Assembly (NCBI GenBank): GCA_947503435.1
Contig: CANNDL010000002.1
Span: 310,001 to 374,000, forward strand
Source of the DNA: an uncultured Kangiella sp.
Lineage (GTDB): Bacteria > Pseudomonadota > Gammaproteobacteria > Enterobacterales > Kangiellaceae
DNA: 64,000 bases
Direction of reading: 5' to 3'
Positions 1 through 64,000 of the stretch are shown in pieces. Positions within the stretch are counted from its first letter, which is position 1. Each line of letters starts with the position of its first letter. A program made the translations under genes and the position numbers. The notes beneath the pieces were generated by a model. That model was not told the origin of the DNA, searched no databases, and saw only the letters and a program-made list of their open reading frames with translations.

Positions 1-1307
1 TCTGCAAAATGAGTCGTTGAGCCAAAGAATAAAGGACCACGAACGGTATAATAAGCTTTGCCATTTTTCTCTTGGCGGCGTACTCGTACTCTTTTTGCAC
101 TTTGCCATGCAAAGACCAGCGCCGATAAAATCACGCCGACAAATACCGCCATAGCTAAATCGGTTAACACAGTCACTACCGAAACAGTAACCAGAACCAA
201 GGCGTCTGTCATTGGAATTTTCCGCATAATACGGAAGCTTGACCATTCAAAGGTTCCAATCACTACGATAAACATAACGCCTACCAGAGCCGCCAATGGG
301 ATCACTTCAATTAGTGGAGAAGCAAATAAGATAAAGGCTAAAAGTGCCAATGCTGCTGTTATACCCGATAAGCGACCTCGCCCACCAGAGTTAACATTAA
401 TCATTGATTGACCAATCATGGCACAGCCACCCATAGCCCCAAAAAAGCCATTAGTAGTGTTTGCCAAGCCTTGAGCGAAACATTCACGGTTACCTTGGCC
501 TCGTGTTTCAGTGATTTCATCAATCAAACGTAAAGTAAGCAATGATTCAATTAAACCAATTGCCGCTAAAACAATGGCATAAGGGAAAATAATTCTTAGT
601 GTTTCGAAGCTAAATGGCACTTCAGGAATTGAGAATATAGGGAATCCGCCAGCGATAGAAGCATCATCTTTACCGGTCATATCACGTACAAAATCAACAA
701 CGTTTCGCGTATCAATATCAAAGCCAATCACTAATAAGGTTACGACAACAATGGCTACAAGAGAAGATGGAATGGCTTTCGTTAGTTTTGGCAAAAAATG
801 AATAATCGCCATTGTCAGAGCCACTAGCCCTAGCATCCAATAAAGCTCTGCGCCTTGCATCCAGGTTAGCACACCTTCTGCATTTACATTTTTAAACTGG
901 CCAAGTTGAGCCAAGAAAATCACTATGGCCAAGCCGTTAACAAAACCTAGCATAACTGGATGGGGCACCATACGAATGAATTTACCCAGCTTCATCCAAC
1001 CCGCAATCATTTGAATTAAACCCGTTAATACCACTGCCGCAAATAGGTACTGAACGCCATGCTGAGCAACCAGAGCCACCATAACCACAGCCATAGCGCC
1101 AGTTGCGCCAGAAATCATTCCCGGGCGACCACCGAAAATTGAAGTAATCAAACCAACCATAAAGGCCGCATACAAACCTACCAATGGTTCTACCCCAGCT
1201 ACAAATGCAAAAGCAACTGCTTCTGGAACCAAGGCAAGCGCAACGGTAAGGCCTGACAAAATATCATTCTTGGCACTAGCAGTGGTATTTCGTATTAAAT
1301 CAATCAT
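1..1307 (-). CDS. SulP family inorganic anion transporter (partial)
   Basis: At least 435 residues are readable from the ATG at 1307; the C-terminal end runs off the left edge. The first part carries the SulP-like segment [17 protein letters not shown], followed by about ten hydrophobic helices; a basic cytoplasmic stretch after roughly residue 405 begins what should be the STAS domain. SulP proteins are inner-membrane transporters for sulfate, bicarbonate or dicarboxylates; the substrate cannot be told from sequence alone. A likely ribosome site (AAGAG) lies 6 nt before the ATG. The gene has its own promoter, and a hairpin lies between that promoter and the start. No carbonic anhydrase gene is visible beside it on the right side, so a bicarbonate role is neither supported nor excluded. 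Confidence 0.9.
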
Positions 1308-1330
1308 CTTTGACTCTTATAATTCGCTTA

Positions 1331-1361
1331 AAAAATAAAGGCCGACAAACTGCCAGCCTTT
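1331..1361 (-). terminator. Hairpin with T-tract in sulP leader
   Basis: On the minus strand AAAGGC (1361-1356) pairs with GCCTTT (1342-1337), with an inner partial stem, and is followed by a run of T after one A. It has the form of an intrinsic terminator. It could end the SRPBCC transcript from the right, but the best sulP promoter (1382-1410) lies upstream of it, so it would also sit inside the sulP leader. Confidence 0.55.
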
Positions 1362-1381
1362 AGTTCAAATAATAGGCGCGC

Positions 1382-1410
1382 ATTCTACGCAAGCTTGCTA
1401 ACAAGCTCAA
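1382..1410 (-). promoter_or_regulatory. Sigma70-like promoter for sulP
   Basis: The -35 is TTGAGC (1410-1405) and the -10 is TAGAAT (1387-1382), with 17 nt between. A GC-rich discriminator (GCGCGCC) follows, as in growth-rate-controlled gammaproteobacterial promoters. Predicted start of transcription is near 1374. Confidence 0.6.
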
Positions 1411-1434
1411 GGCAAACCGCATCGGCCCTAAACA

Positions 1435-1872
1435 TTAATCTTTTTCAGCAAAAGCCTTAAATCGCTCCATAAACAAATAGCTTTGCTTAGGGAAATTTTT
1501 CTTCATGAAAAACCCCATTATTTTCATAGGCAGGCTGGTCATTCGATAGTCTACGCGTGAATGCCAACGAGTGGAGCCCTCATCAAGTGCTTCAAAACTA
1601 TTTTCAATATAATTAGTCATGCCTGTGGTTTCGTAAGTACCAGTAAAGACTTTCGGTAGATCTCTAGCAATAACCGTTTCAATCATCTCAAACTCACGTT
1701 TACCCATTTTATAAAACAGCTTAGTTTTTGCGCCAGGTTGGCCAGATTCACCACTTAAGTGCTCATAGCTGATCAGTTCAGGTTGCCACTGCTGGAGATT
1801 TTCAAAACTATCAAATAGCTCAATAACTTGATCTAGCGGCTTATCGATATCAATGTGCAAATCGGTTGGCAT
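1435..1872 (-). CDS. SRPBCC family protein
   Basis: A 145-residue soluble protein without signal peptide. The N-terminus (IDKPLDQVIELFDSFENLQQW) and the pattern of alternating strands match the START/polyketide-cyclase-like SRPBCC fold, which makes a deep hydrophobic pocket for lipids or other small ligands. The last third has a Met/Phe-rich stretch (MKIMGFFMKKNFPKQSYLFM) typical of the closing helix. The ligand is not predictable. It is monocistronic by spacing: 62 nt from the upstream acyltransferase gene, with a hairpin beyond its stop. Family assignment is good, function is unknown. Confidence 0.7.
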   Translation of the reverse strand: MPTDLHIDIDKPLDQVIELFDSFENLQQWQPELISYEHLSGESGQPGAKTKLFYKMGKREFEMIETVIARDLPKVFTGTYETTGMTNYIENSFEALDEGSTRWHSRVDYRMTSLPMKIMGFFMKKNFPKQSYLFMERFKAFAEKD

Positions 1873-1934
1873 GCCCTGCTCCTACATTTTGGCTTTGATT
1901 TAGAGTGGATACATTCTAGCATAAAAGCATTATT

Positions 1935-3053
1935 TCATCGATAAGCACTATGCTGCCGATAATAAGCAAGCCTTTGTTCTACTTGATGTTTTTCTTGTTG
2001 AATCCAACTTTGAATTGGCGCTCTTTGCTGTTCATCTAAGATATAATGATAAGAATGGGTTAATACCGGCTCAAACCCCCGAGATAATTTATGCTCACCT
2101 TGCGCACCAGGTTCAAAGACTTGAATATTGTGCTCAATGGCATATTCGATACCTTGATAGTAACAGGTCTCAAAGTGCAAGCCATCCGTTTGTTCAAATG
2201 CTCCCCAGTATCGACCATATAAATGAGTTTTAGATAGAAAAAATAATGCAGCAGCGCATGCATTACCATCCTTATATGCAAATACTACCAAAGCTGACTC
2301 AGGTAAAGCCTTACTTAACCCTTGAAAAAACTTTAAGTTTAATTGCGCCCAACCTGCCTTTTTATCGAAAGTATGACAATAGAGCTGATAAAAAAGTAGC
2401 CACTCTTCTTGAGAAATCTCTACTGCTAATTTTCTCTCAAAGCTCCAACCCGCCCGCTTAACCTTTCGTCTTTCTTGATTTATATTTTTGCGTCTTTTTG
2501 GTTTTAGGGCAGCAAGAAAATCATCAAAACAGCGATACTCAAGATTTTTCCAATGAAACTGAATATCCAAGCGTTTAAAAAAGCCTAATGACCCAATATT
2601 TTGTTGTGAGCTTTTTTCGGGAAAATTGATATGCCAGCTGCTTAGTGAATGTTTTTTAGCCCATGCAGTTATAGCGTATGACCAAGATTGAAACTCCTTT
2701 AGGGTAAGTTCGCCTAAGAGCTTTGGCGCCAAGCATGGTGTCAATGGTGTAGCCGTTAAGAGTTTTGGGTAATAATCTTTTCCATTTTGGTGATAATAAT
2801 TGGCCCACGCCCAATCAAATACATACTCACCATACGAATGACTCTTGATATAACTGGGGATAACCGCGACTAAATCGTGAAGATCGTCATTACAGTATAA
2901 GCATAAATGCATTGGCTGCCAGCCGCTTTCTGCACTAATTACTCCTGAGGACTCAAATAATTGCAAAAGCTCATAACTAGCTAATGGATTATCAATTTTT
3001 GGCCATTGTTCAGGTTTAATATTGCTAATGCTAATTTGGGGGCTAAAATTCAT
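1935..3053 (-). CDS. GNAT-superfamily N-acyltransferase (COG3146/DUF482)
   Basis: A 372-residue cytosolic protein of the FemAB-like N-acyltransferase family (COG3146, earlier called peptidoglycan biosynthesis/recognition protein). Recognisable parts are the basic segment FLAALKPKRRKNINQERRK at about 180-198, the strand-helix FEPGAQGEHKLSRGFEP near 315-331 and the C-terminal HSYHYI. It lacks the usual short N-terminal run before the first domain but is otherwise near full length. Substrate is unknown; an aminoacyl or acyl transfer to an amine is inferred from the fold. No operon partner is close. The ribosome site is weak. Confidence 0.75.
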   Translation of the reverse strand: MNFSPQISISNIKPEQWPKIDNPLASYELLQLFESSGVISAESGWQPMHLCLYCNDDLHDLVAVIPSYIKSHSYGEYVFDWAWANYYHQNGKDYYPKLLTATPLTPCLAPKLLGELTLKEFQSWSYAITAWAKKHSLSSWHINFPEKSSQQNIGSLGFFKRLDIQFHWKNLEYRCFDDFLAALKPKRRKNINQERRKVKRAGWSFERKLAVEISQEEWLLFYQLYCHTFDKKAGWAQLNLKFFQGLSKALPESALVVFAYKDGNACAAALFFLSKTHLYGRYWGAFEQTDGLHFETCYYQGIEYAIEHNIQVFEPGAQGEHKLSRGFEPVLTHSYHYILDEQQRAPIQSWIQQEKHQVEQRLAYYRQHSAYR

Positions 3054-3126
3054 TTGTTTTAAAACTAAAAAGTATGAATTCAGCTTAATATGAGCATGAC
3101 TAAACTACAATATAATTTACTAGAAT

Positions 3127-3150
3127 AAAAAAACCAGGCATTAAGCCTGG
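3127..3150 (-). terminator. Intrinsic terminator of the 26-residue peptide gene
   Basis: On the minus strand CCAGGC-TTAAT-GCCTGG (stem 3150-3145 with 3139-3134) is followed by seven T (3133-3127). It lies 57 nt past the stop of the small gene at 3207-3287. Confidence 0.8.
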
Positions 3151-3206
3151 CTAAAAGAAATTACTTAGGAGTAATTTAAGGGGTATGAAAAAACTAACAA
3201 AAACAA

Positions 3207-3287
3207 TTAAATAAGGGTAAATGCAACGGTAGCAAATACTAGTGAGATAATTACCACCTCTAATGTATTTTCAATATACTCGCTCAT
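3207..3287 (-). CDS. Putative 26-residue membrane peptide
   Basis: Too short for usual gene calling. ATG at 3287, TAA at 3207-3209. The peptide has an acidic N-terminus (MSEYIENTLE) followed by an uncharged hydrophobic run to the last residue (VVIISLVFATVAFTLI), long enough for one transmembrane helix with the N-terminus outside the helix. Support for a real gene: a GGAG ribosome site 7 nt before the ATG, a sigma70-like promoter at 3333-3361, and a clean intrinsic terminator at 3127-3150. It occupies an otherwise empty 382-nt stretch (3054-3435). I do not recognise the family. Many small single-helix peptides regulate a membrane protein or are toxins; neither is shown here. Confidence 0.6.
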   Translation of the reverse strand: MSEYIENTLEVVIISLVFATVAFTLI

Positions 3288-3332
3288 TACAGTCTCCAAT
3301 GGCCATCTGGCCTCTGCCTCAACACGGAGCGA

Positions 3333-3361
3333 ATTCTACGCCTGTTTTATGATAATATTAA
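3333..3361 (-). promoter_or_regulatory. Sigma70-like promoter for small peptide gene
   Basis: TTAATA (3361-3356), 17 nt, TAGAAT (3338-3333). The -10 context GCGTAGAATTCGC resembles the sulP promoter. The short leader contains the GGCC-AGAT-GGCC palindrome just upstream of the ribosome site. Confidence 0.5.
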
Positions 3362-3435
3362 GACAAATTCACAGGATACTTTTTAATGGGATGCATTAGT
3401 TTTTTTTATCGAAAAAGCGTCTAGATAATTTACAC

Positions 3436-3669
3436 TTATTCAGCCAGAGCAGATAACAAATGATGAGTATGATTGGCCAACTCTACTCCAAGGTCGGTCA
3501 AGTAGCCGCCATCTTCTTGACTTATGATTCCTTTCGAAAAAAGTCTTTGCGCGGCATTTATCGCTTCATCAGAAGCATTAGAATGGATCTTTAATCCTTC
3601 TTGTAAGGAATCGGTTGGAAACAGTGATAGCACTTTAATTTCTTCTAATAATTGATTATCAACAGCCAT
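3436..3669 (-). CDS. TIGR02647 family protein
   Basis: A 77-residue helical protein of the conserved, uncharacterised TIGR02647 family of gammaproteobacteria. The signature parts EEIKVLSLFPTDSLQEGLKI, then AAQRLFSKGIISQEDGGYLT, then LGVELANHTHHLLSAL are all present. The frame stays open for ten codons further upstream, but the ATG at 3669 (MAVDNQ) has a GGAG site 7 nt before it, and the extension would overlap the terminator at 3683-3710, so I chose the shorter form. The winged-helix-like arrangement suggests binding to a protein or nucleic acid, but no function is established. Confidence 0.8.
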   Translation of the reverse strand: MAVDNQLLEEIKVLSLFPTDSLQEGLKIHSNASDEAINAAQRLFSKGIISQEDGGYLTDLGVELANHTHHLLSALAE

Positions 3670-3682
3670 TAATTTCTCCATT

Positions 3683-3710
3683 AAAAAAGCCAGCAACATT
3701 GCCGGCTTTT
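3683..3710 (-). terminator. Intrinsic terminator after M3 peptidase gene
   Basis: Minus strand AAAAGCCGGC-AATGTT-GCTGGCTTTTTT: a nine-pair stem with one G-T pair and a six-T tail, 34 nt past the peptidase stop codon. It overlaps the leader of the TIGR02647 gene. Confidence 0.75.
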
Positions 3711-3743
3711 ATTATTGACATAAAATTGTTTCAGTCGCAAATA

Positions 3744-5936
3744 TTAGTCAACTAATCCACGGCTTTTTAATAAATACTTAGGATCGGCTTCTTTCCCTCT
3801 GAATTTTTTGTACAGAGTTAAAGGATCATCAGTACCGCCTTTGGATAAAACATTGTCAACAAAGGCTTTAGCCGTTTTCTCATCAAAAATACCATTTTCG
3901 CGGAAGGCCTGATAAGCATCCGCACCAAAAATATCTGACCATATATAGCTGTAATAGCCCGCAGAATAACCGCCTGAGAAGATGTGCGAGAAATACGTGG
4001 TTCTATAACGTGGCGCAATCTCATCAATCAAGCCATAATCATTTAACACTTTTTCTTCAAACTCATCCGCATCACGAATCTCACCATCTTCAATCGTATG
4101 CCATGCTAAATCTAACAAAGTCGCAGCCATGTACTCGGTAGTCGCGAAGCCTTGGTTAAATTTGCTGGCAGCTTGTATTTTCTCCACTAATTCTTGTGGA
4201 ATTACTTCGCCCGTTTTGTAGTGTTTAGCAAACTTGGCTAATACTTCTGGCTCGGTCATCCAGTTTTCGTGAACTTGCGATGGAAACTCTACGAAATCAC
4301 GCGGAACCGATGTACCAGTTTGTGAAGGATAAACGCCATCTGACAAAAAGCCGTGTGCCGCATGGCCAAACTCGTGGAACAAGGTGCTTGCTTGATCGAA
4401 AGTCAATAAAGTTGGCTCATCACCTACTGGGCGCGGATAATTAAGCACATTAACAATGATTGGTTTGTTAAATGTACCATTCTCATCCACAAATTGCTTG
4501 CGGTAAGAATTCATCCAAGCGCCACCACGCTTAGAGTCTCGTACATAGAAGTCCGTTAAATAGATACCAATCAATTCACCATTGTTATCCGTTACTTCAT
4601 AAGTGCGGACATCCTCATGATACTTTGGTAAATCTGTTCGCAGTTTAAAGTTCATACCATATAGCTTATTAGCAATATAGAAAACACCTTCAAGCGTATT
4701 GTCTAATGAGAAATAAGGCTTGGTTGCTGATTCATCTAAGTCATACTTAGCTTTACGGATCTTTTCCGCATAGTGACGCCAATCTGAAGCGCGGAATTTA
4801 AAATCCCCGCCCTCTTCATCAATCATCTCTTGCATTACCGCGACTTCATTTTTTGCTTGCTTAATAGCGGCTGGCCATATTTGATTCAGTAAGTTGTAAA
4901 CGTTTTCAGAATTTTTAGCCACGCGCGATTCGAGAATAAAGTCAGCGTGGGTTTTATATCCCATTAGAGTTGCTTTTTGCGAACGAAGCGCAGCTATTTT
5001 AGCTGCGATTTCTTTATTGTCGTTGGCATTGTCGTTATCGCCACGATGAGTGTAGCCATTATAAATCTTTTCGCGTAACTCACGATTGGTCGAATAAATT
5101 AAAAATGGAGTTTTAGACGGTCTGTGCGTGGTAAATACCCATTTTCCTTCATGACCACGTTTCTTAGCGGTTTCTGCTGCAGCATCAATCAAGTTTTGCG
5201 GTAAGCCAGCTAAGTCCTCTTTATTCTCAACCACCATTTCCCAGTTATTATTTTCCGCTAAAACGTTATCGCCAAATTTAATGGTTAATTCAGTGATTTC
5301 TTTATTAAGTTCTCTTAAGCGAGCTTTTTGCTCATCGTTTAACTCAGCTCCCCCGCGAACAAAACCCTTATAACGATCTTCAAGTAACTTCATTTGATCG
5401 GCGCGCAAGCCTAAATCAGCACGCTTGTCATAAATTGCTTTAACTCGTGCGAACAATTCTGGGTTTAGATTAACGTCATCGCCTAATGCTGATAATTGTG
5501 GGCCTATTTCACGCGAAATGGCTTGTAGTTCAGGGTTAGTATGAGCACCTGTTAAGTTAAAAAATACATTAGCAACTTTAGTTAAATCTTTGCCGTTATA
5601 TTCTAGAGCTTCAATAGTGTTTTTAAAGGTCGGAGTTTCAGGGTTGTTAGCAACCTGTTGAATTTCAGCCTTAGCGTTTTTAATTGCTCGCTCAAATGCA
5701 GGGCCGTAATGCTCATTTTTGATTTTATCGAATGGTGGCATGCCAAATGGGGTATCCCACTCTTCGTAGAACGGATTAGAGTCTTCTACAACAGCCTCAA
5801 CGACTTCTTCTTTGGCAACCGTAGTCTCGGCTGCTTGTTGTTCTTGTTTAGCAGTTTGTATCGCTTCAGCTTCTTTGTTATCACAAGCCGTTAATAGAAC
5901 CGCGCTAACCGCTAGGCTAATGGCTAATTTTTGCAT
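3744..5936 (-). CDS. dcp: M3 family peptidyl-dipeptidase (Dcp-like lipoprotein)
   Basis: Zinc metallopeptidase of family M3A, predicted to cut dipeptides from the C-terminus of oligopeptides. The zinc site HEFGHAAHG begins near residue 521 with a downstream Glu helix (NWMTEPEVL), as in Dcp/oligopeptidase A. From the ATG at 5936 (MQKLAISLAVSAVLLTAC) there is a lipoprotein signal with lipobox LTAC and Cys18, so the enzyme should be anchored in the envelope, unlike cytosolic E. coli Dcp. The track allows 21 more codons upstream, but these would spoil the signal peptide, and AGGTAG stands before 5936. Residues 19-55 are a charged linker rich in Glu. The protein is 730 residues, usual for lipoprotein Dcp. 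Probable role: breakdown of periplasmic peptides, fitting the M19 dipeptidase and Ggt elsewhere in the window. Confidence 0.9.
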   Translation of the reverse strand: MQKLAISLAVSAVLLTACDNKEAEAIQTAKQEQQAAETTVAKEEVVEAVVEDSNPFYEEWDTPFGMPPFDKIKNEHYGPAFERAIKNAKAEIQQVANNPETPTFKNTIEALEYNGKDLTKVANVFFNLTGAHTNPELQAISREIGPQLSALGDDVNLNPELFARVKAIYDKRADLGLRADQMKLLEDRYKGFVRGGAELNDEQKARLRELNKEITELTIKFGDNVLAENNNWEMVVENKEDLAGLPQNLIDAAAETAKKRGHEGKWVFTTHRPSKTPFLIYSTNRELREKIYNGYTHRGDNDNANDNKEIAAKIAALRSQKATLMGYKTHADFILESRVAKNSENVYNLLNQIWPAAIKQAKNEVAVMQEMIDEEGGDFKFRASDWRHYAEKIRKAKYDLDESATKPYFSLDNTLEGVFYIANKLYGMNFKLRTDLPKYHEDVRTYEVTDNNGELIGIYLTDFYVRDSKRGGAWMNSYRKQFVDENGTFNKPIIVNVLNYPRPVGDEPTLLTFDQASTLFHEFGHAAHGFLSDGVYPSQTGTSVPRDFVEFPSQVHENWMTEPEVLAKFAKHYKTGEVIPQELVEKIQAASKFNQGFATTEYMAATLLDLAWHTIEDGEIRDADEFEEKVLNDYGLIDEIAPRYRTTYFSHIFSGGYSAGYYSYIWSDIFGADAYQAFRENGIFDEKTAKAFVDNVLSKGGTDDPLTLYKKFRGKEADPKYLLKSRGLVD

Positions 5937-6072
5937 AATTGAGCTACCTGTTTTTGCTAGAAAATTTTGTAATGCTTTAAATAACACAAACCAAGGCAAA
6001 AAGCAGTAATTTCTAGCAAAAACAGTTTAAATCATTGATATCTGTACAGATTAAATGTAACAACATATATCG

Positions 6073-7317
6073 CTAGGCTTGCTCAGTTATTGTTACATTT
6101 TTAATCATTAGATCTTGCTGGCGTTTAGTAACTAACATGATGATTACTGAAGCAAATATAAGGGCTGAGCCTATTAATATTACGAGCGTTGAACTGTAAA
6201 CGCTTAGAGGGCCTCCCACAGTAGCAATGATAACGTTAGTGATGCAGAAAGTAGCTGACTGCAGTCCCATCACTTTTCCTTGCCCTAAATGGCCAAAATA
6301 CTTAGATAAATAAGTTGGTACCATGCCATTTGCAATGGCAATCCAGCCCCCAATGGCAAAAAACAATGGGAATACCCAAGTAGCATTACTAAATGGCTGT
6401 ATAGCCAACAACAACGCTAATGCAGTGCCTCCTAATATCATGGACTTCACTTCACCTAGTCGATGATTCGTTTTGTCCACAATAAAACTACTGACTAATA
6501 TCATACACGCGGTTAAAGCTACCGTTGCCCATGCAATCTGTCTACTGTCAAAACTTAAATGATCGACAAACCATACGGGATAAAAATCATAAAAAGCATT
6601 CAGGCCCATAGAATATAAAAAGTAGAACCAAAAGACAGGCAAAACTTCTTTATGCTTTAAAACCGTAAGCGAATTATTTTCGCGTATTAATTGCCAAAAA
6701 TTCTGTTTAAGGACTTCCTTTTTTTCACGTCGTTCAATAGTAAAGAACACCATCACAAAAGCTATAGCTATGCCTACCGCAGCAATATTAAATACATTGG
6801 CTACGCCATAAACCATTAAAAAACCGCCAATTAATGGCCCTATTAACCAGCCGGCATATGTAGCAGCATAAACTAATGAAATGGCCCTAGTACGGTCTAC
6901 ATGGGGGTGCAACTCGGCTCCGATTGCTCTTGCAATAGATATGTTTCCTTCACAAATTCCCGTTATTAATCGGGCAATGGTAAAACCAATAAATGATTCT
7001 TGAATAACTGCTAAGGCGGTCAGAAGGTATCCGATTAAGCTTCCGAACAAGGTTAATAATAGGACTCTTCGACGGCCATAATGATCGGATAAAGCACCGA
7101 CGAAAATGCTACCAATTAACAGACCCAAGGGATAAATGGCTAACGAAAAACCCAATAAAACTTTCGGGTGAAACCCCATGAAGTGCGTCAATTCATTGGG
7201 TGGATAATCAATAAAGTAAGGCGCTAATACTGGATAAGGCAATGCAATACCCGCAGTACCCAGTACTGAGATGAGCATTACACTAAATAGCGTGAGTTTA
7301 GCTTTTTTGGGAGTCAT
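6073..7317 (-). CDS. MFS transporter
   Basis: 414 residues with twelve predicted hydrophobic helices. The major facilitator motif GALSDHYGRRRVLL between helices 2 and 3 and the GICEGNISIARAIGAEL stretch in helix 4-5 place it in the drug/H+ antiporter-like branch (TetA-like layout). Central basic loop ERREKKEVLKQ separates the two six-helix halves. It lies 80 nt downstream of egtD on the same strand, so it may be co-transcribed with the ergothioneine genes; export or uptake of a related compound is only a guess. Substrate not predictable. Confidence 0.85.
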   Translation of the reverse strand: MTPKKAKLTLFSVMLISVLGTAGIALPYPVLAPYFIDYPPNELTHFMGFHPKVLLGFSLAIYPLGLLIGSIFVGALSDHYGRRRVLLLTLFGSLIGYLLTALAVIQESFIGFTIARLITGICEGNISIARAIGAELHPHVDRTRAISLVYAATYAGWLIGPLIGGFLMVYGVANVFNIAAVGIAIAFVMVFFTIERREKKEVLKQNFWQLIRENNSLTVLKHKEVLPVFWFYFLYSMGLNAFYDFYPVWFVDHLSFDSRQIAWATVALTACMILVSSFIVDKTNHRLGEVKSMILGGTALALLLAIQPFSNATWVFPLFFAIGGWIAIANGMVPTYLSKYFGHLGQGKVMGLQSATFCITNVIIATVGGPLSVYSSTLVILIGSALIFASVIIMLVTKRQQDLMIKNVTITEQA

Positions 7318-7397
7318 ACAATGCCAAATTATTCTTACAGCTTAATGACTATGAAGTATAGGTGGCTTTTGCTTATGTGGCTAATTAAGTTGTTTTA

Positions 7398-8333
7398 TTA
7401 GGCTGATTGAAAAAAGTTGAGGCTAAATAGTTCATCTTTATCCATCCAGGTTTTAACCCGTTTAAAGCCCGTATTCTCAGCTAAGTGTTCTATACAATCC
7501 AAGCTGAATTTATAAGAATTTTCAGTATGAATCGTTTCACCTTGAGCAAAATGAAGCTCATTATTTAATAATTCATAACGCTGATCTTCATTAGAAATCA
7601 GGTGCATTTCGATACGATTCAGTTCGTTATTGTAAAATGCTTTGTGAGAAAACTTTTGCAAATCTAATTTAGAATCTAAATGACGATTAACATTATTCAG
7701 CATATTCAAATTAAACTCTGCAGTAACGCCCTTGGCATCATTATAGGCAGACTCAATCACACTAGACTCTTTCTGCAAGTCCATCCCAATTAACATTCCA
7801 CCGCTATCTCCAACTAACTTTCGCATATTACTTAAAAAGGTTTTTGCATTTTCAGGCTCAAAGTTTCCTACAGTTGATCCCGGATAAAAAACATATAAGT
7901 CATCAGCTTGATACCGCTGAGGAATAACAAGCGGTTTAGAAAAATCACTAACAATAGGCTCAATTTCTAGCCATTTGAACTTGTCTTTAAGGCGCCCTGC
8001 GGCTTGCTGCAAAAAGCGGCGAGAAACATCTTGTGGCAAATAGGCTTTAGGGTGAACAGCTTCAAGAATTAATTGGATTTTTTCACAAGCTCCAGCTCCT
8101 GGCTCAACAATCACCGAGCCCTTAGGTACATAATCGGAAATCTCATTTGCATATTGAGTAAGGATAGATCGCTCAGTACGGGTTGGATAATACTCATCTA
8201 GCTGTGTAATTTCTTCAAATAGTTCAGAGCCTTTTTTGTCGTAAAAGTATTTGGGATTAATATACTTATTTTCAGCAGTTAGTCCTGCGATTAGTTCTTG
8301 TTGCTCTGTCGTCAAAATTTTCTCAGCTAGCAT
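7398..8333 (-). CDS. egtD: L-histidine N-alpha-methyltransferase EgtD
   Basis: Makes hercynine (trimethylhistidine) from histidine with three SAM, the first step to ergothioneine. 311 residues, family length about 320. N-terminal signature NPKYFYDKKGSELFEEITQL and DEYYPTRTE, SAM motif VEPGAGACEK, the FYPGSTVGNFEP loop, and the C-terminal LNFF end are all present. It starts 22 nt after the egtB stop, so the two form an operon in the order egtB-egtD. This is the two-enzyme bacterial version; no egtA, egtC or egtE candidate is adjacent. Cytoplasmic. Confidence 0.93.
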   Translation of the reverse strand: MLAEKILTTEQQELIAGLTAENKYINPKYFYDKKGSELFEEITQLDEYYPTRTERSILTQYANEISDYVPKGSVIVEPGAGACEKIQLILEAVHPKAYLPQDVSRRFLQQAAGRLKDKFKWLEIEPIVSDFSKPLVIPQRYQADDLYVFYPGSTVGNFEPENAKTFLSNMRKLVGDSGGMLIGMDLQKESSVIESAYNDAKGVTAEFNLNMLNNVNRHLDSKLDLQKFSHKAFYNNELNRIEMHLISNEDQRYELLNNELHFAQGETIHTENSYKFSLDCIEHLAENTGFKRVKTWMDKDELFSLNFFQSA

Positions 8334-8355
8334 AGTTGTTAAATGTCTTCCTCAA

Positions 8356-9627
8356 TTAAAGGTCTCTTGCTAAACGCAAGCCCGAAAACTGCCAACGAGC
8401 CTCAGGATAGAAAAAGTTTCTGTAACTAGAACGTATGTGACTATGACTTGTTACACATGAACCGCCTTTTAGCACCAATTGATTACACATAAATTTGCCA
8501 TTGTACTCACCAACGGCTCCTTCAGGTGCTTTAAAACCTGGGTATGGTGAATAAGCACTAGAAGTCCATTCCCAAACATCACCGAAGAATTGTTCACTTT
8601 CGCTAGCTAAAGGAGCTAAGTTCATAGACTCGACGAAATTGGCTTGCTTTAGTGTTTTATGTTGAGCAACTGACTCCCACTCAGCTTCTGTAGGTAGTCG
8701 CGCTCCATACCAGCGCGCATAAGCATCTGCTTCATAAGCGCTGATATGACAAACCGGGGCAGCCATTTCTAACTCATTTAAACCATTCAATCCGTATTGA
8801 TACCAACGGTTACCTTTATTCTGCCAATATAACGGCGCTTGCCATTGATGTTGCTGAACCGCAGCCCAACCATCACTTAACCAAAACTCGGGCCGCTTAT
8901 AACCGCTGTCCTGAATAAATTCCAAAAATTCTTGATTGGTTACCAACCGATTTTGTATTTCAAAAGCATTTAAAAAGCATTGATGTTGAGGCGATTCATT
9001 ATCAAATATAAATTCGTTAGAAACATCATTAGCACCAATAGTAGTTAAGCCCCCTTTTTGCGACAGCCAATGAGTATCTTTAAAATCTGCATTAACAGCC
9101 GTTTGTTTAGGTTTTTGATAGACCGGTAATAATGGATTTTGATACCAATTAAATAATAAATCAGTGAAAAATAATTCTTGATGTTGTTGCTCATGATTGA
9201 TACCCAGAATTAACAACTCCTGAATTCTCGAAGAGTCATTACTTTTAGTATTTAATAACTGAGCTATTCTTTGAGTGATATTTTCTCGGTATTGATAAAC
9301 TTCTTTAACCGTAGGTCGTGATAACAACCCTCTATTCGAACGTAAAAACTGTTCACCAACACCATTATAATAAGAATTAAACAAATATTCGTATTTAGAT
9401 TGGAAGTGTTTAAAGCCTTTCTCATAAGGCTTCAATATAAAAGTTTCAAAAAACCAGCTAGTATGGGCCAGATGCCATTTTGCAGGGCTGGTTTCTGCGA
9501 TCGCTTGTAAACCGTAATCTTCAACCTCTAAAGGCTGACAAAAAGCTTCGCTCTGTTTTCTTGTATGCAAAAAATGTTCAATTGATTTTTGCGATTTTGT
9601 GTCTGAAAATTGTTCGCGTGAATTCAC
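8356..9627 (-). CDS. egtB: Ergothioneine synthase EgtB (iron sulfoxide synthase)
   Basis: Non-haem iron enzyme joining a thiol donor (gamma-glutamylcysteine or cysteine) to hercynine as a sulfoxide. The N-terminal DinB-like domain shows WHLAHTSWFFETF (His55) and HEQQHQE (His145, His149), the three expected iron ligands. The C-terminal formylglycine-synthase-like domain is recognised by LPTEAEWE, GDVWEWTSSAY and LKGGSCVTS. 423 residues is normal for the family. It ends 22 nt before egtD. The downstream C-S lyase (EgtE) is not nearby; in many proteobacteria a general PLP enzyme does that step. PhzF-like gene follows upstream by 17 nt and may share the transcript. Confidence 0.94.
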   Translation of the reverse strand: MNSREQFSDTKSQKSIEHFLHTRKQSEAFCQPLEVEDYGLQAIAETSPAKWHLAHTSWFFETFILKPYEKGFKHFQSKYEYLFNSYYNGVGEQFLRSNRGLLSRPTVKEVYQYRENITQRIAQLLNTKSNDSSRIQELLILGINHEQQHQELFFTDLLFNWYQNPLLPVYQKPKQTAVNADFKDTHWLSQKGGLTTIGANDVSNEFIFDNESPQHQCFLNAFEIQNRLVTNQEFLEFIQDSGYKRPEFWLSDGWAAVQQHQWQAPLYWQNKGNRWYQYGLNGLNELEMAAPVCHISAYEADAYARWYGARLPTEAEWESVAQHKTLKQANFVESMNLAPLASESEQFFGDVWEWTSSAYSPYPGFKAPEGAVGEYNGKFMCNQLVLKGGSCVTSHSHIRSSYRNFFYPEARWQFSGLRLARDL

Positions 9628-9644
9628 AATAATGAGTTTGATTA

Positions 9645-10442
9645 CTAAATTAGCTCTACTTTACCACTAATCCACACTTTATTCTTTTCGATTTTACTTA
9701 GTATTACTGCACCGTTTTTAGATACTTGCTCAGCAGCAAAATCATACTGAAATAGTTTTTCATGCCAATAGGTAGCGAGTACTCGATTAGCTGAGCCAGT
9801 TGCGGGGTCTTCATTTGCGCCATGATGAGGCGCAAAGTAGCGAAGCTTGAAGTCATATCCATTGTTTGCTTTTTGGGTTGCAATTACAGCTCTATAGCAG
9901 GCATTTTTCAAGGATTCAAAATTAACATCCATTGATGATAAATTAATATTTTCAGACCATTCTAGAATCAAATAGCTATTTTCATCGCCGACATGAGCAT
10001 AGTTAATAGGCTCATAATTAAAGGCATCTAACAAGGTTGTTTTCTGAATATCTTCCGGTAGTCCTTGATGGATTTTTAAAGGCTCGAAGCCAAGCCACAA
10101 ATCCTCTCCACCTTCTCCATTACGATTAAATACATCAATATCGATAAGGCCTGTAGATAGCTGAATCTGTTTAATGTTTTGAGTTTGCTTAAGAAAGTGA
10201 GCCGCTGCCAGTAAACCATGTCCACACCATTGAATTTCAGTTATGGCGTTAAAAATTCTAATCTGGGGAATAAGGCCACTTCCTATTATAAAAACACTGG
10301 CTTCACAGCCTGCGTCTTTTGCTAAGGCCAGCATTTGTTGCTCAGTGAGATTATTGGCATCCGAAAATAAAGCAGCTCGGGTGCCCCGGTGTTGGCTAGT
10401 AGAGAACACATTCGCTTTAATGCAGCGGCTGGTAACTGACAT
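9645..10442 (-). CDS. PhzF family isomerase-like protein
   Basis: 265 residues with the two-domain diaminopimelate-epimerase-like fold of PhzF proteins. The catalytic Glu in GCEASVF (Glu47), the CGHGLLAA turn and the DPATGSANRV signature near the C-terminus are present. Most relatives are uncharacterised isomerases; no phenazine genes are nearby. It is 17 nt from egtB on the same strand and 23 nt from the aldo/keto reductase gene, so a single transcript DUF4407-AKR-phzF-egtB-egtD is possible. Function beyond the family is not assignable. Confidence 0.82.
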   Translation of the reverse strand: MSVTSRCIKANVFSTSQHRGTRAALFSDANNLTEQQMLALAKDAGCEASVFIIGSGLIPQIRIFNAITEIQWCGHGLLAAAHFLKQTQNIKQIQLSTGLIDIDVFNRNGEGGEDLWLGFEPLKIHQGLPEDIQKTTLLDAFNYEPINYAHVGDENSYLILEWSENINLSSMDVNFESLKNACYRAVIATQKANNGYDFKLRYFAPHHGANEDPATGSANRVLATYWHEKLFQYDFAAEQVSKNGAVILSKIEKNKVWISGKVELI

Positions 10443-10465
10443 CGATTCAATAGCGCTCAGAAGCG

Positions 10466-11383
10466 TTATATATATTGTGCAAAAGATCCTATCATTTTTT
10501 GCCGCATGTTTGCATCTGGCAATAACCCTCGCCCCGCGGCCATATTATCTTTGAGGTGCTTTATTTTACTGGTTGCAGGTATAGCGCAGGTAACTGCGGG
10601 ATGAGAAATGGCAAATTTAAGGTAAAATTGCGCCCAACTTTTACAGCCAATTTCTTGGGCATAATCTGGCAAAGGCTTATTTTTAGTGTAACCAAACAAA
10701 CCATTAAAGGGTCGATTCACAATGACAGCAATTCCTTTATCAGCGGCTAATGGTAGCAATCGACTCTCAACTCCTCTATCACGAATATTATAAGTCAATT
10801 GAACAAAGTCGAGCGTTTCTTGCTCCATAATCGCAGCTAATTTGGCATGATCTCGACCGTGGGATGTGGTGATACCGATATACTTAATCAGTCCTTTCTC
10901 CTTCCAACTTCTAAGTGTTTTCAAATGCGTTTCCCAGTCCACTAGGTTGTGAATTTGCATCAAATCAAACTTATCCAGCCCCCAAAGCCGCAGTGATTGG
11001 CGCATTTGTTGAATGCCATCTTGCTCACCTCTAGTCCAAACTTTGGTGGTTGAAAATAACTGCTTTGGGTAATTCAACTGTTTTAGACAATGGCCAATAA
11101 CTTCTTCTGATACGCCGTACATCGGTGAAGAGTCCAACATTTGTCCGCCAAGCTCGAAGAATGTTTTAATTAATTCTACTCGCTCTGGTAGTTTTGACTG
11201 GTCTTGAATATTGAGATTTCTGTAAGTACCCATCCCCATTACAGGGATAGGTTCTCCGCTCGATGGAATTTTATTCATCAGCATTTTATTGGCAATAGAC
11301 TCGGCAATAAGTAATTTATTGCCGGCCAGTGCTGATGCCCCAGTTAAAGCTATTAAGCTTTGAATAAACTTCCTGCGCTGCAT
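10466..11383 (-). CDS. Tat-exported aldo/keto reductase
   Basis: 305 residues. The N-terminus MQRRKFIQSLIALTGASALA is a twin-arginine signal (RRKFIQ) with hydrophobic core, so export in folded form with its cofactor is expected. The body is an AKR (alpha/beta)8 barrel: MGMGTYRN, LDSSPMYGVSEEVIG (catalytic Asp and Tyr), a Lys in STTKVW, and the conserved HNLVDWETHLKTL strand. NADPH-binding loop near CAIPATSKIKHLKDNM. Its ATG overlaps the stop of the DUF4407 gene by one base (TAATG), which implies coupled translation. Substrate unknown. Confidence 0.85.
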   Translation of the reverse strand: MQRRKFIQSLIALTGASALAGNKLLIAESIANKMLMNKIPSSGEPIPVMGMGTYRNLNIQDQSKLPERVELIKTFFELGGQMLDSSPMYGVSEEVIGHCLKQLNYPKQLFSTTKVWTRGEQDGIQQMRQSLRLWGLDKFDLMQIHNLVDWETHLKTLRSWKEKGLIKYIGITTSHGRDHAKLAAIMEQETLDFVQLTYNIRDRGVESRLLPLAADKGIAVIVNRPFNGLFGYTKNKPLPDYAQEIGCKSWAQFYLKFAISHPAVTCAIPATSKIKHLKDNMAAGRGLLPDANMRQKMIGSFAQYI

Positions 11384-12834
11384 TAAAAAGATACCGTTTC
11401 AAACTCTTTCGCTTTCTCGAGCCGTTCTTCTCGCGAACGCTTATGTTCTTCCTCGGCAACTTCCAATTGAGTCTTTTCTTCCAATAAAGCAATATGCATT
11501 TTTCGATACATTTTTAACGAATAAAAACTGAATGGACTAAAGAATAATTTTATAATGACCGGCATTAATTCAATCGCGATAAAGAAGATTTTTAGTAACC
11601 AGCTAAACAAAATCGCAGCCTGGCCAACCTCAGGATCATTATGAATACTTTGCAATCCTAAATAACGACGTAAAAAGCCCGTCTTAACTTCATAAAATAA
11701 ACCGTCGTTAACCAAGGTTACTCGATACTCTTCAAGTTTCTGCTGCTTACGTTCAATTTGATTATTTAGCTCAAGAGTAGCGGTGGTTATACTTTGCTCT
11801 AATCGCGCCAAAGTTGCTTCATTAGACTCAAAATTGACTTCGCTTTGAGCCAAAAAGTTACTCTCCTTCTGGACTTCATTTAAAGCACTTGTGGCGGTTT
11901 CAATATCAGGGCTGATAGCATCTAGCTTACTTTTAGAGTCCGCTAGACTTTGTTCCAATATTCCAACTTGCTTTTCTAAATCGGTATAAGTCTTAACCGC
12001 TCGTTGATATTTGGGGCCTTCCGTCGGTGCCCTACCATCACGTCCAGTGCGTTCTAATATTGCTTCATTAAACCAAAAATCATAATCTTTGCGAGCGACT
12101 GCAATTCTCTCATTGATAGCAGATATCTCAGTAATCAATACTTGCTGAGACTTTTGCAGTTCTGTTAAGTTGGTTTGTTTTACATTAAGATTGTTTTGAA
12201 CGACATCCGGATCGCTGGATTGTTCGGTAGCTTTATAGGTATTGATTTGATTACGTAGCAAATCAATTTGTGTTTGCAAATCGGTAACACGCTTTTTATC
12301 TACATCAATTGCAGTATCCAACTCAGTTTCATAGGTAGCCAACCGAGCAAAGTATTCGCGATTGTTTTCATTGGATTCTTTCTGTATTTGTTCATCTATT
12401 GCCGTAGACTGCAGGCTTATCTCTGCCAAAGTAGCTAGGCCTATAGCGATAATTAATGAATATATGATCCTAGGAACCAACCCTATAAGGCTTCTTATAG
12501 GTAAACCATTTTTAAACGGATTTCTCAATGCCCAGTCAGAACCGATAATTGCTTGATCAAGAAAAAATAAAGTTAAAGCAAAAATAAAGCCCGTTATAAT
12601 TGCTGCAGTAGTGCCCAAGAATAGCGAAACACCATAAGAAAACAGAAGGAAGGTAAAGGCGAACGTTACAATCTGCCTAAAGACCATGGCATAAGATAGC
12701 ATTCGGTCATATCGACCGCACTCTGAAAGCACTTCAGAGTCAGTTAGCGAAAGAAATGAGATTATTTTGAAGAAAATGGAATCTTTTTTTAGCTCAGATT
12801 CTGGAGCATTGGAATTCTGTGGTTCATTTGTCAT
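11383..12834 (-). CDS. DUF4407 domain membrane protein
   Basis: 483 residues from the ATG at 12834 (AGGTG site 5 nt upstream); a GTG six bases earlier is less likely. Layout: short Ser/Glu-rich N-terminus, four hydrophobic segments between about 45 and 145, a long charged coiled-coil (about 150-385, many Gln, Glu, Leu), a further pair of helices with the IELMPVIIKLFFSPFS motif, and a charged tail. This matches the DUF4407 family, of unknown function, found in Bacteroidetes and proteobacteria. The coiled coil between membrane segments suggests a periplasmic or cytoplasmic stalk. Operon with the AKR. Confidence 0.82.
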   Translation of the reverse strand: MTNEPQNSNAPESELKKDSIFFKIISFLSLTDSEVLSECGRYDRMLSYAMVFRQIVTFAFTFLLFSYGVSLFLGTTAAIITGFIFALTLFFLDQAIIGSDWALRNPFKNGLPIRSLIGLVPRIIYSLIIAIGLATLAEISLQSTAIDEQIQKESNENNREYFARLATYETELDTAIDVDKKRVTDLQTQIDLLRNQINTYKATEQSSDPDVVQNNLNVKQTNLTELQKSQQVLITEISAINERIAVARKDYDFWFNEAILERTGRDGRAPTEGPKYQRAVKTYTDLEKQVGILEQSLADSKSKLDAISPDIETATSALNEVQKESNFLAQSEVNFESNEATLARLEQSITTATLELNNQIERKQQKLEEYRVTLVNDGLFYEVKTGFLRRYLGLQSIHNDPEVGQAAILFSWLLKIFFIAIELMPVIIKLFFSPFSFYSLKMYRKMHIALLEEKTQLEVAEEEHKRSREERLEKAKEFETVSF

Positions 12835-12850
12835 AGACACACCTATTTTA

Positions 12851-12874
12851 TTGATTATTATTCGGAATAATCAA
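12851..12874. repeat. Perfect 9-bp inverted repeat upstream of DUF4407 gene
   Basis: TTGATTATT (12851-12859), six-base spacer, AATAATCAA (12866-12874). It ends 17 nt before the DUF4407 ATG, close to the ribosome site, so it could be an operator or an mRNA hairpin. No matching second copy was noticed. Confidence 0.4.
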
Positions 12875-13079
12875 GCAGATGCCCCATTTATAATAAATAT
12901 TAATTCCAAGCATGCTGCTCAGTAACTTTGATTATGACAAAATTTATGTTTCCAAGTTCGCTAACTATTGTAAAGAAATGTAACCCTACAGCGTATTTTA
13001 TAGATTCTGTGAAGTATGCCTCTTTAAAAACCGCATGCTTTTGCGATATTTGGACAAACTAAAGTAAAAAGGACTTCCT

Positions 13080-13646
13080 ATGAAATCTTTACTTAGAATA
13101 TTAGTTATTTTAGCTATAGACGCAATGGTTTCGGCTTGCTCAACCATCAAAGGTTCAACCGTCTATGAAAAACAAAACTTTGTAGTGAAGATGCAACAAG
13201 AAACCCTACAACAGCTTTACAAAAAACACCCTCAAGCTCGAAGCCAAATTGCAAGCTCAGCTGGCTATGCCATCTTCAGCAATATAAATACCAATATTAT
13301 TTTTATAACCACGAGCGGTGGCTACGGCATCGCAACAAGTAATAGCAAAAAAAGAACTTTTATGAAGATGGCTGGACTAGGGGTTGGCTTAGGGGCGGGA
13401 GTGCGAGATATGCGTCTAATATTAATCTTTAATAAAAAGCACGATTTTGATACTTTTGTCGATGATGGTTGGGACTTTTCTGGGCAGGCTGGCGTTGCAG
13501 CACAATCAGATGAGCAAGGCGATCATGTTAACGCTACCAAGTCTGTTGATTTAGATATAATCACTTATCAATTAACCAAGGCGGGATTATCCATCGAAGC
13601 TACTATTGAGGGTGCTAAATTCTGGAAAGATGAAGATTTAAATTGA
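13080..13646 (+). CDS. SYLF-domain (YSC84-like) lipoprotein
   Basis: 188 residues. Lipoprotein signal MKSLLRILVILAIDAMVSAC with the Cys at position 20. The rest matches the bacterial SYLF/YSC84 lipid-binding family: helix HPQARSQIASSAGYAIFSN, the TTSGGYGIATS strand, GLGVGLGAGVRDMRLILIF, and the C-terminal amphipathic helix. Relatives bind phosphoinositides in eukaryotes; in bacteria the role is not settled. Site AAAAGGA stands 7 nt before the ATG. Its end overlaps the convergent diguanylate cyclase gene by 9 nt (13638-13646). Confidence 0.8.
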   Translation: MKSLLRILVILAIDAMVSACSTIKGSTVYEKQNFVVKMQQETLQQLYKKHPQARSQIASSAGYAIFSNINTNIIFITTSGGYGIATSNSKKRTFMKMAGLGVGLGAGVRDMRLILIFNKKHDFDTFVDDGWDFSGQAGVAAQSDEQGDHVNATKSVDLDIITYQLTKAGLSIEATIEGAKFWKDEDLN

Positions 13647-14822
13647 GTTTAATTTAGGACAATTAGAATATTCTTGATAACAATCACGTCCACTATTTTT
13701 TGCAGAATACATGGCTTTATCCGCGTTATTAATAATTTCACGCAAATCAGTAGATAAATTTAGTTGCCCATTGGCAATGCCTATGCTGACAGTAAATTGA
13801 ATGCTTTGCTCGTCTACTAATATCAAAGCATCACGAGTTTTATTGCATATATTAGAAGCAACCTCTTCTGCAATATCTTTGCTAGTATTCGGAAGTACTA
13901 TTATGAATTCTTCTCCTCCAGTACGACCGAGCATGGCCTTTTGTGGTACCGACTTAGAAACCAGTGTTGAGAAATGCTTTAAAACTCTGTCTCCAACTGA
14001 GTGTCCGAAGTTGTCATTGATAGATTTGAATTTATCTAAATCAAGTACTAAGACACTAACCTGAGAGAGCAGCCCTGCTTTTATTGATTTTTGGCATACC
14101 TCAAATATTGCTCTGCGGTTTAATAAATTAGTTAAGGGATCTTTATCTGCCAATTGCTTTAAATCTTTTTGTAGTTTCAAATTAGTAAGTAAAGCGAATG
14201 ATATAGTGGACCAAAATATGAAAATTATCGCCTCTGAAAGCATCCACACGGTTCCAGCCCCTCCTGATAACAAAGAGTTGGTTGTATCATCTGAAATGGT
14301 CAGAAAAACCCTTGATAAAAAGAAGAGTCCATGAAATCCAATCCCAAACCCAACGACTGCGGCTATACCATTTTTTGTCTTAAATAATGGCCATAAAATA
14401 GTAAAAGCTCTGAGCATGATAAAAAAACTGAAGAAACTTAGCATAACCACGCGCAATTCAATATCGAATGTCACAATTGTTAAATAGTAGTAACCAAAGA
14501 GCATTAGCAGAATCGCTGAGCACTCTATAAATACTGGGGTTGATTTAATACCTTGATATTTTGAAAAACCTCTCAGCAAGACAAACGAGCCAATGACAAT
14601 TAGCATATTAGCCAATATGATTGAAAGCCAGTCAGACCATATCCCTCTAGGCAGGTACATTAGCAATCCAATTGCCCACAGCCATTGAGTTACAGCCCAT
14701 TCTTTGGTTCCTAATACATGCTTATTCATGTGCCAATTAGCCGTGAGCATAATCGCAGCTACAACGGAAAGGATCCCGCTAATAAAAACAAGCGTAGGTA
14801 CATCTATTGAAAAGTTAGAAAT
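13638..14822 (-). CDS. Membrane GGDEF diguanylate cyclase, probable ATT start
   Basis: Makes cyclic di-GMP from two GTP. The C-terminal GGDEF domain (about 210-370) has DPLTNLLNRRAIFE and the active-site RTGGEEF, so it should be active; I see no clear RxxD inhibitory site before it. The N-terminal half has six to seven transmembrane helices. The first ATG (14750) has no ribosome site and cuts into the first helix. The frame is open to 14840 without ATG, GTG or TTG; the ATT at 14822 is preceded by GAGGAG with 6 nt spacing and gives an N-terminus (SNFSIDVPTLVFISGILS) like that of related cyclases. I therefore extend to 14822 (394 residues). Confidence 0.78.
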   Translation of the reverse strand: MSNFSIDVPTLVFISGILSVVAAIMLTANWHMNKHVLGTKEWAVTQWLWAIGLLMYLPRGIWSDWLSIILANMLIVIGSFVLLRGFSKYQGIKSTPVFIECSAILLMLFGYYYLTIVTFDIELRVVMLSFFSFFIMLRAFTILWPLFKTKNGIAAVVGFGIGFHGLFFLSRVFLTISDDTTNSLLSGGAGTVWMLSEAIIFIFWSTISFALLTNLKLQKDLKQLADKDPLTNLLNRRAIFEVCQKSIKAGLLSQVSVLVLDLDKFKSINDNFGHSVGDRVLKHFSTLVSKSVPQKAMLGRTGGEEFIIVLPNTSKDIAEEVASNICNKTRDALILVDEQSIQFTVSIGIANGQLNLSTDLREIINNADKAMYSAKNSGRDCYQEYSNCPKLNSI

Positions 14823-14927
14823 ACAGCACTCCTCATGGCGCTAAGCCTTATTTCATCCTGAAAATTAAATCTATATTACTGATAGTCTATAGTTTTGACT
14901 AGTCCAATAAACGTTATTGGGCAAAGC

Positions 14928-15428
14928 TTATTGATTTTCCTTTTTGTATAAAGCGATTTCTTTATCATCATCCATGAAATTTTTAACAAAACCTAATCCC
15001 AACTTCTGCAAAAGCCGAACGGATGCCTTATTTTTAGGATTACAAATACCGTAAAGGCGGTACAAATCATATTCCATTTTAGCAAATTCCATACATGCTT
15101 CGGCAGCTTCTAAAGCATAACCATTACCCCAAAAATCAGGCAGTAAAGCATAGCCAATATCTGCAGAATCTAGATAATCTCGTTTAAAAAAACCACACAA
15201 ACCAATAGGAGCATTAGCAGATTTCAACTCAACCAACCATGCTCCATAACCATTCTCACGATATGAAGCGAGTGGGCCTGTTTTGATGTAATTTGCTGCA
15301 TCTTGTAAAGAACGCACTTTTTTGTCACCAATATTTTCAATCCAGGCAGAAGTATTAACTAACTGATAAATGAACTCATCATCAGTTAATTCAAATTTTC
15401 GAATCAATAAGCGTGGTGTTTCAATCAT
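14928..15428 (-). CDS. GNAT family N-acetyltransferase (RimJ/RimL type)
   Basis: 166 residues from the ATG at 15428, which has AAGGG 7 nt upstream and the canonical start of this subfamily, IETPRLLIRKFELTDDEF. The longer open frame to 15554 would overlap the divergent gene. Acetyl-CoA loop: GYALLPDFWGNGYALEA; then CNPKNKASVRLLQKLGLGFV, the second hallmark. Members acetylate ribosomal-protein N-termini, spermidine or antibiotics; the substrate here is unknown. Confidence 0.85.
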   Translation of the reverse strand: MIETPRLLIRKFELTDDEFIYQLVNTSAWIENIGDKKVRSLQDAANYIKTGPLASYRENGYGAWLVELKSANAPIGLCGFFKRDYLDSADIGYALLPDFWGNGYALEAAEACMEFAKMEYDLYRLYGICNPKNKASVRLLQKLGLGFVKNFMDDDKEIALYKKENQ

Positions 15429-15553
15429 GAATTTGCCCTTTTTGTATAGCCACATCTTACTGCCACCTCCAGAAAATAAACAATGAATTTTCTGCCAATA
15501 TTGCTGTCTAAATTTTGTACAGTGCGGTAATAAACAAATTGAAGGAGTGTGCA

Positions 15554-16090
15554 ATGGGGCAATTATTATATGAGTCTGACGAATTTATTCACCTCGAAGA
15601 AACTTATAACGATTTAAAAAATCATGGCATAGAAGATAAAGATCTCCATGTTTTTGCAAAACACCAAGGTAAAGTCTTAAGGCATGGTTTAAATGCCGCT
15701 AACTTTTGGTACAAGACTAATTTAGTTAATGGCGCTCTACGCGGTTTAGGCTTTGGTATAATAGGTGGGCTTGTATTGGCTTGGATATTAAGCGCCAGTA
15801 ATTTCTTTGAAGGAAACTATGGCATCACTGGTTTTATTCTCACCATGCTATTCGGTATGGGTTTTGGCGCTTGGCTTGGAGGCTTTTTAGGGCTACAGTC
15901 TCGCAACTATAACCTTAGACAATATTATAGATATGTCGACGAAGGTAAGTACCTATTATTAGTCGATGCTCATGGAAAAGACGTAGGTGCGGTAAAATCA
16001 AGCATTCACGATCAGCATCCACAGTTGAAATTTTTGAGCGATGAAATTGATACCATGGTACCCTTCGAAAAATTTCAAACCACTCATTAG
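15554..16090 (+). CDS. Hypothetical two-helix membrane protein
   Basis: 178 residues from the ATG at 15554, chosen because AAGGAG lies 7 nt before it. A soluble N-terminal part (about 1-55: ESDEF..., HGIEDKDLHVFAKHQGK) resembles the ferredoxin-like domain of DUF1269/general-stress-protein-17M-like membrane proteins. Two glycine-rich transmembrane hairpins follow (GFGIIGGLVLAWIL and ILTMLFGMGFGAWLGGFLG), then a C-terminal soluble part including GKYLLLVDAHGKDVGAVKS. Role unknown; relatives are stress-related by annotation only. Divergent from the acetyltransferase gene. Confidence 0.7.
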   Translation: MGQLLYESDEFIHLEETYNDLKNHGIEDKDLHVFAKHQGKVLRHGLNAANFWYKTNLVNGALRGLGFGIIGGLVLAWILSASNFFEGNYGITGFILTMLFGMGFGAWLGGFLGLQSRNYNLRQYYRYVDEGKYLLLVDAHGKDVGAVKSSIHDQHPQLKFLSDEIDTMVPFEKFQTTH

Positions 16091-16102
16091 CGTATTAAAT
16101 CA

Positions 16103-16121
16103 AAGGGCGCTTAGCGCCCTT
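16103..16121. terminator. Hairpin between convergent genes
   Basis: AAGGGCGC-TTA-GCGCCCTT, a perfect eight-pair stem between the + gene ending at 16090 and the - gene ending at 16141. T-tracts are weak on both sides, but position and GC-rich stem fit a shared terminator. Confidence 0.6.
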
Positions 16122-16140
16122 ACATAATATTACATTCAAG

Positions 16141-16848
16141 CTAGGGCTTTTTTGCTAAAGTATCATTATGTCTTTGCAGTAAACTTCTCAAATAAAAACC
16201 AATATCTCCAACGCCTTGAAAGCCAGCGTCAATGGCAGCCTTATTATCAATGTCTAAAGGAATATCCACCATAGTGGAAAACTCTTTTAACGAACTATAA
16301 AAACCTATAGTCATAGCATCCCAGTTGCCGCCCTGCTCTTTCCTGAATAATAAATTAGGCTTCCTATTAATATTAATTAAATAATCACTTTCCATCATCC
16401 GCTCTTTTAATAACTCATTCTTTTTATCAGGCAAGGCTACAAACATCTCAATGTGGTAGAGCTTATTGTCATGATACCATCGATTCAGCATTTCGTTGTT
16501 CGGACCAAGCATATAAGTAGATTCTAAAAAGTTAACATCAGCATCTAATTCTAAAAATAAATTTTTAATTGAAGAGTAGTTTTCTTTCGAATGAAGTTTT
16601 TGATATGAGTGAACCGGCCAAATTAACATTAAATCCCAGTGGTCCCCCTGACTATGACGCATCATATAAGGCGTGTTTGTATTCTTCCCTTGATAAGTTT
16701 TCACCTTATCTATAACTGATTCAAGTTTTCCAGGTGTAGCTCTAACCAAGTCAACACGATACAAAAATTCGCCCTGATTATGGGCTTTATCTTTAGCAAA
16801 AAGGCTAGTATTTAACAATACTGCTATTACTAATATTAAATGTCTCAT
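16141..16848 (-). CDS. Secreted protein with two NIPSNAP-like halves
   Basis: 235 residues with a signal peptide (MRHLILVIAVLLNTSLFAKD). The mature part looks like two related alpha/beta units: FLYRVDLVRATPGKLESVI ... HSQGDHWDLMLIWPV and LYHIEMFVALPDKKNELLKE ... KEQGGNWDAMTIGFYS. The shared pattern (strand, helix, then QG-(D/G)-(H/N)-WD-strand) recalls dimeric alpha-beta-barrel proteins such as NIPSNAP. No catalytic residues stand out. The gene is divergent from ggt with 86 nt between. Function unknown; the internal duplication is my reading of the translation. Confidence 0.6.
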   Translation of the reverse strand: MRHLILVIAVLLNTSLFAKDKAHNQGEFLYRVDLVRATPGKLESVIDKVKTYQGKNTNTPYMMRHSQGDHWDLMLIWPVHSYQKLHSKENYSSIKNLFLELDADVNFLESTYMLGPNNEMLNRWYHDNKLYHIEMFVALPDKKNELLKERMMESDYLININRKPNLLFRKEQGGNWDAMTIGFYSSLKEFSTMVDIPLDIDNKAAIDAGFQGVGDIGFYLRSLLQRHNDTLAKKP

Positions 16849-16934
16849 TGCAATCTCTATTTTATGAATTTATTAGATTGTACAATCAATCCATCAGTTT
16901 GCTAGAGTAATGTAAATTATTGAGGGGGATTTTT

Positions 16935-18656
16935 ATGAGCAATTTAAAAGCCTGTGCGTTATTGTTTTATGTTTTTGTAACACCGATAGCTTATACCGCG
17001 GATAGAATAACTGGCCACCCGGAAGCAACTCGTTCAGAAATAATCGCGCAAAATGCTATGGCTGCTACAAGCCAGCCTTTAGCAACTCAAATTGCTCTAG
17101 ATATAATGAAACAAGGTGGGAATGCAATCGATGCTGCTATTGCTGCAAATGCAGCTTTAGGATTGATGGAACCTACCGGCTGCGGTATTGGAGGCGATCT
17201 ATACGCAATAGTTTGGGATGCAAAGTCTCAGAAACTATATGGTTTAAATGCATCTGGGCGGTCTCCTATAGGCCTTAGTTACACGCAATTAACAAATGAA
17301 TTAAATAAATTAGATAGAGAATCTATTCCTCCTTATGGGGTTCTACCCATATCGGTGCCAGGAACTGTTGATGGTTGGTTTGAACTCCATAGCAAATTTG
17401 GAAAGATACCAATGGAGAAAATATTGCAACCGGCTATCAATTATGCCGAACAAGGCTTTCCTGTATCAGAATTAATCGCATATTACTGGAATTTAAGCGT
17501 GCCACGACTAACCCCTCAAGTAGGTGCATTTAAAGAAACTTTCACTCTAAATGGTAGTGCACCTGTCAAAGGAGAAATATTCAAGAACCCGGAATTAGCC
17601 AACACCTACAAATTACTTGCCAAAAAAGGCCGTGATATTTTTTATAAAGGATTAATAGCAAAACAAATGGATACCTTTATGCGTAAAAATGGTGGTTATT
17701 TACGATATGAAGATTTTGCAAAACATAAATCCGATTGGGTTGAACCGCTAGGTGTTGAATATAAAGATCATACGTTATGGGAGCTTCCACCTAATGGTCA
17801 AGGTATAGCAGCTCTGCAAATGTTACAAATTCTTAAGAACTTCGATTTAAAGTCAATGGGATTTAACTCGCCTGAATCTTTACACACCATGATAGAAGCC
17901 AAAAAGTTGGCATTTGAAGACAGAGCAAAATTTTACGCGGATGCCGAATTTTCGAATCAACCTATCGATCAATTGATATCTGCACAATATGGACAACAAA
18001 GAGCCAAACTTATTGGTAAGCGCGCTGCTCGACGAGTTGAGGCTGGAAATAAAAACTTACTTGAAGGCGATACCATATATCTCACCACTGCCGACTCCGA
18101 AGGTAATATGGTTTCTTTGATTCAAAGTAATTATCGCGGTATGGGTTCTGGTGTGGTGGTTCCCGGCCTTGGTTTTGGGTTTCAAGATCGTGGACAGTTG
18201 TTTTCAATGGATAAGAAGCATGCAAATGTTTATGAGCCTGGGAAACGCCCTTTCCACACTATTATTCCAGCATTTATAACTAAGAATGGAAAGCCATTTA
18301 TGAGTTATGGCGTAATGGGCGGAGCTATGCAGCCACAAGGACATGTGCAAATATTAGTAAATATGCTCGACTATGGGATGGGAATACAAGAAGCCGGTGA
18401 TGTGGCTCGTTGGCAACATTTGGGCTCTACCGAACCAACAGAATCTCAAGCTCAATATTTAACTGATGGCGGTTATGTTGAACTCGAATCAACAGTTCCA
18501 CAAGCTACAGTGCGCGCCTTAAAACAACTCGGCCACGATATTCGCGCCGGTAATGGCGGTTTTGGCGGTTACCAAGCAATAATGTGGGATGAAATAAACA
18601 AAGTGTATTTTGGCGCATCTGAATCAAGAAAAGATGGCCAGGCGGCTGGGTATTAA
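16935..18656 (+). CDS. ggt: Gamma-glutamyltranspeptidase
   Basis: Periplasmic N-terminal-nucleophile hydrolase that splits gamma-glutamyl bonds, for example of glutathione. The ATG at 16935 has GAGGGGG 6 nt upstream; a TTG start five codons earlier is unlikely. Signal peptide about residues 1-24. The precursor should cleave itself before Thr380 in GDTIYL, followed by ADSEGNMVSLIQSN; the GMGSGVVVPGLGFGFQDRG loop and GGAMQPQGH of the small subunit are present. 573 residues is normal. With the oxidase gene at 19163 it may serve glutathione and gamma-glutamyl compound use. Confidence 0.93.
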   Translation: MSNLKACALLFYVFVTPIAYTADRITGHPEATRSEIIAQNAMAATSQPLATQIALDIMKQGGNAIDAAIAANAALGLMEPTGCGIGGDLYAIVWDAKSQKLYGLNASGRSPIGLSYTQLTNELNKLDRESIPPYGVLPISVPGTVDGWFELHSKFGKIPMEKILQPAINYAEQGFPVSELIAYYWNLSVPRLTPQVGAFKETFTLNGSAPVKGEIFKNPELANTYKLLAKKGRDIFYKGLIAKQMDTFMRKNGGYLRYEDFAKHKSDWVEPLGVEYKDHTLWELPPNGQGIAALQMLQILKNFDLKSMGFNSPESLHTMIEAKKLAFEDRAKFYADAEFSNQPIDQLISAQYGQQRAKLIGKRAARRVEAGNKNLLEGDTIYLTTADSEGNMVSLIQSNYRGMGSGVVVPGLGFGFQDRGQLFSMDKKHANVYEPGKRPFHTIIPAFITKNGKPFMSYGVMGGAMQPQGHVQILVNMLDYGMGIQEAGDVARWQHLGSTEPTESQAQYLTDGGYVELESTVPQATVRALKQLGHDIRAGNGGFGGYQAIMWDEINKVYFGASESRKDGQAAGY

Positions 18657-18661
18657 TTAAT

Positions 18662-19084
18662 TCATTTTTGGAAACTAATTGGCATCCAAACTTGCTCCCA
18701 CCTTTCTAACTTATCTGAAGCAGTAAGTTTTTTAGGTGACACTGTTACTGAATTTTTTAGCAATGAAACATTGCTTAATAAATTCACATTCAATGAACCT
18801 ATAAATCTCTCTGGCTCAACTAAATTTTTATAAGAGGCACAAATAATATCATCACATTGTGTGCACGCAATAAATTTAGCTTGATTAGAGCCTTGTTGAT
18901 AGAAATTTAAATCCCCCTCACTTGTAAGCTTTAAGTGTCCACTAGAATCTGAAATATACTTAACATTCCTTGCCACGCAAAAGTCGCAATCACAAATTCG
19001 CGCTTCGAAATCAGATAGTTCAAGGCGCGAAGAAAACTCTATTTTTACCAGACCGCAACTGCATGCTCCGGAATAAATATTCAT
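18662..19084 (-). CDS. GFA/CENP-V family zinc protein
   Basis: 140 residues. Zinc-binding cysteines are arranged as in the Gfa fold: SGACSCGLVKIEF, then CDCDFCVARN, then CTQCDDIICASYK. The family includes glutathione-dependent formaldehyde-activating proteins, whose true activity is debated. AGGAG lies 9 nt before the chosen ATG (19084); an ATG two codons earlier is only 3 nt from it. The gene is convergent with ggt (5 nt apart) and divergent from the oxidase gene. A link to glutathione is suggestive because of the neighbours, but not shown. Confidence 0.78.
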   Translation of the reverse strand: MNIYSGACSCGLVKIEFSSRLELSDFEARICDCDFCVARNVKYISDSSGHLKLTSEGDLNFYQQGSNQAKFIACTQCDDIICASYKNLVEPERFIGSLNVNLLSNVSLLKNSVTVSPKKLTASDKLERWEQVWMPISFQK

Positions 19085-19162
19085 AACCATTTGCTCCTAA
19101 ACTATTAAGTTAATACTTCAAAACTGCTATTCTTAAGCCACAATTATCCTACCAATCTAATT

Positions 19163-20449
19163 ATGTCACAGCCTTACCCTAACAGCTATTATGCTGCGAC
19201 CACCAACTGCTCATTAAAATCAAATGAACTGCCAAATGTTTTGGAGGTTGAGACATGCATCATAGGCGCTGGATATGCAGGATTAATGACAGCTTTAGGT
19301 CTTATTGAGCGCGGACATACAAGCATTGCAGTAATTGAAAAGCACAAAGTTGGTTGGGGCTGCTCAGGGCGTAATGGTGGTTTTGTATTTGGAGGTTACT
19401 CACTAGGGCCAAGAGCGTTAGTGAAGCAAGTTGGGGAGCAAAAAGCACATGATTTATATCAATTTACCAAGTCTGCTGTCGATTTAATTCGCCACAGAGT
19501 AAAGCATTATAAAATCGATTGTGATCTAGTTGATAAAGGCGTTATTTGGGCCAATTGGTTCAAAGATCAAAATCTACTGCATAATGAGCAAGCATTTATG
19601 CAAGAAAAAATGGGCGTCGATTGGACATATCTGTCGCCGGATGAATTAAAACAACAAATAAATACTGAACGTTATCATGGTGGCTTGTTTGAGCCCAATG
19701 CCATGCATTTTCATCCTCTTAATTATGCGCTGGGAATTTCTCAAGAAATCATTAATCAAGGCGGTGAAATATTTGAAGATTGCGAAGTGTTGAACATTGA
19801 TTACCAATCATCAACTAAAATCATCTCAACAAGCCAGGGCACGATAAAAGCTAAAAATGTTGTTGTTTCTGGCGGCGGCTATTTAGAAGATGCTTTTAAA
19901 CCTATATCCCGTTCAATATTGCCAATAGCAACTTACGTTATGGCCACAGAGCCCCTCGGAGAGCGCTTAAAAGACTATATTAATACGGAAGCAGCCATAT
20001 ACGATACTCGCTTTGCATTCGATTACTATCGCCCCCTACAAGACACACGAATCCTTTGGGGTGGACGTATACATGCCAATACTAAAAAACCAAAAGATTT
20101 AGATCATCTTCTACAAAGGGATCTGCTTAGAGTATTCCCCCAACTTGAAGGCATCAAAGTTGAATACGACTGGCAAGGCTTTATGGCCTACGCCCGTCAT
20201 CAAATGGCACAAATTGGTGAAGTTGCCCCAGGAGTCTGGTATGGCATTGGTTTTGGCGGTCATGGTGTCGCACCGACCACCGCTGCTGGAGAAATATTAG
20301 CCGAAGCCATTTCAGGTCAAGGCGATACTTATAAACAGTTTCAGCCATGGGGCTTGCCTTGGAATGGCGGTCCATTTGGCCCACCGGCTGCTCAGTTAAG
20401 TTACTGGTGGTATCAACTTAAAGATTGGTTTAAAGCCACTATCGAGTAG
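19163..20449 (+). CDS. FAD-dependent amino/polyamine oxidase (DadA/PuuB-like)
   Basis: 428 residues with an N-terminal FAD-binding Rossmann motif (CIIGAGYAGLMTALGLIERG, about 32-51) and the downstream VGWGCSGRNGGFVFGGYS loop typical of gamma-glutamylputrescine oxidase-like DAO proteins. Near the C-terminus GIGFGGHGVAPTTAAGE closes the FAD site. Relatives oxidise gamma-glutamylputrescine, D-amino acids or sarcosine; the loop favours PuuB-like, but no other puu gene is in the window. No signal peptide, so cytoplasmic or membrane-peripheral. Close to ggt, both touching gamma-glutamyl chemistry. Confidence 0.82.
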   Translation: MSQPYPNSYYAATTNCSLKSNELPNVLEVETCIIGAGYAGLMTALGLIERGHTSIAVIEKHKVGWGCSGRNGGFVFGGYSLGPRALVKQVGEQKAHDLYQFTKSAVDLIRHRVKHYKIDCDLVDKGVIWANWFKDQNLLHNEQAFMQEKMGVDWTYLSPDELKQQINTERYHGGLFEPNAMHFHPLNYALGISQEIINQGGEIFEDCEVLNIDYQSSTKIISTSQGTIKAKNVVVSGGGYLEDAFKPISRSILPIATYVMATEPLGERLKDYINTEAAIYDTRFAFDYYRPLQDTRILWGGRIHANTKKPKDLDHLLQRDLLRVFPQLEGIKVEYDWQGFMAYARHQMAQIGEVAPGVWYGIGFGGHGVAPTTAAGEILAEAISGQGDTYKQFQPWGLPWNGGPFGPPAAQLSYWWYQLKDWFKATIE

Positions 20450-20468
20450 TTTCAGTAATAATTAAGTG

Positions 20469-21473
20469 CTATTTATCAGTCTTGTCTTTTACAGCTTCTA
20501 TTTCTTCCAGTAACTGCCCTACGGTAGATTCACCTTCAATATCTTCGGCATTAATCATTACCATCTTTGGAGTAATGTCTATTTGGCGTTGAATATAATT
20601 GTACATGGTGACATCACCATCATTTTCGGTAGAGCCCAATATATAAAATCCTGTACCGTCCTTGAGCTCTAAGTACATCAAGCTATCGTTTAAAAAATCA
20701 CCTTTTGTTTCAATTTCAATATATTCGAGTTCAGAATACTTACCTGAGTAAACACTCAACTCCTCTTCTAATGTTTCATAGCCTATAACCCTATCTTCCA
20801 TCAATAAATTGCCACCTTCTAATATTGAAGATATTCCCTCAGAGTAAAAATATATAATTTTTTCATCTTTCTTTATAATTTCATTTGCTTCTAAAACAAC
20901 TCTGTACTCATCAGGAACCTTACTACCTGGCATAACGTGTGTAGGAACTACTTGGCCAAATACCATTAAAGTTCCATACACAATAATCACTCCAACTAAA
21001 GCAATAAAAGGAGTTAGCAACCATGGTAACCATGACTTACTGGCTTTGTAGAATTTATCTTGTTGCTTAAAATGCCTATGATATTTGAAAGTAGCGATAA
21101 CGCCCTTAATTAAGAAGTAGACCACTATTATTTTAAATAAAAGTCCAGCAACCTTTCCTAAAGTAACCATTACAATAATGCTTGAGACAATATAATATAA
21201 AAGCATTAAAACCGCAGCGATTCGACTTTTGCGATAAATGCCAATAGCCAACAGAACGATTAATCCATAGTCAAAATAATTATCCACACCAAACAACTCA
21301 TGTGAGCTATCTGCATAAAAAACATAGTAAGTGGAGAGAATCGCTCCTAGAACAACTAGAATTAAGCAAGTAATCCAAGCATTCCTGATCGGTTTTAAGA
21401 TCTCGACTGGAACCGGTATGTAATCAAATTCGGTAGTAACTTCCGACTCTGGAGCTTTGTAGATATTATCCAT
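20469..21473 (-). CDS. Hypothetical membrane protein
   Basis: 334 residues. The N-terminus DNIYKAPESEV is the short proline motif common at the start of many small bacterial membrane proteins. About five hydrophobic helices span residues 30-185, followed by a 150-residue acidic soluble part (EANEIIKKDEKIIYFYSEG ... YIEIETKGDFLNDSL) predicted as mixed strand and helix. No family recognised. Convergent with the oxidase gene (19 nt apart). The soluble domain seems PH-like in its strand pattern, which is only an impression. Confidence 0.6.
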   Translation of the reverse strand: MDNIYKAPESEVTTEFDYIPVPVEILKPIRNAWITCLILVVLGAILSTYYVFYADSSHELFGVDNYFDYGLIVLLAIGIYRKSRIAAVLMLLYYIVSSIIVMVTLGKVAGLLFKIIVVYFLIKGVIATFKYHRHFKQQDKFYKASKSWLPWLLTPFIALVGVIIVYGTLMVFGQVVPTHVMPGSKVPDEYRVVLEANEIIKKDEKIIYFYSEGISSILEGGNLLMEDRVIGYETLEEELSVYSGKYSELEYIEIETKGDFLNDSLMYLELKDGTGFYILGSTENDGDVTMYNYIQRQIDITPKMVMINAEDIEGESTVGQLLEEIEAVKDKTDK

Positions 21474-21680
21474 AAATTCTTGTAATTATTATAGCGAGTC
21501 TCGGAATACTAAAAGGAGTAACTTGAAAGTGCAAGTGCAATAAAATGTTGTGATAATTTACATGCCGTTATGATTTGTCAGCATTTATTACAATGCAAAT
21601 TTGAAAACTGAGTCTCAACGCACATATTTAAACTTCCTGGTGCTTAGTATGAGGTGTTCATTATAGAGGAGGGATTATCT

Positions 21681-22628
21681 ATGAACCTTAAATCATGTTT
21701 AAAACCAGTTTTATTGACCAGTATATTTTTACTATATAGTTTTTCAACACAAGCCAATGAAGATAAGAGAGCTGCCTTACTAGAGGTAATTAATCAGCAA
21801 ATCAATATCCACACTAATATGGGTAATAACTCTCAAGTTAATAATCTACAAAGTGCGAAAAACAGAGTCTTGCAGCTATCTTTTGAAGAACTTGCGGTGT
21901 TACCAGAAAGTAGTGCTTTTAACCGCTTAAAAACTGCTAACAATATTCTCGAAACTCAAACCTTATCAGTTGCAACTAGCAAAATCCTAGGCAACTTTGC
22001 AAACAAAGCATCAACTACCTTAACTCAACCCGACTATGCTGACTTCCCGCTTTGTGGAACAGCTCCGGGCGAAAGATACAGTGATACAGCTGTGTTTGTA
22101 TCAGAGCAGGCGCTATTTGTTGCAGAAGTTGTTAGAGAAGTAGCTTCTAGAGGTTGTGAGCAAGTTGCAGTAGCAGCAGGATTTGGGGGCAATACTTCAG
22201 CGGTTTGTATTGCTACAGATGCCGTTTATATTGCTGCTAAAGAAGCACACAATATACTAAGTTTTTGCGATGCCGAAGTGGATGAAGCACAGCTAGAAAC
22301 TACTTTCTTAAGAACTGAAGACTTATTTAACTTGGGTCATGAGATTTCTGATGAGCTTTCAGCTCATGATTCAGCTGTATCAGGCCTGATTAACAGCCAT
22401 GATAGTGATATGAAGTTAGCATTGAGTAACCATGATTCCGATATTAAATCTGATATCGCTATTCATGATGTCAGTATCAAGTCTGCACTTCAACAACACG
22501 ATCAAGATATTAAAAATATCCTGGGACAAGTGCTAGCGAATCAAGGACAAATGCTAGCAAATCAGGAAGAAATTATTCAACTATTGAAAACACCCTCCGG
22601 CAGGCGGCCTGGTTGGAATAAACCATAG
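21681..22628 (+). CDS. Secreted protein with five 11-residue repeats
   Basis: 315 residues from the ATG at 21681, with AGGAGG 8 nt upstream. Signal peptide about 1-26 (ending TQANED). A helical region rich in Asn and Leu is followed by a domain with four cysteines (FPLCGTAPGE, SRGCEQVAV, SAVCIATDAVYIAA, LSFCDAEV), likely two disulfides. Residues 229-283 are five unbroken 11-residue repeats, each starting HD, such as HDSDMKLALSN, a hendecad coiled coil. The tail has two ANQ(G/E) units. Proteins with HD-led repeats are scattered among marine bacteria without a known role. Possibly a surface stalk or oligomerisation rod. Confidence 0.7.
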   Translation: MNLKSCLKPVLLTSIFLLYSFSTQANEDKRAALLEVINQQINIHTNMGNNSQVNNLQSAKNRVLQLSFEELAVLPESSAFNRLKTANNILETQTLSVATSKILGNFANKASTTLTQPDYADFPLCGTAPGERYSDTAVFVSEQALFVAEVVREVASRGCEQVAVAAGFGGNTSAVCIATDAVYIAAKEAHNILSFCDAEVDEAQLETTFLRTEDLFNLGHEISDELSAHDSAVSGLINSHDSDMKLALSNHDSDIKSDIAIHDVSIKSALQQHDQDIKNILGQVLANQGQMLANQEEIIQLLKTPSGRRPGWNKP

Positions 22629-22641
22629 CCATTAAAAATAG

Positions 22642-22668
22642 TGCCTCTTAACGAGGCATTATTTTATT
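22642..22668. terminator. Bidirectional terminator
   Basis: TGCCTC-TTAAC-GAGGCA (22642-22658) with AAAAATA before and TTATTTTATTT after. It lies between the secreted repeat protein (+) and the DUF4230-like gene (-), and suits both. Confidence 0.75.
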
Positions 22669-23227
22669 TAAAAATTACTTTTGCTTGATAGCCTAAGGAA
22701 GTTAGGTAGTTCTCGATTACTAATTTGGCTTCTTTTTTTACCTTTGCTTCGATACCATTTTCCTTGGCAGTTGCTTTCATTGCTTTAATAGCCGCTTTGA
22801 TTGCACTATTTCTATTCGCATCATTAATCTTCTTGAAAATTCTATCTTTACAAGTGGTAAATTCGATATCTTCTTCATCGAAAGATGGGTTTGAGACAAG
22901 TATAGCTTTTTTAGGGAAAGTTATATTAGCCGTTCGTTTATCAATATCGATATCATAGTTACCTAATTCTAAATTAACCGAGCCCTTAATCACGCCTTTC
23001 ATATAAATATAAAAAATAGCATCGCGAATCAAAGGATTGCTTTCCTTCAAAGTACGCTTTAATGATTCTGATAAAGTGTACTCTACAACTGCCAGCTCCG
23101 ATATGTTCTTGATAGACTCTACGGTAACTTTAATATCGGTATGCTCTTCATTTTTATTAGCGACAAAATATACTATCAACCCTGCCACTAATGCCGCAAG
23201 TATTGCTGTAAGAATAGTTTTTGACAT
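22664..23227 (-). CDS. DUF4230-like membrane-anchored protein
   Basis: 187 residues: one N-terminal transmembrane helix (TILTAILAALVAGLIVYFV) and an extracytoplasmic domain with the pattern ISELAVVEYTLSESL ... GSVNLELGNYDIDIDKRTANI ... KNIFPKKAILV-like strands, which recalls DUF4230. The C-terminal half is a Lys/Ala-rich helix (AAIKAMKATAKENGIEAK) and a final strand. Function unknown for the family. The assignment rests on pattern and length, not on a search. Confidence 0.55.
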   Translation of the reverse strand: MSKTILTAILAALVAGLIVYFVANKNEEHTDIKVTVESIKNISELAVVEYTLSESLKRTLKESNPLIRDAIFYIYMKGVIKGSVNLELGNYDIDIDKRTANITFPKKAILVSNPSFDEEDIEFTTCKDRIFKKINDANRNSAIKAAIKAMKATAKENGIEAKVKKEAKLVIENYLTSLGYQAKVIFK

Positions 23228-23336
23228 ATTCCCTTCCCCTTTCTAATTTAATCTCCAGTTAAATTATAACCAGCTTTCGAATAAGTTCTGATGAGAGGTT
23301 AGCACTTTTATAAAACTCTACTGATAATAAATAACC

Positions 23337-23345
23337 TGTTATAAT
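23337..23345 (+). promoter_or_regulatory. Extended -10 element
   Basis: TGTTATAAT (TGn plus TATAAT) just before the pseudouridine synthase frame. Transcription would start near 23352, after the first ATG (23348), which supports the later ATG at 23378. Confidence 0.5.
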
Positions 23346-23377
23346 CAATGGTATTAACCGCCCTTCTTTCTGAACGA

Positions 23378-24271
23378 ATGGCTAAATCTAAATATCCTTC
23401 AAAAGTTAACCTACCTCAGGAAAACCTAGGGTGGCAGACAGTTTTAGATTTTTTAGTAGACCACTTTAAAGGTATTGACAAAAACACCTGGCTACAACGA
23501 ATTCAAGCTGGCAAGGTCCACTGGATTAATGGCGACTTAGTAGAATCAAATACACCTTATCGCGCTCAAGCCGCCGTTTATTACTATCGAGAAGTCATTG
23601 AAGAGCCTAAAGTCCCTTTTGAACACAAAATAATTTATCAAGACAAGCAAATTCTAATAGTAGATAAACCACACTTTTTACCCGTAACACCTGGCGGTCA
23701 ATACGTTAACGAGTGCCTACAGCATCGATTAAGAAAAGAAACGGGCATTGATAAACTACAAGCTTTACATCGATTAGATCGTGAAACGGCTGGTTTAGTT
23801 ATGTTTTCTGTGAATCCTGAAACACGCTCAAATTACCATGCGCTATTTTCAGGAAAGACTATAACCAAGACATATCTAGCTATCGCCAAAACAAAAAGCG
23901 ACATTTCAGGAAAGCGATGGGAAGTAAGAAATAAAATGATAAAGGCACAACCAAGTTTTTTAATGCAAATAGATAAAGCTGCAGATGAAGCTAGCTGTAA
24001 TGCCCATTCAATTATTCGATGTATCAAGCAAAATGAACATCTAGCCACATTTGAACTACAACCAATTACCGGCAAAACTCATCAACTTAGAGTACACATG
24101 CAATCAATTGGCTTCCCAATTCTAAATGACAAGTTTTATCCAAAGCTTCAACCTAAGACTGCTGAAACATTTGAAAACCCATTACAATTATTGGCAACAA
24201 CACTTCAGTTTGTAGATCCAATAACTAAAGAAAATCGCGAATTTAAAAGTTCGTTAGTCCTTATCGATTAA
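23378..24271 (+). CDS. RluA-family pseudouridine synthase
   Basis: 297 residues. An N-terminal S4-like part (LQRIQAGKVHWINGDLVESN) precedes the catalytic domain with HRLDRETAGLVMF, whose Asp is the nucleophile, and the closing ITGKTHQLRVHMQSIGFPIL motif. The protein isomerises uridine to pseudouridine in rRNA or tRNA; the exact target cannot be told. I chose the ATG at 23378 over 23348 because of the -10 element. Its last 18 bases overlap the end of the convergent SRAP gene. Confidence 0.88.
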   Translation: MAKSKYPSKVNLPQENLGWQTVLDFLVDHFKGIDKNTWLQRIQAGKVHWINGDLVESNTPYRAQAAVYYYREVIEEPKVPFEHKIIYQDKQILIVDKPHFLPVTPGGQYVNECLQHRLRKETGIDKLQALHRLDRETAGLVMFSVNPETRSNYHALFSGKTITKTYLAIAKTKSDISGKRWEVRNKMIKAQPSFLMQIDKAADEASCNAHSIIRCIKQNEHLATFELQPITGKTHQLRVHMQSIGFPILNDKFYPKLQPKTAETFENPLQLLATTLQFVDPITKENREFKSSLVLID

Positions 24272-24916
24272 AAACGGCTTTTCAATTGGCGTTATATCGG
24301 TAGCCCCTTTAATTTTAGTAGCAAACAAATCCAATTGTATCTGAGGCTTCATTAAATCTACGAAGGGTTCTGTTTTAGTAGTATCAGGATCAAGCCACTG
24401 CTCTAAGAGTTCCTTTTCATTCGGCAGTATTAATGGCATCGCCTTTTTATGCACACTCTCTAACTTGAAGTGGGGGTCAATAGTAATCATCGAGCAGGAT
24501 ATTATAAAGCCATCCTCAACCGGCCATTGTTTATATAAGCCACCAAATAGCAAAGGTTCTTGATTTGCAGGCTCTAGCAAATGATATTTTTTATTCATGC
24601 CTTCAACAAATGCAGAGGCTGGAATAATACACCTTTGATATTGAAAAGCTTTTTGAAAAGAGCGCTTAAAACCTTCGCCTTTATACCAGCGACTATTAAA
24701 AGAGGTATATTTAGAAGGTTTCCACTGCCCTTCTTTTTGCTCCAGTAGAAAATGCCATTTTGAATTAGCAACTTTGGCGGTGCTTTCTTTTTCTTGCAGA
24801 ATGACCTGAATATCGCGATAGGCTTGAAAGCCTCCAGGAACTAAATCGCCTTCAAATGCTATTTTTATAGCGTCCTTGGCTTTAGGCTTTTCATATAAGG
24901 CAAAGAAAAAACACAT
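24254..24916 (-). CDS. SOS response-associated peptidase (SRAP/YedK/HMCES)
   Basis: 220 residues. The invariant Cys2 (MCFF) is present; after Met removal it attacks abasic sites in single-stranded DNA and makes a protective thiazolidine link. Other active-site marks: Asn in FNSRWYK, Glu in CIIPASAFVEGMN, and His in SVHKKAMPLIL. The motifs are diverged from the usual MCGR and HDRMP forms but the key residues are kept. Length is normal. No SOS box examined closely upstream. Gene ends inside the end of the pseudouridine synthase gene. Confidence 0.85.
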   Translation of the reverse strand: MCFFFALYEKPKAKDAIKIAFEGDLVPGGFQAYRDIQVILQEKESTAKVANSKWHFLLEQKEGQWKPSKYTSFNSRWYKGEGFKRSFQKAFQYQRCIIPASAFVEGMNKKYHLLEPANQEPLLFGGLYKQWPVEDGFIISCSMITIDPHFKLESVHKKAMPLILPNEKELLEQWLDPDTTKTEPFVDLMKPQIQLDLFATKIKGATDITPIEKPFLIDKD

Positions 24917-24961
24917 AACGGATTAATATTCTACAAAATATATAATATCAAACTATAACAC

Positions 24962-25621
24962 TTAGGCTATTGCTCTTATATAGCGAAGAACACGTCCATT
25001 AAAATTCGTATGCGATTGCTCTTCAATGTTAAGCTTTCGCTGGCTATGTTCAAATCCAAGTTTAACCATTAACTTGCTAAACTTTGCATGATTCCCTCGA
25101 CCAGGATCGACTAGAATAATTTCACTATCAGGGTTTGCATGCGCATCTATAAACGTGGAGAGCAATTCAACATGCTCTACTTCATAGAGTAAATCACTTC
25201 CTATAATTAGATCGAACTTTCCCAACTCCGTCGGCAAATCGTTCCAATCTGACTGTTCAAAAGGAATCTCTTCACCAGAATTTAAAGACACATTTATTTT
25301 TAGAAATGACTCTACTTCAGGATGGTAATCCGTGGCGCTAATATCTGCTAATCGTTCATTAAGTACTAAACTTGCAAGTCCAAGTCCGCAGCCGACTTCT
25401 AAAATTCTTTTTCCAATAATATCTTGCCTAGCCATCAAACGCGCTAATACTTCCCCAGAATCCCAAACAATTCCAAATAATGGCCACTGAGCAGAAGAAA
25501 TACCCAGTTCTTCTGCAACTTTATCTTTATCGAAAAACTGCTGATTATCACGCAGGCTGCGCAAATGAATGTCGAGATCATCGATCTCAAAGGTCTGGTA
25601 GCGAACCCGAAATTTGTCCAT
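24962..25621 (-). CDS. Class I SAM-dependent methyltransferase (METTL21/Methyltransf_16-like)
   Basis: 219 residues. SAM motif I ILEVGCGLGLASLVL and the acidic ISATDYHP end of strand 2 are clear; FDLIIGSDLLYEVEH contains the D-x-x-Y motif of lysine methyltransferases of the METTL21/ETFB-KMT group, which act on proteins. The first 50 residues form a helical cap (DLDIHLRSLRDNQQFFD). A protein-lysine target is an inference from that motif. Alone on its transcript by spacing. Confidence 0.78.
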   Translation of the reverse strand: MDKFRVRYQTFEIDDLDIHLRSLRDNQQFFDKDKVAEELGISSAQWPLFGIVWDSGEVLARLMARQDIIGKRILEVGCGLGLASLVLNERLADISATDYHPEVESFLKINVSLNSGEEIPFEQSDWNDLPTELGKFDLIIGSDLLYEVEHVELLSTFIDAHANPDSEIILVDPGRGNHAKFSKLMVKLGFEHSQRKLNIEEQSHTNFNGRVLRYIRAIA

Positions 25622-25755
25622 AGATTGCCTTTAAATAATTAAACGCAACAAATGGAACAGAGTTCGCTACGTACACTATGTATTAATCAGTTTACGGACA
25701 AGAGACTAACAAAGCCACCAGTAATGCCATACTTTTGGCATAAATATAGAATCAG

Positions 25756-26172
25756 TTAAAAGTTAACTTTACTGCGCATAGCTTTTTTTTGTTTATTTTG
25801 CTTTTTTCCTTCAAGCCTGCGTTTTTTGGAGCCAAGAGTTGGGCGAGTTTTAATACGTTTTTTCTCGGTTTTAATCGCAGCTAGAACAAAGCGCTTAAGG
25901 CGCTCAGTGGCATCGTCGCGGTTTCTGGCTTGCGTGCGGTGAGTTTGTGCTTTAAGAATAAATTCGCCATTAGTGGTTAGACGAGAATCTTTAACAGCTA
26001 AAAGTTTTTCTTTATAGAAATCAGGAATTGCAGAGTTTTTTATATCCCAGCGCAAATGAATGGCGCTAGAAACCTTATTCACATTTTGCCCGCCCGCTCC
26101 TTGAGCTCGAATAGCTGTGAATTCCAATTCATCGGAATTGATATATAAATTCTTGTTAATAACGATTTTCAA
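25756..26172 (-). CDS. arfB: Ribosome rescue factor ArfB (peptidyl-tRNA hydrolase)
   Basis: Frees stalled ribosomes on non-stop mRNA by hydrolysing peptidyl-tRNA. 138 residues with the RF-1-like GGQ motif (GAGGQNVNKVSSAIHLRWD; Gly27-Gly28-Gln29) and a basic C-terminal tail (RKxRLEGKKQNKQKKAMRSK-type) that probes the empty mRNA channel. Length as in E. coli YaeJ. It starts 31 nt after the ybiT stop; both are translation factors and probably share a transcript. Confidence 0.95.
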   Translation of the reverse strand: MKIVINKNLYINSDELEFTAIRAQGAGGQNVNKVSSAIHLRWDIKNSAIPDFYKEKLLAVKDSRLTTNGEFILKAQTHRTQARNRDDATERLKRFVLAAIKTEKKRIKTRPTLGSKKRRLEGKKQNKQKKAMRSKVNF

Positions 26173-26203
26173 ATTTAGTTTCTTTATCCCTATAATTTAT
26201 AGC

Positions 26204-27787
26204 TTATTCTTGACTAGCCAAGTATTCCTCATAACTTCCGCGGAAGTCAACGATACCATTTGGTGTCATATCGATAACGCGGGTTGCAAGTGAAGATACG
26301 AACTCACGATCGTGGCTGACGAATATAATAGTTCCTGGATAGTTCACCAATGCCAAATTCAACGACTCGATGGACTCCATATCCATATGGTTAGTCGGCT
26401 CATCCATTACGATAATATTAGGCTGTTGTAGCATTAATTTACCAAATAACATGCGCCCTTTTTCACCACCCGATAAAACCTTAACTTTCTTCTTAATATC
26501 ATGTTGTGAAAACAACAATCGACCTAACATTCCGCGAATGACTAAATCGTCGTCAGTTTCTTTGCCCCATTGTTCCATCCAGTGAAACAAATCTAATTCT
26601 TTCTCAAATTCAGAAGCATGATCTTGTGCATAATATCCGATATTTGAGTTTTCAGACCACTTAACGGTTCCCGTTTCTGGCTGATACTCGTTCATTAAAC
26701 AACGTAGCATGGACGTTTTACCAATACCACTTTGCCCAATAATGGCTAACCGCTCGCCCACTTCTAAATTAATATTAAAATTACTGAATAATTCAGTGTC
26801 AAAACTTTTACTTAAGTTTTCCACTTCTAAAGCTAGACGATAAAGCTTCTTAGATTGCTCAAATCGAATAAACGGATTCTGGCGGGTCGAAGGCTTAATA
26901 TCGTCCAATACAATCTTATCAATTTGTTTAGCACGCGAAGTTGCTTGCTTAGATTTAGAAGCATTGGCCGAGAAACGACTGACAAATGATTTTAGCTCGG
27001 CAATCTGCGCCTTCTTCTTAGCGTTGTTCGCCTGCATTTGCTCTTGGATCTGAGTCGCCGCCGTCATGTATTGATCATAATTGCCTGGGAAAATCTTAAT
27101 CTCACCATAATCCAAATCGGCCATATGACTACAAACACTGTTTAAGAAGTGTCTATCGTGCGAAATGATTACCATAGTGCTATTACGCGCGTTTAAGACC
27201 CCTTCCAGCCAGCGAATGGTATTAATATCCAAGTTATTGGTCGGCTCGTCTAACAGCATAATATCCGGCTCAGAGAACAATACTTGAGTGAGTAAGACTC
27301 GCAGCTTCCAACCTGGAGCAACCTCGTTCATCGGGCCCCAATGTTGCTCAATAGGAATACCAACGCCCAATAATAACTCTCCAGCACGCGCCTCAGCGGT
27401 ATAACCGTCCATTTCTGCGAACTGAGATTCTAAATCACCAGCACGCATACCATCTTCTTCGCTCATCTCAGCTTTGGCATAAATCGCATCGCGCTCAGAT
27501 TTAACTGCCCATAACTCTTCGTGCCCCATAATAACGGTATCCAAAACGCTATATTCTTCGTACGCAAATTGATCCTGCTTTAGACGACCAATACGAACAT
27601 TAGGGTCGAGCGAAACATTACCAGCAGATGGCTCAAGCTCACCAGCCAATATCTTCATAAAGGTTGATTTACCGCAACCATTAGCGCCGATAAGGCCATA
27701 ACGATTACCGTTGCCAAATTTGACTGAAACGTTTTCAAATAAAGGCTTCTCGCCAAACTGCATGGTGATATTAGAAGTAGAAAGCAC
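26204..27787 (-). CDS. ybiT: ABC-F ribosome-associated ATPase YbiT
   Basis: 527 residues without membrane helices. Two ABC domains: Walker [10 protein letters not shown] and Walker [11 protein letters not shown] in the first; GQSGIGKTS and [10 protein letters not shown] in the second, joined by a charged linker ([19 protein letters not shown]). The signature [15 protein letters not shown] is in domain 2. The sequence follows E. coli YbiT almost throughout. ABC-F proteins of this type bind the ribosomal E site. Starts with GTG at 27787, in register with the E. coli start. Followed by arfB. Confidence 0.95.
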
Positions 27788-27826
27788 TGTGAATGTCCGA
27801 GTTAGAAGTATAAATAAGGGAAACAG

Positions 27827-27840
27827 GTTGTATTTACAAC
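27827..27840. repeat. Short palindrome upstream of ybiT
   Basis: GTTGTA-TT-TACAAC, perfect six-base arms, about 40 nt before the GTG start. Could be part of a leader hairpin or an operator; nothing else supports either. Confidence 0.3.
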
Positions 27841-28014
27841 AGCCTGCTTAAATTTCGCGCGGATTATGCCACAGTTGTCCGATAACTGCACTTAAAAAGC
27901 AGTACTATTTATAGCACTTAACTTCAGGCTTAGTCTTACTCAGAAAATGCAATAACAAAACAATAGTAGTGGCTCTGTACTTATCCACATAAAGCGAACT
28001 GCATCAATGCTAGT

Positions 28015-28926
28015 TTATAATTCCTTAAGTTTCTTTGTTAATGAATAGTAGTGTTTAGATTGCTCTAAATTTTTTTCTACTCCTATTCCATTAAGGTACA
28101 TATAACCTAAATTATTAGCAGAATCTGAATCACCTAACTCTGCTCCTTTTTTATAATACTCCGCCGCTTTTGAATAATTCTGCATCGATTCTTCGCTAAA
28201 AAATATTGACGCGACTCTAAAGGCAGCATTTGCTTCACCATTGTTTATTGCTTTCTTGTAATATTTGATCGACTCCACAAAATTTTTATTAACACCATCC
28301 CCATGCTCGTACATCATTGCCAAGTTAAAATATGCACCTTTACAATTTAGTGAATCGGCTTTTTTGTACCATTTAAATGCCTCTGTGTAGTTTTTATAAA
28401 CACTTAAATTCAGTTGACCTAAATTAACATAAGGGTTACAGCTTTCATTATCTATTGCAGATAAAAACCACTTCTCTGCTAGTTCATGGTTTTGTTTAAC
28501 ACCTAAGCCGTTAGCATATAGAGTACCGATATCATTAGAAGCAGATTTACTTCCTAATTTTGAAGCTTTTAAATAATGATTTTTCGCGCTTTTATAGCTT
28601 TGGTTAACATGTTGGCCATGGAAGTACATAACTCCTAAAGCTCTAATTGCTTCAGGCATATCGTACGTGGCTGCTGCCTTATAATTATAAAATGCTTCCT
28701 TATAGTCTATATCCACTCCGAATCCATTAATGTAAATATCACCTAAATATTTCCTAGCGTATTTATACCGCTCTGAAACAGGTAATTTTTCAAATAAAAT
28801 TCTAGCATTAACAAAATCTTTTTCGTAATAAAAATCCAATGCATCATTGTATTTTTTATCATCAGCATAATTACAGCCCATAATCAGTAATATGCAAATT
28901 AATATATAGCAACATCTAAAAATCAT
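28015..28926 (-). CDS. Sel1-repeat lipoprotein
   Basis: 303 residues. Lipoprotein signal ILICILLIMGC (Cys18). Seven to eight tandem Sel1-like repeats follow, each with the A-x-x-x-LG-x-(M/I)-Y-x-x-G-x-G-V pattern, e.g. ALGVMYFHGQHVNQSYKSAK and NNLGYMYLNGIGVEKNLEQS. Such repeats make a right-handed solenoid for protein contacts. Its ATG overlaps the prpF stop (ATGA), so it is co-translated at the end of the methylcitrate operon, an unusual partner. Role unknown. Confidence 0.82.
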   Translation of the reverse strand: MIFRCCYILICILLIMGCNYADDKKYNDALDFYYEKDFVNARILFEKLPVSERYKYARKYLGDIYINGFGVDIDYKEAFYNYKAAATYDMPEAIRALGVMYFHGQHVNQSYKSAKNHYLKASKLGSKSASNDIGTLYANGLGVKQNHELAEKWFLSAIDNESCNPYVNLGQLNLSVYKNYTEAFKWYKKADSLNCKGAYFNLAMMYEHGDGVNKNFVESIKYYKKAINNGEANAAFRVASIFFSEESMQNYSKAAEYYKKGAELGDSDSANNLGYMYLNGIGVEKNLEQSKHYYSLTKKLKEL

Positions 28927-30125
28927 TTAACTGGTACCCTTACATTGCCTTCCATTAAAACTCTTGCGCTACGGCTCATAATCACTTTTTTAGCTTTCCA
29001 CTGACCTTCGAATTCCGCGACTTCTGCGCCAACTTTTAGCGTGCCTGACGGATGACCAAATCTAACTTCTTTCCGCTCTCCTCCACCTGCTGCTAAATTA
29101 ACAAGCGTTCCAGGAATGGCGGAAGCAGTTGCGATAGCTACTGCGGCTGTACCCATCATGGCGTGGTGTAATAAGCCCATAGACAGCGCACGAACGTTTA
29201 AGTCTATATCGTTTTCTCCGATATCTTTGCCGCTTGAAGAAGTATAAGACTTTGCTGGTGCCACAAAAGCAACTTTTGGCGTGTGTTGGCGCGTTTTTGC
29301 TTCTTCAATATCGGTAATCAAACCCATCTTGATAGCGCCGTAAGCACGAATCGTTTCAAACATTTCCAGTGCTTTATCATCGCCGTTGATATTGGTTTGT
29401 AATTCAGTGCCATTATAAGCACCATCAGTACCATTGCCCTGCATATTCGGTATTTCATCAGCATTTAAGAAAATGGTTGGAATACCTGCGGTAATCATAG
29501 TGGCCTTGAATGTACCAATATCGGGAACTTCTAAATCATCGACTAGATTACCCGTTGGGAACATCGGTGTATCGCCTGATACTGGCTCAACAAATTCAAT
29601 TTTTACTTCCGCTGCTGGGAAAGTTACGCCATCGAGTTCAAAATCACCCGTCTCTTGTACTTCACCATTAGTAATAGGCACATGAGCAATAATGGTTTTC
29701 TTGATATTGGCTTGCCAAATACGCACCACGCAAATGCCGTTCTCAGGAATACGCTCTGCATCGACCAAACCACTACTAATAGCGAAAGAGCCCACCGCCG
29801 CAGTTAAGTTACCGCAGTTACCACTCCAATCCACAAAAGGCTTATCAATCGACACCTGACCGAATAAATAATCCACATCGTGATCAGCAACCGAGGCTTT
29901 AGAAACAATCACCGTTTTACTAGTACTGGAAGTTGCTCCGCCCATACCATCGGTTTGTTTACCATAAGGATCAGGACTGCCAATCACACGAAGCAACAAT
30001 CTATCGCGCGCTTCACCTGCAAGCTGCGCCGCTTCTGGCAAATCGGTTAACTTAAAGAAAACACCTTTAGAAGTACCACCACGCATGTAAGTGGCTGGGA
30101 CTTTGATCTGTGGTTTATGATTCAT
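28923..30125 (-). CDS. prpF: 2-methylaconitate cis-trans isomerase PrpF
   Basis: Turns the trans-2-methylaconitate made by AcnD into the cis isomer that aconitase B can hydrate. 400 residues from the ATG at 30125 (MNHKPQIKVPATYMRGGTSKG). The MRGGTSKGVFF motif, the WSGNCGNLTAAVG turn and AGGGERKEVRFGHPSG are family marks of the diaminopimelate-epimerase-like fold. The gene follows acnD, with a 119-nt palindrome between. Confidence 0.95.
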   Translation of the reverse strand: MNHKPQIKVPATYMRGGTSKGVFFKLTDLPEAAQLAGEARDRLLLRVIGSPDPYGKQTDGMGGATSSTSKTVIVSKASVADHDVDYLFGQVSIDKPFVDWSGNCGNLTAAVGSFAISSGLVDAERIPENGICVVRIWQANIKKTIIAHVPITNGEVQETGDFELDGVTFPAAEVKIEFVEPVSGDTPMFPTGNLVDDLEVPDIGTFKATMITAGIPTIFLNADEIPNMQGNGTDGAYNGTELQTNINGDDKALEMFETIRAYGAIKMGLITDIEEAKTRQHTPKVAFVAPAKSYTSSSGKDIGENDIDLNVRALSMGLLHHAMMGTAAVAIATASAIPGTLVNLAAGGGERKEVRFGHPSGTLKVGAEVAEFEGQWKAKKVIMSRSARVLMEGNVRVPVK

Positions 30126-30150
30126 AAAAAACTCTAATAATTTATACAAA

Positions 30151-30269
30151 GTGTTGATTCATAAGTGAGGGATTTTAATTGTTAGTCAGGAAGAAGCGCG
30201 CAATGTATAAATATACATGAGCACTTCTGACACAGCTAACGATTAAAATAACCGCTTATGAATTAGCAC
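30151..30269. repeat. 119-nt imperfect palindrome between acnD and prpF
   Basis: Outer arms GTGTTGATTCATAAG (30151-30165) and CTTATGAATTAGCAC (30255-30269) are complementary except for two transitions. The middle parts ATTTTAAT/ATTAAAAT, GTTAG/CTAAC and TCAG/CTGA continue the pairing with bulges, and the centre ATGTATA-AA-TATACAT is perfect. The right end covers the last four codons and stop of acnD. It may be a MITE-like insertion or an mRNA structure that sets expression or stability; no target duplication is seen. Confidence 0.65.
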
Positions 30270-32847
30270 TTAAGAAGTCATTAGCAAAGCGCTGTAAAAC
30301 ACCACCTGCGTCATAGATAGACACTTCTTCGGCAGTATCTAAACGTGACTTCACAGGGATTCTAGCTTGTTCGCCATTCTTACGAGTAACGACCACAGTC
30401 ATTTTAGAACCTGGGCTAATTTCGCCTTCAACATCGAAAGTTTCAGTACCATCAATGCCATAGTCTTTACGAGTTTCGCCATTGGTAAATTCTAATGGCA
30501 AAACACCCATGCCGATTAAGTTAGTACGGTGGATTCGCTCAAAGCCTTCGGCAACAATCACTTCTACCCCTGCTAGACGCACGCCTTTGGCAGCCCAGTC
30601 GCGTGAAGAACCTTGACCATAGTCTGCGCCAGCAACAATGATTAGCGGCTGTTTACGCTCCATATAGGTCTCGATGGTTTCCCACATACGCATTTCAGTG
30701 CCGTCTGGTTCAAGACGTGCTAATGAGCCTTGCTTGATATTTCCTTCATCATCTAAAACCATTTCGTTTAATAGTTTTGGATTCGCGAAAGTTGCACGTT
30801 GCGCGGTTAAGTGATCGCCACGGTGGGTTGCATAAGAATTATAGTCTTCTTCTGGCAAGCCCATCTTATCTAAGTAAGCGCCTGCTGCACTGGCTTTTTG
30901 AATAGCGTTCGACGGCGATAAATGGTCAGTGGTAATGTTATCGCCTAGTACCGCTAACGGGCGCATACCTTTCATAGTTCGTTCGCCTGCTAGTGCACCT
31001 TCCCAATAAGGCGGACGACGAATGTAGGTACTCATTTCGCGCCAGTCGTAAAGAGGATTCGACTTTTCACCCGTATCTACTTGCACATTGAACATTGGCT
31101 CATAGACTTTGGCGAAATGTTCTGGTTTAACGCTTTGCTTAATTACCGCGTTAATTTCTTCATCCGAAGGCCAGATATCTTTTAAGGTCACTGGCTTACC
31201 ATTGGCGTCATGACCCAATGGATCTTTTTCAATATCAAAACGAATCGATCCCGCGATGGCATAAGCCACAACTAATGGCGGCGAGGCCAAGAAAGCTTGG
31301 TCAGCATGCGGATGAATACGACCATCAAAGTTTCGGTTACCAGAAAGTACCGCCGTCGAATATAAGTCGCGGTCGATAATTTCTTGCTTGATTTTTGGAT
31401 CCAGCGCACCACTCATACCGTTACAAGAAGTACAAGCATAAGCTACAACGCCAAAACCTAACTGTTCAAGCTCGGGTAATAAATTGGCTTCTTCTAAATA
31501 TAGAGTTACTGCTTTAGAGCCAGGCGCTAAAGAAGTTTTAACCCACGGCTTACGAGTTAGGCCATGTTTATTTGCGTTACGCGCTATTAATCCAGCGGCA
31601 ATCATATTGCGTGGGTTTGAAGTATTAGTACAACTGGTAATTGCAGCGATGATACAAGCGCCATCAGGCATTAGGCCATCTTCAGATGAGTAGTCACCAG
31701 TGATACCTTTTTCGTTTAGATCCTTAACTGCTACACGAGCATGAGGATTCGAAGGGCCTGCGATGTTCATACCCACAGCGCCTAAATCAAAAGTTAATAC
31801 ACGCTCGTACTCAGCCTTAACCATAGCATCAGCCCAAAGGCCTGTTTGTTTAGCATAGTTTTCTACTAACTTAACTTGATCTGCATCGCGGCCAGTTAGC
31901 GTTAAGTAATCAATCGTTTGTTGATCGATATAGAACATGGCTGCGGTTGCGCCAAATTCTGGAGTCATATTAGATATAGTTGCACGGTCACCAAGGGTTA
32001 ATGCATTGGCACCTTCACCAAAGAACTCTAGGTAACTCGATACTACTTTTTCGTTACGTAAGAATTCGGTTAAGGCTAAAACGATATCGGTCGAAGTAAT
32101 ACCCGGTTGCGGTTTACCCTTCATCTCAACACCAATAATGTCAGGAAGGCGCATATAAGAAGCACGGCCAAGCATCACGCTTTCTGCTTCAAGGCCACCA
32201 ACACCGACTGAGATAACACCAAGCGCATCAACCATTGGCGTGTGGCTATCGGTACCTACTAAAGTATCTGGGAAGGCAACGTTGTCTTTTATTTGAACAA
32301 CTGGCGACATACGCTCCAAGTTGATTTGGTGCATAATGCCGTTACCAGGTGGAACTACGTTGACGTTTTTAAATGCAGTTTTACACCAGTTGATAAAATG
32401 GAAACGATCTTCATTACGACGGTCTTCAATCGCACGATTCTTCTCGAAAGCATTTTCTTCGTAGCCCGCGTGCTCTACTGCTAAGGAATGATCTACGATT
32501 AACTGAGTTGGTACTACAGGGTTAATCTGTGCAGGGTCACCACCTTTTTCTGCAATTGCATCACGCAAACCGGCTAAATCAACAAAAGCGGTTTGGCCTA
32601 AAATATCGTGACAAACTACACGCGCCGGAAACCATGGGAAATCCAAATCGGTCTTGCGGTAAATGATTTGCTTTAGTGAATCAGTTAAAGTCTCAGGACT
32701 GCAACGACGCACTAAGTTTTCAGCCAGCACCTTAGATGTATAAGGCAGCTTGTCATAGGAGCCTGGCTCGATTGCTTCAATCGCTTCGCGCGTATCAAAA
32801 TAATCTAAATTGCTGTTTGGTAATGCTTTACGGAAATTGCTGTTCAT
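30256..32847 (-). CDS. acnD: Fe/S-dependent 2-methylcitrate dehydratase AcnD
   Basis: Aconitase-family enzyme that dehydrates 2-methylcitrate to trans-2-methylaconitate. 863 residues. The [4Fe-4S] cysteines are in AAITSCTNTSNP and YACTSCNGMSG. Swivel domain: ITTDHLSPSNAI and GADYGQGSSRDWAAKG. AcnD is distinguished from AcnA by its context with prpF and by length. It starts 3 nt beyond the lipoprotein stop on the same strand. Cytoplasmic. Confidence 0.95.
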   Translation of the reverse strand: MNSNFRKALPNSNLDYFDTREAIEAIEPGSYDKLPYTSKVLAENLVRRCSPETLTDSLKQIIYRKTDLDFPWFPARVVCHDILGQTAFVDLAGLRDAIAEKGGDPAQINPVVPTQLIVDHSLAVEHAGYEENAFEKNRAIEDRRNEDRFHFINWCKTAFKNVNVVPPGNGIMHQINLERMSPVVQIKDNVAFPDTLVGTDSHTPMVDALGVISVGVGGLEAESVMLGRASYMRLPDIIGVEMKGKPQPGITSTDIVLALTEFLRNEKVVSSYLEFFGEGANALTLGDRATISNMTPEFGATAAMFYIDQQTIDYLTLTGRDADQVKLVENYAKQTGLWADAMVKAEYERVLTFDLGAVGMNIAGPSNPHARVAVKDLNEKGITGDYSSEDGLMPDGACIIAAITSCTNTSNPRNMIAAGLIARNANKHGLTRKPWVKTSLAPGSKAVTLYLEEANLLPELEQLGFGVVAYACTSCNGMSGALDPKIKQEIIDRDLYSTAVLSGNRNFDGRIHPHADQAFLASPPLVVAYAIAGSIRFDIEKDPLGHDANGKPVTLKDIWPSDEEINAVIKQSVKPEHFAKVYEPMFNVQVDTGEKSNPLYDWREMSTYIRRPPYWEGALAGERTMKGMRPLAVLGDNITTDHLSPSNAIQKASAAGAYLDKMGLPEEDYNSYATHRGDHLTAQRATFANPKLLNEMVLDDEGNIKQGSLARLEPDGTEMRMWETIETYMERKQPLIIVAGADYGQGSSRDWAAKGVRLAGVEVIVAEGFERIHRTNLIGMGVLPLEFTNGETRKDYGIDGTETFDVEGEISPGSKMTVVVTRKNGEQARIPVKSRLDTAEEVSIYDAGGVLQRFANDFLSANS

Positions 32848-32849
32848 AA

Positions 32850-33278
32850 TTAGTTTACTGGTTTTAAATATACTTTAACTTCGGTAATTTCATTAGATAA
32901 TACTTTATCACCGCTCTTAAACTTAGCTTCCTTTCTTACAAGAGAATAAATACCTGTATCATCTCTTCCTACAATAATAGGCATCTTTTCATTATCGAGT
33001 TTATATTGAGAATCACTCTCTTTTATCAATTGGTATTTTCTTCCCGGAGCGACTTTGCCGTTATATTCAATAATTATGGAGTCGTTGTTTAGGGTCAATT
33101 TATAACCTTGATCAAAACTAGTGTACATATCTAGAAGTTTTTTCTGATCTGAGTTTAAATTCTTAGATACCTTATCAGTTTTATCAAGGTCAAACTCCCA
33201 AGTACCGATATACCAATTATCTGAGTTAGAACATGAAGATAGAGCAATGATCATTATTATTAATAAAATTCTTTTCAT
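32850..33278 (-). CDS. Hypothetical lipoprotein inside the prp operon
   Basis: 142 residues. Lipoprotein signal MKRILLIIMIIALSSC (Cys16). The mature part is a small strand-rich domain (WYIGTWEFDLDKTDK ... YKLTLNNDSIIIEYNG ... YKLDNEKMPIIVGRDDTGIY), lipocalin-like in strand pattern, possibly ligand binding. It lies between prpC and acnD, which are usually adjacent, and is translated just before acnD (2 nt gap), so its expression is tied to propionate use. Its relation to the pathway is unknown. AT-rich compared with its neighbours. Confidence 0.65.
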   Translation of the reverse strand: MKRILLIIMIIALSSCSNSDNWYIGTWEFDLDKTDKVSKNLNSDQKKLLDMYTSFDQGYKLTLNNDSIIIEYNGKVAPGRKYQLIKESDSQYKLDNEKMPIIVGRDDTGIYSLVRKEAKFKSGDKVLSNEITEVKVYLKPVN

Positions 33279-33330
33279 TTTTTATCCTAAATATCTATCT
33301 AGACTTAATAAATGATGTTGAAAAGGCGGC

Positions 33331-33391
33331 AAAAGCTAGCGAAAAACCGGAGGTTACCAAATTGGTAATTGAGGATTTTGAGCTAGCTTTT
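33331..33391. repeat. Inverted repeat upstream of the lipoprotein gene
   Basis: AAAAGCTAGC (33331-33340) and GCTAGCTTTT (33382-33391), ten perfect bases, with an inner GGTTACC-AAATT-GGTAAT stem. Lies in the 145-nt gap between prpC and the lipoprotein gene. Might end or process the prpBC part of the transcript. Confidence 0.4.
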
Positions 33392-33423
33392 AACAAGCTT
33401 ATCAGCATTAGATATTAAGTCGT

Positions 33424-34572
33424 TTATCTATCTGCTAAAGGAACAAACTCTTGGTCATCAGGACCATGATAATTTGCTGAAGGACGGATAATCTTGCCAT
33501 CAACTCTTTGCTCCATAACGTGAGCAGCCCAACCAGTAATACGAGAACAAACAAAGATAGGCGTAAACATTGAAGTTGGAATACCCATTTTGTTGTACGA
33601 AACTGCTGAGAACCAATCTAGGTTCGGGAACATTTTTTTCTCGTCCCACATGATAGTTTCTAAACGCTCAGCAACGTCATATAACTTCATATCGCCTTGC
33701 TCTTCAGAAAGTTCTTTAGCAACTTCTTTAATCACTTCATTACGTGGATCAGAAACTGTATAAACTGGGTGACCGAAACCGATTACGATTTCTTTACGCG
33801 CTAAACGCTCTTTAATATCTGCTTCCGCGTGATCCGCTGAGTCATAACGCATTTGGATATCCAATGCGACTTCGTTTGCACCACCGTGCTTAGGACCACG
33901 AAGTGCACCAATACCACCACAAATTGCAGAATACATATCTGAACCCGTTCCTGTAATAACGCGGCTTGTGAAAGTTGAAGCGTTGAACTCATGCTCTGCG
34001 TATAAGTTTAAAGAAATCTGCATCGCACGAACCCAAGAATCAGGACATTTCTCACCGTGTAATAAATGTAAGAAGTGACCTGCAATTGAATCTTCATCAG
34101 TGTCTAAATCAATACAAACGCCATTGTGCGAGAAATGGTACCAGTACAATAACATTGATGGGAAAGATGCCATTAAGCGATCGGAAATATCTTTCGCTTC
34201 ATTTATTGGCTGACTTTCGCGTTCTGGTAAAACCGTACCTAACATTGAACAACCGGTACGCAATACATCCATCGGATGTGCGTTTGCAGGAATTAATTCT
34301 AATGCGTCTTGAACTAATGCTGGTAAGCCACGAAGTGCTTTTAATTTACGCTTATAATTTTTTAATTCCGCAGCATTTGGTAATTTACCGTGAATTAAAA
34401 GGTGTGCTACTTCTTCAAACTCAGCATTTGCTGCTAAATCTAAAATATCGTAACCACGGTAGCTTAAATCGTTACCTGTACGACCTACGGTACATAGTTC
34501 CGTGTTACCTGCTGCAACACCAGAAAGTGCTACTGACTTTTTTGGCTTTGGTAGTTTCTGTTCAGACATCAT
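33424..34572 (-). CDS. prpC: 2-methylcitrate synthase PrpC
   Basis: Joins propionyl-CoA and oxaloacetate. 382 residues of citrate-synthase fold. His-containing [16 protein letters not shown] and [10 protein letters not shown] (catalytic His regions), and [14 protein letters not shown] C-terminus ([10 protein letters not shown]) mark the small-type methylcitrate synthase rather than GltA. An AGGAG site stands before the ATG at 34572. Second enzyme gene after prpB, 51 nt away. Confidence 0.95.
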
Positions 34573-34623
34573 TAACTCCTAAATTTTAATCTCTACAATT
34601 TTTTATGACTTATTCTCTTTCTA

Positions 34624-35502
34624 CTACTTCTCTTTACCCTCGGAGAATAAGCTATCTAATTTTTGTTCGTACTCGAGGTAGCCTAAATGTGCATATAACT
34701 CTTCACGAGTTTGCATAATGTCGACAACATCACGTTGATGACCATTGGCTAATACTGATTTATAAAAAGTTTCAGCAGCGCGATTCATAGCGCGATATGC
34801 ACCACAACAATATAAAACGATATCCACGCCTACATCGCCTAACTCTTCACAAGAAAATAATGGCGTTGCACCGAACTCCGTAATGTTCGCTAAGATTGGC
34901 GCATCTACTTTAGAGCGAATTTCTTTGTACTGCTCTAGCGTGCTAACCGCTTCAGGGAAGATCATATCCGCACCAGCTTCAATACAAGCATTAGCACGAT
35001 CAATAGCTGAATTCATACCTTCAGCTTGAAGAGCATCAGTACGCGCCATAATGACAAAGTTTTCATCAGTTCGCGCATCAACGGCAGACTTGATGCGATC
35101 AACCATCTCTTGTTGCGAAACAATTTCTTTACCCGGTCTATGGCCGCAACGTTTAGTAGCTACCTGATCTTCCATATGGAAACCCGCAGCACCTGATTTA
35201 ATCAAAGCTCTTGTAGTACGGGCAATATTAAAAGTACCACCGAAACCTGTATCGATATCGACCATTAATGGCAAAGAACAAACGTCAGTAATACGACGAA
35301 TATCCACTAATAAATCTTCAGCGGTAGAAATACCTAAATCTGGCATACCCAAAGAATTAGCTGCAACACCACCACCAGAAAGATAAACGGCTTTATGTCC
35401 TACTGCTTCAGCCATACGCGCTGCATAAGCGGTAATAGTACCCATTAATTGTAGTGGATGATTTTCTGCCACCGCTTGACGAAATTTTAAACCTGCACTC
35501 AT
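34624..35502 (-). CDS. prpB: 2-methylisocitrate lyase PrpB
   Basis: Cleaves 2-methylisocitrate to pyruvate and succinate. 292 residues, (alpha/beta)8 barrel of the PEP mutase/isocitrate lyase family. The catalytic loop [13 protein letters not shown] carries the Cys, and [18 protein letters not shown] the Mg-binding aspartates. Located 34 nt after the fumarase stop. The enzyme's product succinate is the reason a fumarase in the operon makes sense. Confidence 0.95.
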
Positions 35503-35536
35503 ATCAAATCTCTACTTAAATTATTTGTCTAATTCG

Positions 35537-37042
35537 TTACTTATCTAACTTAACTTTCCAAATCGCTGGACCAGTCTTATGGACCGACTCACCTTGTGAA
35601 TCTACCGCTACCGTTACTGGCATATCCACTACATCGAATTCGTAAACCGCTTCCATTCCTAACTCTGGAAATGCAACCACTTTTGAATTCTTAATCGCTT
35701 TAGATACTAAATAAGCAGCGCCACCGACAGCCATTAAATAAGTCGACTTATGCTTTTTAATTGCATTAATACCTGCTTCACCGCGTTCGGCTTTACCAAT
35801 CATGCCTAACAAACCAGTTTCAGCCAGCATCATCTCGGTAAACTTATCCATACGAGTAGCCGTTGTCGGGCCTGCTGGGCCTACCGCTTCATCACCCACT
35901 GCATCCACCGGGCCTACGTAATAAATAAAGCGATTATTAAAATCTAATCCTTCAGGTAAACCTTCGCCAGAATCTAATAAGTCTTTAATACGTTTATGCG
36001 CTGCATCACGACCCGTTAAGATTTTACCGTTGAGTAATAGAACATCGCCTGGATTCCAGCTTTCTACTTCTCCCTGAGTAATATTGTTCACATCTACACG
36101 CTTAGCATCTTCAGATGCTTCGTAATCCATGTTTGGCCAGTCTTCAATGGATGGTGGTGTCAGTTTAGCAGGGCCTGTGCCGTCTAATGTGAAGTGTATA
36201 TGACGAGTTGCTGCGCAGTTTGGGATCATGGCAACTGGTTTAGAAGCTGCGTGAGTTGGCCAGTCATTAATTTTAACGTCCATAACCGTGGTTACGCCGC
36301 CAAGACCTTGGGCGCCAATACCTAACTTGTTTACCGCTTCATAAATTTTGATACGTAATTCTTCAACGCGATTCGACGGGCCACGCTTTAATAATTCTTG
36401 CATATCGATTGGATCCATTAAGGATTCTTTTGCAAGTAACATGGCTTTTTCAGCAGTTCCGCCGACACCAATACCTAGGATACCTGGCGGACACCAGCCA
36501 GCACCCATTTTAGGAACCGTTTCTACAACCCAATCCACAATCGAATCAGAAGGGTTTAGCATGACGAATTTAGATTTATTTTCCGAGCCACCGCCTTTTG
36601 CCGCAACCGTCACATCAACTTTGTCACCTTTAACCATTTTGGTATGAACGACTGCAGGGGTATTGTCTTTAGAATTGATTCGTTTACCAGCTGGGTCCAT
36701 TAATACTGAAGCTCGTAATGGGTTGTCGGGATTTAAGTAAGCACGACGAACACCCTCGTCCACCATTTCTTGAATATCCATGCCGCCCTCAAAGCGTGCA
36801 TCCATACCGATTTCCACAATGGCCATAGCAATACCCGTATCTTGGCAAACAGGACGATGGCCCATTGCCGACATACGCGAATTCACCAAGATTTGCTTCA
36901 TAGCATCTTTCGCCGCTGGGCTTTCTTCTTTTTCGTAAGCCGCAGTCATGGCTTGAACAAAATCTTTAGGATGATAGTAAGAAATGTATTGGAAAGCGTC
37001 TGCTACGCTTTCGATGAAGTCTTCGGACTTGATAGTCGCCAT
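35537..37042 (-). CDS. Class I fumarate hydratase, first gene of the prp operon
   Basis: 501 residues, iron-sulfur fumarase. Cluster cysteines: GHRPVCQDTGIAM, GAGWCPPGILGIGVGG and MIPNCAATRH. The C-terminal TtdB-like half has GPTTATRMDKFTEMML. Hydrates fumarate to malate. Placed first in the operon, it would help turn succinate from PrpB back into oxaloacetate for PrpC, together with succinate dehydrogenase and malate dehydrogenase encoded elsewhere. An alternative role in hydrating a methylated analogue (mesaconate) cannot be excluded. GGAG lies 7 nt before the ATG. Confidence 0.92.
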   Translation of the reverse strand: MATIKSEDFIESVADAFQYISYYHPKDFVQAMTAAYEKEESPAAKDAMKQILVNSRMSAMGHRPVCQDTGIAMAIVEIGMDARFEGGMDIQEMVDEGVRRAYLNPDNPLRASVLMDPAGKRINSKDNTPAVVHTKMVKGDKVDVTVAAKGGGSENKSKFVMLNPSDSIVDWVVETVPKMGAGWCPPGILGIGVGGTAEKAMLLAKESLMDPIDMQELLKRGPSNRVEELRIKIYEAVNKLGIGAQGLGGVTTVMDVKINDWPTHAASKPVAMIPNCAATRHIHFTLDGTGPAKLTPPSIEDWPNMDYEASEDAKRVDVNNITQGEVESWNPGDVLLLNGKILTGRDAAHKRIKDLLDSGEGLPEGLDFNNRFIYYVGPVDAVGDEAVGPAGPTTATRMDKFTEMMLAETGLLGMIGKAERGEAGINAIKKHKSTYLMAVGGAAYLVSKAIKNSKVVAFPELGMEAVYEFDVVDMPVTVAVDSQGESVHKTGPAIWKVKLDK

Positions 37043-37070
37043 TAACAGTCTCCGATCCGCTAATCTAAAC

Positions 37071-37098
37071 GCCAGGGATTGTTTCTATACAATCTGGC
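37071..37098. promoter_or_regulatory. Hairpin or operator in the prp leader
   Basis: GCCAG-GG-ATTGT on the left pairs with ACAAT-CTGGC on the right around the loop TTCTAT; the core GATTGT-N6-ACAATC is a perfect palindrome. It lies between the predicted promoter and the fumarase ATG. The ATTGT/ACAAT halves recall GntR-type operators, but no regulator gene is in the window. Confidence 0.45.
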
Positions 37099-37123
37099 AA
37101 GAAGTCTCTAAAATCAGCCCATA

Positions 37124-37153
37124 AGTATAACTGCTGGATCAGGCGTTTCCCAA
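37124..37153 (-). promoter_or_regulatory. Candidate promoter of the prp operon
   Basis: TTGGGA (37153-37148), 18 nt, TATACT (37129-37124). Predicted transcription start near 37117, giving a leader of about 75 nt that contains the palindrome at 37071-37098. Confidence 0.45.
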
Positions 37154-37218
37154 ATTTTAGACGCCAATTAATTAAAGATCGTGTAGTTTTGTCCTTTTTT
37201 TGAACAATTGAAGCCTAA

Positions 37219-38685
37219 ATGAGCAATACTGACCCACAATATGTAGAATTTGGTTACCGAGACCCAGCAGCGGTTCGGCAGTTATTTTCCTACTTTGCTG
37301 AAGAAGAATGGTCACTATTACTCGATAGCGGAAAAACCATTCACCAGGCGGCTAAATTTGATTTGATACTGGCACGCCCTAAAGCCACTTTGAGTTTTAG
37401 TGATAATCAGAGCAATGTAACGGGCGTTAATATTGAAGTTACTCATAAGCCTTTTGAAGACTTAAGGAGTTTTTATAACGCTGGATTAAAGGATTACCAA
37501 GAATTACCCCTCGAACTTTCACACTTACCATTTCATGGTGGTGTTGCAGGCTATTCTAGTTATGACCTTGGACGCTATGTGGAACTGCTACCTGAGCTTG
37601 CCGAAAAAGACATACATTTGCCTGAAATGGCTTATGGTCTTTATGAATGGGCCTTTATTAGCGATCATGCGCAAAAGAAAAGCTATCTATTACGTTTCTC
37701 GCTTTCTGATAAGCCCAGTCAACAATCTTATTGGCAAGATATTGTTTCAGAATTCGAGGACTATTATCAACGTGCTGGTGCGCCAAAATATCCAAGCTTT
37801 GAATTAACAAGCCAATGGCAGTCCAATATGGACGAGCAAGGCTACAAGGATCGCTTCAAAAAAGTTCATGACTATATTCATGCTGGCGATTGCTATCAAA
37901 CCAATCTTGCTCAAAGATTTAGTGCTGAATATAAAGGTCATCCATGGAATGCTTATTTGCAATTGACGGAACATAATCAAGCGCCCTTCTCTGCTTATAT
38001 GAATTTAGGCGAACAACAAATTCTATCCTTATCTCCCGAGCGATTTATTCAAATAGAAAAGCGTGACGGTAAAAGTCATGTCATTACCCAGCCAATTAAA
38101 GGGACTCGTCCACGCAGTAAAGATCCTGTCGAAGACAAAGCTTTATCAGATGAGCTTTTAAACAGCGAAAAAGATCGTGCCGAAAATTTAATGATCGTTG
38201 ATCTTTTACGAAATGATATTGGGCGCACTGCAAAATATGGTTCGGTGAATGTTTCCAAGTTATTTGAATTACAAAGTTTTATCTCGGTACATCATCTGGT
38301 CAGTACAATCGAAGCTGATTTAGCAAAAGACAAAGATGGCTTTGATTTATTAGAGAACTGTTTCCCCGGTGGTTCGATTACCGGTGCTCCGAAAATTCGT
38401 GCCATGGAAATTATCGAAGAGCTAGAGCCTCACAGACGCAGTATCTACTGCGGTTCTGTTTTATACTATGATTTTAGGGGTTTCTTAGATTCTAGTATTA
38501 CGATTCGAACTTTAGTGACCGAGAACTTTTCACCTAGCTCCGCTGAAGGCTCTTTATCCGCTAAGGGCTCTATCTACGCTTGGGGAGGCGGTGGCTTAGT
38601 AGCTGACTCAGAAGCCGAAAGTGAATACCAAGAAACCTATCATAAATTAAGCCGAATTTTGCCCGTTCTAGCTCCCGATGATTAA
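37219..38685 (+). CDS. pabB: Aminodeoxychorismate synthase component I PabB
   Basis: 488 residues. Aminates chorismate with ammonia from PabA on the way to folate. The N-terminal anthranilate-synthase-I domain is followed by the chorismate-binding domain with HAGDCYQTNLAQRF, IKGTRPR, the magnesium-site SEKDRAENLMIVDLLRNDIGR and FPGGSITGAPKIRAMEII. The Lys in PIKGTRPR favours PabB over TrpE. The neighbour NUDIX gene overlaps its end by 8 nt, so the two are co-transcribed. Confidence 0.92.
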   Translation: MSNTDPQYVEFGYRDPAAVRQLFSYFAEEEWSLLLDSGKTIHQAAKFDLILARPKATLSFSDNQSNVTGVNIEVTHKPFEDLRSFYNAGLKDYQELPLELSHLPFHGGVAGYSSYDLGRYVELLPELAEKDIHLPEMAYGLYEWAFISDHAQKKSYLLRFSLSDKPSQQSYWQDIVSEFEDYYQRAGAPKYPSFELTSQWQSNMDEQGYKDRFKKVHDYIHAGDCYQTNLAQRFSAEYKGHPWNAYLQLTEHNQAPFSAYMNLGEQQILSLSPERFIQIEKRDGKSHVITQPIKGTRPRSKDPVEDKALSDELLNSEKDRAENLMIVDLLRNDIGRTAKYGSVNVSKLFELQSFISVHHLVSTIEADLAKDKDGFDLLENCFPGGSITGAPKIRAMEIIEELEPHRRSIYCGSVLYYDFRGFLDSSITIRTLVTENFSPSSAEGSLSAKGSIYAWGGGGLVADSEAESEYQETYHKLSRILPVLAPDD

Positions 38686-39232
38686 ACTAGAACAAATCCA
38701 ACAAGCTTTAGATAAAGCTAATTATGTAACGCCAAAGACTACTCAGTTACAACCAAGCGCAGTTTTAGTGCCGATTGTAGAACGGCCTGCTGGACTTCAA
38801 TTAATATTGACCCAACGTGCTGAGCACTTAAAGCATCACCCGGGGCAAATTAGTTTTCCCGGAGGGCGAATGGACGATACGGACAAAAACCTAATCCATA
38901 CTGCTTTGCGTGAAACTGATGAAGAGATCGGTATCCCTGAAAGTAAAATTGAAGTTATTGGAAAGTTGGGATTACAACCGACTATTACAAAATTTATGAT
39001 CCAACCCATCGTTGGATTAGTGGAGTCTGATTACCAATTTCGAGTAAATCATGATGAGGTTGATGAGGCATTTGAAGTACCGTTAGATTTTTTGTTTAAG
39101 CCTGCGAATCAGATAAAGTCTTATCGTGAATTTCAGGGCATTCAATTTCCCGTTTACGCTATGCCCTATCAAGGCAGAAATATCTGGGGCGCTACCGCAC
39201 AAATTATCGTTAACTTTTCAAAGCTGCTATAA
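38678..39232 (+). CDS. NUDIX CoA pyrophosphatase (NudL-like)
   Basis: 184 residues. Nudix box GGRMDDTDKNLIHTALRETD followed by EEIG, with the CoA-pyrophosphatase extra motif LTQRAEHLKHHPGQISFPGG. Predicted to hydrolyse CoA to phosphopantetheine and 3',5'-ADP. Overlaps the 3' end of pabB by 8 nt, a common gammaproteobacterial pairing. Confidence 0.9.
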   Translation: MIKLEQIQQALDKANYVTPKTTQLQPSAVLVPIVERPAGLQLILTQRAEHLKHHPGQISFPGGRMDDTDKNLIHTALRETDEEIGIPESKIEVIGKLGLQPTITKFMIQPIVGLVESDYQFRVNHDEVDEAFEVPLDFLFKPANQIKSYREFQGIQFPVYAMPYQGRNIWGATAQIIVNFSKLL

Positions 39233-39268
39233 AGCCACCTCATCTGGTCAGAGAAGCAATTGCTAGTC

Positions 39269-39287
39269 ACTGAGGTATTTTCTCAGT
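39269..39287. repeat. Small inverted repeat before sdaA
   Basis: ACTGAG-GTATTTT-CTCAGT, perfect six-base arms, between the NUDIX gene and sdaA. May be a weak terminator or a leader hairpin. Confidence 0.3.
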
Positions 39288-39324
39288 ACAATTCTAGTAA
39301 TTAAATTATAAAGAGAAAAAGCCA

Positions 39325-40701
39325 TTGGCAATTAGTGTTTTTGATATGTTCAGCATCGGTATTGGACCATCCAGTTCACATACCGTAGGCCCTATGCGTG
39401 CTGCGCGTCGTTTTGTTGACGGACTTTCACGTGAGCATTTGCTTGACGGTACTAATCGTGTTTTGTGCGAATTGTATGGTTCTCTTGGCGCAACTGGCAA
39501 AGGTCATGGCTCCGACAAAGCCGTATTATTAGGATTAGAAGGTGAGCAACCCGATAAAGTCGACCCTGATATTATTCCTGCAAAACTGGAATCTATTCGG
39601 TCGAATAAAAAAATCACGCTTAATGGCTCCCATCAAATAAAGTTCGATGAAGATAAAGATCTAACGCTTTATAAAAAGAAAAGCTTACCTAAACACGCTA
39701 ACGGCATGATTTTTTATGCCTACGATTCCGAAGGTGAACTATTGGCGTCAAAAACCTACTACTCTGTAGGCGGCGGATTTGTCGTTAACGATGATTTGGA
39801 CGCCGATAGCCCTATCATGGAAGACAAAACCCAAGTCAAATACCCTTTTTCAAGTGCTGAAGAACTTATTGGTCACTGCAAAGAACATGGTATTAAAATT
39901 TCCACTTTAATGATGGAAAATGAAAAGGCGTGGCGTAGCGAGGAAGAAACTCGAGAAAAACTTCTCGATATTTGGCGCGTCATGAAAAACTGTATTAAAC
40001 GTGGTTGTGACCGCGAAGGCATTTTGCCTGGCGGCTTAAAAGTAAAACGTCGTGCTCACGGCATCTACATGAAACTAAAAGCCGATCCTCATAGCACTAC
40101 CGATACTTTATCTGCCATGGATTGGGTTGATTTATATGCGCTGGCCGTCAATGAAGAAAACGCCGCCGGTGGCCAGGTAGTAACGGCGCCGACGAATGGT
40201 GCTGCTGGTATTATCCCTGCCGTTTTATTTTATTACATGAAGTTTAAACATGGCGCCGACGAAGAAGGTGTTATCGACTTTTTGTTAACGGCAGCGGCAA
40301 TTGGTATTTTGTATAAATTGAACGCATCCATTTCTGGTGCCGAAGTTGGCTGTCAGGGTGAAGTTGGGGTAGCTTGCTCCATGGCTGCTGGCGCTTTAAC
40401 CGAAGTTTTAGGCGGCACTGTTGAGCAAGTTGAAAATGCCGCTGAGATTGGTATGGAGCACAACCTTGGCTTAACTTGCGACCCAGTGGGTGGCTTAGTG
40501 CAAGTTCCTTGCATTGAACGTAATGCAATGGCTTCGATTAAAGCCATTAATGCCTGCCGCTTAGCACTTCGCGGTGACGGCGAGCATAAAGTATCTTTGG
40601 ACAAAGTTATTAAAACCATGTGGGATACGGGCATGGATATGCGTGATAAGTATAAAGAAACAGCGCGCGGAGGTTTGGCAGTTCATATTATTGAATGTTA
40701 A
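39325..40701 (+). CDS. sdaA: L-serine ammonia-lyase
   Basis: 458 residues; makes pyruvate and ammonia from L-serine with an oxygen-sensitive iron-sulfur cluster. The start is TTG at 39325, giving the conserved N-terminus [22 protein letters not shown]; no ATG fits. C-terminal alpha domain: [20 protein letters not shown] and [19 protein letters not shown] carry the cluster cysteines. Single-chain SdaA/SdaB type. Own transcript by spacing. Confidence 0.94.
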
Positions 40702-40768
40702 ATTAATAATGATTGGACTAATGCAAATAGTCGATTAAACTAAAGACTAATGATAAAAGGATTTATAT

Positions 40769-41668
40769 ATGCAAACGGTATTATTAACCGGTGGCACTGG
40801 TTTTATTGGCCGACACCTCATCCCCGTACTGGAACAAAACGGGTTTAAAGTTTTAGTCAAATCTCGCACGCCTGACAAATTTAAAGAAGACTTCTTTTTT
40901 CGAAACGTAAACTTTTACTGGGATTTGGATGAAACTCCATCTGTCGATGTTGTCATTAATTTAAGCGGCGAGAGCCTTGCCAATAAACGCTGGACTGTAA
41001 AACAAAAACGCAAAATTTATACAAGCCGAATTGAAGAAACCATTAAGCTTGTCGATTGGATGGATAAACAGGAACAAAAACCACACACTTTTGTTTCAAG
41101 TTCGGCGATTGGTTTTTATGGAAGTCGAGGCGACCAAGAGCTCGATGAAAAAGCTGAACATGGCGACTTAAAAGAGTTCCAAGTTAAGCTCTGTAACAAC
41201 TGGGAGCTATCAGCAAAGCGCGCCGCCAATTTGGGTATTAGAACTTCTATTATTCGAACTGGTGTTGTTTTAGGTGATGATGGCGCCCTACCAAAAATCT
41301 TAGGCCCCTTTAAATTAGGTTTAGGTGGAAAGCTAGGAACTGGCAAGCAATGGTTCTCATGGATTCACATTCAAGATCAAGTCGAAGCCATAATGCACAT
41401 TCTTAAAAATACTAGTTTGTTTGGAATATACAATTTAACTGCGCCAAATCCTGTTACCAATAGTCACTTAACGCAAGCCATTGCTAATAAACTCAATAAA
41501 AAAGCAAAATTAACGATACCTGCATTTGCTTTGAAAGCAAGACTCGGAGAGTTTGCGAATTTGCTCTTAACAGGGCAAAAAGTGATGCCAGAAGCGCTTT
41601 TGCATTCTGGCTTTGAATTTAAGTATCCAACGCTCGAATCAGCATTAGACGATTTAATTGATGTTTAG
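40769..41668 (+). CDS. SDR39U1/TIGR01777 family NAD(P)-binding protein (YfcH-like)
   Basis: 299 residues. Rossmann motif TGGTGFIGRHLIPVL at the start, SSSAIGFYGSRGD (Ser-x11-Tyr-like region), and the C-terminal DUF1731 domain ending ALLHSGFEFKYPTLESALDDL, which defines the TIGR01777 family. Relatives have been tied to cell division or sulfur metabolism, without firm substrate. AAAGGA site 7 nt before the ATG. Confidence 0.88.
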   Translation: MQTVLLTGGTGFIGRHLIPVLEQNGFKVLVKSRTPDKFKEDFFFRNVNFYWDLDETPSVDVVINLSGESLANKRWTVKQKRKIYTSRIEETIKLVDWMDKQEQKPHTFVSSSAIGFYGSRGDQELDEKAEHGDLKEFQVKLCNNWELSAKRAANLGIRTSIIRTGVVLGDDGALPKILGPFKLGLGGKLGTGKQWFSWIHIQDQVEAIMHILKNTSLFGIYNLTAPNPVTNSHLTQAIANKLNKKAKLTIPAFALKARLGEFANLLLTGQKVMPEALLHSGFEFKYPTLESALDDLIDV

Positions 41669-41677
41669 CTACTCTAC

Positions 41678-43225
41678 CTATTTAGATTTAGCTTTTACTA
41701 CTAACGCTTTTACATCTTCTCTAAGTTGCTTTGCATCATATAAAATTCCGTCCTTGATGGTGTATTTTACCCCACCAACACGTTTAGCTACATTATCTAA
41801 ACCTAAACGGTAATGGCCTGTTCCGTATAATACTTTGAAGTTAGCGATAGGGTTTTCTTCAACAATAACTAGATCAGCTAATTTGCCCGGTAAGACCGAG
41901 CCAATTTGGCCTTCCATACCCAACGCCTCAGCGCCATTTAAAGTAGCGGATTGAATGACTTCCAAAGGATGAAAACCTGCTTCTTGCAGAAGTTCCATTT
42001 CACGGATATAACCAAAGCCAAAGATTTTATAAATATAACCAGCATCTGATCCGATTGTTACCCGTCCACCATGATTTTTATAATCATTTAAAAAGTTCAT
42101 CCATTTTCTGAAATTGGCTTTCCAATCGATTTCGTTTTGTGTTGTCCAGTCAAAAAAGTAGGAGCCATGAGATTCTCTGTTCGGCTCAAAAAACGCCTTC
42201 AACTTTGGATGGGTATAATCATGATGCCAATCTGCATTCCGCTCACGCATCACATCCCGGCTAGCTTCATAAATGGTCATAGTAGGGTTTATGGTAAAAT
42301 CTAACTCAATTAGCTCGTCACGTACCGCATTCCATTTATCACTACCCTCTGCAGCTGCTTGTTGCCACAAACGCCCTGCCTCGGTAAAGCGGTGAGACTC
42401 ATTATTGTAGTTATAATCTAATGGGTAATCTTGTATGACCATATCTTCAAACATTGCTTCGGGTAAACCATACCAATGTTCCATCGTGGTTAAGCCCATT
42501 CGAGCAGAATCTAACGCATTGGTACCCACCACATTCAATTGAGCATGATGCATAGCTGTACCTAACTTTTGTTTTTGAGCTTCATCTAATGCCGCCGCCA
42601 TCATCTTTTTAGGCAGGCCAAAGAACTTGATACCTTTCGCGCCTTTTTTAGCGACATGACGCACCCACTTGCGTGCTTCTTCTGGTGTAGTAATTTGCTT
42701 ATCCCAGTCCATATTAAAACCTATGTAAGGAATAATTCTAGGTGCTGTAATTTCATTTTTTTGACTTAACTTCTGATGCTTTAAAGTCCAGTCCAAACCA
42801 TTAAAACTCCCAGGTTCGCGCACAGTGGTAATGCCATGAGCTAACCACAATTTAAACGGATATTCTGCAGGCAAACCATCAACACTACCGGCGATATGGC
42901 CATGTAAATCAATAAAGCCAGGCAAGACATAATTTCCGCTAATATCAATAACCCGATCTGATTCATTAGAAATTGGTCTGCGCCCTTCTTTAATCGTAAC
43001 GCCTGGTGCGCCTACGGATTGTACAGATATAATTTTATTACCTTGAATAACGATATCTACTGGGCCTGTAGGTGGCGCGCCTTCACCATTAATCAAAATG
43101 CCGCCACGCAAAATAAGACGATTAAAAGGACCTTCGCCTTCTGATACTAAAGGAGCGTCTAATGTTGCTGACATTAGATGCATGGAAAAGAAGCAAAAAG
43201 CAAAACCAATAAGAAGCTTTTTCAT
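41678..43225 (-). CDS. Secreted amidohydrolase
   Basis: 515 residues with an N-terminal signal peptide (MKKLLIGFAFCFFSMHLMSA). Metal-dependent hydrolase of the imidazolonepropionase-like type: PGFIDLHGHIAG holds the HxH pair, GIKFFGLPKKM the carboxylated-Lys region, HHAQLNVVG and TIGSDAGYIYK the other metal ligands. Substrate could be a proline-containing dipeptide or a cyclic amide, not decidable. Follows a secreted unknown gene at 43279 by 53 nt on the same strand, so likely an operon. Confidence 0.85.
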   Translation of the reverse strand: MKKLLIGFAFCFFSMHLMSATLDAPLVSEGEGPFNRLILRGGILINGEGAPPTGPVDIVIQGNKIISVQSVGAPGVTIKEGRRPISNESDRVIDISGNYVLPGFIDLHGHIAGSVDGLPAEYPFKLWLAHGITTVREPGSFNGLDWTLKHQKLSQKNEITAPRIIPYIGFNMDWDKQITTPEEARKWVRHVAKKGAKGIKFFGLPKKMMAAALDEAQKQKLGTAMHHAQLNVVGTNALDSARMGLTTMEHWYGLPEAMFEDMVIQDYPLDYNYNNESHRFTEAGRLWQQAAAEGSDKWNAVRDELIELDFTINPTMTIYEASRDVMRERNADWHHDYTHPKLKAFFEPNRESHGSYFFDWTTQNEIDWKANFRKWMNFLNDYKNHGGRVTIGSDAGYIYKIFGFGYIREMELLQEAGFHPLEVIQSATLNGAEALGMEGQIGSVLPGKLADLVIVEENPIANFKVLYGTGHYRLGLDNVAKRVGGVKYTIKDGILYDAKQLREDVKALVVKAKSK

Positions 43226-43278
43226 TATCGTATCTCTAGAATTTAATGAGCAAACTGTATCATAGTAAATAAGAATTC

Positions 43279-43848
43279 CTATATTTTATCGCAATTAAGT
43301 CTAAATCCTTCTTGCCATTTTTTGCCGTCATTTAAAGCTGAAGATTCATATTTCCAGTCAAAGTGCTTTTCGCTAATATTATGAAACGTTATCTTCGCTT
43401 TGTGTGCTGGGCCTCTAGGGCTAGCAGGATACTCTCCGTCCATTACTAAACTTTCGCCATCAAATTTTGCATCAAAATTTTGGAAGCGGGCTAACTTGTC
43501 GAAGGTCCAAGTCATCAACCAAGAATCGTTTTGTGGGTTGTAGATACGAACATTTGTACCCATACCAGGAGCTTCCAAATTTTCGGCATTTGGATACCAA
43601 TAATCTTGGATGGCATGACCATTAAGAGTGTACCGCCATTCCCAGCGAGATACTTGTTCGGGTATTTGCCAACTACCATCTTGTTGGCGTACTTGACGTT
43701 TACATTTCCAATCACCTATCAATGGTAGCATCGATTTAACGCTATCAGCAGCGTCTTTTGCTGGTGTCATTGAAGTATAATCAGCACTTGATACAGTAGA
43801 AATAGCAAGGAATGTAATTAAAGAAATTGATTTATAGATAGTCTTCAT
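43279..43848 (-). CDS. Secreted DUF1579-like/lipocalin-like protein
   Basis: 189 residues with a signal peptide (ISLITFLAISTVSSADY). The mature chain begins with a helix and then antiparallel strands rich in Trp (GDWKCKRQVRQQDGSWQIPE, SRWEWRYTLNGHAIQDYWY, NDSWLMTWTFDKLARFQNFD), as in small beta-barrel proteins that resemble lipocalins. Two Cys (in DWKCKR and RLNCDKI) may form a disulfide tying the ends. Same strand and close to the amidohydrolase. Function unknown. Confidence 0.65.
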   Translation of the reverse strand: MKTIYKSISLITFLAISTVSSADYTSMTPAKDAADSVKSMLPLIGDWKCKRQVRQQDGSWQIPEQVSRWEWRYTLNGHAIQDYWYPNAENLEAPGMGTNVRIYNPQNDSWLMTWTFDKLARFQNFDAKFDGESLVMDGEYPASPRGPAHKAKITFHNISEKHFDWKYESSALNDGKKWQEGFRLNCDKI

Positions 43849-43927
43849 ACGATACGGCCCCCATAGTTAGTAATAAGGACAATGCCGCATCAGTCTTCTA
43901 ACTGCAAAGAAAAAATGTGTCTAAATG

Positions 43928-44833
43928 TTAACCGTTTTTATTTACGACGCCATTGGGAACGTGTCCGCTTGCAATATGTTCTTTAGCTCGGTCGATATGC
44001 CCTTCCTGATCATCAAAGAAAACATCGGCGCCAAACGCTTTTAAAAACTCAGTTTTATCCATTCCACCGAGGAACAACGCTTCATCAATACGAATATCCC
44101 AATAGCGCAGTGTACGGATAACGCGTTCATGAGCAGGGGCTGAGCGAGCTGTAACTAATGCGGTTCTGATTGGGCACTCTTCGGAGCTGTATTCTTTTTG
44201 AATTTTGTGTAGCGCGGCCAAGAAATCTTTAAAAGGACCGCCTTCTAACGGCTTTTGCGCTGAGGCTTTTTCATGCTTCGTGAACTCTTCTAAACCACTT
44301 TGTTGATAGACCTTTTCAGCCTCATCTGAAAACAAAACTGCATCACCATCAAAAGCAAATTTAATATGAGTTAAGTCACTTTTAGCTTGATTGGGCGCGA
44401 CAATAGTTGCCGCGGCTATTCCATTATCAATAGCTTGCTTAACATCATAAGGATTAGTCGATAAAAACAAATGGGCACCAAAAGCTGATGCGTACAAATA
44501 AGGACTATTTCCTGAAGTGAAAGCCGCGCGCGTTATTTGTAATTCATGATTTTCAATTGAATTAAAAACCCTTAATCCAGTATCAGCGCTATTACGAGAA
44601 AGTAGTATAACTTCAACTCTAGGCTTACCTTCGGCACCTATATTTAGATCAAGTAATTTTTTAACTAAACCAAATGCAGCACCAGGTTTTAATAGCTCAT
44701 CTTCGTGATCTATTTGATACTGGGCATAAGAATCAACACCTTTATCTAGATATACTCGATGACTATCAGCTAAATCGAATAAAGCGGTAGACGAAATAGC
44801 GATTACCAGAGTGTCGTTAAACTCAATTGGCAT
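43928..44833 (-). CDS. 5'-nucleotidase (NT5C1-like)
   Basis: 301 residues matching the bacterial relatives of cytosolic 5'-nucleotidase IA (PF06189). Characteristic parts: VIAISSTALFDLADSH, ILLSRNSADTGLRVFNSI, FAFDGDAVLFSDEAE (HAD-like Asp pair) and FLGGMDKTEFLKAF. Predicted to remove phosphate from nucleoside monophosphates in the cytoplasm. Seven nt after the mlaA stop; possibly co-transcribed. Confidence 0.88.
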   Translation of the reverse strand: MPIEFNDTLVIAISSTALFDLADSHRVYLDKGVDSYAQYQIDHEDELLKPGAAFGLVKKLLDLNIGAEGKPRVEVILLSRNSADTGLRVFNSIENHELQITRAAFTSGNSPYLYASAFGAHLFLSTNPYDVKQAIDNGIAAATIVAPNQAKSDLTHIKFAFDGDAVLFSDEAEKVYQQSGLEEFTKHEKASAQKPLEGGPFKDFLAALHKIQKEYSSEECPIRTALVTARSAPAHERVIRTLRYWDIRIDEALFLGGMDKTEFLKAFGADVFFDDQEGHIDRAKEHIASGHVPNGVVNKNG

Positions 44834-44839
44834 TTAGAG

Positions 44840-45571
44840 TTAAAACTCCTGGCAATCTTCTTCGAATTCACATTCATCATCTTCAATCGGCGGTTTGCCA
44901 TCATGAATTAAGAATTGACGGCGTTGTAAGTATACATCTCGGATTAAAGTATAATCATCGGGAGCCGAGTTAAGCTGATCTTCTAGACTCAGAAGACCCG
45001 CACGCGTTTGAATAATATCTAAAAGGCGTAAACCAATCTCCGTTTGGGTATCGTTTTCCAACTCTTCATACAGATTGTAAATAACAAAGCTATCCACGCC
45101 CTGACCTACCAAATCTCTAGTAGTAGAAGGCCCTAAAAAAGGCAGCATTATATAAGAGCCATCGCCTACACCCCAGGTAGCAAGGGTTTGACCAAAATCT
45201 TCCGGTTGATGCTCAATACCCATGTCCGTAGCTGGGTCAAGTAAGCCGCCTAAGCCTAAGGTTGTGTTAATCAGGAAACGGCCTGTGTCTTTTAAAGCTT
45301 TGCCAAGTTTAAATTGCAATACATCATTGATAATGGTCGGCACTTCACCAATATTTGAAAAGAAATTAGAGACTCCAGTTTCGACAACGTCAGGAGTTAT
45401 CGCTTTATAGCCTTTTGCAACGGGTTTTAAAATAGCTTTATCAACACCTTTATTAAAATCCCAAACTTTCCGGTTAAATCCTTCATAAGGATCTTGTGGA
45501 TTGGAGCCTGTAGATGCACAGCCAGCCGCAAGAAAAGACAATATAATGATGGTAAAGAGTTTAGATTTCAT
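44840..45571 (-). CDS. mlaA: MlaA (VacJ) outer-membrane lipoprotein
   Basis: 243 residues. Lipoprotein signal FTIIILSFLAAGC with Cys18. DPYEGFNRKVWDFNKGVDK, FFSNIGEVPTIINDVLQ, and the conserved HQPEDFGQTLATWGVGDGSY are family hallmarks. MlaA takes misplaced phospholipids from the outer leaflet and hands them to MlaC. The C-terminus is acidic (DDECEFEEDCQEF). The rest of the mla genes are not in the window. 55 nt after hvfC on the same strand; read-through is possible. Confidence 0.94.
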   Translation of the reverse strand: MKSKLFTIIILSFLAAGCASTGSNPQDPYEGFNRKVWDFNKGVDKAILKPVAKGYKAITPDVVETGVSNFFSNIGEVPTIINDVLQFKLGKALKDTGRFLINTTLGLGGLLDPATDMGIEHQPEDFGQTLATWGVGDGSYIMLPFLGPSTTRDLVGQGVDSFVIYNLYEELENDTQTEIGLRLLDIIQTRAGLLSLEDQLNSAPDDYTLIRDVYLQRRQFLIHDGKPPIEDDECEFEEDCQEF

Positions 45572-45626
45572 CCTACAACCTTTTTAATAGTTATTACCGC
45601 TTATTGTAACAACAAGTGACTAAAAG

Positions 45627-46406
45627 TTATAGATTGACTCCTAGAATTACATCTCGTTCCAAAAAATCTCGGAGTATTTGTTTACCGCCTTCGATAAGCT
45701 GTAGCGGATTTGGGAATTGAGACTCACCTTGCAATTGAGCTATAGCTTCTTCACCAGTTAATTGAAGATTTTTTTCAGCCTCAGCTTCTTGTAAAATTTC
45801 AAGTAATCGATAGGTAATCGCATTAGTTTCCATAAAATCTACTTCATGCTCACGATTTCTTGAAATGATTAGAAAAGTTGGCTGCTCAGGTTCTGATTCT
45901 GGTAAGTAAGCATCTCCGATTCGATGTACAGGGTATTGATAAACCAAAGGCCATGCCAATGGTGATATCACTATTTTCTGCTGATACAAGTCGCCATTAC
46001 GATCATGTGGAAATTGTTTAATATCACCTACATCAGATAAAGCATTGAGCTCCATCCATTCCCAGTGAGCTAACTCAAGCATAAAAGGATAATCATCATT
46101 TGACGTTTCACGGTGATTTTCTAAATAATCCAAAAATGCTTTGGAAATGTCCTTAAAATATGGACTATGTGCACGGTAATGAACAAAGAAATCTCTTACT
46201 AATTGATGCCATTTTTCCTCAGCAATTAAATCTCTTAATATTGGGAAGCTATTACTGCAAAAGTTTTCAACATTGTTATAAAACAAGTCTCTATACACTT
46301 TCATCCGTCTATCTTCAATATTGGAAGGCTTGGCAACTCCTTCCGGGTTCCTTAAATGTCCGGCGAAATCAAATTGCACTTGTTGAAACTTAGGTAAGTT
46401 GCTCAT
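45627..46406 (-). CDS. hvfC: HvfC-type RiPP maturation partner protein (DUF2063)
   Basis: 259 residues. The N-terminal DUF2063 domain shows FQQVQFDFAGHLRNPEGV, RMKVYRDLFYNNVENFCSNSF and FFVHYRAHSPYFKDISKAFL, which fold as a helical recognition domain. The C-terminal half has a mixed domain of about 150 residues. HvfC is the obligatory partner of the MNIO enzyme HvfB and helps it bind the precursor. It lies 12 nt after hvfB. No DoxX-type hvfD or hvfE gene follows; mlaA does instead. Confidence 0.9.
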   Translation of the reverse strand: MSNLPKFQQVQFDFAGHLRNPEGVAKPSNIEDRRMKVYRDLFYNNVENFCSNSFPILRDLIAEEKWHQLVRDFFVHYRAHSPYFKDISKAFLDYLENHRETSNDDYPFMLELAHWEWMELNALSDVGDIKQFPHDRNGDLYQQKIVISPLAWPLVYQYPVHRIGDAYLPESEPEQPTFLIISRNREHEVDFMETNAITYRLLEILQEAEAEKNLQLTGEEAIAQLQGESQFPNPLQLIEGGKQILRDFLERDVILGVNL

Positions 46407-46418
46407 AATTTTCTACCT

Positions 46419-47267
46419 TTAAGCAATGGCTTTGCCGCTTAAATCTTGAGCTAAATATTTTTGCTGAATCGTTTTTATTTGTGCTACTTCAGCCAATAAC
46501 TGGTCCATTGGTGGAATATTAAAATCACGCTCAAGCAGAGTTGGAAATACGCCAAATTCTTGATATGCAATTTCTAACAAAGCCCAGACATCAGGTTTTA
46601 CGTCTGCTCCGTGAGTATCGACCTTTAAATCATCCGCTTCATCATAATGACCGGCAATATGGGCGTAAGAAATTCGCTCCTTAGGTAACGCCTTCAAGAA
46701 CTCTTCAGCATCGTAACGGTGATTTATGCTATTCACATAGATATTATTAACGTCCAATAATAAATCACAATTAGCTTCTTCAAGTACCGCCAGCAAAAAA
46801 TCCAGCTCCTTCATTTCCTGGCCTGGAGCGGCATAATAAGACACATTTTCCATAGCCAGCTTCATACCAATAATATCTTGAACCTGCTTGATTCGATCAG
46901 CCACATAGTGAACCGCTTCTTCGGTGAACGGAATAGGCATCAAATCGTATAAATGACCATCATCGCTACAATAGCTTAAATGTTCACTATAAGACTTAAT
47001 ATTATATTTCTGGATAAACTTAGCCACTTGTTTTACAAAGTCAGTATCCAGAGGCGTTGGCCCGCCAATTGATAAGGATAAACCATGAATTACAAACGGA
47101 TAGCGTTCTGCATATTGTTCAAACTGCTTACTAAACTTCCCCCCAAAAGGAATCCAGTTTTCTGGAGCAACTTCCATAAAATCAACGCATGAACGACTAA
47201 TCGCATCAAATTCGTCAGAAAAATCACGTCGTAATCCTAATCCTGCGCCTGTTACTAATTGGGTCAT
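46419..47267 (-). CDS. hvfB: HvfB MNIO-type RiPP maturase (DUF692)
   Basis: 282 residues, TIM-barrel multinuclear non-haem iron oxidase. Recognisable metal-site parts: VAPENWIPFGG-type opening (MEVAPENWIPFGG), HGLSLSIGGPTPLD, SEHLSYCSDDGHLYDLMPIP, ENVSYYA, LLLDVNNIYVNSINH, AHIAGHYDEADDLKVDTHG and LLERDFNIP. Members oxidise Cys residues of a precursor to thiooxazole or oxazolone-thioamide groups. AAAGG lies 8 nt before the ATG. The gene lies just past a terminator behind hvfA, so it is expected to be expressed below the precursor. Confidence 0.94.
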   Translation of the reverse strand: MTQLVTGAGLGLRRDFSDEFDAISRSCVDFMEVAPENWIPFGGKFSKQFEQYAERYPFVIHGLSLSIGGPTPLDTDFVKQVAKFIQKYNIKSYSEHLSYCSDDGHLYDLMPIPFTEEAVHYVADRIKQVQDIIGMKLAMENVSYYAAPGQEMKELDFLLAVLEEANCDLLLDVNNIYVNSINHRYDAEEFLKALPKERISYAHIAGHYDEADDLKVDTHGADVKPDVWALLEIAYQEFGVFPTLLERDFNIPPMDQLLAEVAQIKTIQQKYLAQDLSGKAIA

Positions 47268-47304
47268 TGGGAGAACCTTTCACTAAACTGTTTCTTTAGA
47301 TATG

Positions 47305-47331
47305 AAAAAGTGGCAGCAAGCTGCCACTTTT
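47305..47331 (-). terminator. Intrinsic terminator between hvfA and hvfB
   Basis: On the minus strand AAAAGTGGCAGC-TT-GCTGCCACTTTTT, a twelve-pair stem with a T tail, 20 nt after the hvfA stop and 38 nt before the hvfB ATG. It should stop much of the transcription and leave the precursor mRNA in excess. Confidence 0.85.
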
Positions 47332-47350
47332 ATTCGAGAGAGTTAAAAAA

Positions 47351-47878
47351 TTAACCGCCGCATTTACCTTCGCCGCACTTACCTTCTTTTCCTTTTTTCT
47401 CGCCTTTCTCGCCGCATTTACCTTCGCCGCACTTACCTTCTTTTCCTTTCTTTTCGCCGCACTTACCTTCGCCGCACTTACCTTCTTTTCCTTTCTTCTC
47501 GCCGCATTTACCTTCGCCGCACTTACCTTCTTTGCCGTCTTTCTTGGATTCGCCGCATTTACCTTCGCCGCACTTACCTTCTTTTCCTTTCTTCTTACCT
47601 TTTTCGCCGCACTTACCTTCGCCGCATTTGCCTTCTTTGCCGTCTTTCTTGGCTTCGCCGCATTTACCTTCGCCGCACTTGCCTTCTTTGCCGTCTTTCT
47701 TGGCTTCGCCGCACTTGCCTTCACCGCACTTGCCTTCGCCATCGAATTGCGCAAGGTTATAGCCTTGTGATAGATCATTAACTGCAAATGGGCTTGCAGA
47801 AGCTGTAGTCATTGCAACAGAGGCAGCTAATGAAGCTGATACTAAAACCGCTAATTTACTTTTATCTTTCTTCAACAT
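47351..47878 (-). CDS. hvfA: HvfA-type RiPP metallophore precursor
   Basis: 175 residues. Signal peptide about 1-28 (LAVLVSASLAASVAMTTASA), then a short leader with PFAVNDLSQGYNLAQ, the conserved HvfA element. From residue 48 to the end the chain consists of eight EGKCGEGKCG pairs, so 16 EGKCG motifs and 16 Cys, separated by Lys-rich spacers (EAKKDGK, EKGKKKGK, ESKKDGK, EKKGK). The Cys are expected targets of HvfB-HvfC and the product likely binds copper, as for characterised EGKCG precursors. AGGAG is 7 nt before the ATG. An opposite-frame ORF over the repeats is an artefact of the repetitive DNA. Confidence 0.92.
   Translation of the reverse strand: MLKKDKSKLAVLVSASLAASVAMTTASASPFAVNDLSQGYNLAQFDGEGKCGEGKCGEAKKDGKEGKCGEGKCGEAKKDGKEGKCGEGKCGEKGKKKGKEGKCGEGKCGESKKDGKEGKCGEGKCGEKKGKEGKCGEGKCGEKKGKEGKCGEGKCGEKGEKKGKEGKCGEGKCGG
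47354..47737 (-). repeat. Coding tandem repeat of hvfA
   Basis: Eight copies of a near-identical 30-nt unit for the EGKCG pair, split by 15- to 24-nt spacers. The nucleotide copies differ only at a few third positions, so recent expansion or gene conversion is likely and the copy number may vary. Confidence 0.85.
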
Positions 47879-47918
47879 GAGATTACTCCTAAAATGTGTT
47901 TACAATATAATCAAGCAG

Positions 47919-47947
47919 TTAGACATAAAGCCTTGAAGATTGTTACA
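47919..47947 (-). promoter_or_regulatory. ECF-sigma-like promoter of hvfA
   Basis: -35 TGTAAC (47947-47942) and -10 GTCTAA (47924-47919), 17 nt apart. The AAC core and the GTCTAA form are typical for ECF sigma factors rather than sigma70. Predicted start near 47912, leader about 35 nt. Confidence 0.55.
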
Positions 47948-48020
47948 TCTAAACTTTGATAGTTTGAGACTAATCGCTGTTTTTTATTAAGTCAAAGCAT
48001 AGGTAGGATTATTTTAGAAA

Positions 48021-49040
48021 CTAGTTCACAGATTGATCAATTGCTAGCTTATAGGTTTGAGCGGCTTTCAAGCCATTGAATGTACTTGTTCTCCCATACA
48101 AATCACCAGTTTCTGATTTTGCAAATCCAGACTTAGAAAGTCTTATTTCCATATATAAATCAATAACTTGCCAAAAATCAGTATCCTTCAACATGAGATT
48201 AGAAGGGGTCATAGTAATCACGGGGGTTAATTCATTAATATCTAACGCTTTTACTGCAATTGGCGCACCACCAGCGGCCGGTCTTATCAGTGCAAATGCC
48301 TTTGTAAATGAGTGTAAAGGTACGTTAGCAAAATTATCAATTTCAATTGATATGTAATTTAGAGCAGCTTCAGCTTGTTTTTTCTTCGCCAAATCAATTT
48401 GTTGCTGTATCAAGTTTGCCGAATCACTACTTGGCTCTCTTAGAGAAACTAAATAATTCCAAGAGTCGATGGCCATTTGATAATCATCTAATCGCATAGC
48501 AGCCATTCCTCTAAGCAACAAGGCTCCTTCGTGCTTAGGATTTTTCAACAAGACTAACTCTATATAAGATAATGCTTCTTTATAATTCTTTCGTTCGATA
48601 TATGTCTGAGCGACTTCAAGCTTGCTTTTATTTTGCTGCATAATATCGCCAAAATTGACTGCTCTACCAAACGCTTGCTCAGCCAGCTCTTGTTGTTCTG
48701 ATTGCAGTAATAGTCGTCCAAAAGTCATCCAATTTTCGGAAGTATCATCTTCTAAGTTGCGCAGCCTTACCTCAGAAAACAATTCTTCTATGCTGATTTC
48801 TTTATTGCTTGTTTTTTCTAGTAAAGCCCTTAAATCATCCGCCTTTAATGATTCATGCAATCTGCTTAATTTCTGAAGTTCTTTTGTTGCACCTAATTGC
48901 ACATAAAGAGCATAGGAACTAACTACCGCTAATAAACACGAACTGGTGAATACCAACAATCTTTGCTTACTCGAATAAACGCTAGCAAAGAGCCAAGTTG
49001 CCCACGCTAGAGCGACTACCGTAAAAAGTGCAATTACCAT
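48021..49040 (-). CDS. ccmI: Cytochrome c maturation protein CcmI
   Basis: 339 residues. Two N-terminal helices (about 1-45) frame the cytoplasmic loop with a leucine-zipper-like character, then a periplasmic TPR domain (GRAVNFGDIMQQNKSKLEVA, NYKEALSYIELVLLKNPKHE, LLLRGMAAMRLDDYQMAIDS) and a C-terminal strand domain. CcmI holds apocytochrome c for the haem ligation complex CcmFH. Last gene of ccmABCDEFGHI. Confidence 0.9.
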   Translation of the reverse strand: MVIALFTVVALAWATWLFASVYSSKQRLLVFTSSCLLAVVSSYALYVQLGATKELQKLSRLHESLKADDLRALLEKTSNKEISIEELFSEVRLRNLEDDTSENWMTFGRLLLQSEQQELAEQAFGRAVNFGDIMQQNKSKLEVAQTYIERKNYKEALSYIELVLLKNPKHEGALLLRGMAAMRLDDYQMAIDSWNYLVSLREPSSDSANLIQQQIDLAKKKQAEAALNYISIEIDNFANVPLHSFTKAFALIRPAAGGAPIAVKALDINELTPVITMTPSNLMLKDTDFWQVIDLYMEIRLSKSGFAKSETGDLYGRTSTFNGLKAAQTYKLAIDQSVN

Positions 49041-49043
49041 CAG

Positions 49044-49448
49044 TTATATTTCTTCCGCTTCAGGCTTTAACTTTCTTTTGCCTACTTTTGTTACTAGAGC
49101 AGCAATAATAATTAGAAATACGATTATTGGCATAAACCAAAGAACATAATTCTTTGGTGAAACAGGAGGATCATAGAGTACAAAGTCACCATATCTGTCT
49201 TGCATATATTGCAAAATGGTGGCCTTGGTTTCACCAGCTTTTAACTTTTGATAGACAATATAACGTAAGTCTTCAGATAATGGCGCATCAGAATCTGCTA
49301 TCGACTGATTTTGACATTTTGGACATCGAAGTTCGCTAATAATCTCTCGATAGGTCTTTTCTTGAACTCCGGAATCAAATTGGTAAGTTTCATTCGCCAA
49401 TAAACCAAATGAAAACATCAACAACCATATCGATAATAATAACTTCAT
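49044..49448 (-). CDS. ccmH: Cytochrome c maturation protein CcmH
   Basis: 134 residues. Signal peptide, then the LRCPKCQNQSIADSDAPLS motif with Cys42 and Cys45 that reduces apocytochrome thiols. A C-terminal helix (VLWFMPIIVFLIIIAALVTK) anchors it in the inner membrane. Short CcmH type; the TPR part is the separate ccmI. 3 nt gap to ccmI, 2 nt to ccmG. Confidence 0.95.
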   Translation of the reverse strand: MKLLLSIWLLMFSFGLLANETYQFDSGVQEKTYREIISELRCPKCQNQSIADSDAPLSEDLRYIVYQKLKAGETKATILQYMQDRYGDFVLYDPPVSPKNYVLWFMPIIVFLIIIAALVTKVGKRKLKPEAEEI

Positions 49449-49450
49449 AA

Positions 49451-50008
49451 TTACTCCATTCCGCTTTTATTCCAGCCAATAGATTCAAGCTTAGGGACTA
49501 TCACCTTATTCCAAACCCTATCATCAATAACTCCGACATGGCGGTCTCGTATGACGCCTTTTGCATCTACGATAAAGGTTTCTGGTGCGCCATAAACCCC
49601 TAAATCAATACCCAGCTGACCAGTGGTATCAGCTATAGAATATATAAAGGGATCACCATATTTAGCTAAGTAATTTATCGCATCTTGATGTGTATCTTTA
49701 TAATTCATACCTACCCATTTAATTGGGTATTCTTTAGAAAACTTCATTAAGTAAGGATGCTCTGCATAGCAAGATACACACCAAGTTCCCCACACATTTA
49801 GCAAAAAAATTTCTTTGGGCAAATCGGCATTGGTCAATACAGTTTCAGGGCTATTAACCGAGGCTAATTCAAACACAGGTACTTGATTGCCAATTAATTT
49901 AGTTTCGAGTTTTCTTGGATCTTTGTTTAATGAAGATTTAAAAATCAAAACCAAGATGGCAAAAATTACCAATGGAATAGAGGCGATAATGATTTTTTTA
50001 GATTTCAT
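49451..50008 (-). CDS. ccmG: Thiol-disulfide oxidoreductase CcmG/DsbE
   Basis: 185 residues. N-terminal anchor helix (about 5-23), then a thioredoxin fold with the active site WGTWCVSCYAEHP (Cys77, Cys80), a GVYGAPETFIVDAKGVIR strand with the cis-Pro. Keeps the CcmH/apocytochrome pathway reduced. Its ATG overlaps the ccmF stop by one base. Confidence 0.95.
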   Translation of the reverse strand: MKSKKIIIASIPLVIFAILVLIFKSSLNKDPRKLETKLIGNQVPVFELASVNSPETVLTNADLPKEIFLLNVWGTWCVSCYAEHPYLMKFSKEYPIKWVGMNYKDTHQDAINYLAKYGDPFIYSIADTTGQLGIDLGVYGAPETFIVDAKGVIRDRHVGVIDDRVWNKVIVPKLESIGWNKSGME

Positions 50009-51981
50009 TAAACAAGCCCTTCTTCTTTAATCGCTTTCACTTTACGGAATTTCTTTTCACGATAACGTTTATCAGAAATCGCCAACAAGCCACCTAGTGC
50101 CATAATCAATGCACCCAGCCATATCCATCGCACAAATGGTTTGTAATAAACCTTTATTGCCCAAGCGCCATTTTCTAATGGCTGAGCTAAAGAAATATAA
50201 AGATCACCAAAAAAACCTGGCTCAATGGCCGCTTCTGTCATTAATTGATTGGATACTTGATAACGGCGCTTTTCGGGTTTTAAAGTCGTTAAGTAGTTAC
50301 CATTCTTACTTACTTTCAAAGTCGCCTGCGAACTAATATAATTTTCGAAAGTATAATTATCAAATTTCTCGAAATAGATCGATAAGTTTTCAACTTGCAC
50401 AGTGTGCTTGGCTTCAATCCGAACATCTTTTTCGAAAGAATAAATCGTAGTAACAATAACTCCTATAACCGTCACAGCCACACCAATATGCGCTACTATC
50501 ATGCCCCAATAACTACGACTTAGCTTTTTCAATCCAGCCAACTGTGACTTCGCATTTTTAGTTTGTGCGTAAAGATATAATAGACAAGAAAGCATTAGCC
50601 AAATAGCTAAACTAATTCCTAACAAAGCAAACAAATCTAACTCACCAGTTAAACTAAAAATGGTAAAAACAGCTATCACTATTGCCAGCGCTAACAAAAT
50701 AAATTGCTCAATTGCAATGGTTTTTAATTTGTTTTGTTTCCAATTCATTTGCTGACCAAACGGAATTAAAAACAAAATAAAAGCAAAAAAGAATGAAAAG
50801 TACGGATCGAAAAATGGAGGCCCAATAGAAACCTTTTGCTCCAAGAAATAATCAGCTATCAAGGGATAAAGAGTGCCCAGAAAAACCACTAGCAAACAAC
50901 AAAATAGTAAGACATTATTTAAAACAATAGCGATTTCCTTAGAAATCAAGGTGTAATTATTGTTCGACTTTAATTTGTCAAACTGCCAAGCATATAAGCT
51001 TAACGCGCCGCCAACTGCAATCCCTAAAAAGGTTAATATAAATAGTCCCCGTTCAGGATCATTCGCAAATGCATGCACTGAAGTTAGGGCACCAGAGCGA
51101 ATAATAAAAGTGCCTAGCAAACTTAATGAAAAGGTTAAAATAGAAAGTAGTAACGTCCAAGATTTATAAGCACCACGTTTTTCAGTTGCAGCTAATGAGT
51201 GCATCAATGCTGTTCCTGCTATCCATGGCATAAATGCAGCATTTTCTGAAGGGTCCCAGAACCACCAGCCTCCCCAACCAAGTTCGTAGTATGCCCACCA
51301 ACTGCCAAGCGCTATGCCTATGGTCATAAAAACCCATGCAATTGTGGTCCAAGGGCGCGCCCACTTTGCCCATTTTTGATCTAAATCACCTTGCAGCAAG
51401 CCTGCTATGGCGAATCCAAATACCACCGAGAAACCCACAAATCCCATATAAAGCATTGGTGGGTGAACTATCATGCCGAAATCTTGTAGTAATGGGTTTA
51501 AATCAGATCCATCAATTGGAATAAAAGGTAAAACTCGTTCAAATGGGTTAGAAGTAAATAATGCAAAACTTACAAAGCCAACAGAAATTAAACCTAGAGT
51601 CCCTAATACTCTAGCCCGCATCTCGGGCGTTAAAGCTTTACTAAATATCGAAACAGCAGCCATCCAAGCTGCCAAAATTACAATCCAAAGTAATAACGAT
51701 CCTTCGTGAGCCCCCCAGACGGCAGTAATTTTATAGCGAAGCGGAGTGATATTACTGGAATGGTTGGCGACATAAGAAACTGAAAAATCACTTTGTACAA
51801 AAGCGATAGTAAGGCAAATATAACTTGCCAGAACCAAAATGAACTGCCCAACAGATGCTTTACTTGCAAGACGCATTAAGCCTTTGTGTTGTGTATGAGC
51901 ACCATAAAATGGCAAAGTGCCTAAAATTACTGCATTAACTAAAGCTAAAATCAGGAAAAAATGACCAAGTTCTGGGATCAT
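50008..51981 (-). CDS. ccmF: Haem lyase subunit CcmF
   Basis: 657 residues with about fifteen membrane helices. The haem-handling signature ELGWGGWWFWDPSENAAFMP is present, as are HPPMLYMG and further periplasmic His near YVANHSS. CcmF with CcmH attaches haem to the CxxCH motifs. Coupled by one-base overlaps to ccmE before and ccmG after. Confidence 0.96.
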   Translation of the reverse strand: MIPELGHFFLILALVNAVILGTLPFYGAHTQHKGLMRLASKASVGQFILVLASYICLTIAFVQSDFSVSYVANHSSNITPLRYKITAVWGAHEGSLLLWIVILAAWMAAVSIFSKALTPEMRARVLGTLGLISVGFVSFALFTSNPFERVLPFIPIDGSDLNPLLQDFGMIVHPPMLYMGFVGFSVVFGFAIAGLLQGDLDQKWAKWARPWTTIAWVFMTIGIALGSWWAYYELGWGGWWFWDPSENAAFMPWIAGTALMHSLAATEKRGAYKSWTLLLSILTFSLSLLGTFIIRSGALTSVHAFANDPERGLFILTFLGIAVGGALSLYAWQFDKLKSNNNYTLISKEIAIVLNNVLLFCCLLVVFLGTLYPLIADYFLEQKVSIGPPFFDPYFSFFFAFILFLIPFGQQMNWKQNKLKTIAIEQFILLALAIVIAVFTIFSLTGELDLFALLGISLAIWLMLSCLLYLYAQTKNAKSQLAGLKKLSRSYWGMIVAHIGVAVTVIGVIVTTIYSFEKDVRIEAKHTVQVENLSIYFEKFDNYTFENYISSQATLKVSKNGNYLTTLKPEKRRYQVSNQLMTEAAIEPGFFGDLYISLAQPLENGAWAIKVYYKPFVRWIWLGALIMALGGLLAISDKRYREKKFRKVKAIKEEGLV

Positions 51982-52460
51982 TAATAATCGCCCTTTTCAT
52001 TATTTTTTTCTTGTTTCATTTTTTCAACGCCTTCTTTATGACTTTTCTTTAAAGTGTCAGCGATTTCTGGAGGCATATATTTCTCATCGTGCTTGGCTAA
52101 AACCTTAGTCGCTTCTAAGGTTTTATTATCGACTAATTTGCCTTCAGCCATTATGCCTTGGCCTTCTCGAAATAAATCTGGCAAACTTTTATCATAAGTA
52201 ATGGTAATAACTTCTTGGTTATCGGTAATATCAAATTCTACATATAAACTATCTTTAGCACGTTTAACAGAACCAAGGGTAACCAAGCCACCAACTCTAA
52301 TAGTTTTATTTAATGGCGCATCACCCTTTACCACTCTTGTTGGCTCATAGAATGCGTCTGCATAATCGCCAATGGCATACAACAATAAAGCCACTGCAGT
52401 ACTTAATAATGCCAAGGCGCTTAAAATGGTAATTAATTTTTTCTTTCGATGTGCTTTCAT
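51981..52460 (-). CDS. ccmE: Haem chaperone CcmE
   Basis: 159 residues. N-terminal membrane anchor, beta-barrel with RVGGLVTLGSV, and the haem-binding LAKHDEKYMPPEI, where His124 carries haem covalently and Tyr128 is an axial ligand. A flexible acidic and Lys-rich C-terminus follows. The usual HxxxY form is kept. Confidence 0.95.
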   Translation of the reverse strand: MKAHRKKKLITILSALALLSTAVALLLYAIGDYADAFYEPTRVVKGDAPLNKTIRVGGLVTLGSVKRAKDSLYVEFDITDNQEVITITYDKSLPDLFREGQGIMAEGKLVDNKTLEATKVLAKHDEKYMPPEIADTLKKSHKEGVEKMKQEKNNEKGDY

Positions 52461-52472
52461 AAAATGAATTAT

Positions 52473-52673
52473 CTAGTCAGAGATTTGTTCGGTTTTAATG
52501 CTACGTGCTTTAGGAGCTGATTCGCGCTTAAAGCTTTTAACTTTATTAATTAGCTGTTTTTTGTACCAAGCAAAAAGCACAAATAATAAAGCAATGCTCA
52601 AAAAGGTAACCCCATAGCTCCACCAAACGTAAAAGCCATGCTTACCCATTGCTATGAATTCTTGGAGTCCCAT
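52473..52673 (-). CDS. ccmD: Haem exporter protein CcmD
   Basis: 66 residues from the ATG at 52673, whose A overlaps the last base of the ccmC stop (TAATG); an earlier in-frame start within ccmC is less likely. Typical small CcmD: GKHGFYVWWSYGVTF, one membrane helix, then a basic tail. Stabilises the CcmABC-CcmE complex. Confidence 0.9.
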   Translation of the reverse strand: MGLQEFIAMGKHGFYVWWSYGVTFLSIALLFVLFAWYKKQLINKVKSFKRESAPKARSIKTEQISD

Positions 52674-53419
52674 TAAGCAAGCTCCTCCTGCAACCACTTA
52701 GACTTAGTTTCGCGGTTGATAACTTCAAGGCGCAAACGAACGATCACTAAAATGACAAAAAGTAGATAAAAAGCACCAATCATAATAAATAGAGGCGTTT
52801 GCATCTGAGGGTCAATGGCACCTTTTTTGGTCACCGAATAAGCTTGATGTAGCGTATTCCACCACTTTACCGAACCATAAATAATCGGTACATTGATAGC
52901 GCCAACTATGGCTAATATTGCAGCCGAGCGATCAGCTTTATTTCTATCAGAAAATGAACTGTGCAGAGCAATAAAGCCAAGGTATAAAAATAACAATACC
53001 AGCTCAGAAGTCATACGAGCGTCCCACTCCCACCAAGTTCCCCAGGTTGGAATACCCCACATTGAGCCTGTAAATAGGCAGATAAAAGTAAAGACTGCAC
53101 CAATTGGTGCTATGGCGCGCATGGCCATAAAAGACATCTTCATTTTCCACACTAAGCCAATAACGGCGCAAACCGCCATGGCTAAATAACCCACCATCGA
53201 TAAAACTGCTGCCGGTACATGAATGTACATAATACGAACGCTATTGCCTTGCTGATAGTCTACTGGCGATGCGTATAGAGAAAAATATAGTCCAAAAACG
53301 AATAAAATAGCAGTAATAGCCCACAACCAAGGCAGCCATTTAGCCGACTTTTGGTAGAACCATTTTGGAGAACCTAATTGATGAAACCAGCGCCAGAAGC
53401 TCTTGGAAGAGTTTGCCAT
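52673..53419 (-). CDS. ccmC: Haem exporter protein CcmC
   Basis: 248 residues with six helices. The tryptophan-rich haem signature WGIPTWGTWWEWDARMTSEL and periplasmic His in YIHVPAAVLSM and near WWNTLHQ are present. CcmC loads haem onto CcmE. Confidence 0.95.
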   Translation of the reverse strand: MANSSKSFWRWFHQLGSPKWFYQKSAKWLPWLWAITAILFVFGLYFSLYASPVDYQQGNSVRIMYIHVPAAVLSMVGYLAMAVCAVIGLVWKMKMSFMAMRAIAPIGAVFTFICLFTGSMWGIPTWGTWWEWDARMTSELVLLFLYLGFIALHSSFSDRNKADRSAAILAIVGAINVPIIYGSVKWWNTLHQAYSVTKKGAIDPQMQTPLFIMIGAFYLLFVILVIVRLRLEVINRETKSKWLQEELA

Positions 53420-53456
53420 CTAAACCTATATCTCTTAAATCAATTCAAATAAATTA

Positions 53457-54140
53457 TTAACTTACTGCGACTTTTAGCGCCCGCCCAATTGCGAAAGGCG
53501 TCAGCACCAACGCAAAGAGCAAAATTGCCCCTAAAATCGCCAGCTGCGCATTATACCCACTATTTGCTAAAGATGCTGTAATTACCGCACTGCCAAAGAT
53601 TAAAATTGGTACATAAAGTGGCAATATCATCACAGCAACTAACATGCCGTTTCTTGAAGCTCCTAAGGAGAGGCTCATACCCACCGCACCCAGTAAACAC
53701 AGGGTCGGTGTACCTAATAATAATGACAACATCATGACTGGGGTATGATTTGGATCAAGTAACTCTCTATCAGGTGCATAATTGAGATGCATCAAGCCGG
53801 CCAATAGTGGTGAAACCAACACCAGAGGCAGCCCAGTAACTAGCCAATGGGCTAAAACCTTAGAAAATGCTACTTGAGTAGGGCTTGCCATAATGAGCAA
53901 TTGCTCTAGTGAACCATCTTGATAATCACCACGATAAAACAAATCCAGTGATAACAAAGTTGCCAATAATGCGGCCACCCAAATCACGCCCGGAGCGATT
54001 TGCTGCAGGAACTCTGCCTCAGGGCTAACCGCAAAAGGAAAGAGCGAAACCACCATAATAAAGAAAAACAAAGGAATTAAAATCGCTACCCAATTACGGC
54101 GGGCTAACATTAGCTCTCTTTTCAGCAAAGTAACAAACAT
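53457..54140 (-). CDS. ccmB: Haem exporter membrane subunit CcmB
   Basis: 227 residues, six helices. Starts LLKRELMLARRNWVAILIPL, then GVIWVAALLATLLSLDLFYR, DYQDGSLEQLLI and SPLLAGLMHL, all conserved in CcmB. ABC permease part of the CcmABCD release complex. ATG overlaps the ccmA stop by one base. Confidence 0.95.
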   Translation of the reverse strand: MFVTLLKRELMLARRNWVAILIPLFFFIMVVSLFPFAVSPEAEFLQQIAPGVIWVAALLATLLSLDLFYRGDYQDGSLEQLLIMASPTQVAFSKVLAHWLVTGLPLVLVSPLLAGLMHLNYAPDRELLDPNHTPVMMLSLLLGTPTLCLLGAVGMSLSLGASRNGMLVAVMILPLYVPILIFGSAVITASLANSGYNAQLAILGAILLFALVLTPFAIGRALKVAVS

Positions 54141-54793
54141 TAAGCCATTACCTCGTCCTCATCATGCGTAAGGGATATTTTTTGATGGATTTTCAAACCA
54201 TCAATGGCTTGATGCGAAGTAAATATCACCACCCCGCTCTTGGCTGCAAAATCCATCATTTTATGAGAAAGCCAATCACGAGTCTGCGAATCTAAATTAA
54301 CGAATGGTTCATCTAGGATCCAAAGCTTGGCGTTTTCTAAAACTAATCGAGATAAAGAGACTTTATGCTGTTGACCCGCTGAAAGTTCAGCAAAGTGTCT
54401 TTCAAGTAAACTTTCAATTCTAAGCTCTGAAGCGACAGTTTTAATCTCGCTAAGAGATACAGCTTTTCCACGTAATGCGGCATAAAACTGCAAATTCTCA
54501 GCAATCGAAAGCTCATGTTTCATGGCTAAGTTATGCGCTAAGAATAATAAGTCATTTGAAAAGTTAGCTTCGGGATGACTGGTTTTAAAGCCTCGCCAGA
54601 AAACTTGGCCAGCATCTTGATTCAGAAGGCCAGCCAAAGCTCGCATAAGACTGGTTTTACCCGCGCCATTTTCACCGAATAAATGAGTAATGGTGCCGGA
54701 TGTAAAACTTAAATCGATACTCTCGAGCAGGACCTGCTCGTTACGGGAAATGGTTAGCCCTTTAACTTCTAAATTAGAATTTTTTGAACTCAA
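54140..54793 (-). CDS. ccmA: Haem exporter ATPase CcmA
   Basis: 217 residues. Walker A GENGAGKTSLMRALAGL, signature LSAGQQHKVSLSRLV, Walker B LWILDEPFVNLD and switch His in FTSHQ. Provides the energy for releasing holo-CcmE. First gene of the ccm operon; 36 nt after leuB on the same strand, so read-through from leu is possible. Confidence 0.96.
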   Translation of the reverse strand: MSSKNSNLEVKGLTISRNEQVLLESIDLSFTSGTITHLFGENGAGKTSLMRALAGLLNQDAGQVFWRGFKTSHPEANFSNDLLFLAHNLAMKHELSIAENLQFYAALRGKAVSLSEIKTVASELRIESLLERHFAELSAGQQHKVSLSRLVLENAKLWILDEPFVNLDSQTRDWLSHKMMDFAAKSGVVIFTSHQAIDGLKIHQKISLTHDEDEVMA

Positions 54794-54829
54794 AGCGCTA
54801 ACCTTTTGAAAAATGGACTTTTTATATCC

Positions 54830-55903
54830 TTACTTTAATGCCGCGATTATAGCATCACCCATCTCTGATGTAGACAATAGTTTGTCTGCTTCAGTGTGGA
54901 TGTCTGCAGTACGGAAACCCTGATCCAATACATTGCTAACAGCTGCATCAATCTTATCGGCAACTTCAGCTTCACCAAAGCTATGACGCAGCATCATAGA
55001 AACTGACAAGATAGTCGCGATTGGATTCGCTTTGTTTTCACCAGCGATATCAGGCGCACTACCATGAATTGGCTCGTACATACCTTTGCCATTAATATCT
55101 AAACTCGCTGATGGCAACATACCGATTGAACCAGTCAGCATTGCCGCACAATCCGACAAGATATCTCCAAACATATTACCCGTGACCATGACATCAAACT
55201 GCTTTGGCGCACGCACTAATTGCATCGCCGCGTTATCCACATACATATGAGTTAACTCAACTTCAGGGTATTCCTTGCCTACACGCTCCATCACTTCACG
55301 CCATAACTCGGTTGCTTCTAAAACGTTAGCCTTATCAACTGAGCATAAGCGCTTGTCGCGCAACATAGCCGTACGGAAAGCCACATGAGCAATACGCTCA
55401 ACTTCACTTTCAGAGTATACGTAGGTGTTATAGCCTTCTTTTTCGCCATTATCTAATGTGCGAACACCACGTGGCTGACCGAAATAAATACCGCCAGTTA
55501 ATTCACGGATAATCATTAAATCTAAGTTTTCCACCAGTTCAGGCTTTAAACTCGAAGCATCCGCCAATTGAGGATATAAAATCGCCGGACGTAAGTTGCC
55601 GAATAATTCCAACTCAGAGCGTAATTTCAATAAAGCTTTTTCTGGACGAACAGCGATATCAAAACCTTCCCACTTAGGGCCGCCTACCGCACCTAAAAGA
55701 AGCGCGTCAGCTTCACGTGCTTGCTGCAAAACTTCATCGGTTAATGGCACTTGATGCGCATCGAATGAAGAACCGCCTACTAAAGCGCTGTCATAAGATA
55801 CGTCTAAGCCTTGCTCGATTAATAAATCCAAAACCTTGGTTGCTTGACCTACGATTTCTGGACCAATACCGTCACCCGGTAATACTAAAATTTTCTTTGT
55901 CAT
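54830..55903 (-). CDS. leuB: 3-isopropylmalate dehydrogenase LeuB
   Basis: 357 residues, beta-decarboxylating dehydrogenase. [14 protein letters not shown] at the start, substrate loop [24 protein letters not shown], metal aspartates in [10 protein letters not shown] and [11 protein letters not shown], and the NAD loop [18 protein letters not shown]. Third step of leucine synthesis. Separated from leuD by the 111-residue gene. Confidence 0.96.
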
Positions 55904-55942
55904 TGTAAAATTCTCTTTCTTTCTCAGGCTAAATGCCTAGGA

Positions 55943-56278
55943 TTAACTTTCAAAATACAAACCATTTTGATAAAGAAAATGAGGACTGCCTTTACCCTTT
56001 TTAAAAACTCGAGCTGTCTCATGTTCTTCTGATGAAACTTCTAACTCCATCCCATCAGAAAGCTTTATTAAAAATTTATCTTTAAGTATTTGCATTTCGG
56101 CAATGATTTTATCTTGAAGTTCCGGACTCAAATCTTGTCCAACTTCTACGTCCTTTGCATTAAGAACAATATATCCGTCATAGAGATGAATTGAGCAGTT
56201 ATCTTTCGTAATTAACCAAAGGTAATGTCCTGCCCAACCTACTCTTTCAATTTGCTTGGATGCAATATCTATCATCAA
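55943..56278 (-). CDS. Hypothetical protein between leuD and leuB
   Basis: 111 residues, soluble, strand-rich (GHYLWLITKDNCSIHLYDGY, FLIKLSDGMELEVSSEEHET), no signal or membrane segment. It starts 2 nt past the leuD stop, so it is translated with leuD. I do not recognise the family. leuD and leuB are usually adjacent, so this is an inserted passenger, perhaps a small binding protein. Confidence 0.6.
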   Translation of the reverse strand: MMIDIASKQIERVGWAGHYLWLITKDNCSIHLYDGYIVLNAKDVEVGQDLSPELQDKIIAEMQILKDKFLIKLSDGMELEVSSEEHETARVFKKGKGSPHFLYQNGLYFES

Positions 56279-56280
56279 AA

Positions 56281-56919
56281 TTAACTAAACAACCAAGGCG
56301 CTCTTTGCTTACGCGCTTCTTCGTAGTCGGTGATTGACTGTTCTTGTTGCAAAGTAATGCCAATATCATCAAGACCATTGTATAAACTGTGTTTACGATC
56401 CGGCTCAACTTCGAAACTTATCACTTCGCCATTTGGACGAGTTACCGTTTGTTTATCTAAATCAATCGCTAACTGATAGCCTTCAGTACTTTCAGCTTCT
56501 TCGAAAAGTACATCCATAGTTTTATTATCTAAAACAATGGGTAAGATGCCATTCTTAAAGCAATTATTAAAAAAGATATCCGCATAACTTGGTGCAATGA
56601 CCGCTTTAAAACCATAATCTTCTAGAGCCCAAGGAGCGTGCTCACGGCTTGAACCACAGCCAAAGTTTTCACGAGCTAATAATACCGAAGCTCCTTCATA
56701 TCGAGGAAAATTCAATATGAAATCAGGATTAACAGGACGTTTTGAATTGTCCATGCCCGGCTCGCCATGGTCCATATAGCGCCACTCATCAAACAAGTTA
56801 GGACCAAAGCCGCTGCGCTTAATCGACTTTAAAAACTGCTTTGGGATAATCGCATCCGTATCCACATTGGCACGATCAAGAGGAACTACTAAACCTTGAT
56901 GTTGAGTAAAAGCTTCCAT
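56281..56919 (-). CDS. leuD: 3-isopropylmalate dehydratase small subunit LeuD
   Basis: 212 residues. [38 protein letters not shown] and [20 protein letters not shown] are the swivel-domain hallmarks. Forms the isomerase with LeuC. ATG overlaps the leuC stop by one base. Confidence 0.96.
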
Positions 56920-58361
56920 TAAGCACCCCCTCTCAAACTTGAAATCTCAATATCACGAACGTCCGTGAAATGACCATAGACCGCTGCTGCTGCCGCCATT
57001 GCAGGGCTTACTAAATGAGTACGGCCACCCTGCCCTTGACGACCTTCAAAGTTACGGTTTGAAGTTGAAGCACAATGCTCACCCGGTTCTAAGCGATCAG
57101 CATTCATCGCCAAGCACATAGAACAACCCGGTTCACGCCATTCAAAACCCGCTTCTACAAAAATCTTATCCAAACCTTCAGCTTCTGCTTGTTCTTTAAC
57201 TAAGCCGGAACCAGGGACTACCATTGCTTGCTTAACACTAGCGGCCACTTTTCGACCTTTAGCCACTTCTGCGGCTTCACGCATATCTTCAATACGTGAG
57301 TTGGTACAAGAACCAATAAAGACCTTATCTACTGGAATAGAAGATATTGCCGAATCAGCTTTTAAATCCATATATTCCAATGCGCGCTCGATACCCTCTT
57401 TTTTCACAGGGTTATCTTCGCTCAATGGATTTGGAATGCTACCTGTAACAGGTTTCACCATTTCTGGTGAAGTGCCCCAAGTCACTTGCGGCGCAATGTC
57501 TTCAGCCTTTAATTCAACGATGGTATCGAAATGGGCGCCTTCATCTGTGTGCAAGTCATTCCAAGCCTTAACCGCCATATCCCAGTGTTCCTTTTGTGGA
57601 GCAAAAGGACGCCCTTTCACATACTCAATGGTTTTATCATCAACTGCCACTAAGCCAACGCGCGCGCCCGCTTCAATCGCCATGTTACAGATAGTCATTC
57701 GGCCTTCCATTGATAACTCTTCAATCGCCGTTCCAGCAAACTCGATGGCATGGCCATTACCACCAGCAGTTCCGATTTCGCCGATAACCGCTAACACAAC
57801 GTCTTTAGCCGTTACGCCATATCCTAGTTTGCCATCAACTTTAACTAGCATATTCTTCATCTTCTTTTGACGAAGACATTGTGTCGCTAATACGTGCTCA
57901 ACTTCAGAAGTTCCCACACCAAAAGCCATAGCGCCGAAAGCACCATGAGTTGCGGTATGCGAATCACCACAAACCATAGTTAAGCCAGGAAGCGTATAAC
58001 CCTGCTCAGGACCAACAACGTGGACGATACCTTGACGGATATCATCAATATTAAATTGAGTCACACCAAATTCATCGCAGTTCTCATCGAGCGTTTTAAC
58101 TTGAATTAAGGAGATGGGATCTGCAATTCCTGAAATACCTTGCTCACGCTCATTATTTGTGGTCGGAACATTGTGATCCGGCGTTGCTAAATTTGCTTCA
58201 ATGCGGCGTGGTTTACGACCAGCAATTTTCAAGCCTTCAAAAGCCTGAGGAGAAGTTACTTCGTGCAGTAATTGACGATCAATATAGATAAGCGCTGAAC
58301 CGTCTGGGTTTTCAGCAACTAGGTGATCATCCCATAATTTATCGTATAAGGTTTTGGCCAT
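56919..58361 (-). CDS. leuC: 3-isopropylmalate dehydratase large subunit LeuC
   Basis: 480 residues from the ATG at 58361 ([15 protein letters not shown]), the start kept in the family; an ATG two codons before is possible. Cluster cysteines in [27 protein letters not shown] and [13 protein letters not shown]. Isomerises 2- to 3-isopropylmalate. First gene of leuCD-x-leuB. Confidence 0.96.
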
Positions 58362-58468
58362 TTTCATCTCTTATGGTTTTAATTTTCAATATAAATCAAA
58401 TAGTTACCAGGGAAACCTAATAGAGATTCAGAGATTCTTCTATCAAGCTTTCTGATATTGGTGGCATT

Positions 58469-58497
58469 ATGCTACTCTCAAGTATACAATTACTCAA
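58469..58497 (-). promoter_or_regulatory. Candidate leuCDB promoter
   Basis: TTGAGT (58497-58492), 17 nt, TAGCAT (58474-58469). Transcription would start about 100 nt before leuC. Confidence 0.45.
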
Positions 58498-58514
58498 ATT
58501 CATTATTTTTATAA

Positions 58515-58532
58515 TCCTAATAACTTATAGGA
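58515..58532. promoter_or_regulatory. Candidate LysR operator
   Basis: TCCTA-N8-TAGGA palindrome between the divergent leuC promoter and the LysR gene, 18 nt upstream of the leuC -35. Contains the T-N11-A spacing seen in LysR boxes. Weak by itself; position is the main support. Confidence 0.35.
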
Positions 58533-58555
58533 ATGTCACATATTAATAATAATTT

Positions 58556-59407
58556 ATGGATACAGAACTCTTAAAAAGCTTTTTGACGCTAGTAAGACTC
58601 AAGTCTTTTACTCTAGCCGCTAAAGAATTGGAGCTTACTCAGCCTGCCCTATCAAAGCGTATAAAACGACTAGAAACCATTATTGGTTCCAATCTATTCG
58701 ATCGAGTTGGCAATCACTTTGGGCTGACTCAAGCAGGCGAGTTATTGGCCAACAAAGCTCCTCAATTGCTGAATAATATAAGTAGTTCAATCCAAGAAAT
58801 TCGTGACTTGTCGGGACAAATTTCTGGTCAGCTCAATATCGCCACTAGTCACTATATTGGCTTACATTATCTTCCTAAACACCTTGAGGCATTTATCAGT
58901 GAATATCCCCAAGTTGATTTGCACATCGATTTCATAGATTCAGGTCTTGCCTACGAGCAAGTTTTGTCAGGTGATATTGAGTTGGCGATGGTAACCTTCC
59001 CATACACCAAAGATCCAAGGCTTTCTCACATTAATATTTGGCAAGAGCAGATGCAAATTGCTTGCCATAAAACTCACCCTATTACTCAGGAGCCAAACCC
59101 TTTAACCTCACTAGCTCAATATGACGCCATACTGCCACCAGCTCACACCTTCCCAAGAGAACTATTTGAGAATAACTTGCAAGAATTAGGTATTGAACAT
59201 GGTCGGGTAAAAACAGCAAATTACCTAGAGGTTATTGCTAAGCTTGCCGCCTGCAAAATGGGTTGGACCATTCTACCCCAGGCCTTAATTGAGCCGCCAC
59301 TGATTGCTTTAACCGATAATAATCAATCGATACGCGAAATGGGGATAATCCATCGCGAAACAAAAAGCCTTTCAAATGCAGCAAAATCGTTTATAACATT
59401 GTTATAA
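58556..59407 (+). CDS. LysR-type regulator, divergent from leuCDB
   Basis: 283 residues. N-terminal winged helix-turn-helix (FTLAAKELELTQPALSKRIK) and a linker helix, then a substrate-binding domain (GQLNIATSHYIGLHYLPKHL, ISLAACKMGWTILP-like end). Divergence from leuC, with a shared 190-nt spacer, suggests it controls leucine synthesis, with isopropylmalate a likely effector. Similar in layout to LeuO-like or IlvY-like regulators, but not clearly either. Ribosome site weak. Confidence 0.85.
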   Translation: MDTELLKSFLTLVRLKSFTLAAKELELTQPALSKRIKRLETIIGSNLFDRVGNHFGLTQAGELLANKAPQLLNNISSSIQEIRDLSGQISGQLNIATSHYIGLHYLPKHLEAFISEYPQVDLHIDFIDSGLAYEQVLSGDIELAMVTFPYTKDPRLSHINIWQEQMQIACHKTHPITQEPNPLTSLAQYDAILPPAHTFPRELFENNLQELGIEHGRVKTANYLEVIAKLAACKMGWTILPQALIEPPLIALTDNNQSIREMGIIHRETKSLSNAAKSFITLL

Positions 59408-59489
59408 ATCACTGATGACGGTCGAAATTTTGTCACTATAATCGTTTTACAATAAACACTAGTTAATAAGAACTACCCTTGGAGTCACT

Positions 59490-60005
59490 ATGAAATACCT
59501 ATTAATATTATTACTTGGAGTTACCAGTACACTATTAAATGCCAAAGTTTTAGATAAGGCAGCCGATGGCTTCACTCTAGAAATTAGCTTTGAAACTAAA
59601 GCAGATGCAAAAACTGCTTATAACCAATTTATCAATGTTGGAGACTGGTGGAATTCAGAGCACACCTGGTTTGGTGATGCCAGTAGAATGTATATAGAGC
59701 CAAGTGTTAACGGTTGCTTTTGCGAAATTGATGGTGAAAAACAAGCACTACATATGACAATTTCTTACGTGGACCCTTACAAAGAAATGCGCATGATTGG
59801 TGGCTTAGGGCCATTACAAGGCTTAGGACTACACGGCGGCATGAGCTGGAAATTTGATACGCTTGATAATGGCAACACTAAAATCACTCACCGCTACCAA
59901 GTTACTGGTTATATGCAAGGCGGCTTAGAAGGGTTAGCGAATATTGTTGATTCTGTACAGGCAATTCAAATGAAAGGCTTGGAAAAGGCTCTGACTATAG
60001 AATAG
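59490..60005 (+). CDS. Secreted SRPBCC-like protein
   Basis: 171 residues with a signal peptide (YLLILLLGVTSTLLNAKV). Mature part starts FTLEISFETKADAKTAYNQF, then VGDWWNSEHTWFGDASRMY, GCFCEIDG and MSWKFDTLDNGNTKITHRYQ, a START/AHSA1-type pattern with long central pocket. Two Cys in GCFC may bind a metal. GGAG lies 7 nt before the ATG. Function unknown. Confidence 0.7.
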   Translation: MKYLLILLLGVTSTLLNAKVLDKAADGFTLEISFETKADAKTAYNQFINVGDWWNSEHTWFGDASRMYIEPSVNGCFCEIDGEKQALHMTISYVDPYKEMRMIGGLGPLQGLGLHGGMSWKFDTLDNGNTKITHRYQVTGYMQGGLEGLANIVDSVQAIQMKGLEKALTIE

Positions 60006-60128
60006 TGAGAAATTGTAAAATCACGACCATTTATTAGATTTTCCCTACAAATAGTGGCATATTAAGTGCTGAAGTGAGAAATACTGCTTTAAAATCAATT
60101 AGATAACATAATATTTGGGGGTTCAAAA

Positions 60129-60419
60129 ATGGAATATCTTCCGCTGATAATCAATTTAATAAGTGGTGCTGTAGGTGGCAACCTTGTAGGTAAATTAGCC
60201 AAGAATCTAAGTTTAGGTACACTTGGTAATTCTCTAGCAGGTATCTTAGGTGGTGGCTTCTTCGGCCAATTCATTTTAGGTGCTATGGGAATCGACCCTG
60301 CGGCTGGAATGGACTTAACAGGAATATTAACTAGTATCGGCGGCGGTGCTGCTGGTGGTGGTGTAGTAATGGCAATCGTTGGCTTTATCAAGAAAATGGT
60401 TGGTGGCTCTAAGTCTTAG
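60129..60419 (+). CDS. Small glycine-rich membrane protein
   Basis: 96 residues, three glycine-zipper-like hydrophobic segments (LIINLISGAVGGNLVGKLA, LGNSLAGILGGGFFGQFIL, IGGGAAGGGVVMAIVGFIKK). GGGGG stands 8 nt before the ATG. Related short glycine-rich proteins are widespread and uncharacterised. An opposite-strand ORF over it is an artefact. Confidence 0.7.
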   Translation: MEYLPLIINLISGAVGGNLVGKLAKNLSLGTLGNSLAGILGGGFFGQFILGAMGIDPAAGMDLTGILTSIGGGAAGGGVVMAIVGFIKKMVGGSKS

Positions 60420-60434
60420 TCATTACGAAAGAAT

Positions 60435-60464
60435 AAAAAAAGCCCGCATTAAGCGGGCTTTTTT
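60435..60464. terminator. Bidirectional intrinsic terminator
   Basis: AAAAAAAGCCCGC-ATTAA-GCGGGCTTTTTT, between convergent small membrane protein genes. A and T tracts on both sides suit both strands. Confidence 0.9.
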
Positions 60465-60478
60465 ATTCAAAATTTAAT

Positions 60479-60682
60479 CTACTTCTTACCCATTACTAAT
60501 TGTAAGACACCTAGTAATGCAGAAACACCACCGCCAATCATTAACCAAGTTGCTTTATCTGAAAAGGAGCCCGTTAATTTTTGTGCAATTTGCTCACCGG
60601 TGGATTGACTCATATTGTATCCCCAGAAAAATAACGCCACACCTAATACCAATAAAACAATTGCAATTACTTTTTTATCCAT
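60479..60682 (-). CDS. DUF3185 family small membrane protein
   Basis: 67 residues, two helices (IAIVLLVLGVALFFWGYNM and TWLMIGGGVSALLGVLQLV) joined by the polar loop SQSTGEQIAQKLTGSFSDKA, the mark of DUF3185. Function unknown; often single genes. GGGG site before the ATG. Confidence 0.82.
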   Translation of the reverse strand: MDKKVIAIVLLVLGVALFFWGYNMSQSTGEQIAQKLTGSFSDKATWLMIGGGVSALLGVLQLVMGKK

Positions 60683-60775
60683 TGTATTTCCCCTGTTTAT
60701 TAATGATTTATCAATTTTAATAATAGAGCTTTTAAAGTTTATATCAACAATTGATTATTTAAGGGTCAATAATCG

Positions 60776-61294
60776 TTAAATATGTTGATTGACTAGCCTA
60801 ACATCTAAAATATAAGCAATTTCTTCAGCTACAAAACTTAAAGAATTTATGTCCCCAGAGCTATCTAATTGATACTCATGCCCCCCAATTGAAACTAGGT
60901 ACAAGCTGTAATCATAAGAATTGTTTTCAGAATCATAGCTATGAGTAATCTTTACAGCAGTAATTTCTTTAAAGTTGAACCACTTTTTATGATTTCTATA
61001 TATTATCTTCTTTTTCTTTTTAAATTTATAATATTCCCCGTTAATAATTGCATAAACGCTTAAATATAAGGAGTGAAAAGAAAAAAAAGTAACAGCCAAA
61101 AGCATGAATAAAATCATGATTTTATTAGAATCATCCGAGGTAAAGTATAATATTAATAGCGTTACTATTGCCGCCAAAGAAAGCAAAGCGCCAAAAAACG
61201 CGCCTACCTTAGAGCGCTTAAGTAGAAGGCTGAATTCAGTATTTCTAATGATTTCCAGCCTGCCACTTGAAACTCCAATAAAGTCATATAACAT
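60776..61294 (-). CDS. Hypothetical membrane protein
   Basis: 172 residues: polar N-terminus (VSSGRLEIIRNTEFSLLLKR), two helices (about 30-80), a Lys-rich turn (YKFKKKKKIIYRN) and a C-terminal strand domain that looks PH-like (KWFNFKEITAVKITHSYDSE, YDYSLYLVSIGGHEYQLDSS). Translated 2 nt after the dipeptidase stop, so coupled. No family recognised. Confidence 0.6.
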   Translation of the reverse strand: MLYDFIGVSSGRLEIIRNTEFSLLLKRSKVGAFFGALLSLAAIVTLLILYFTSDDSNKIMILFMLLAVTFFSFHSLYLSVYAIINGEYYKFKKKKKIIYRNHKKWFNFKEITAVKITHSYDSENNSYDYSLYLVSIGGHEYQLDSSGDINSLSFVAEEIAYILDVRLVNQHI

Positions 61295-61296
61295 TT

Positions 61297-62592
61297 CTAT
61301 TTTTGCGAGTATCTCTCAACTTCTGACCATACTCGAATCAAATTCCCAGACATGATTTTTTCGATATCATCTTCTGAATAACCGCGTCGCAAGAATCCTT
61401 CGATAAGGTTTGGAAAGCTTGCAGCATCTTTAAGACCTGTAGGTAAGCTGTCCCCCACTCCATCATAATCTGAACCGATACCTACATGTTCGACACCAAC
61501 TAGCTTAATCACATGATCAAAATGGTCTAGTACGACTTCAATATCAGCGAATTGGAATGGGTTTTCTTTAATATAATTACTCCTCCATTCCACTACTTTA
61601 GGATCGCTAGAGCTTTCTATTCCAGCTTCTTTCATAAACTCAGCAACCGCTGCTGAAATAGCGCCATAACTATCACGAGATGGTTGATGGACAAATGTAG
61701 AACCAAAATTTATAAAAATCACACCATCATTATCTGCAAGAGACTTAATCATGTCATCAGACATATTGCGCTCGAACCCTGGCGTAAAATGGCGCGCAGA
61801 TGAATGCGAAGCGATAGCCGGCACTTTAGTCACTTCCATAACATCATAAAATGCTTTATCCGAAATATGGGATACATCAACCATAACGCCCGTATCGTTC
61901 ATGGCAGTTACTAATTCCTTACCAAACTCACTCAAACCATTATTTGGACGTTTCTTATCATATGAGGAATCAGAAATATGATTGCTTAATGAGTGCGATA
62001 ATGTGATATATCGAATTCCGCGGTTGTAAAAATGTTCTAAATTCTTTAAATCACCGGCAATTGGTGAACCATTTTCCATACCCATTGGCAGCGAAATCAG
62101 GCCTTTCTCAAAGTTATCCTGCATTTGCTTAACGCTATATGCTAATGCAAACTTTTCCGGCGCATTGTTAACAATAGCCTCAACACTATCGATCAATTTA
62201 TCAGCTAAGGCTGTGCTATCACCATCCTCAAACTCTAATGAAGCAGGCACATAAATTGACATAAAGGGCGCCGATAAACCGCCAGCTTTTGCTCGCGGGT
62301 AATCGAAATCACCATGATCAGTAGCATGACTCACGTCTGAATATTTATTTTCTAAACGATAAGGAACGTCAACGTGCAGATCAGCAATAATGTATTTGTG
62401 AGCTAAAGTATTCGCTTTTTGGCCTAGTGATGCTTGGTCAATAACCTCATTCACTTTTTCCTCGAGATTATCAATCACCTTTTTAGGCGCTTCAGCCGAC
62501 TGAGTTTCAGGCTTAGACTCTTCAGGCTGACAAGCAGTCAGAGCCACCATTATTGATAATGTGATTAATTTAGTTTTAAAAATGGATTTCAT
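61297..62592 (-). CDS. M19 membrane dipeptidase lipoprotein
   Basis: 431 residues. Lipoprotein signal LITLSIMVALTAC with Cys21, then an acidic linker. Renal-dipeptidase fold with metal ligands in YIIADLHVDVPYRL, MENGSPI, VDVSHISDKAFYDV, IASHSSARHF and GIGSDYDGVGD. Hydrolyses dipeptides at the cell envelope; works in the same direction as the Dcp-like lipoprotein at 3744-5936. Followed by a coupled membrane protein gene. Confidence 0.92.
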   Translation of the reverse strand: MKSIFKTKLITLSIMVALTACQPEESKPETQSAEAPKKVIDNLEEKVNEVIDQASLGQKANTLAHKYIIADLHVDVPYRLENKYSDVSHATDHGDFDYPRAKAGGLSAPFMSIYVPASLEFEDGDSTALADKLIDSVEAIVNNAPEKFALAYSVKQMQDNFEKGLISLPMGMENGSPIAGDLKNLEHFYNRGIRYITLSHSLSNHISDSSYDKKRPNNGLSEFGKELVTAMNDTGVMVDVSHISDKAFYDVMEVTKVPAIASHSSARHFTPGFERNMSDDMIKSLADNDGVIFINFGSTFVHQPSRDSYGAISAAVAEFMKEAGIESSSDPKVVEWRSNYIKENPFQFADIEVVLDHFDHVIKLVGVEHVGIGSDYDGVGDSLPTGLKDAASFPNLIEGFLRRGYSEDDIEKIMSGNLIRVWSEVERYSQK

Positions 62593-62660
62593 CCGAAGCC
62601 ATACCTATGTAAGATCTTTGAGTTGAACCCATCATAAAAGCATCTTTATAGAATTACCAT

Positions 62661-62879
62661 ATGTTAGACGCTAAGCAACAAGAAATCGTTGACGCTGTCA
62701 ATCAGGTGATGCCCTTTGGCAAATACCAAGGACGAAAGCTATTGCAACTGCCAGAGCCTTATTTGGTGTGGTTCCATAAAGAAGGCTTCCCCAATAACAA
62801 GCTAGGCAAGCAACTTGCCTTAATTTATGAAATCAAGCTCAATGGACTTGAAGGGCTATTTAAACCAATGCTTAGGTGA
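62661..62879 (+). CDS. DUF3820 family protein
   Basis: 72 residues: MPFGKYQGRKLLQLPEPYLV and WFHKEGFPNNKLGKQLALIY are the family marks. Called putative quorum-sensing-regulated virulence factor in databases, without firm evidence. Single small soluble protein, divergent from the dipeptidase gene. Confidence 0.85.
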   Translation: MLDAKQQEIVDAVNQVMPFGKYQGRKLLQLPEPYLVWFHKEGFPNNKLGKQLALIYEIKLNGLEGLFKPMLR

Positions 62880-62950
62880 AACGTTATAAATAAGACAGCC
62901 AAGCCAATACTTGATAAAATGGCGCCATTAATCCTAAGGCACCAAATATC

Positions 62951-64000
62951 TTGTTTAATTTACTTCACGAAAAGCTGCAAAAAACCCTAGTCAAATTAGG
63001 TTTTGAGCAAGAAACCGAAATCCAAAGCAAATCCATATCTTTAATTTTAGATGGTAAAGACCTAGCTGCGAGCGCAGAAACAGGTTCAGGCAAGACTGCC
63101 GCCTATTTGTTGCCTATTTTAAATCACTTACTTGAAAACAAGGTTAACCATAGCGGTACTCGTTGTCTTGTTTTGGTTCCAACACGAGAACTCGCTCGTC
63201 AAGTTGAAAAACAGTTTGAGCAGCTGGCTCAATTTTCTAGCGCCAGCGCGGGCGTATTGACAGGCGGAGCTTCGATGCAATTTCAGCGCGCCATGTTGCG
63301 TAAAGACCCTGAAATATTAATTGCTACACCCGGACGTATTCTTGAGCATAGCAACAGTGGCGATACCGAACTAGGCAACCTTGAGTACTTAGTATTAGAT
63401 GAAGCCGACAAGATGCTCGACTTAGGTTTCAGTGATGATGTTACCGCTATTTCGGAATTCTGTAATTCGAAGCGCCAAACCTTATTATTTTCAGCTACCC
63501 TCAATGCTAGAGGTATTAAACCAGTTATTCAAAAGATGCTAAATAATCCTGAATACCTTGTTTTAAATAGTTTTGAAGACCAGCAAAAACAAATTAGTCA
63601 GCAAATCATCCCTGCCGATGATCTTAAACATAAAGAAAAGTTAGTTAACTGGTTACTAAAAAACGAAACCTATCGTAAGGCTATTATTTTCTGTAATACC
63701 AAAGCCCAAGTCGATCGTTTAGGTGGCCTAATGCGTTACCACAAACATGCGGCAGGAACTTTGCACGGTGACAACTCGCAAGAAGTACGTAACCAAGTAA
63801 TGTCACAGTTTCGAGATAACAAATTCAATATCCTTATAGCCTCTGATGTGGCCGCTCGTGGAATTGATGTGAAAGAAGTTGATTTGGTTATCAATTTTGA
63901 TATGGCACATAACGGCGATGACTATATTCACCGTATTGGCCGAACAGGTCGCGCAGGAGAAGCTGGATTGGCTATCTCATTGATCAGTTCCCGTGAATGG
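62951..64000 (+). CDS. DEAD-box RNA helicase (partial)
   Basis: 350 residues before the right edge, no stop reached. The start appears to be TTG at 62951; the frame is open only 12 codons further back and has no ATG. Motifs in order: Q-motif EIQSKSI, AETGSGKTAAYL, PTRELARQ, TGGASMQ, ATPGRILEH, LDEADKM, FSATL, IIFCNTKAQ, ASDVAARGID, HRIGRTGRAGE. Layout close to SrmB/RhlE-type helicases of ribosome assembly; the distinctive C-terminal extension is out of view. Confidence 0.9.
   Translation, partial: MFNLLHEKLQKTLVKLGFEQETEIQSKSISLILDGKDLAASAETGSGKTAAYLLPILNHLLENKVNHSGTRCLVLVPTRELARQVEKQFEQLAQFSSASAGVLTGGASMQFQRAMLRKDPEILIATPGRILEHSNSGDTELGNLEYLVLDEADKMLDLGFSDDVTAISEFCNSKRQTLLFSATLNARGIKPVIQKMLNNPEYLVLNSFEDQQKQISQQIIPADDLKHKEKLVNWLLKNETYRKAIIFCNTKAQVDRLGGLMRYHKHAAGTLHGDNSQEVRNQVMSQFRDNKFNILIASDVAARGIDVKEVDLVINFDMAHNGDDYIHRIGRTGRAGEAGLAISLISSREW

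Follow-up and report, generated by a model that had tools for sequence, protein, structure and literature searches.

An uncultured Kangiella sp. (GCA_947503435.1) carries three consecutive minus-strand genes, hvfA, hvfB and hvfC, which probably constitute a captophorin operon of the oxazolin type (probability about 0.8, judged from the sequence). They lie within a 64,000 nt window (contig CANNDL010000002.1, nt 310,001–374,000 of the forward strand), and all coordinates given here are those of the window. Each product scores above the cut-off of its NCBIfam model (HvfA, HvfB and HvfC), which upholds the original prediction of an HvfABC-type MNIO RiPP locus. Its description of a Cys-rich EGKCG precursor, a DUF692 protein and a DUF2063 protein encoded in a row on one strand agrees with the ORFs and family matches, and the HMM searches it proposed for HvfA, MNIO and DUF2063 all returned matches above cut-off. 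By family assignment the locus is an additional member of the published class that includes oxazolin, fontiphorin and bulbicupramide (the 'captophorins'), and it appears highly probable that both the class and the chemistry of its product are those of captophorins. The locus itself is ordinary, belonging to a class that has already been described and is common.

The hvfA gene (nt 47,351–47,878) codes for a precursor of 175 aa with 16 Cys, every one within 16 exact EGKCG motifs. It matches the HvfA repeat model NF050137 at 154.5 bits (cut-off 19.5), and passes the full-length model NF050188 by a margin of 0.3 bit (95.3 bits, cut-off 95). There is an apparent Sec signal peptide at the N-terminus (judged by eye) and a conserved SPFxxxxLxxGY stretch; a PF..L..GY stretch is present in 54 of 57 related precursors. 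The product had been described as much more repetitive than known ones, which holds against Haemophilus HvfA with its six Cys (PMC13419390) but not against the class, as the 57 related precursors carry 2–18 motifs, a range that includes 16, and excerpts of PMC12452194 give up to 58 Cys. A beta-helix model of EGKCG precursors has already been published in the same paper. HvfB (nt 46,419–47,267; 282 aa) is an MNIO (DUF692) peptide maturase, matching NF003818 at 446.9 bits (cut-off 360), Pfam PF05114 at E 5.2e-105 (350.9 bits, cut-off 25) and PDB 3bww at E 2.2e-80; alignment with 3bww shows the common blocks HGLSLS, HLS, LDVNNIYVN, HIAGH, VDTHG and LLERDFN. It is the single MNIO encoded in this genome, and all 20 Kangiella genomes compared return one HvfB match each. 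HvfC (nt 45,627–46,406; 259 aa), a DUF2063/NGO1945-type partner protein, matches NF050145 at 289.2 bits (cut-off 142), Pfam PF09836 at 2.5e-24 (85.8 bits, cut-off 27.2) and PDB 3dee at E 1.7e-9. Bufferins also combine an MNIO and a DUF2063 protein (with or without DoxX) with an exported Cys-rich precursor and copper, but their precursors are of the DUF2282 or 6/12-Cys type (PMC12452194, excerpts); a bufferin identity was rejected, as a Pfam search of the Kangiella precursor gave no DUF2282 match and HvfB scores below the BufB cut-off (NF050167, 268.1 bits versus 310). A methanobactin identity was likewise rejected, HvfB being far below the MbnB cut-off (TIGR04159, 48.7 bits versus 325).

The oxazolin system (hvfABC-hvfX) of nontypeable Haemophilus influenzae is alike in its EGKCG HvfA, MNIO HvfB and DUF2063 HvfC (PMC13419390, PMC13097082), but has 6 motifs where Kangiella has 16 (PMC13419390), and in Kangiella hvfX stands outside the operon. 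The bulbicupramide genes (mmrABC) of Microbulbifer likewise form a three-gene locus with EGKCG units in a marine gammaproteobacterium, with precursors of five to eight Cys compared with 16 in Kangiella (PMC12538549). In the fontiphorin system (fonABC) of Fontimonas thermophila, MNIO and PME1 are reported to convert the Cys of EGKCG to 5-thiooxazole at seven sites, compared with 16 EGKCG in Kangiella, with 4 H lost per repeat and copper bound (PMC13097082). The original prediction had the Cys becoming thiooxazole or oxazolone-thioamide groups; the latter assignment, made for HvfA, has since been revised to 5-thiooxazole according to PMC13097082 and PMC13419390. Its mass read-out of H2 lost per Cys is wrong for the same class of product, because each fontiphorin repeat loses 4 H (PMC13097082). 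For Kangiella we infer thiooxazole chemistry, copper binding and sigma control, and by analogy with these systems the product is likely to bind copper.

Searches of this genome found neither a DoxX nor a Sigma70_r4_2 gene at the hvf locus. The 'minimal three-gene form' without DoxX genes is therefore correct for the window, but genome-wide it is not, since an HvfX is encoded on another contig (NF050144, 229.3 bits; cut-off 80). The names hvfD/E, given to the DoxX genes in the original prediction, were not met in the parts of the hvf literature consulted, where the gene is hvfX. HvfX scores above the family cut-off in all 20 Kangiella genomes, and in each of them the gene adjoins one for a Glu_synthase-domain protein and a divergently oriented pair of ECF sigma and zinc anti-sigma genes; a second ECF/anti-sigma pair is found near msrA. 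ECF sigma and anti-sigma genes, also said to be lacking, are absent in cis, but two such pairs occur in trans and hvfA is preceded by an ECF-like box. In hvf clusters of other gammaproteobacteria, too, hvfX has the Glu_synthase-domain gene as its neighbour. The Kangiella locus lacks the DoxX (HvfX) gene that forms part of the operon in Haemophilus and Neisseria. In the neisserial SigE operon (NMB2140-2145), a DoxX gene, three then-unknown genes, an ECF sigma and the ZAS anti-sigma MseR stand together (PMC2893595), whereas Kangiella has the corresponding genes at two separate loci, and msrA with a further ECF pair at yet another. Neisserial SigE also controls msrA/msrB (PMC2893595), and in H. 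influenzae both msrAB and the hvf operon depend on the ECF factor RpoE2 (PMC7907618).

Upstream-region alignment and genome pattern searches revealed a promoter-like box, TGTAACAA-N15-GTCTAA (nt 47,919–47,947, minus strand), made up of TGTAAC (nt 47,947–47,942) and GTCTAA (nt 47,924–47,919) and beginning 69 nt 5' of the hvfA start codon. The upper limit of the locus in the original prediction, nt 47,947, coincides with the 5' end of this box. The exact box occurs as one copy per genome in 16 of the 20 Kangiella genomes, compared with 0 in 20 for the reversed control. TGTAAC-N17-NTCTAA lies 5' of hvfA in 19 of the 20 (including three relaxed matches, one of them with a mismatch), and in the remaining genome the fetched stretch ends inside hvfA. 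In G012 the box stands 5' of the precursor's MKKDK start. It also precedes msrA in 13 of the 14 loci with msrA in view, the gene lacking a box in L138. Of 70 loci from outside Kangiella, 49 could be scored, the other 21 lacking a precursor or upstream DNA; a strict box stood before hvfA in one of the 49. GTCTAA and the spacing are common to the Kangiella box and the neisserial sigma-E consensus (GTMAGBWTT / 12–13 nt / CGTCTAAH; PMC2893595), while the −35 block fits in part, with GTAAC here and GTMAG there. TGTAAC is closer to the −35 of ECF group 16 promoters (tGTAACc-N16-CGAA; PMC3420878, PMC3511200), the −10 of which differs. Taken together, ECF control of hvfA seems rather likely.

Which of the two ECF factors would be responsible is less clear. 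G018, the sole genome of the 20 without the msrA-linked ECF and anti-sigma genes, has the sole mismatched hvfA box, an argument that rests on a single case. Neither ECF gene has an exact box in front of it in the Kangiella genomes, but one-mismatch boxes stand before the hvfX-linked ECF gene in 4 of 20 (G003, G005, G011 and G013), and G010 has one before its Glu_synthase-domain gene; these favour the hvfX-linked factor over the msrA-linked one. We give even odds to the msrA-linked rather than the hvfX-linked factor driving hvfA. The base before TCTAA is G in 10 of 12 distinct hvfA boxes and A in 13 of 15 msrA-type boxes, so the two may respond to different factors. TGTAAC-N(16,17)-NTCTAA has four sites in the genome studied (three in the control), two being those of hvfA and msrA and the others near unrelated genes, and a looser 11-letter pattern gives 3 to 7 sites per Kangiella genome, extending beyond hvfA and msrA. 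A two-mismatch search of the same genome was noise, with 25 sites against 37 in the reversed control. Candidates near clpP (L093, one mismatch), in alaS near csrA (L094, one mismatch) and near a malic-enzyme-like gene (L107, two mismatches), all named by eye, were dropped. The box-like TGTAACAT...CATCTAA, present in 11 of 20 Kangiella and in one-mismatch form in the remaining nine, was discounted as a promoter, since it falls within the hvfX-linked ECF gene's own coding sequence, where in the genome studied its words encode ICNILEVSSS.

The gap between hvfA and hvfB contains a terminator- or attenuator-like hairpin with a T-rich tail (nt 47,303–47,331, minus strand), identified by folding and covariation. 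Its stem has 10 pairs (nt 47,329–47,320 with 47,317–47,308), nine of which show compensatory changes on both sides over 19 Kangiella genomes, with 95.7% of cells paired; G018 folds into a different, longer hairpin. The hairpin is described here for Kangiella. Its conservation points, with reasonable likelihood, to a role in giving precursor excess. An Rfam search of nt 43,000–49,500 at gathering scores returned 0 families.

The gene order ccmI-hvfABC-mlaA is kept in all 20 Kangiella genomes. The ccmI-like (CcmH/CycH TPR) gene 5' of hvfA (nt 48,021–49,040, minus strand; Pfam, gene order) is a conserved neighbour and is not proposed as a pathway member. That mlaA (vacJ; nt 44,840–45,571, minus strand; ORF list, Pfam 1.2e-76) follows hvfC was correctly predicted, but this is not peculiar to the genome studied, being so in 20/20 Kangiella. 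It is quite improbable that mlaA, rather than being an old neighbour, acts as a functional fourth member of the operon that is transcribed with it and ties lipid transport to the peptide. The 55 nt between hvfC and mlaA in the window hold no terminator-like site on that strand, and PMC2954202 noted that DUF2063 genes were predicted to be associated with VacJ. Among 80 loci of near relatives, uncorrected for relatedness and with Kangiella contributing 10 of the 31 mlaA loci, mlaA (downstream, same strand) and hvfX occur in 31 each and never together in the fetched stretch; the gap to mlaA is ≤240 nt in 19 of these 31, but in the other 12 it is 1.5–5 kb and holds other ORFs, some on the opposite strand. 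A self-sufficient three-gene system, with hvfX and the distant ECF genes unconnected, is also improbable, though somewhat less so. Such a system would resemble mmrABC of Microbulbifer, where co-expression with mmrBC in E. coli modified mmrA and the flanking ORFs were taken as unrelated (PMC12538549); HvfBC alone are likewise reported to suffice to modify HvfA (PMC13419390), and hvfX was not seen in the fetched stretch of 49 of the 80 related loci (26 of the 80 lacking full context). Against it, every Kangiella genome pairs its HvfX with one HvfB match, and the Glu_synthase-domain neighbour of hvfX sits inside the hvf cluster itself in 10 of the 80.

That the box is a site of another regulator, or that hvfABC has a housekeeping promoter, is unlikely, though of the alternatives it deserves the most weight. 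The partial fit of the −35 block, the single copy of the exact pattern in each of the 16 genomes carrying it and a second, GTGACTTT-like stretch farther 5' of hvfA among Kangiella would suit another regulator, and sigma-70-like sites do exist in nt 44,700–48,200, in about the number that chance would give (10 observed versus 9.5); the two-block layout, spacing and GTCTAA nevertheless match the neisserial sigma-E consensus, and msrA has the box in common with hvfA. A product with methanobactin-type oxazolone-thioamide groups, serving copper uptake rather than protection, is very improbable. Oxazolone-thioamide was the first structural report on HvfA (by its title, as cited in PMC12538549) and is still in the NCBIfam family name, but the revision to 5-thiooxazole and the low MbnB score of HvfB both oppose it; uptake and detoxification are not decidable from sequence alone.

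Under the captophorin reading, an ECF sigma factor freed from its zinc anti-sigma, as with H. influenzae RpoE2 and meningococcal SigE, would transcribe hvfA, with hvfA and msrA read from the TGTAAC...NTCTAA promoter, probably upon envelope oxidant or copper stress. The hairpin would stop or stabilise part of the transcripts, leaving HvfA in excess of HvfBC. HvfC would hold the signal/leader region of HvfA while HvfB would oxidise successive Cys to 5-thiooxazole (with the loss of 4 H at each of up to 16 sites per chain), and the modified chain would be exported and bind Cu(I) in the periplasm. HvfX, and perhaps also the neighbouring Glu_synthase-domain protein, would have a membrane redox role. 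More tentatively, the captophorin system of Kangiella may be dispersed into an oxidant-stress regulon, in which hvfABC and msrA share a common sigma-E-type promoter, HvfX is grouped with an ECF sigma and its anti-sigma as well as with a Glu_synthase-domain protein, anchored in the membrane, as an unrecognised redox partner, and the proportion of 16-site precursor to maturase is set by a terminator hairpin that covaries. The results bear on why methionine-sulfoxide repair and thiooxazole peptides co-occur, on how sufficient amounts of a precursor bearing many modification sites are produced in a cell, on whether the hvfX-associated Glu_synthase-domain protein supplies electrons, and on the role of HvfX, the gene for which could be deleted in Kangiella without disturbing hvfABC.

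The window corresponds to contig C2 (310001–374000) of the 2.36 Mb source genome and carries three consecutive genes on the minus strand. These are hvfA (nt 47351–47878), the first, which specifies a 175 aa precursor, hvfB (nt 46419–47267), directly after it, and hvfC (nt 45627–46406), followed by mlaA and a 5'-nucleotidase gene. The original prediction of an HvfABC locus is confirmed by profile searches: the three proteins exceed the cut-offs of the NCBIfam models for HvfA, HvfB (nt 46419–47267) and HvfC, that of the full-length HvfA model by only 0.3 bit. HvfB shares 91% identity with that of Kangiella sp. HZ709, one of the named relatives on which the genus assignment rests, and the structures matching HvfB and HvfC, PDB 3bww and 3dee, are those ascribed to MNIO-PME1 clusters (PMC13097082).

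HvfA contains 16 Cys residues, each within an exact EGKCG (sequence count). Related loci were taken as the best 80 of at least 526 confirmed relatives of the window HvfB, so described counts refer to near relatives and not to the whole class; ten are from Kangiella or Kangiellaceae. The 57 complete precursors among them have 2–18 EGKCG motifs (median 8), and the 17 of 20 Kangiella genomes (source genome included) with a complete array have 8–16, the window being highest. Sixteen is high but not exceptional; EGKCG proteins number about 2,000, the longest with 58 Cys (PMC12452194). Draft repeat counts can be lower bounds, because in G010, G013 and G014 the stretch or contig stops within the hvfA array. 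By eye, an EF-hand-like stretch breaks the array at two related loci (L013:19–453, L014:4628–5143), and C-terminal EF-hand fusions have been described (PMC12452194). At L080:5411–5893, a long Met-rich stretch separates the KCG motifs.

The locus had been described as a minimal three-gene form lacking DoxX genes. Three genes are indeed present and no DoxX gene lies at the locus, but the label needs correcting, as HvfX is encoded in trans on contig C3 of the same genome (nt 420510–421004; NF050144, 229.3 bits against a cut-off of 80). Profile searches of this genome returned one MNIO and two DoxX genes, the second DoxX scoring 30.4 bits on the same model. The HvfX cut-off was passed in 20/20 Kangiella genomes; in 14 control genomes, five had matches and none exceeded it. 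In all 20 Kangiella (raw count) the immediate neighbour of hvfX is a Glu_synthase-domain gene (PF01645; L083:57–1388 on C3 of the source genome), whose product has an apparent N-terminal membrane stretch in this genus. Divergent from this neighbour, also in 20/20, is an ECF sigma factor gene followed by a small anti-sigma gene. The anti-sigma of the source genome scores 52.7 on NF052368 (cut-off 50), and its Cys4, His30, Cys34 and Cys37 (by eye) are at the positions printed for the neisserial anti-sigma MseR (PMC2893595). Ten of the best 80 relatives (L012, L015, L021, L024, L025, L029, L037, L053, L058 and L065) carry the Glu_synthase-domain gene inside the hvf cluster, always on the strand of hvfB and adjoining hvfX in nine; no hvfX was found at L058. 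The gene accompanies hvfX both inside and outside hvf clusters. 'Glutamate synthase' does not occur in the main texts of PMC12452194 or PMC13097082, and none of the literature matches listed pairs it with DUF692, DUF2063 or DoxX.

The order hvfABC-mlaA is found in 20/20 Kangiella, and ccmI lies upstream of hvfA in 17, the remaining three stretches stopping within hvfA. Among the best 80 relatives, hvfX and mlaA each occur at 31 loci and never together; for the 54 loci with full context the figures are 19, 25 and 0 (Fisher P = 1.9e-7, loci treated as independent). The mlaA-hvfC gap is at most 240 nt in 19 of 31 loci and 1.5–5 kb in 12. DUF2063 genes with vacJ and a cytochrome c maturation gene have already been noted in other species (PMC2954202). 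In our view mlaA is a long-standing neighbour that may be co-transcribed. Directly upstream (nt 48021–52460, minus strand) are look-alikes, by eye, of CcmI, CcmH, a thioredoxin-like DsbE, CcmF and CcmE, of which the domain scan covered the CcmI-like one.

Alignment of Kangiella hvfA upstream regions revealed a common TGTAACAA, then GTCTAA 15 nt further (window nt 47919–47947, minus strand). This exact pattern was found once per genome in 16/20 Kangiella (reversed control, 0). The looser TGTAAC-N17-NTCTAA, with at most one mismatch, precedes hvfA in 19/20; in the other, G013, the stretch stops within hvfA. Outside the genus the strict box precedes hvfA at 1/49 scored loci (Pleionea, L016). A similar box, TGTAAC-N16-YGTC, occurs shortly before hvfB at L033:1250–1275, L044:3097–3122, L071:5920–5945 and L073:5923–5948, loci at which the script found no EGKCG precursor gene in the fetched stretch. 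Compared with the neisserial SigE consensus (GTMAGBWTT, 12–13 nt, CGTCTAAH; PMC2893595), the window box has the same GTCTAA and a 12-nt distance, but C where the neisserial -35 has G. Group 16 ECF factors have TGTAAC as their -35 element (tGTAACc-N16-CGAA, PMC3420878; GTAACC-N16-CGAA, PMC3511200), and their Caulobacter member SigF is the driver of DUF2282-DUF692-DUF2063 operons. Both msrAB and the hvf operon of H. influenzae are under RpoE2 control (PMC7907618).

A second Kangiella ECF/anti-sigma pair adjoins ybjQ-like and msrA genes. At 14 of its 19 loci msrA is in view, with a box upstream in 13 (none at L138): eight match TGTAAC-N17-NTCTAA, that of L134 is one nt longer, and four end in T rather than A. 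The box is present with msrA beyond the stretch at L135, L137 and L142, and neither is within the stretch at L146 and L150. Of the 20 Kangiella, 19 carry the msrA-linked ECF (identity at least 58%); in G018 neither it (best match 32%) nor its anti-sigma was found, and the hvfA box of G018 is the sole mismatched one among these genomes. The base before TCTAA is G in 10/12 distinct hvfA box forms and A in 13/15 msrA-type forms, a difference that counts against one common factor. In the stretches retrieved, neither ECF gene has an exact box upstream; one-mismatch boxes (TGTAAT) precede the hvfX-linked ECF in G003, G005, G011 and G013, and the Glu_synthase-domain gene in G010, and these favour the hvfX-linked factor. 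As the evidence points both ways, we make no choice between the two.

About 20 nt 3' of the hvfA stop, before hvfB, is a hairpin with a T-rich tail (nt 47303–47331, minus strand). Windows of 70 nt after the stop were aligned for 19/20 Kangiella (those of L169 and L171 shifted to hold the stem), excluding G018, where the genus-wide stem is absent. With the window sequence as the reference for the pairs, 95.7% of alignment cells are paired and both sides have changed in 9/10 pairs. In paired percentage, both-sides counts and covariation score, none of 500 shuffles equalled the real alignment, whose count of further pair types was lower than in 498 of them. Shifting the partner by 1–3 columns reduces pairing to 31–69%, and RNAalifold recovered the same stem. 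The hvfA-hvfB intergenic region of G018 (L172:1363–1420) has a different, much longer hairpin of about 25 pairs (z-score −4.2). By a strict terminator rule, 15/20 Kangiella and 10/43 other loci qualify (raw counts). The hairpin may cause partial termination or protect the transcript end, which would favour the precursor over the enzymes.

Captophorins unite oxazolin, fontiphorin, gonophorin and relatives; each fontiphorin repeat loses 4 H, the oxazolin structure has been revised to 5-thiooxazole, and Cu binding is reported (all PMC13097082). A 5-thiooxazole is likewise given in PMC13419390, where the active diiron state requires HvfC, and mmrABC of Microbulbifer is a three-gene form (PMC12538549). 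In the light of this literature, the expected read-out is 4 H per repeat rather than the loss of H2 per Cys first proposed. Kangiella is not named in the literature matches listed for MNIO, DUF692, HvfA or RiPP. Kangiella hvfABC is a further member of the already known captophorin class, to which our analysis adds an HvfX encoded in trans, a sigma-E-like box common to hvfA and msrA, and a covarying hairpin.
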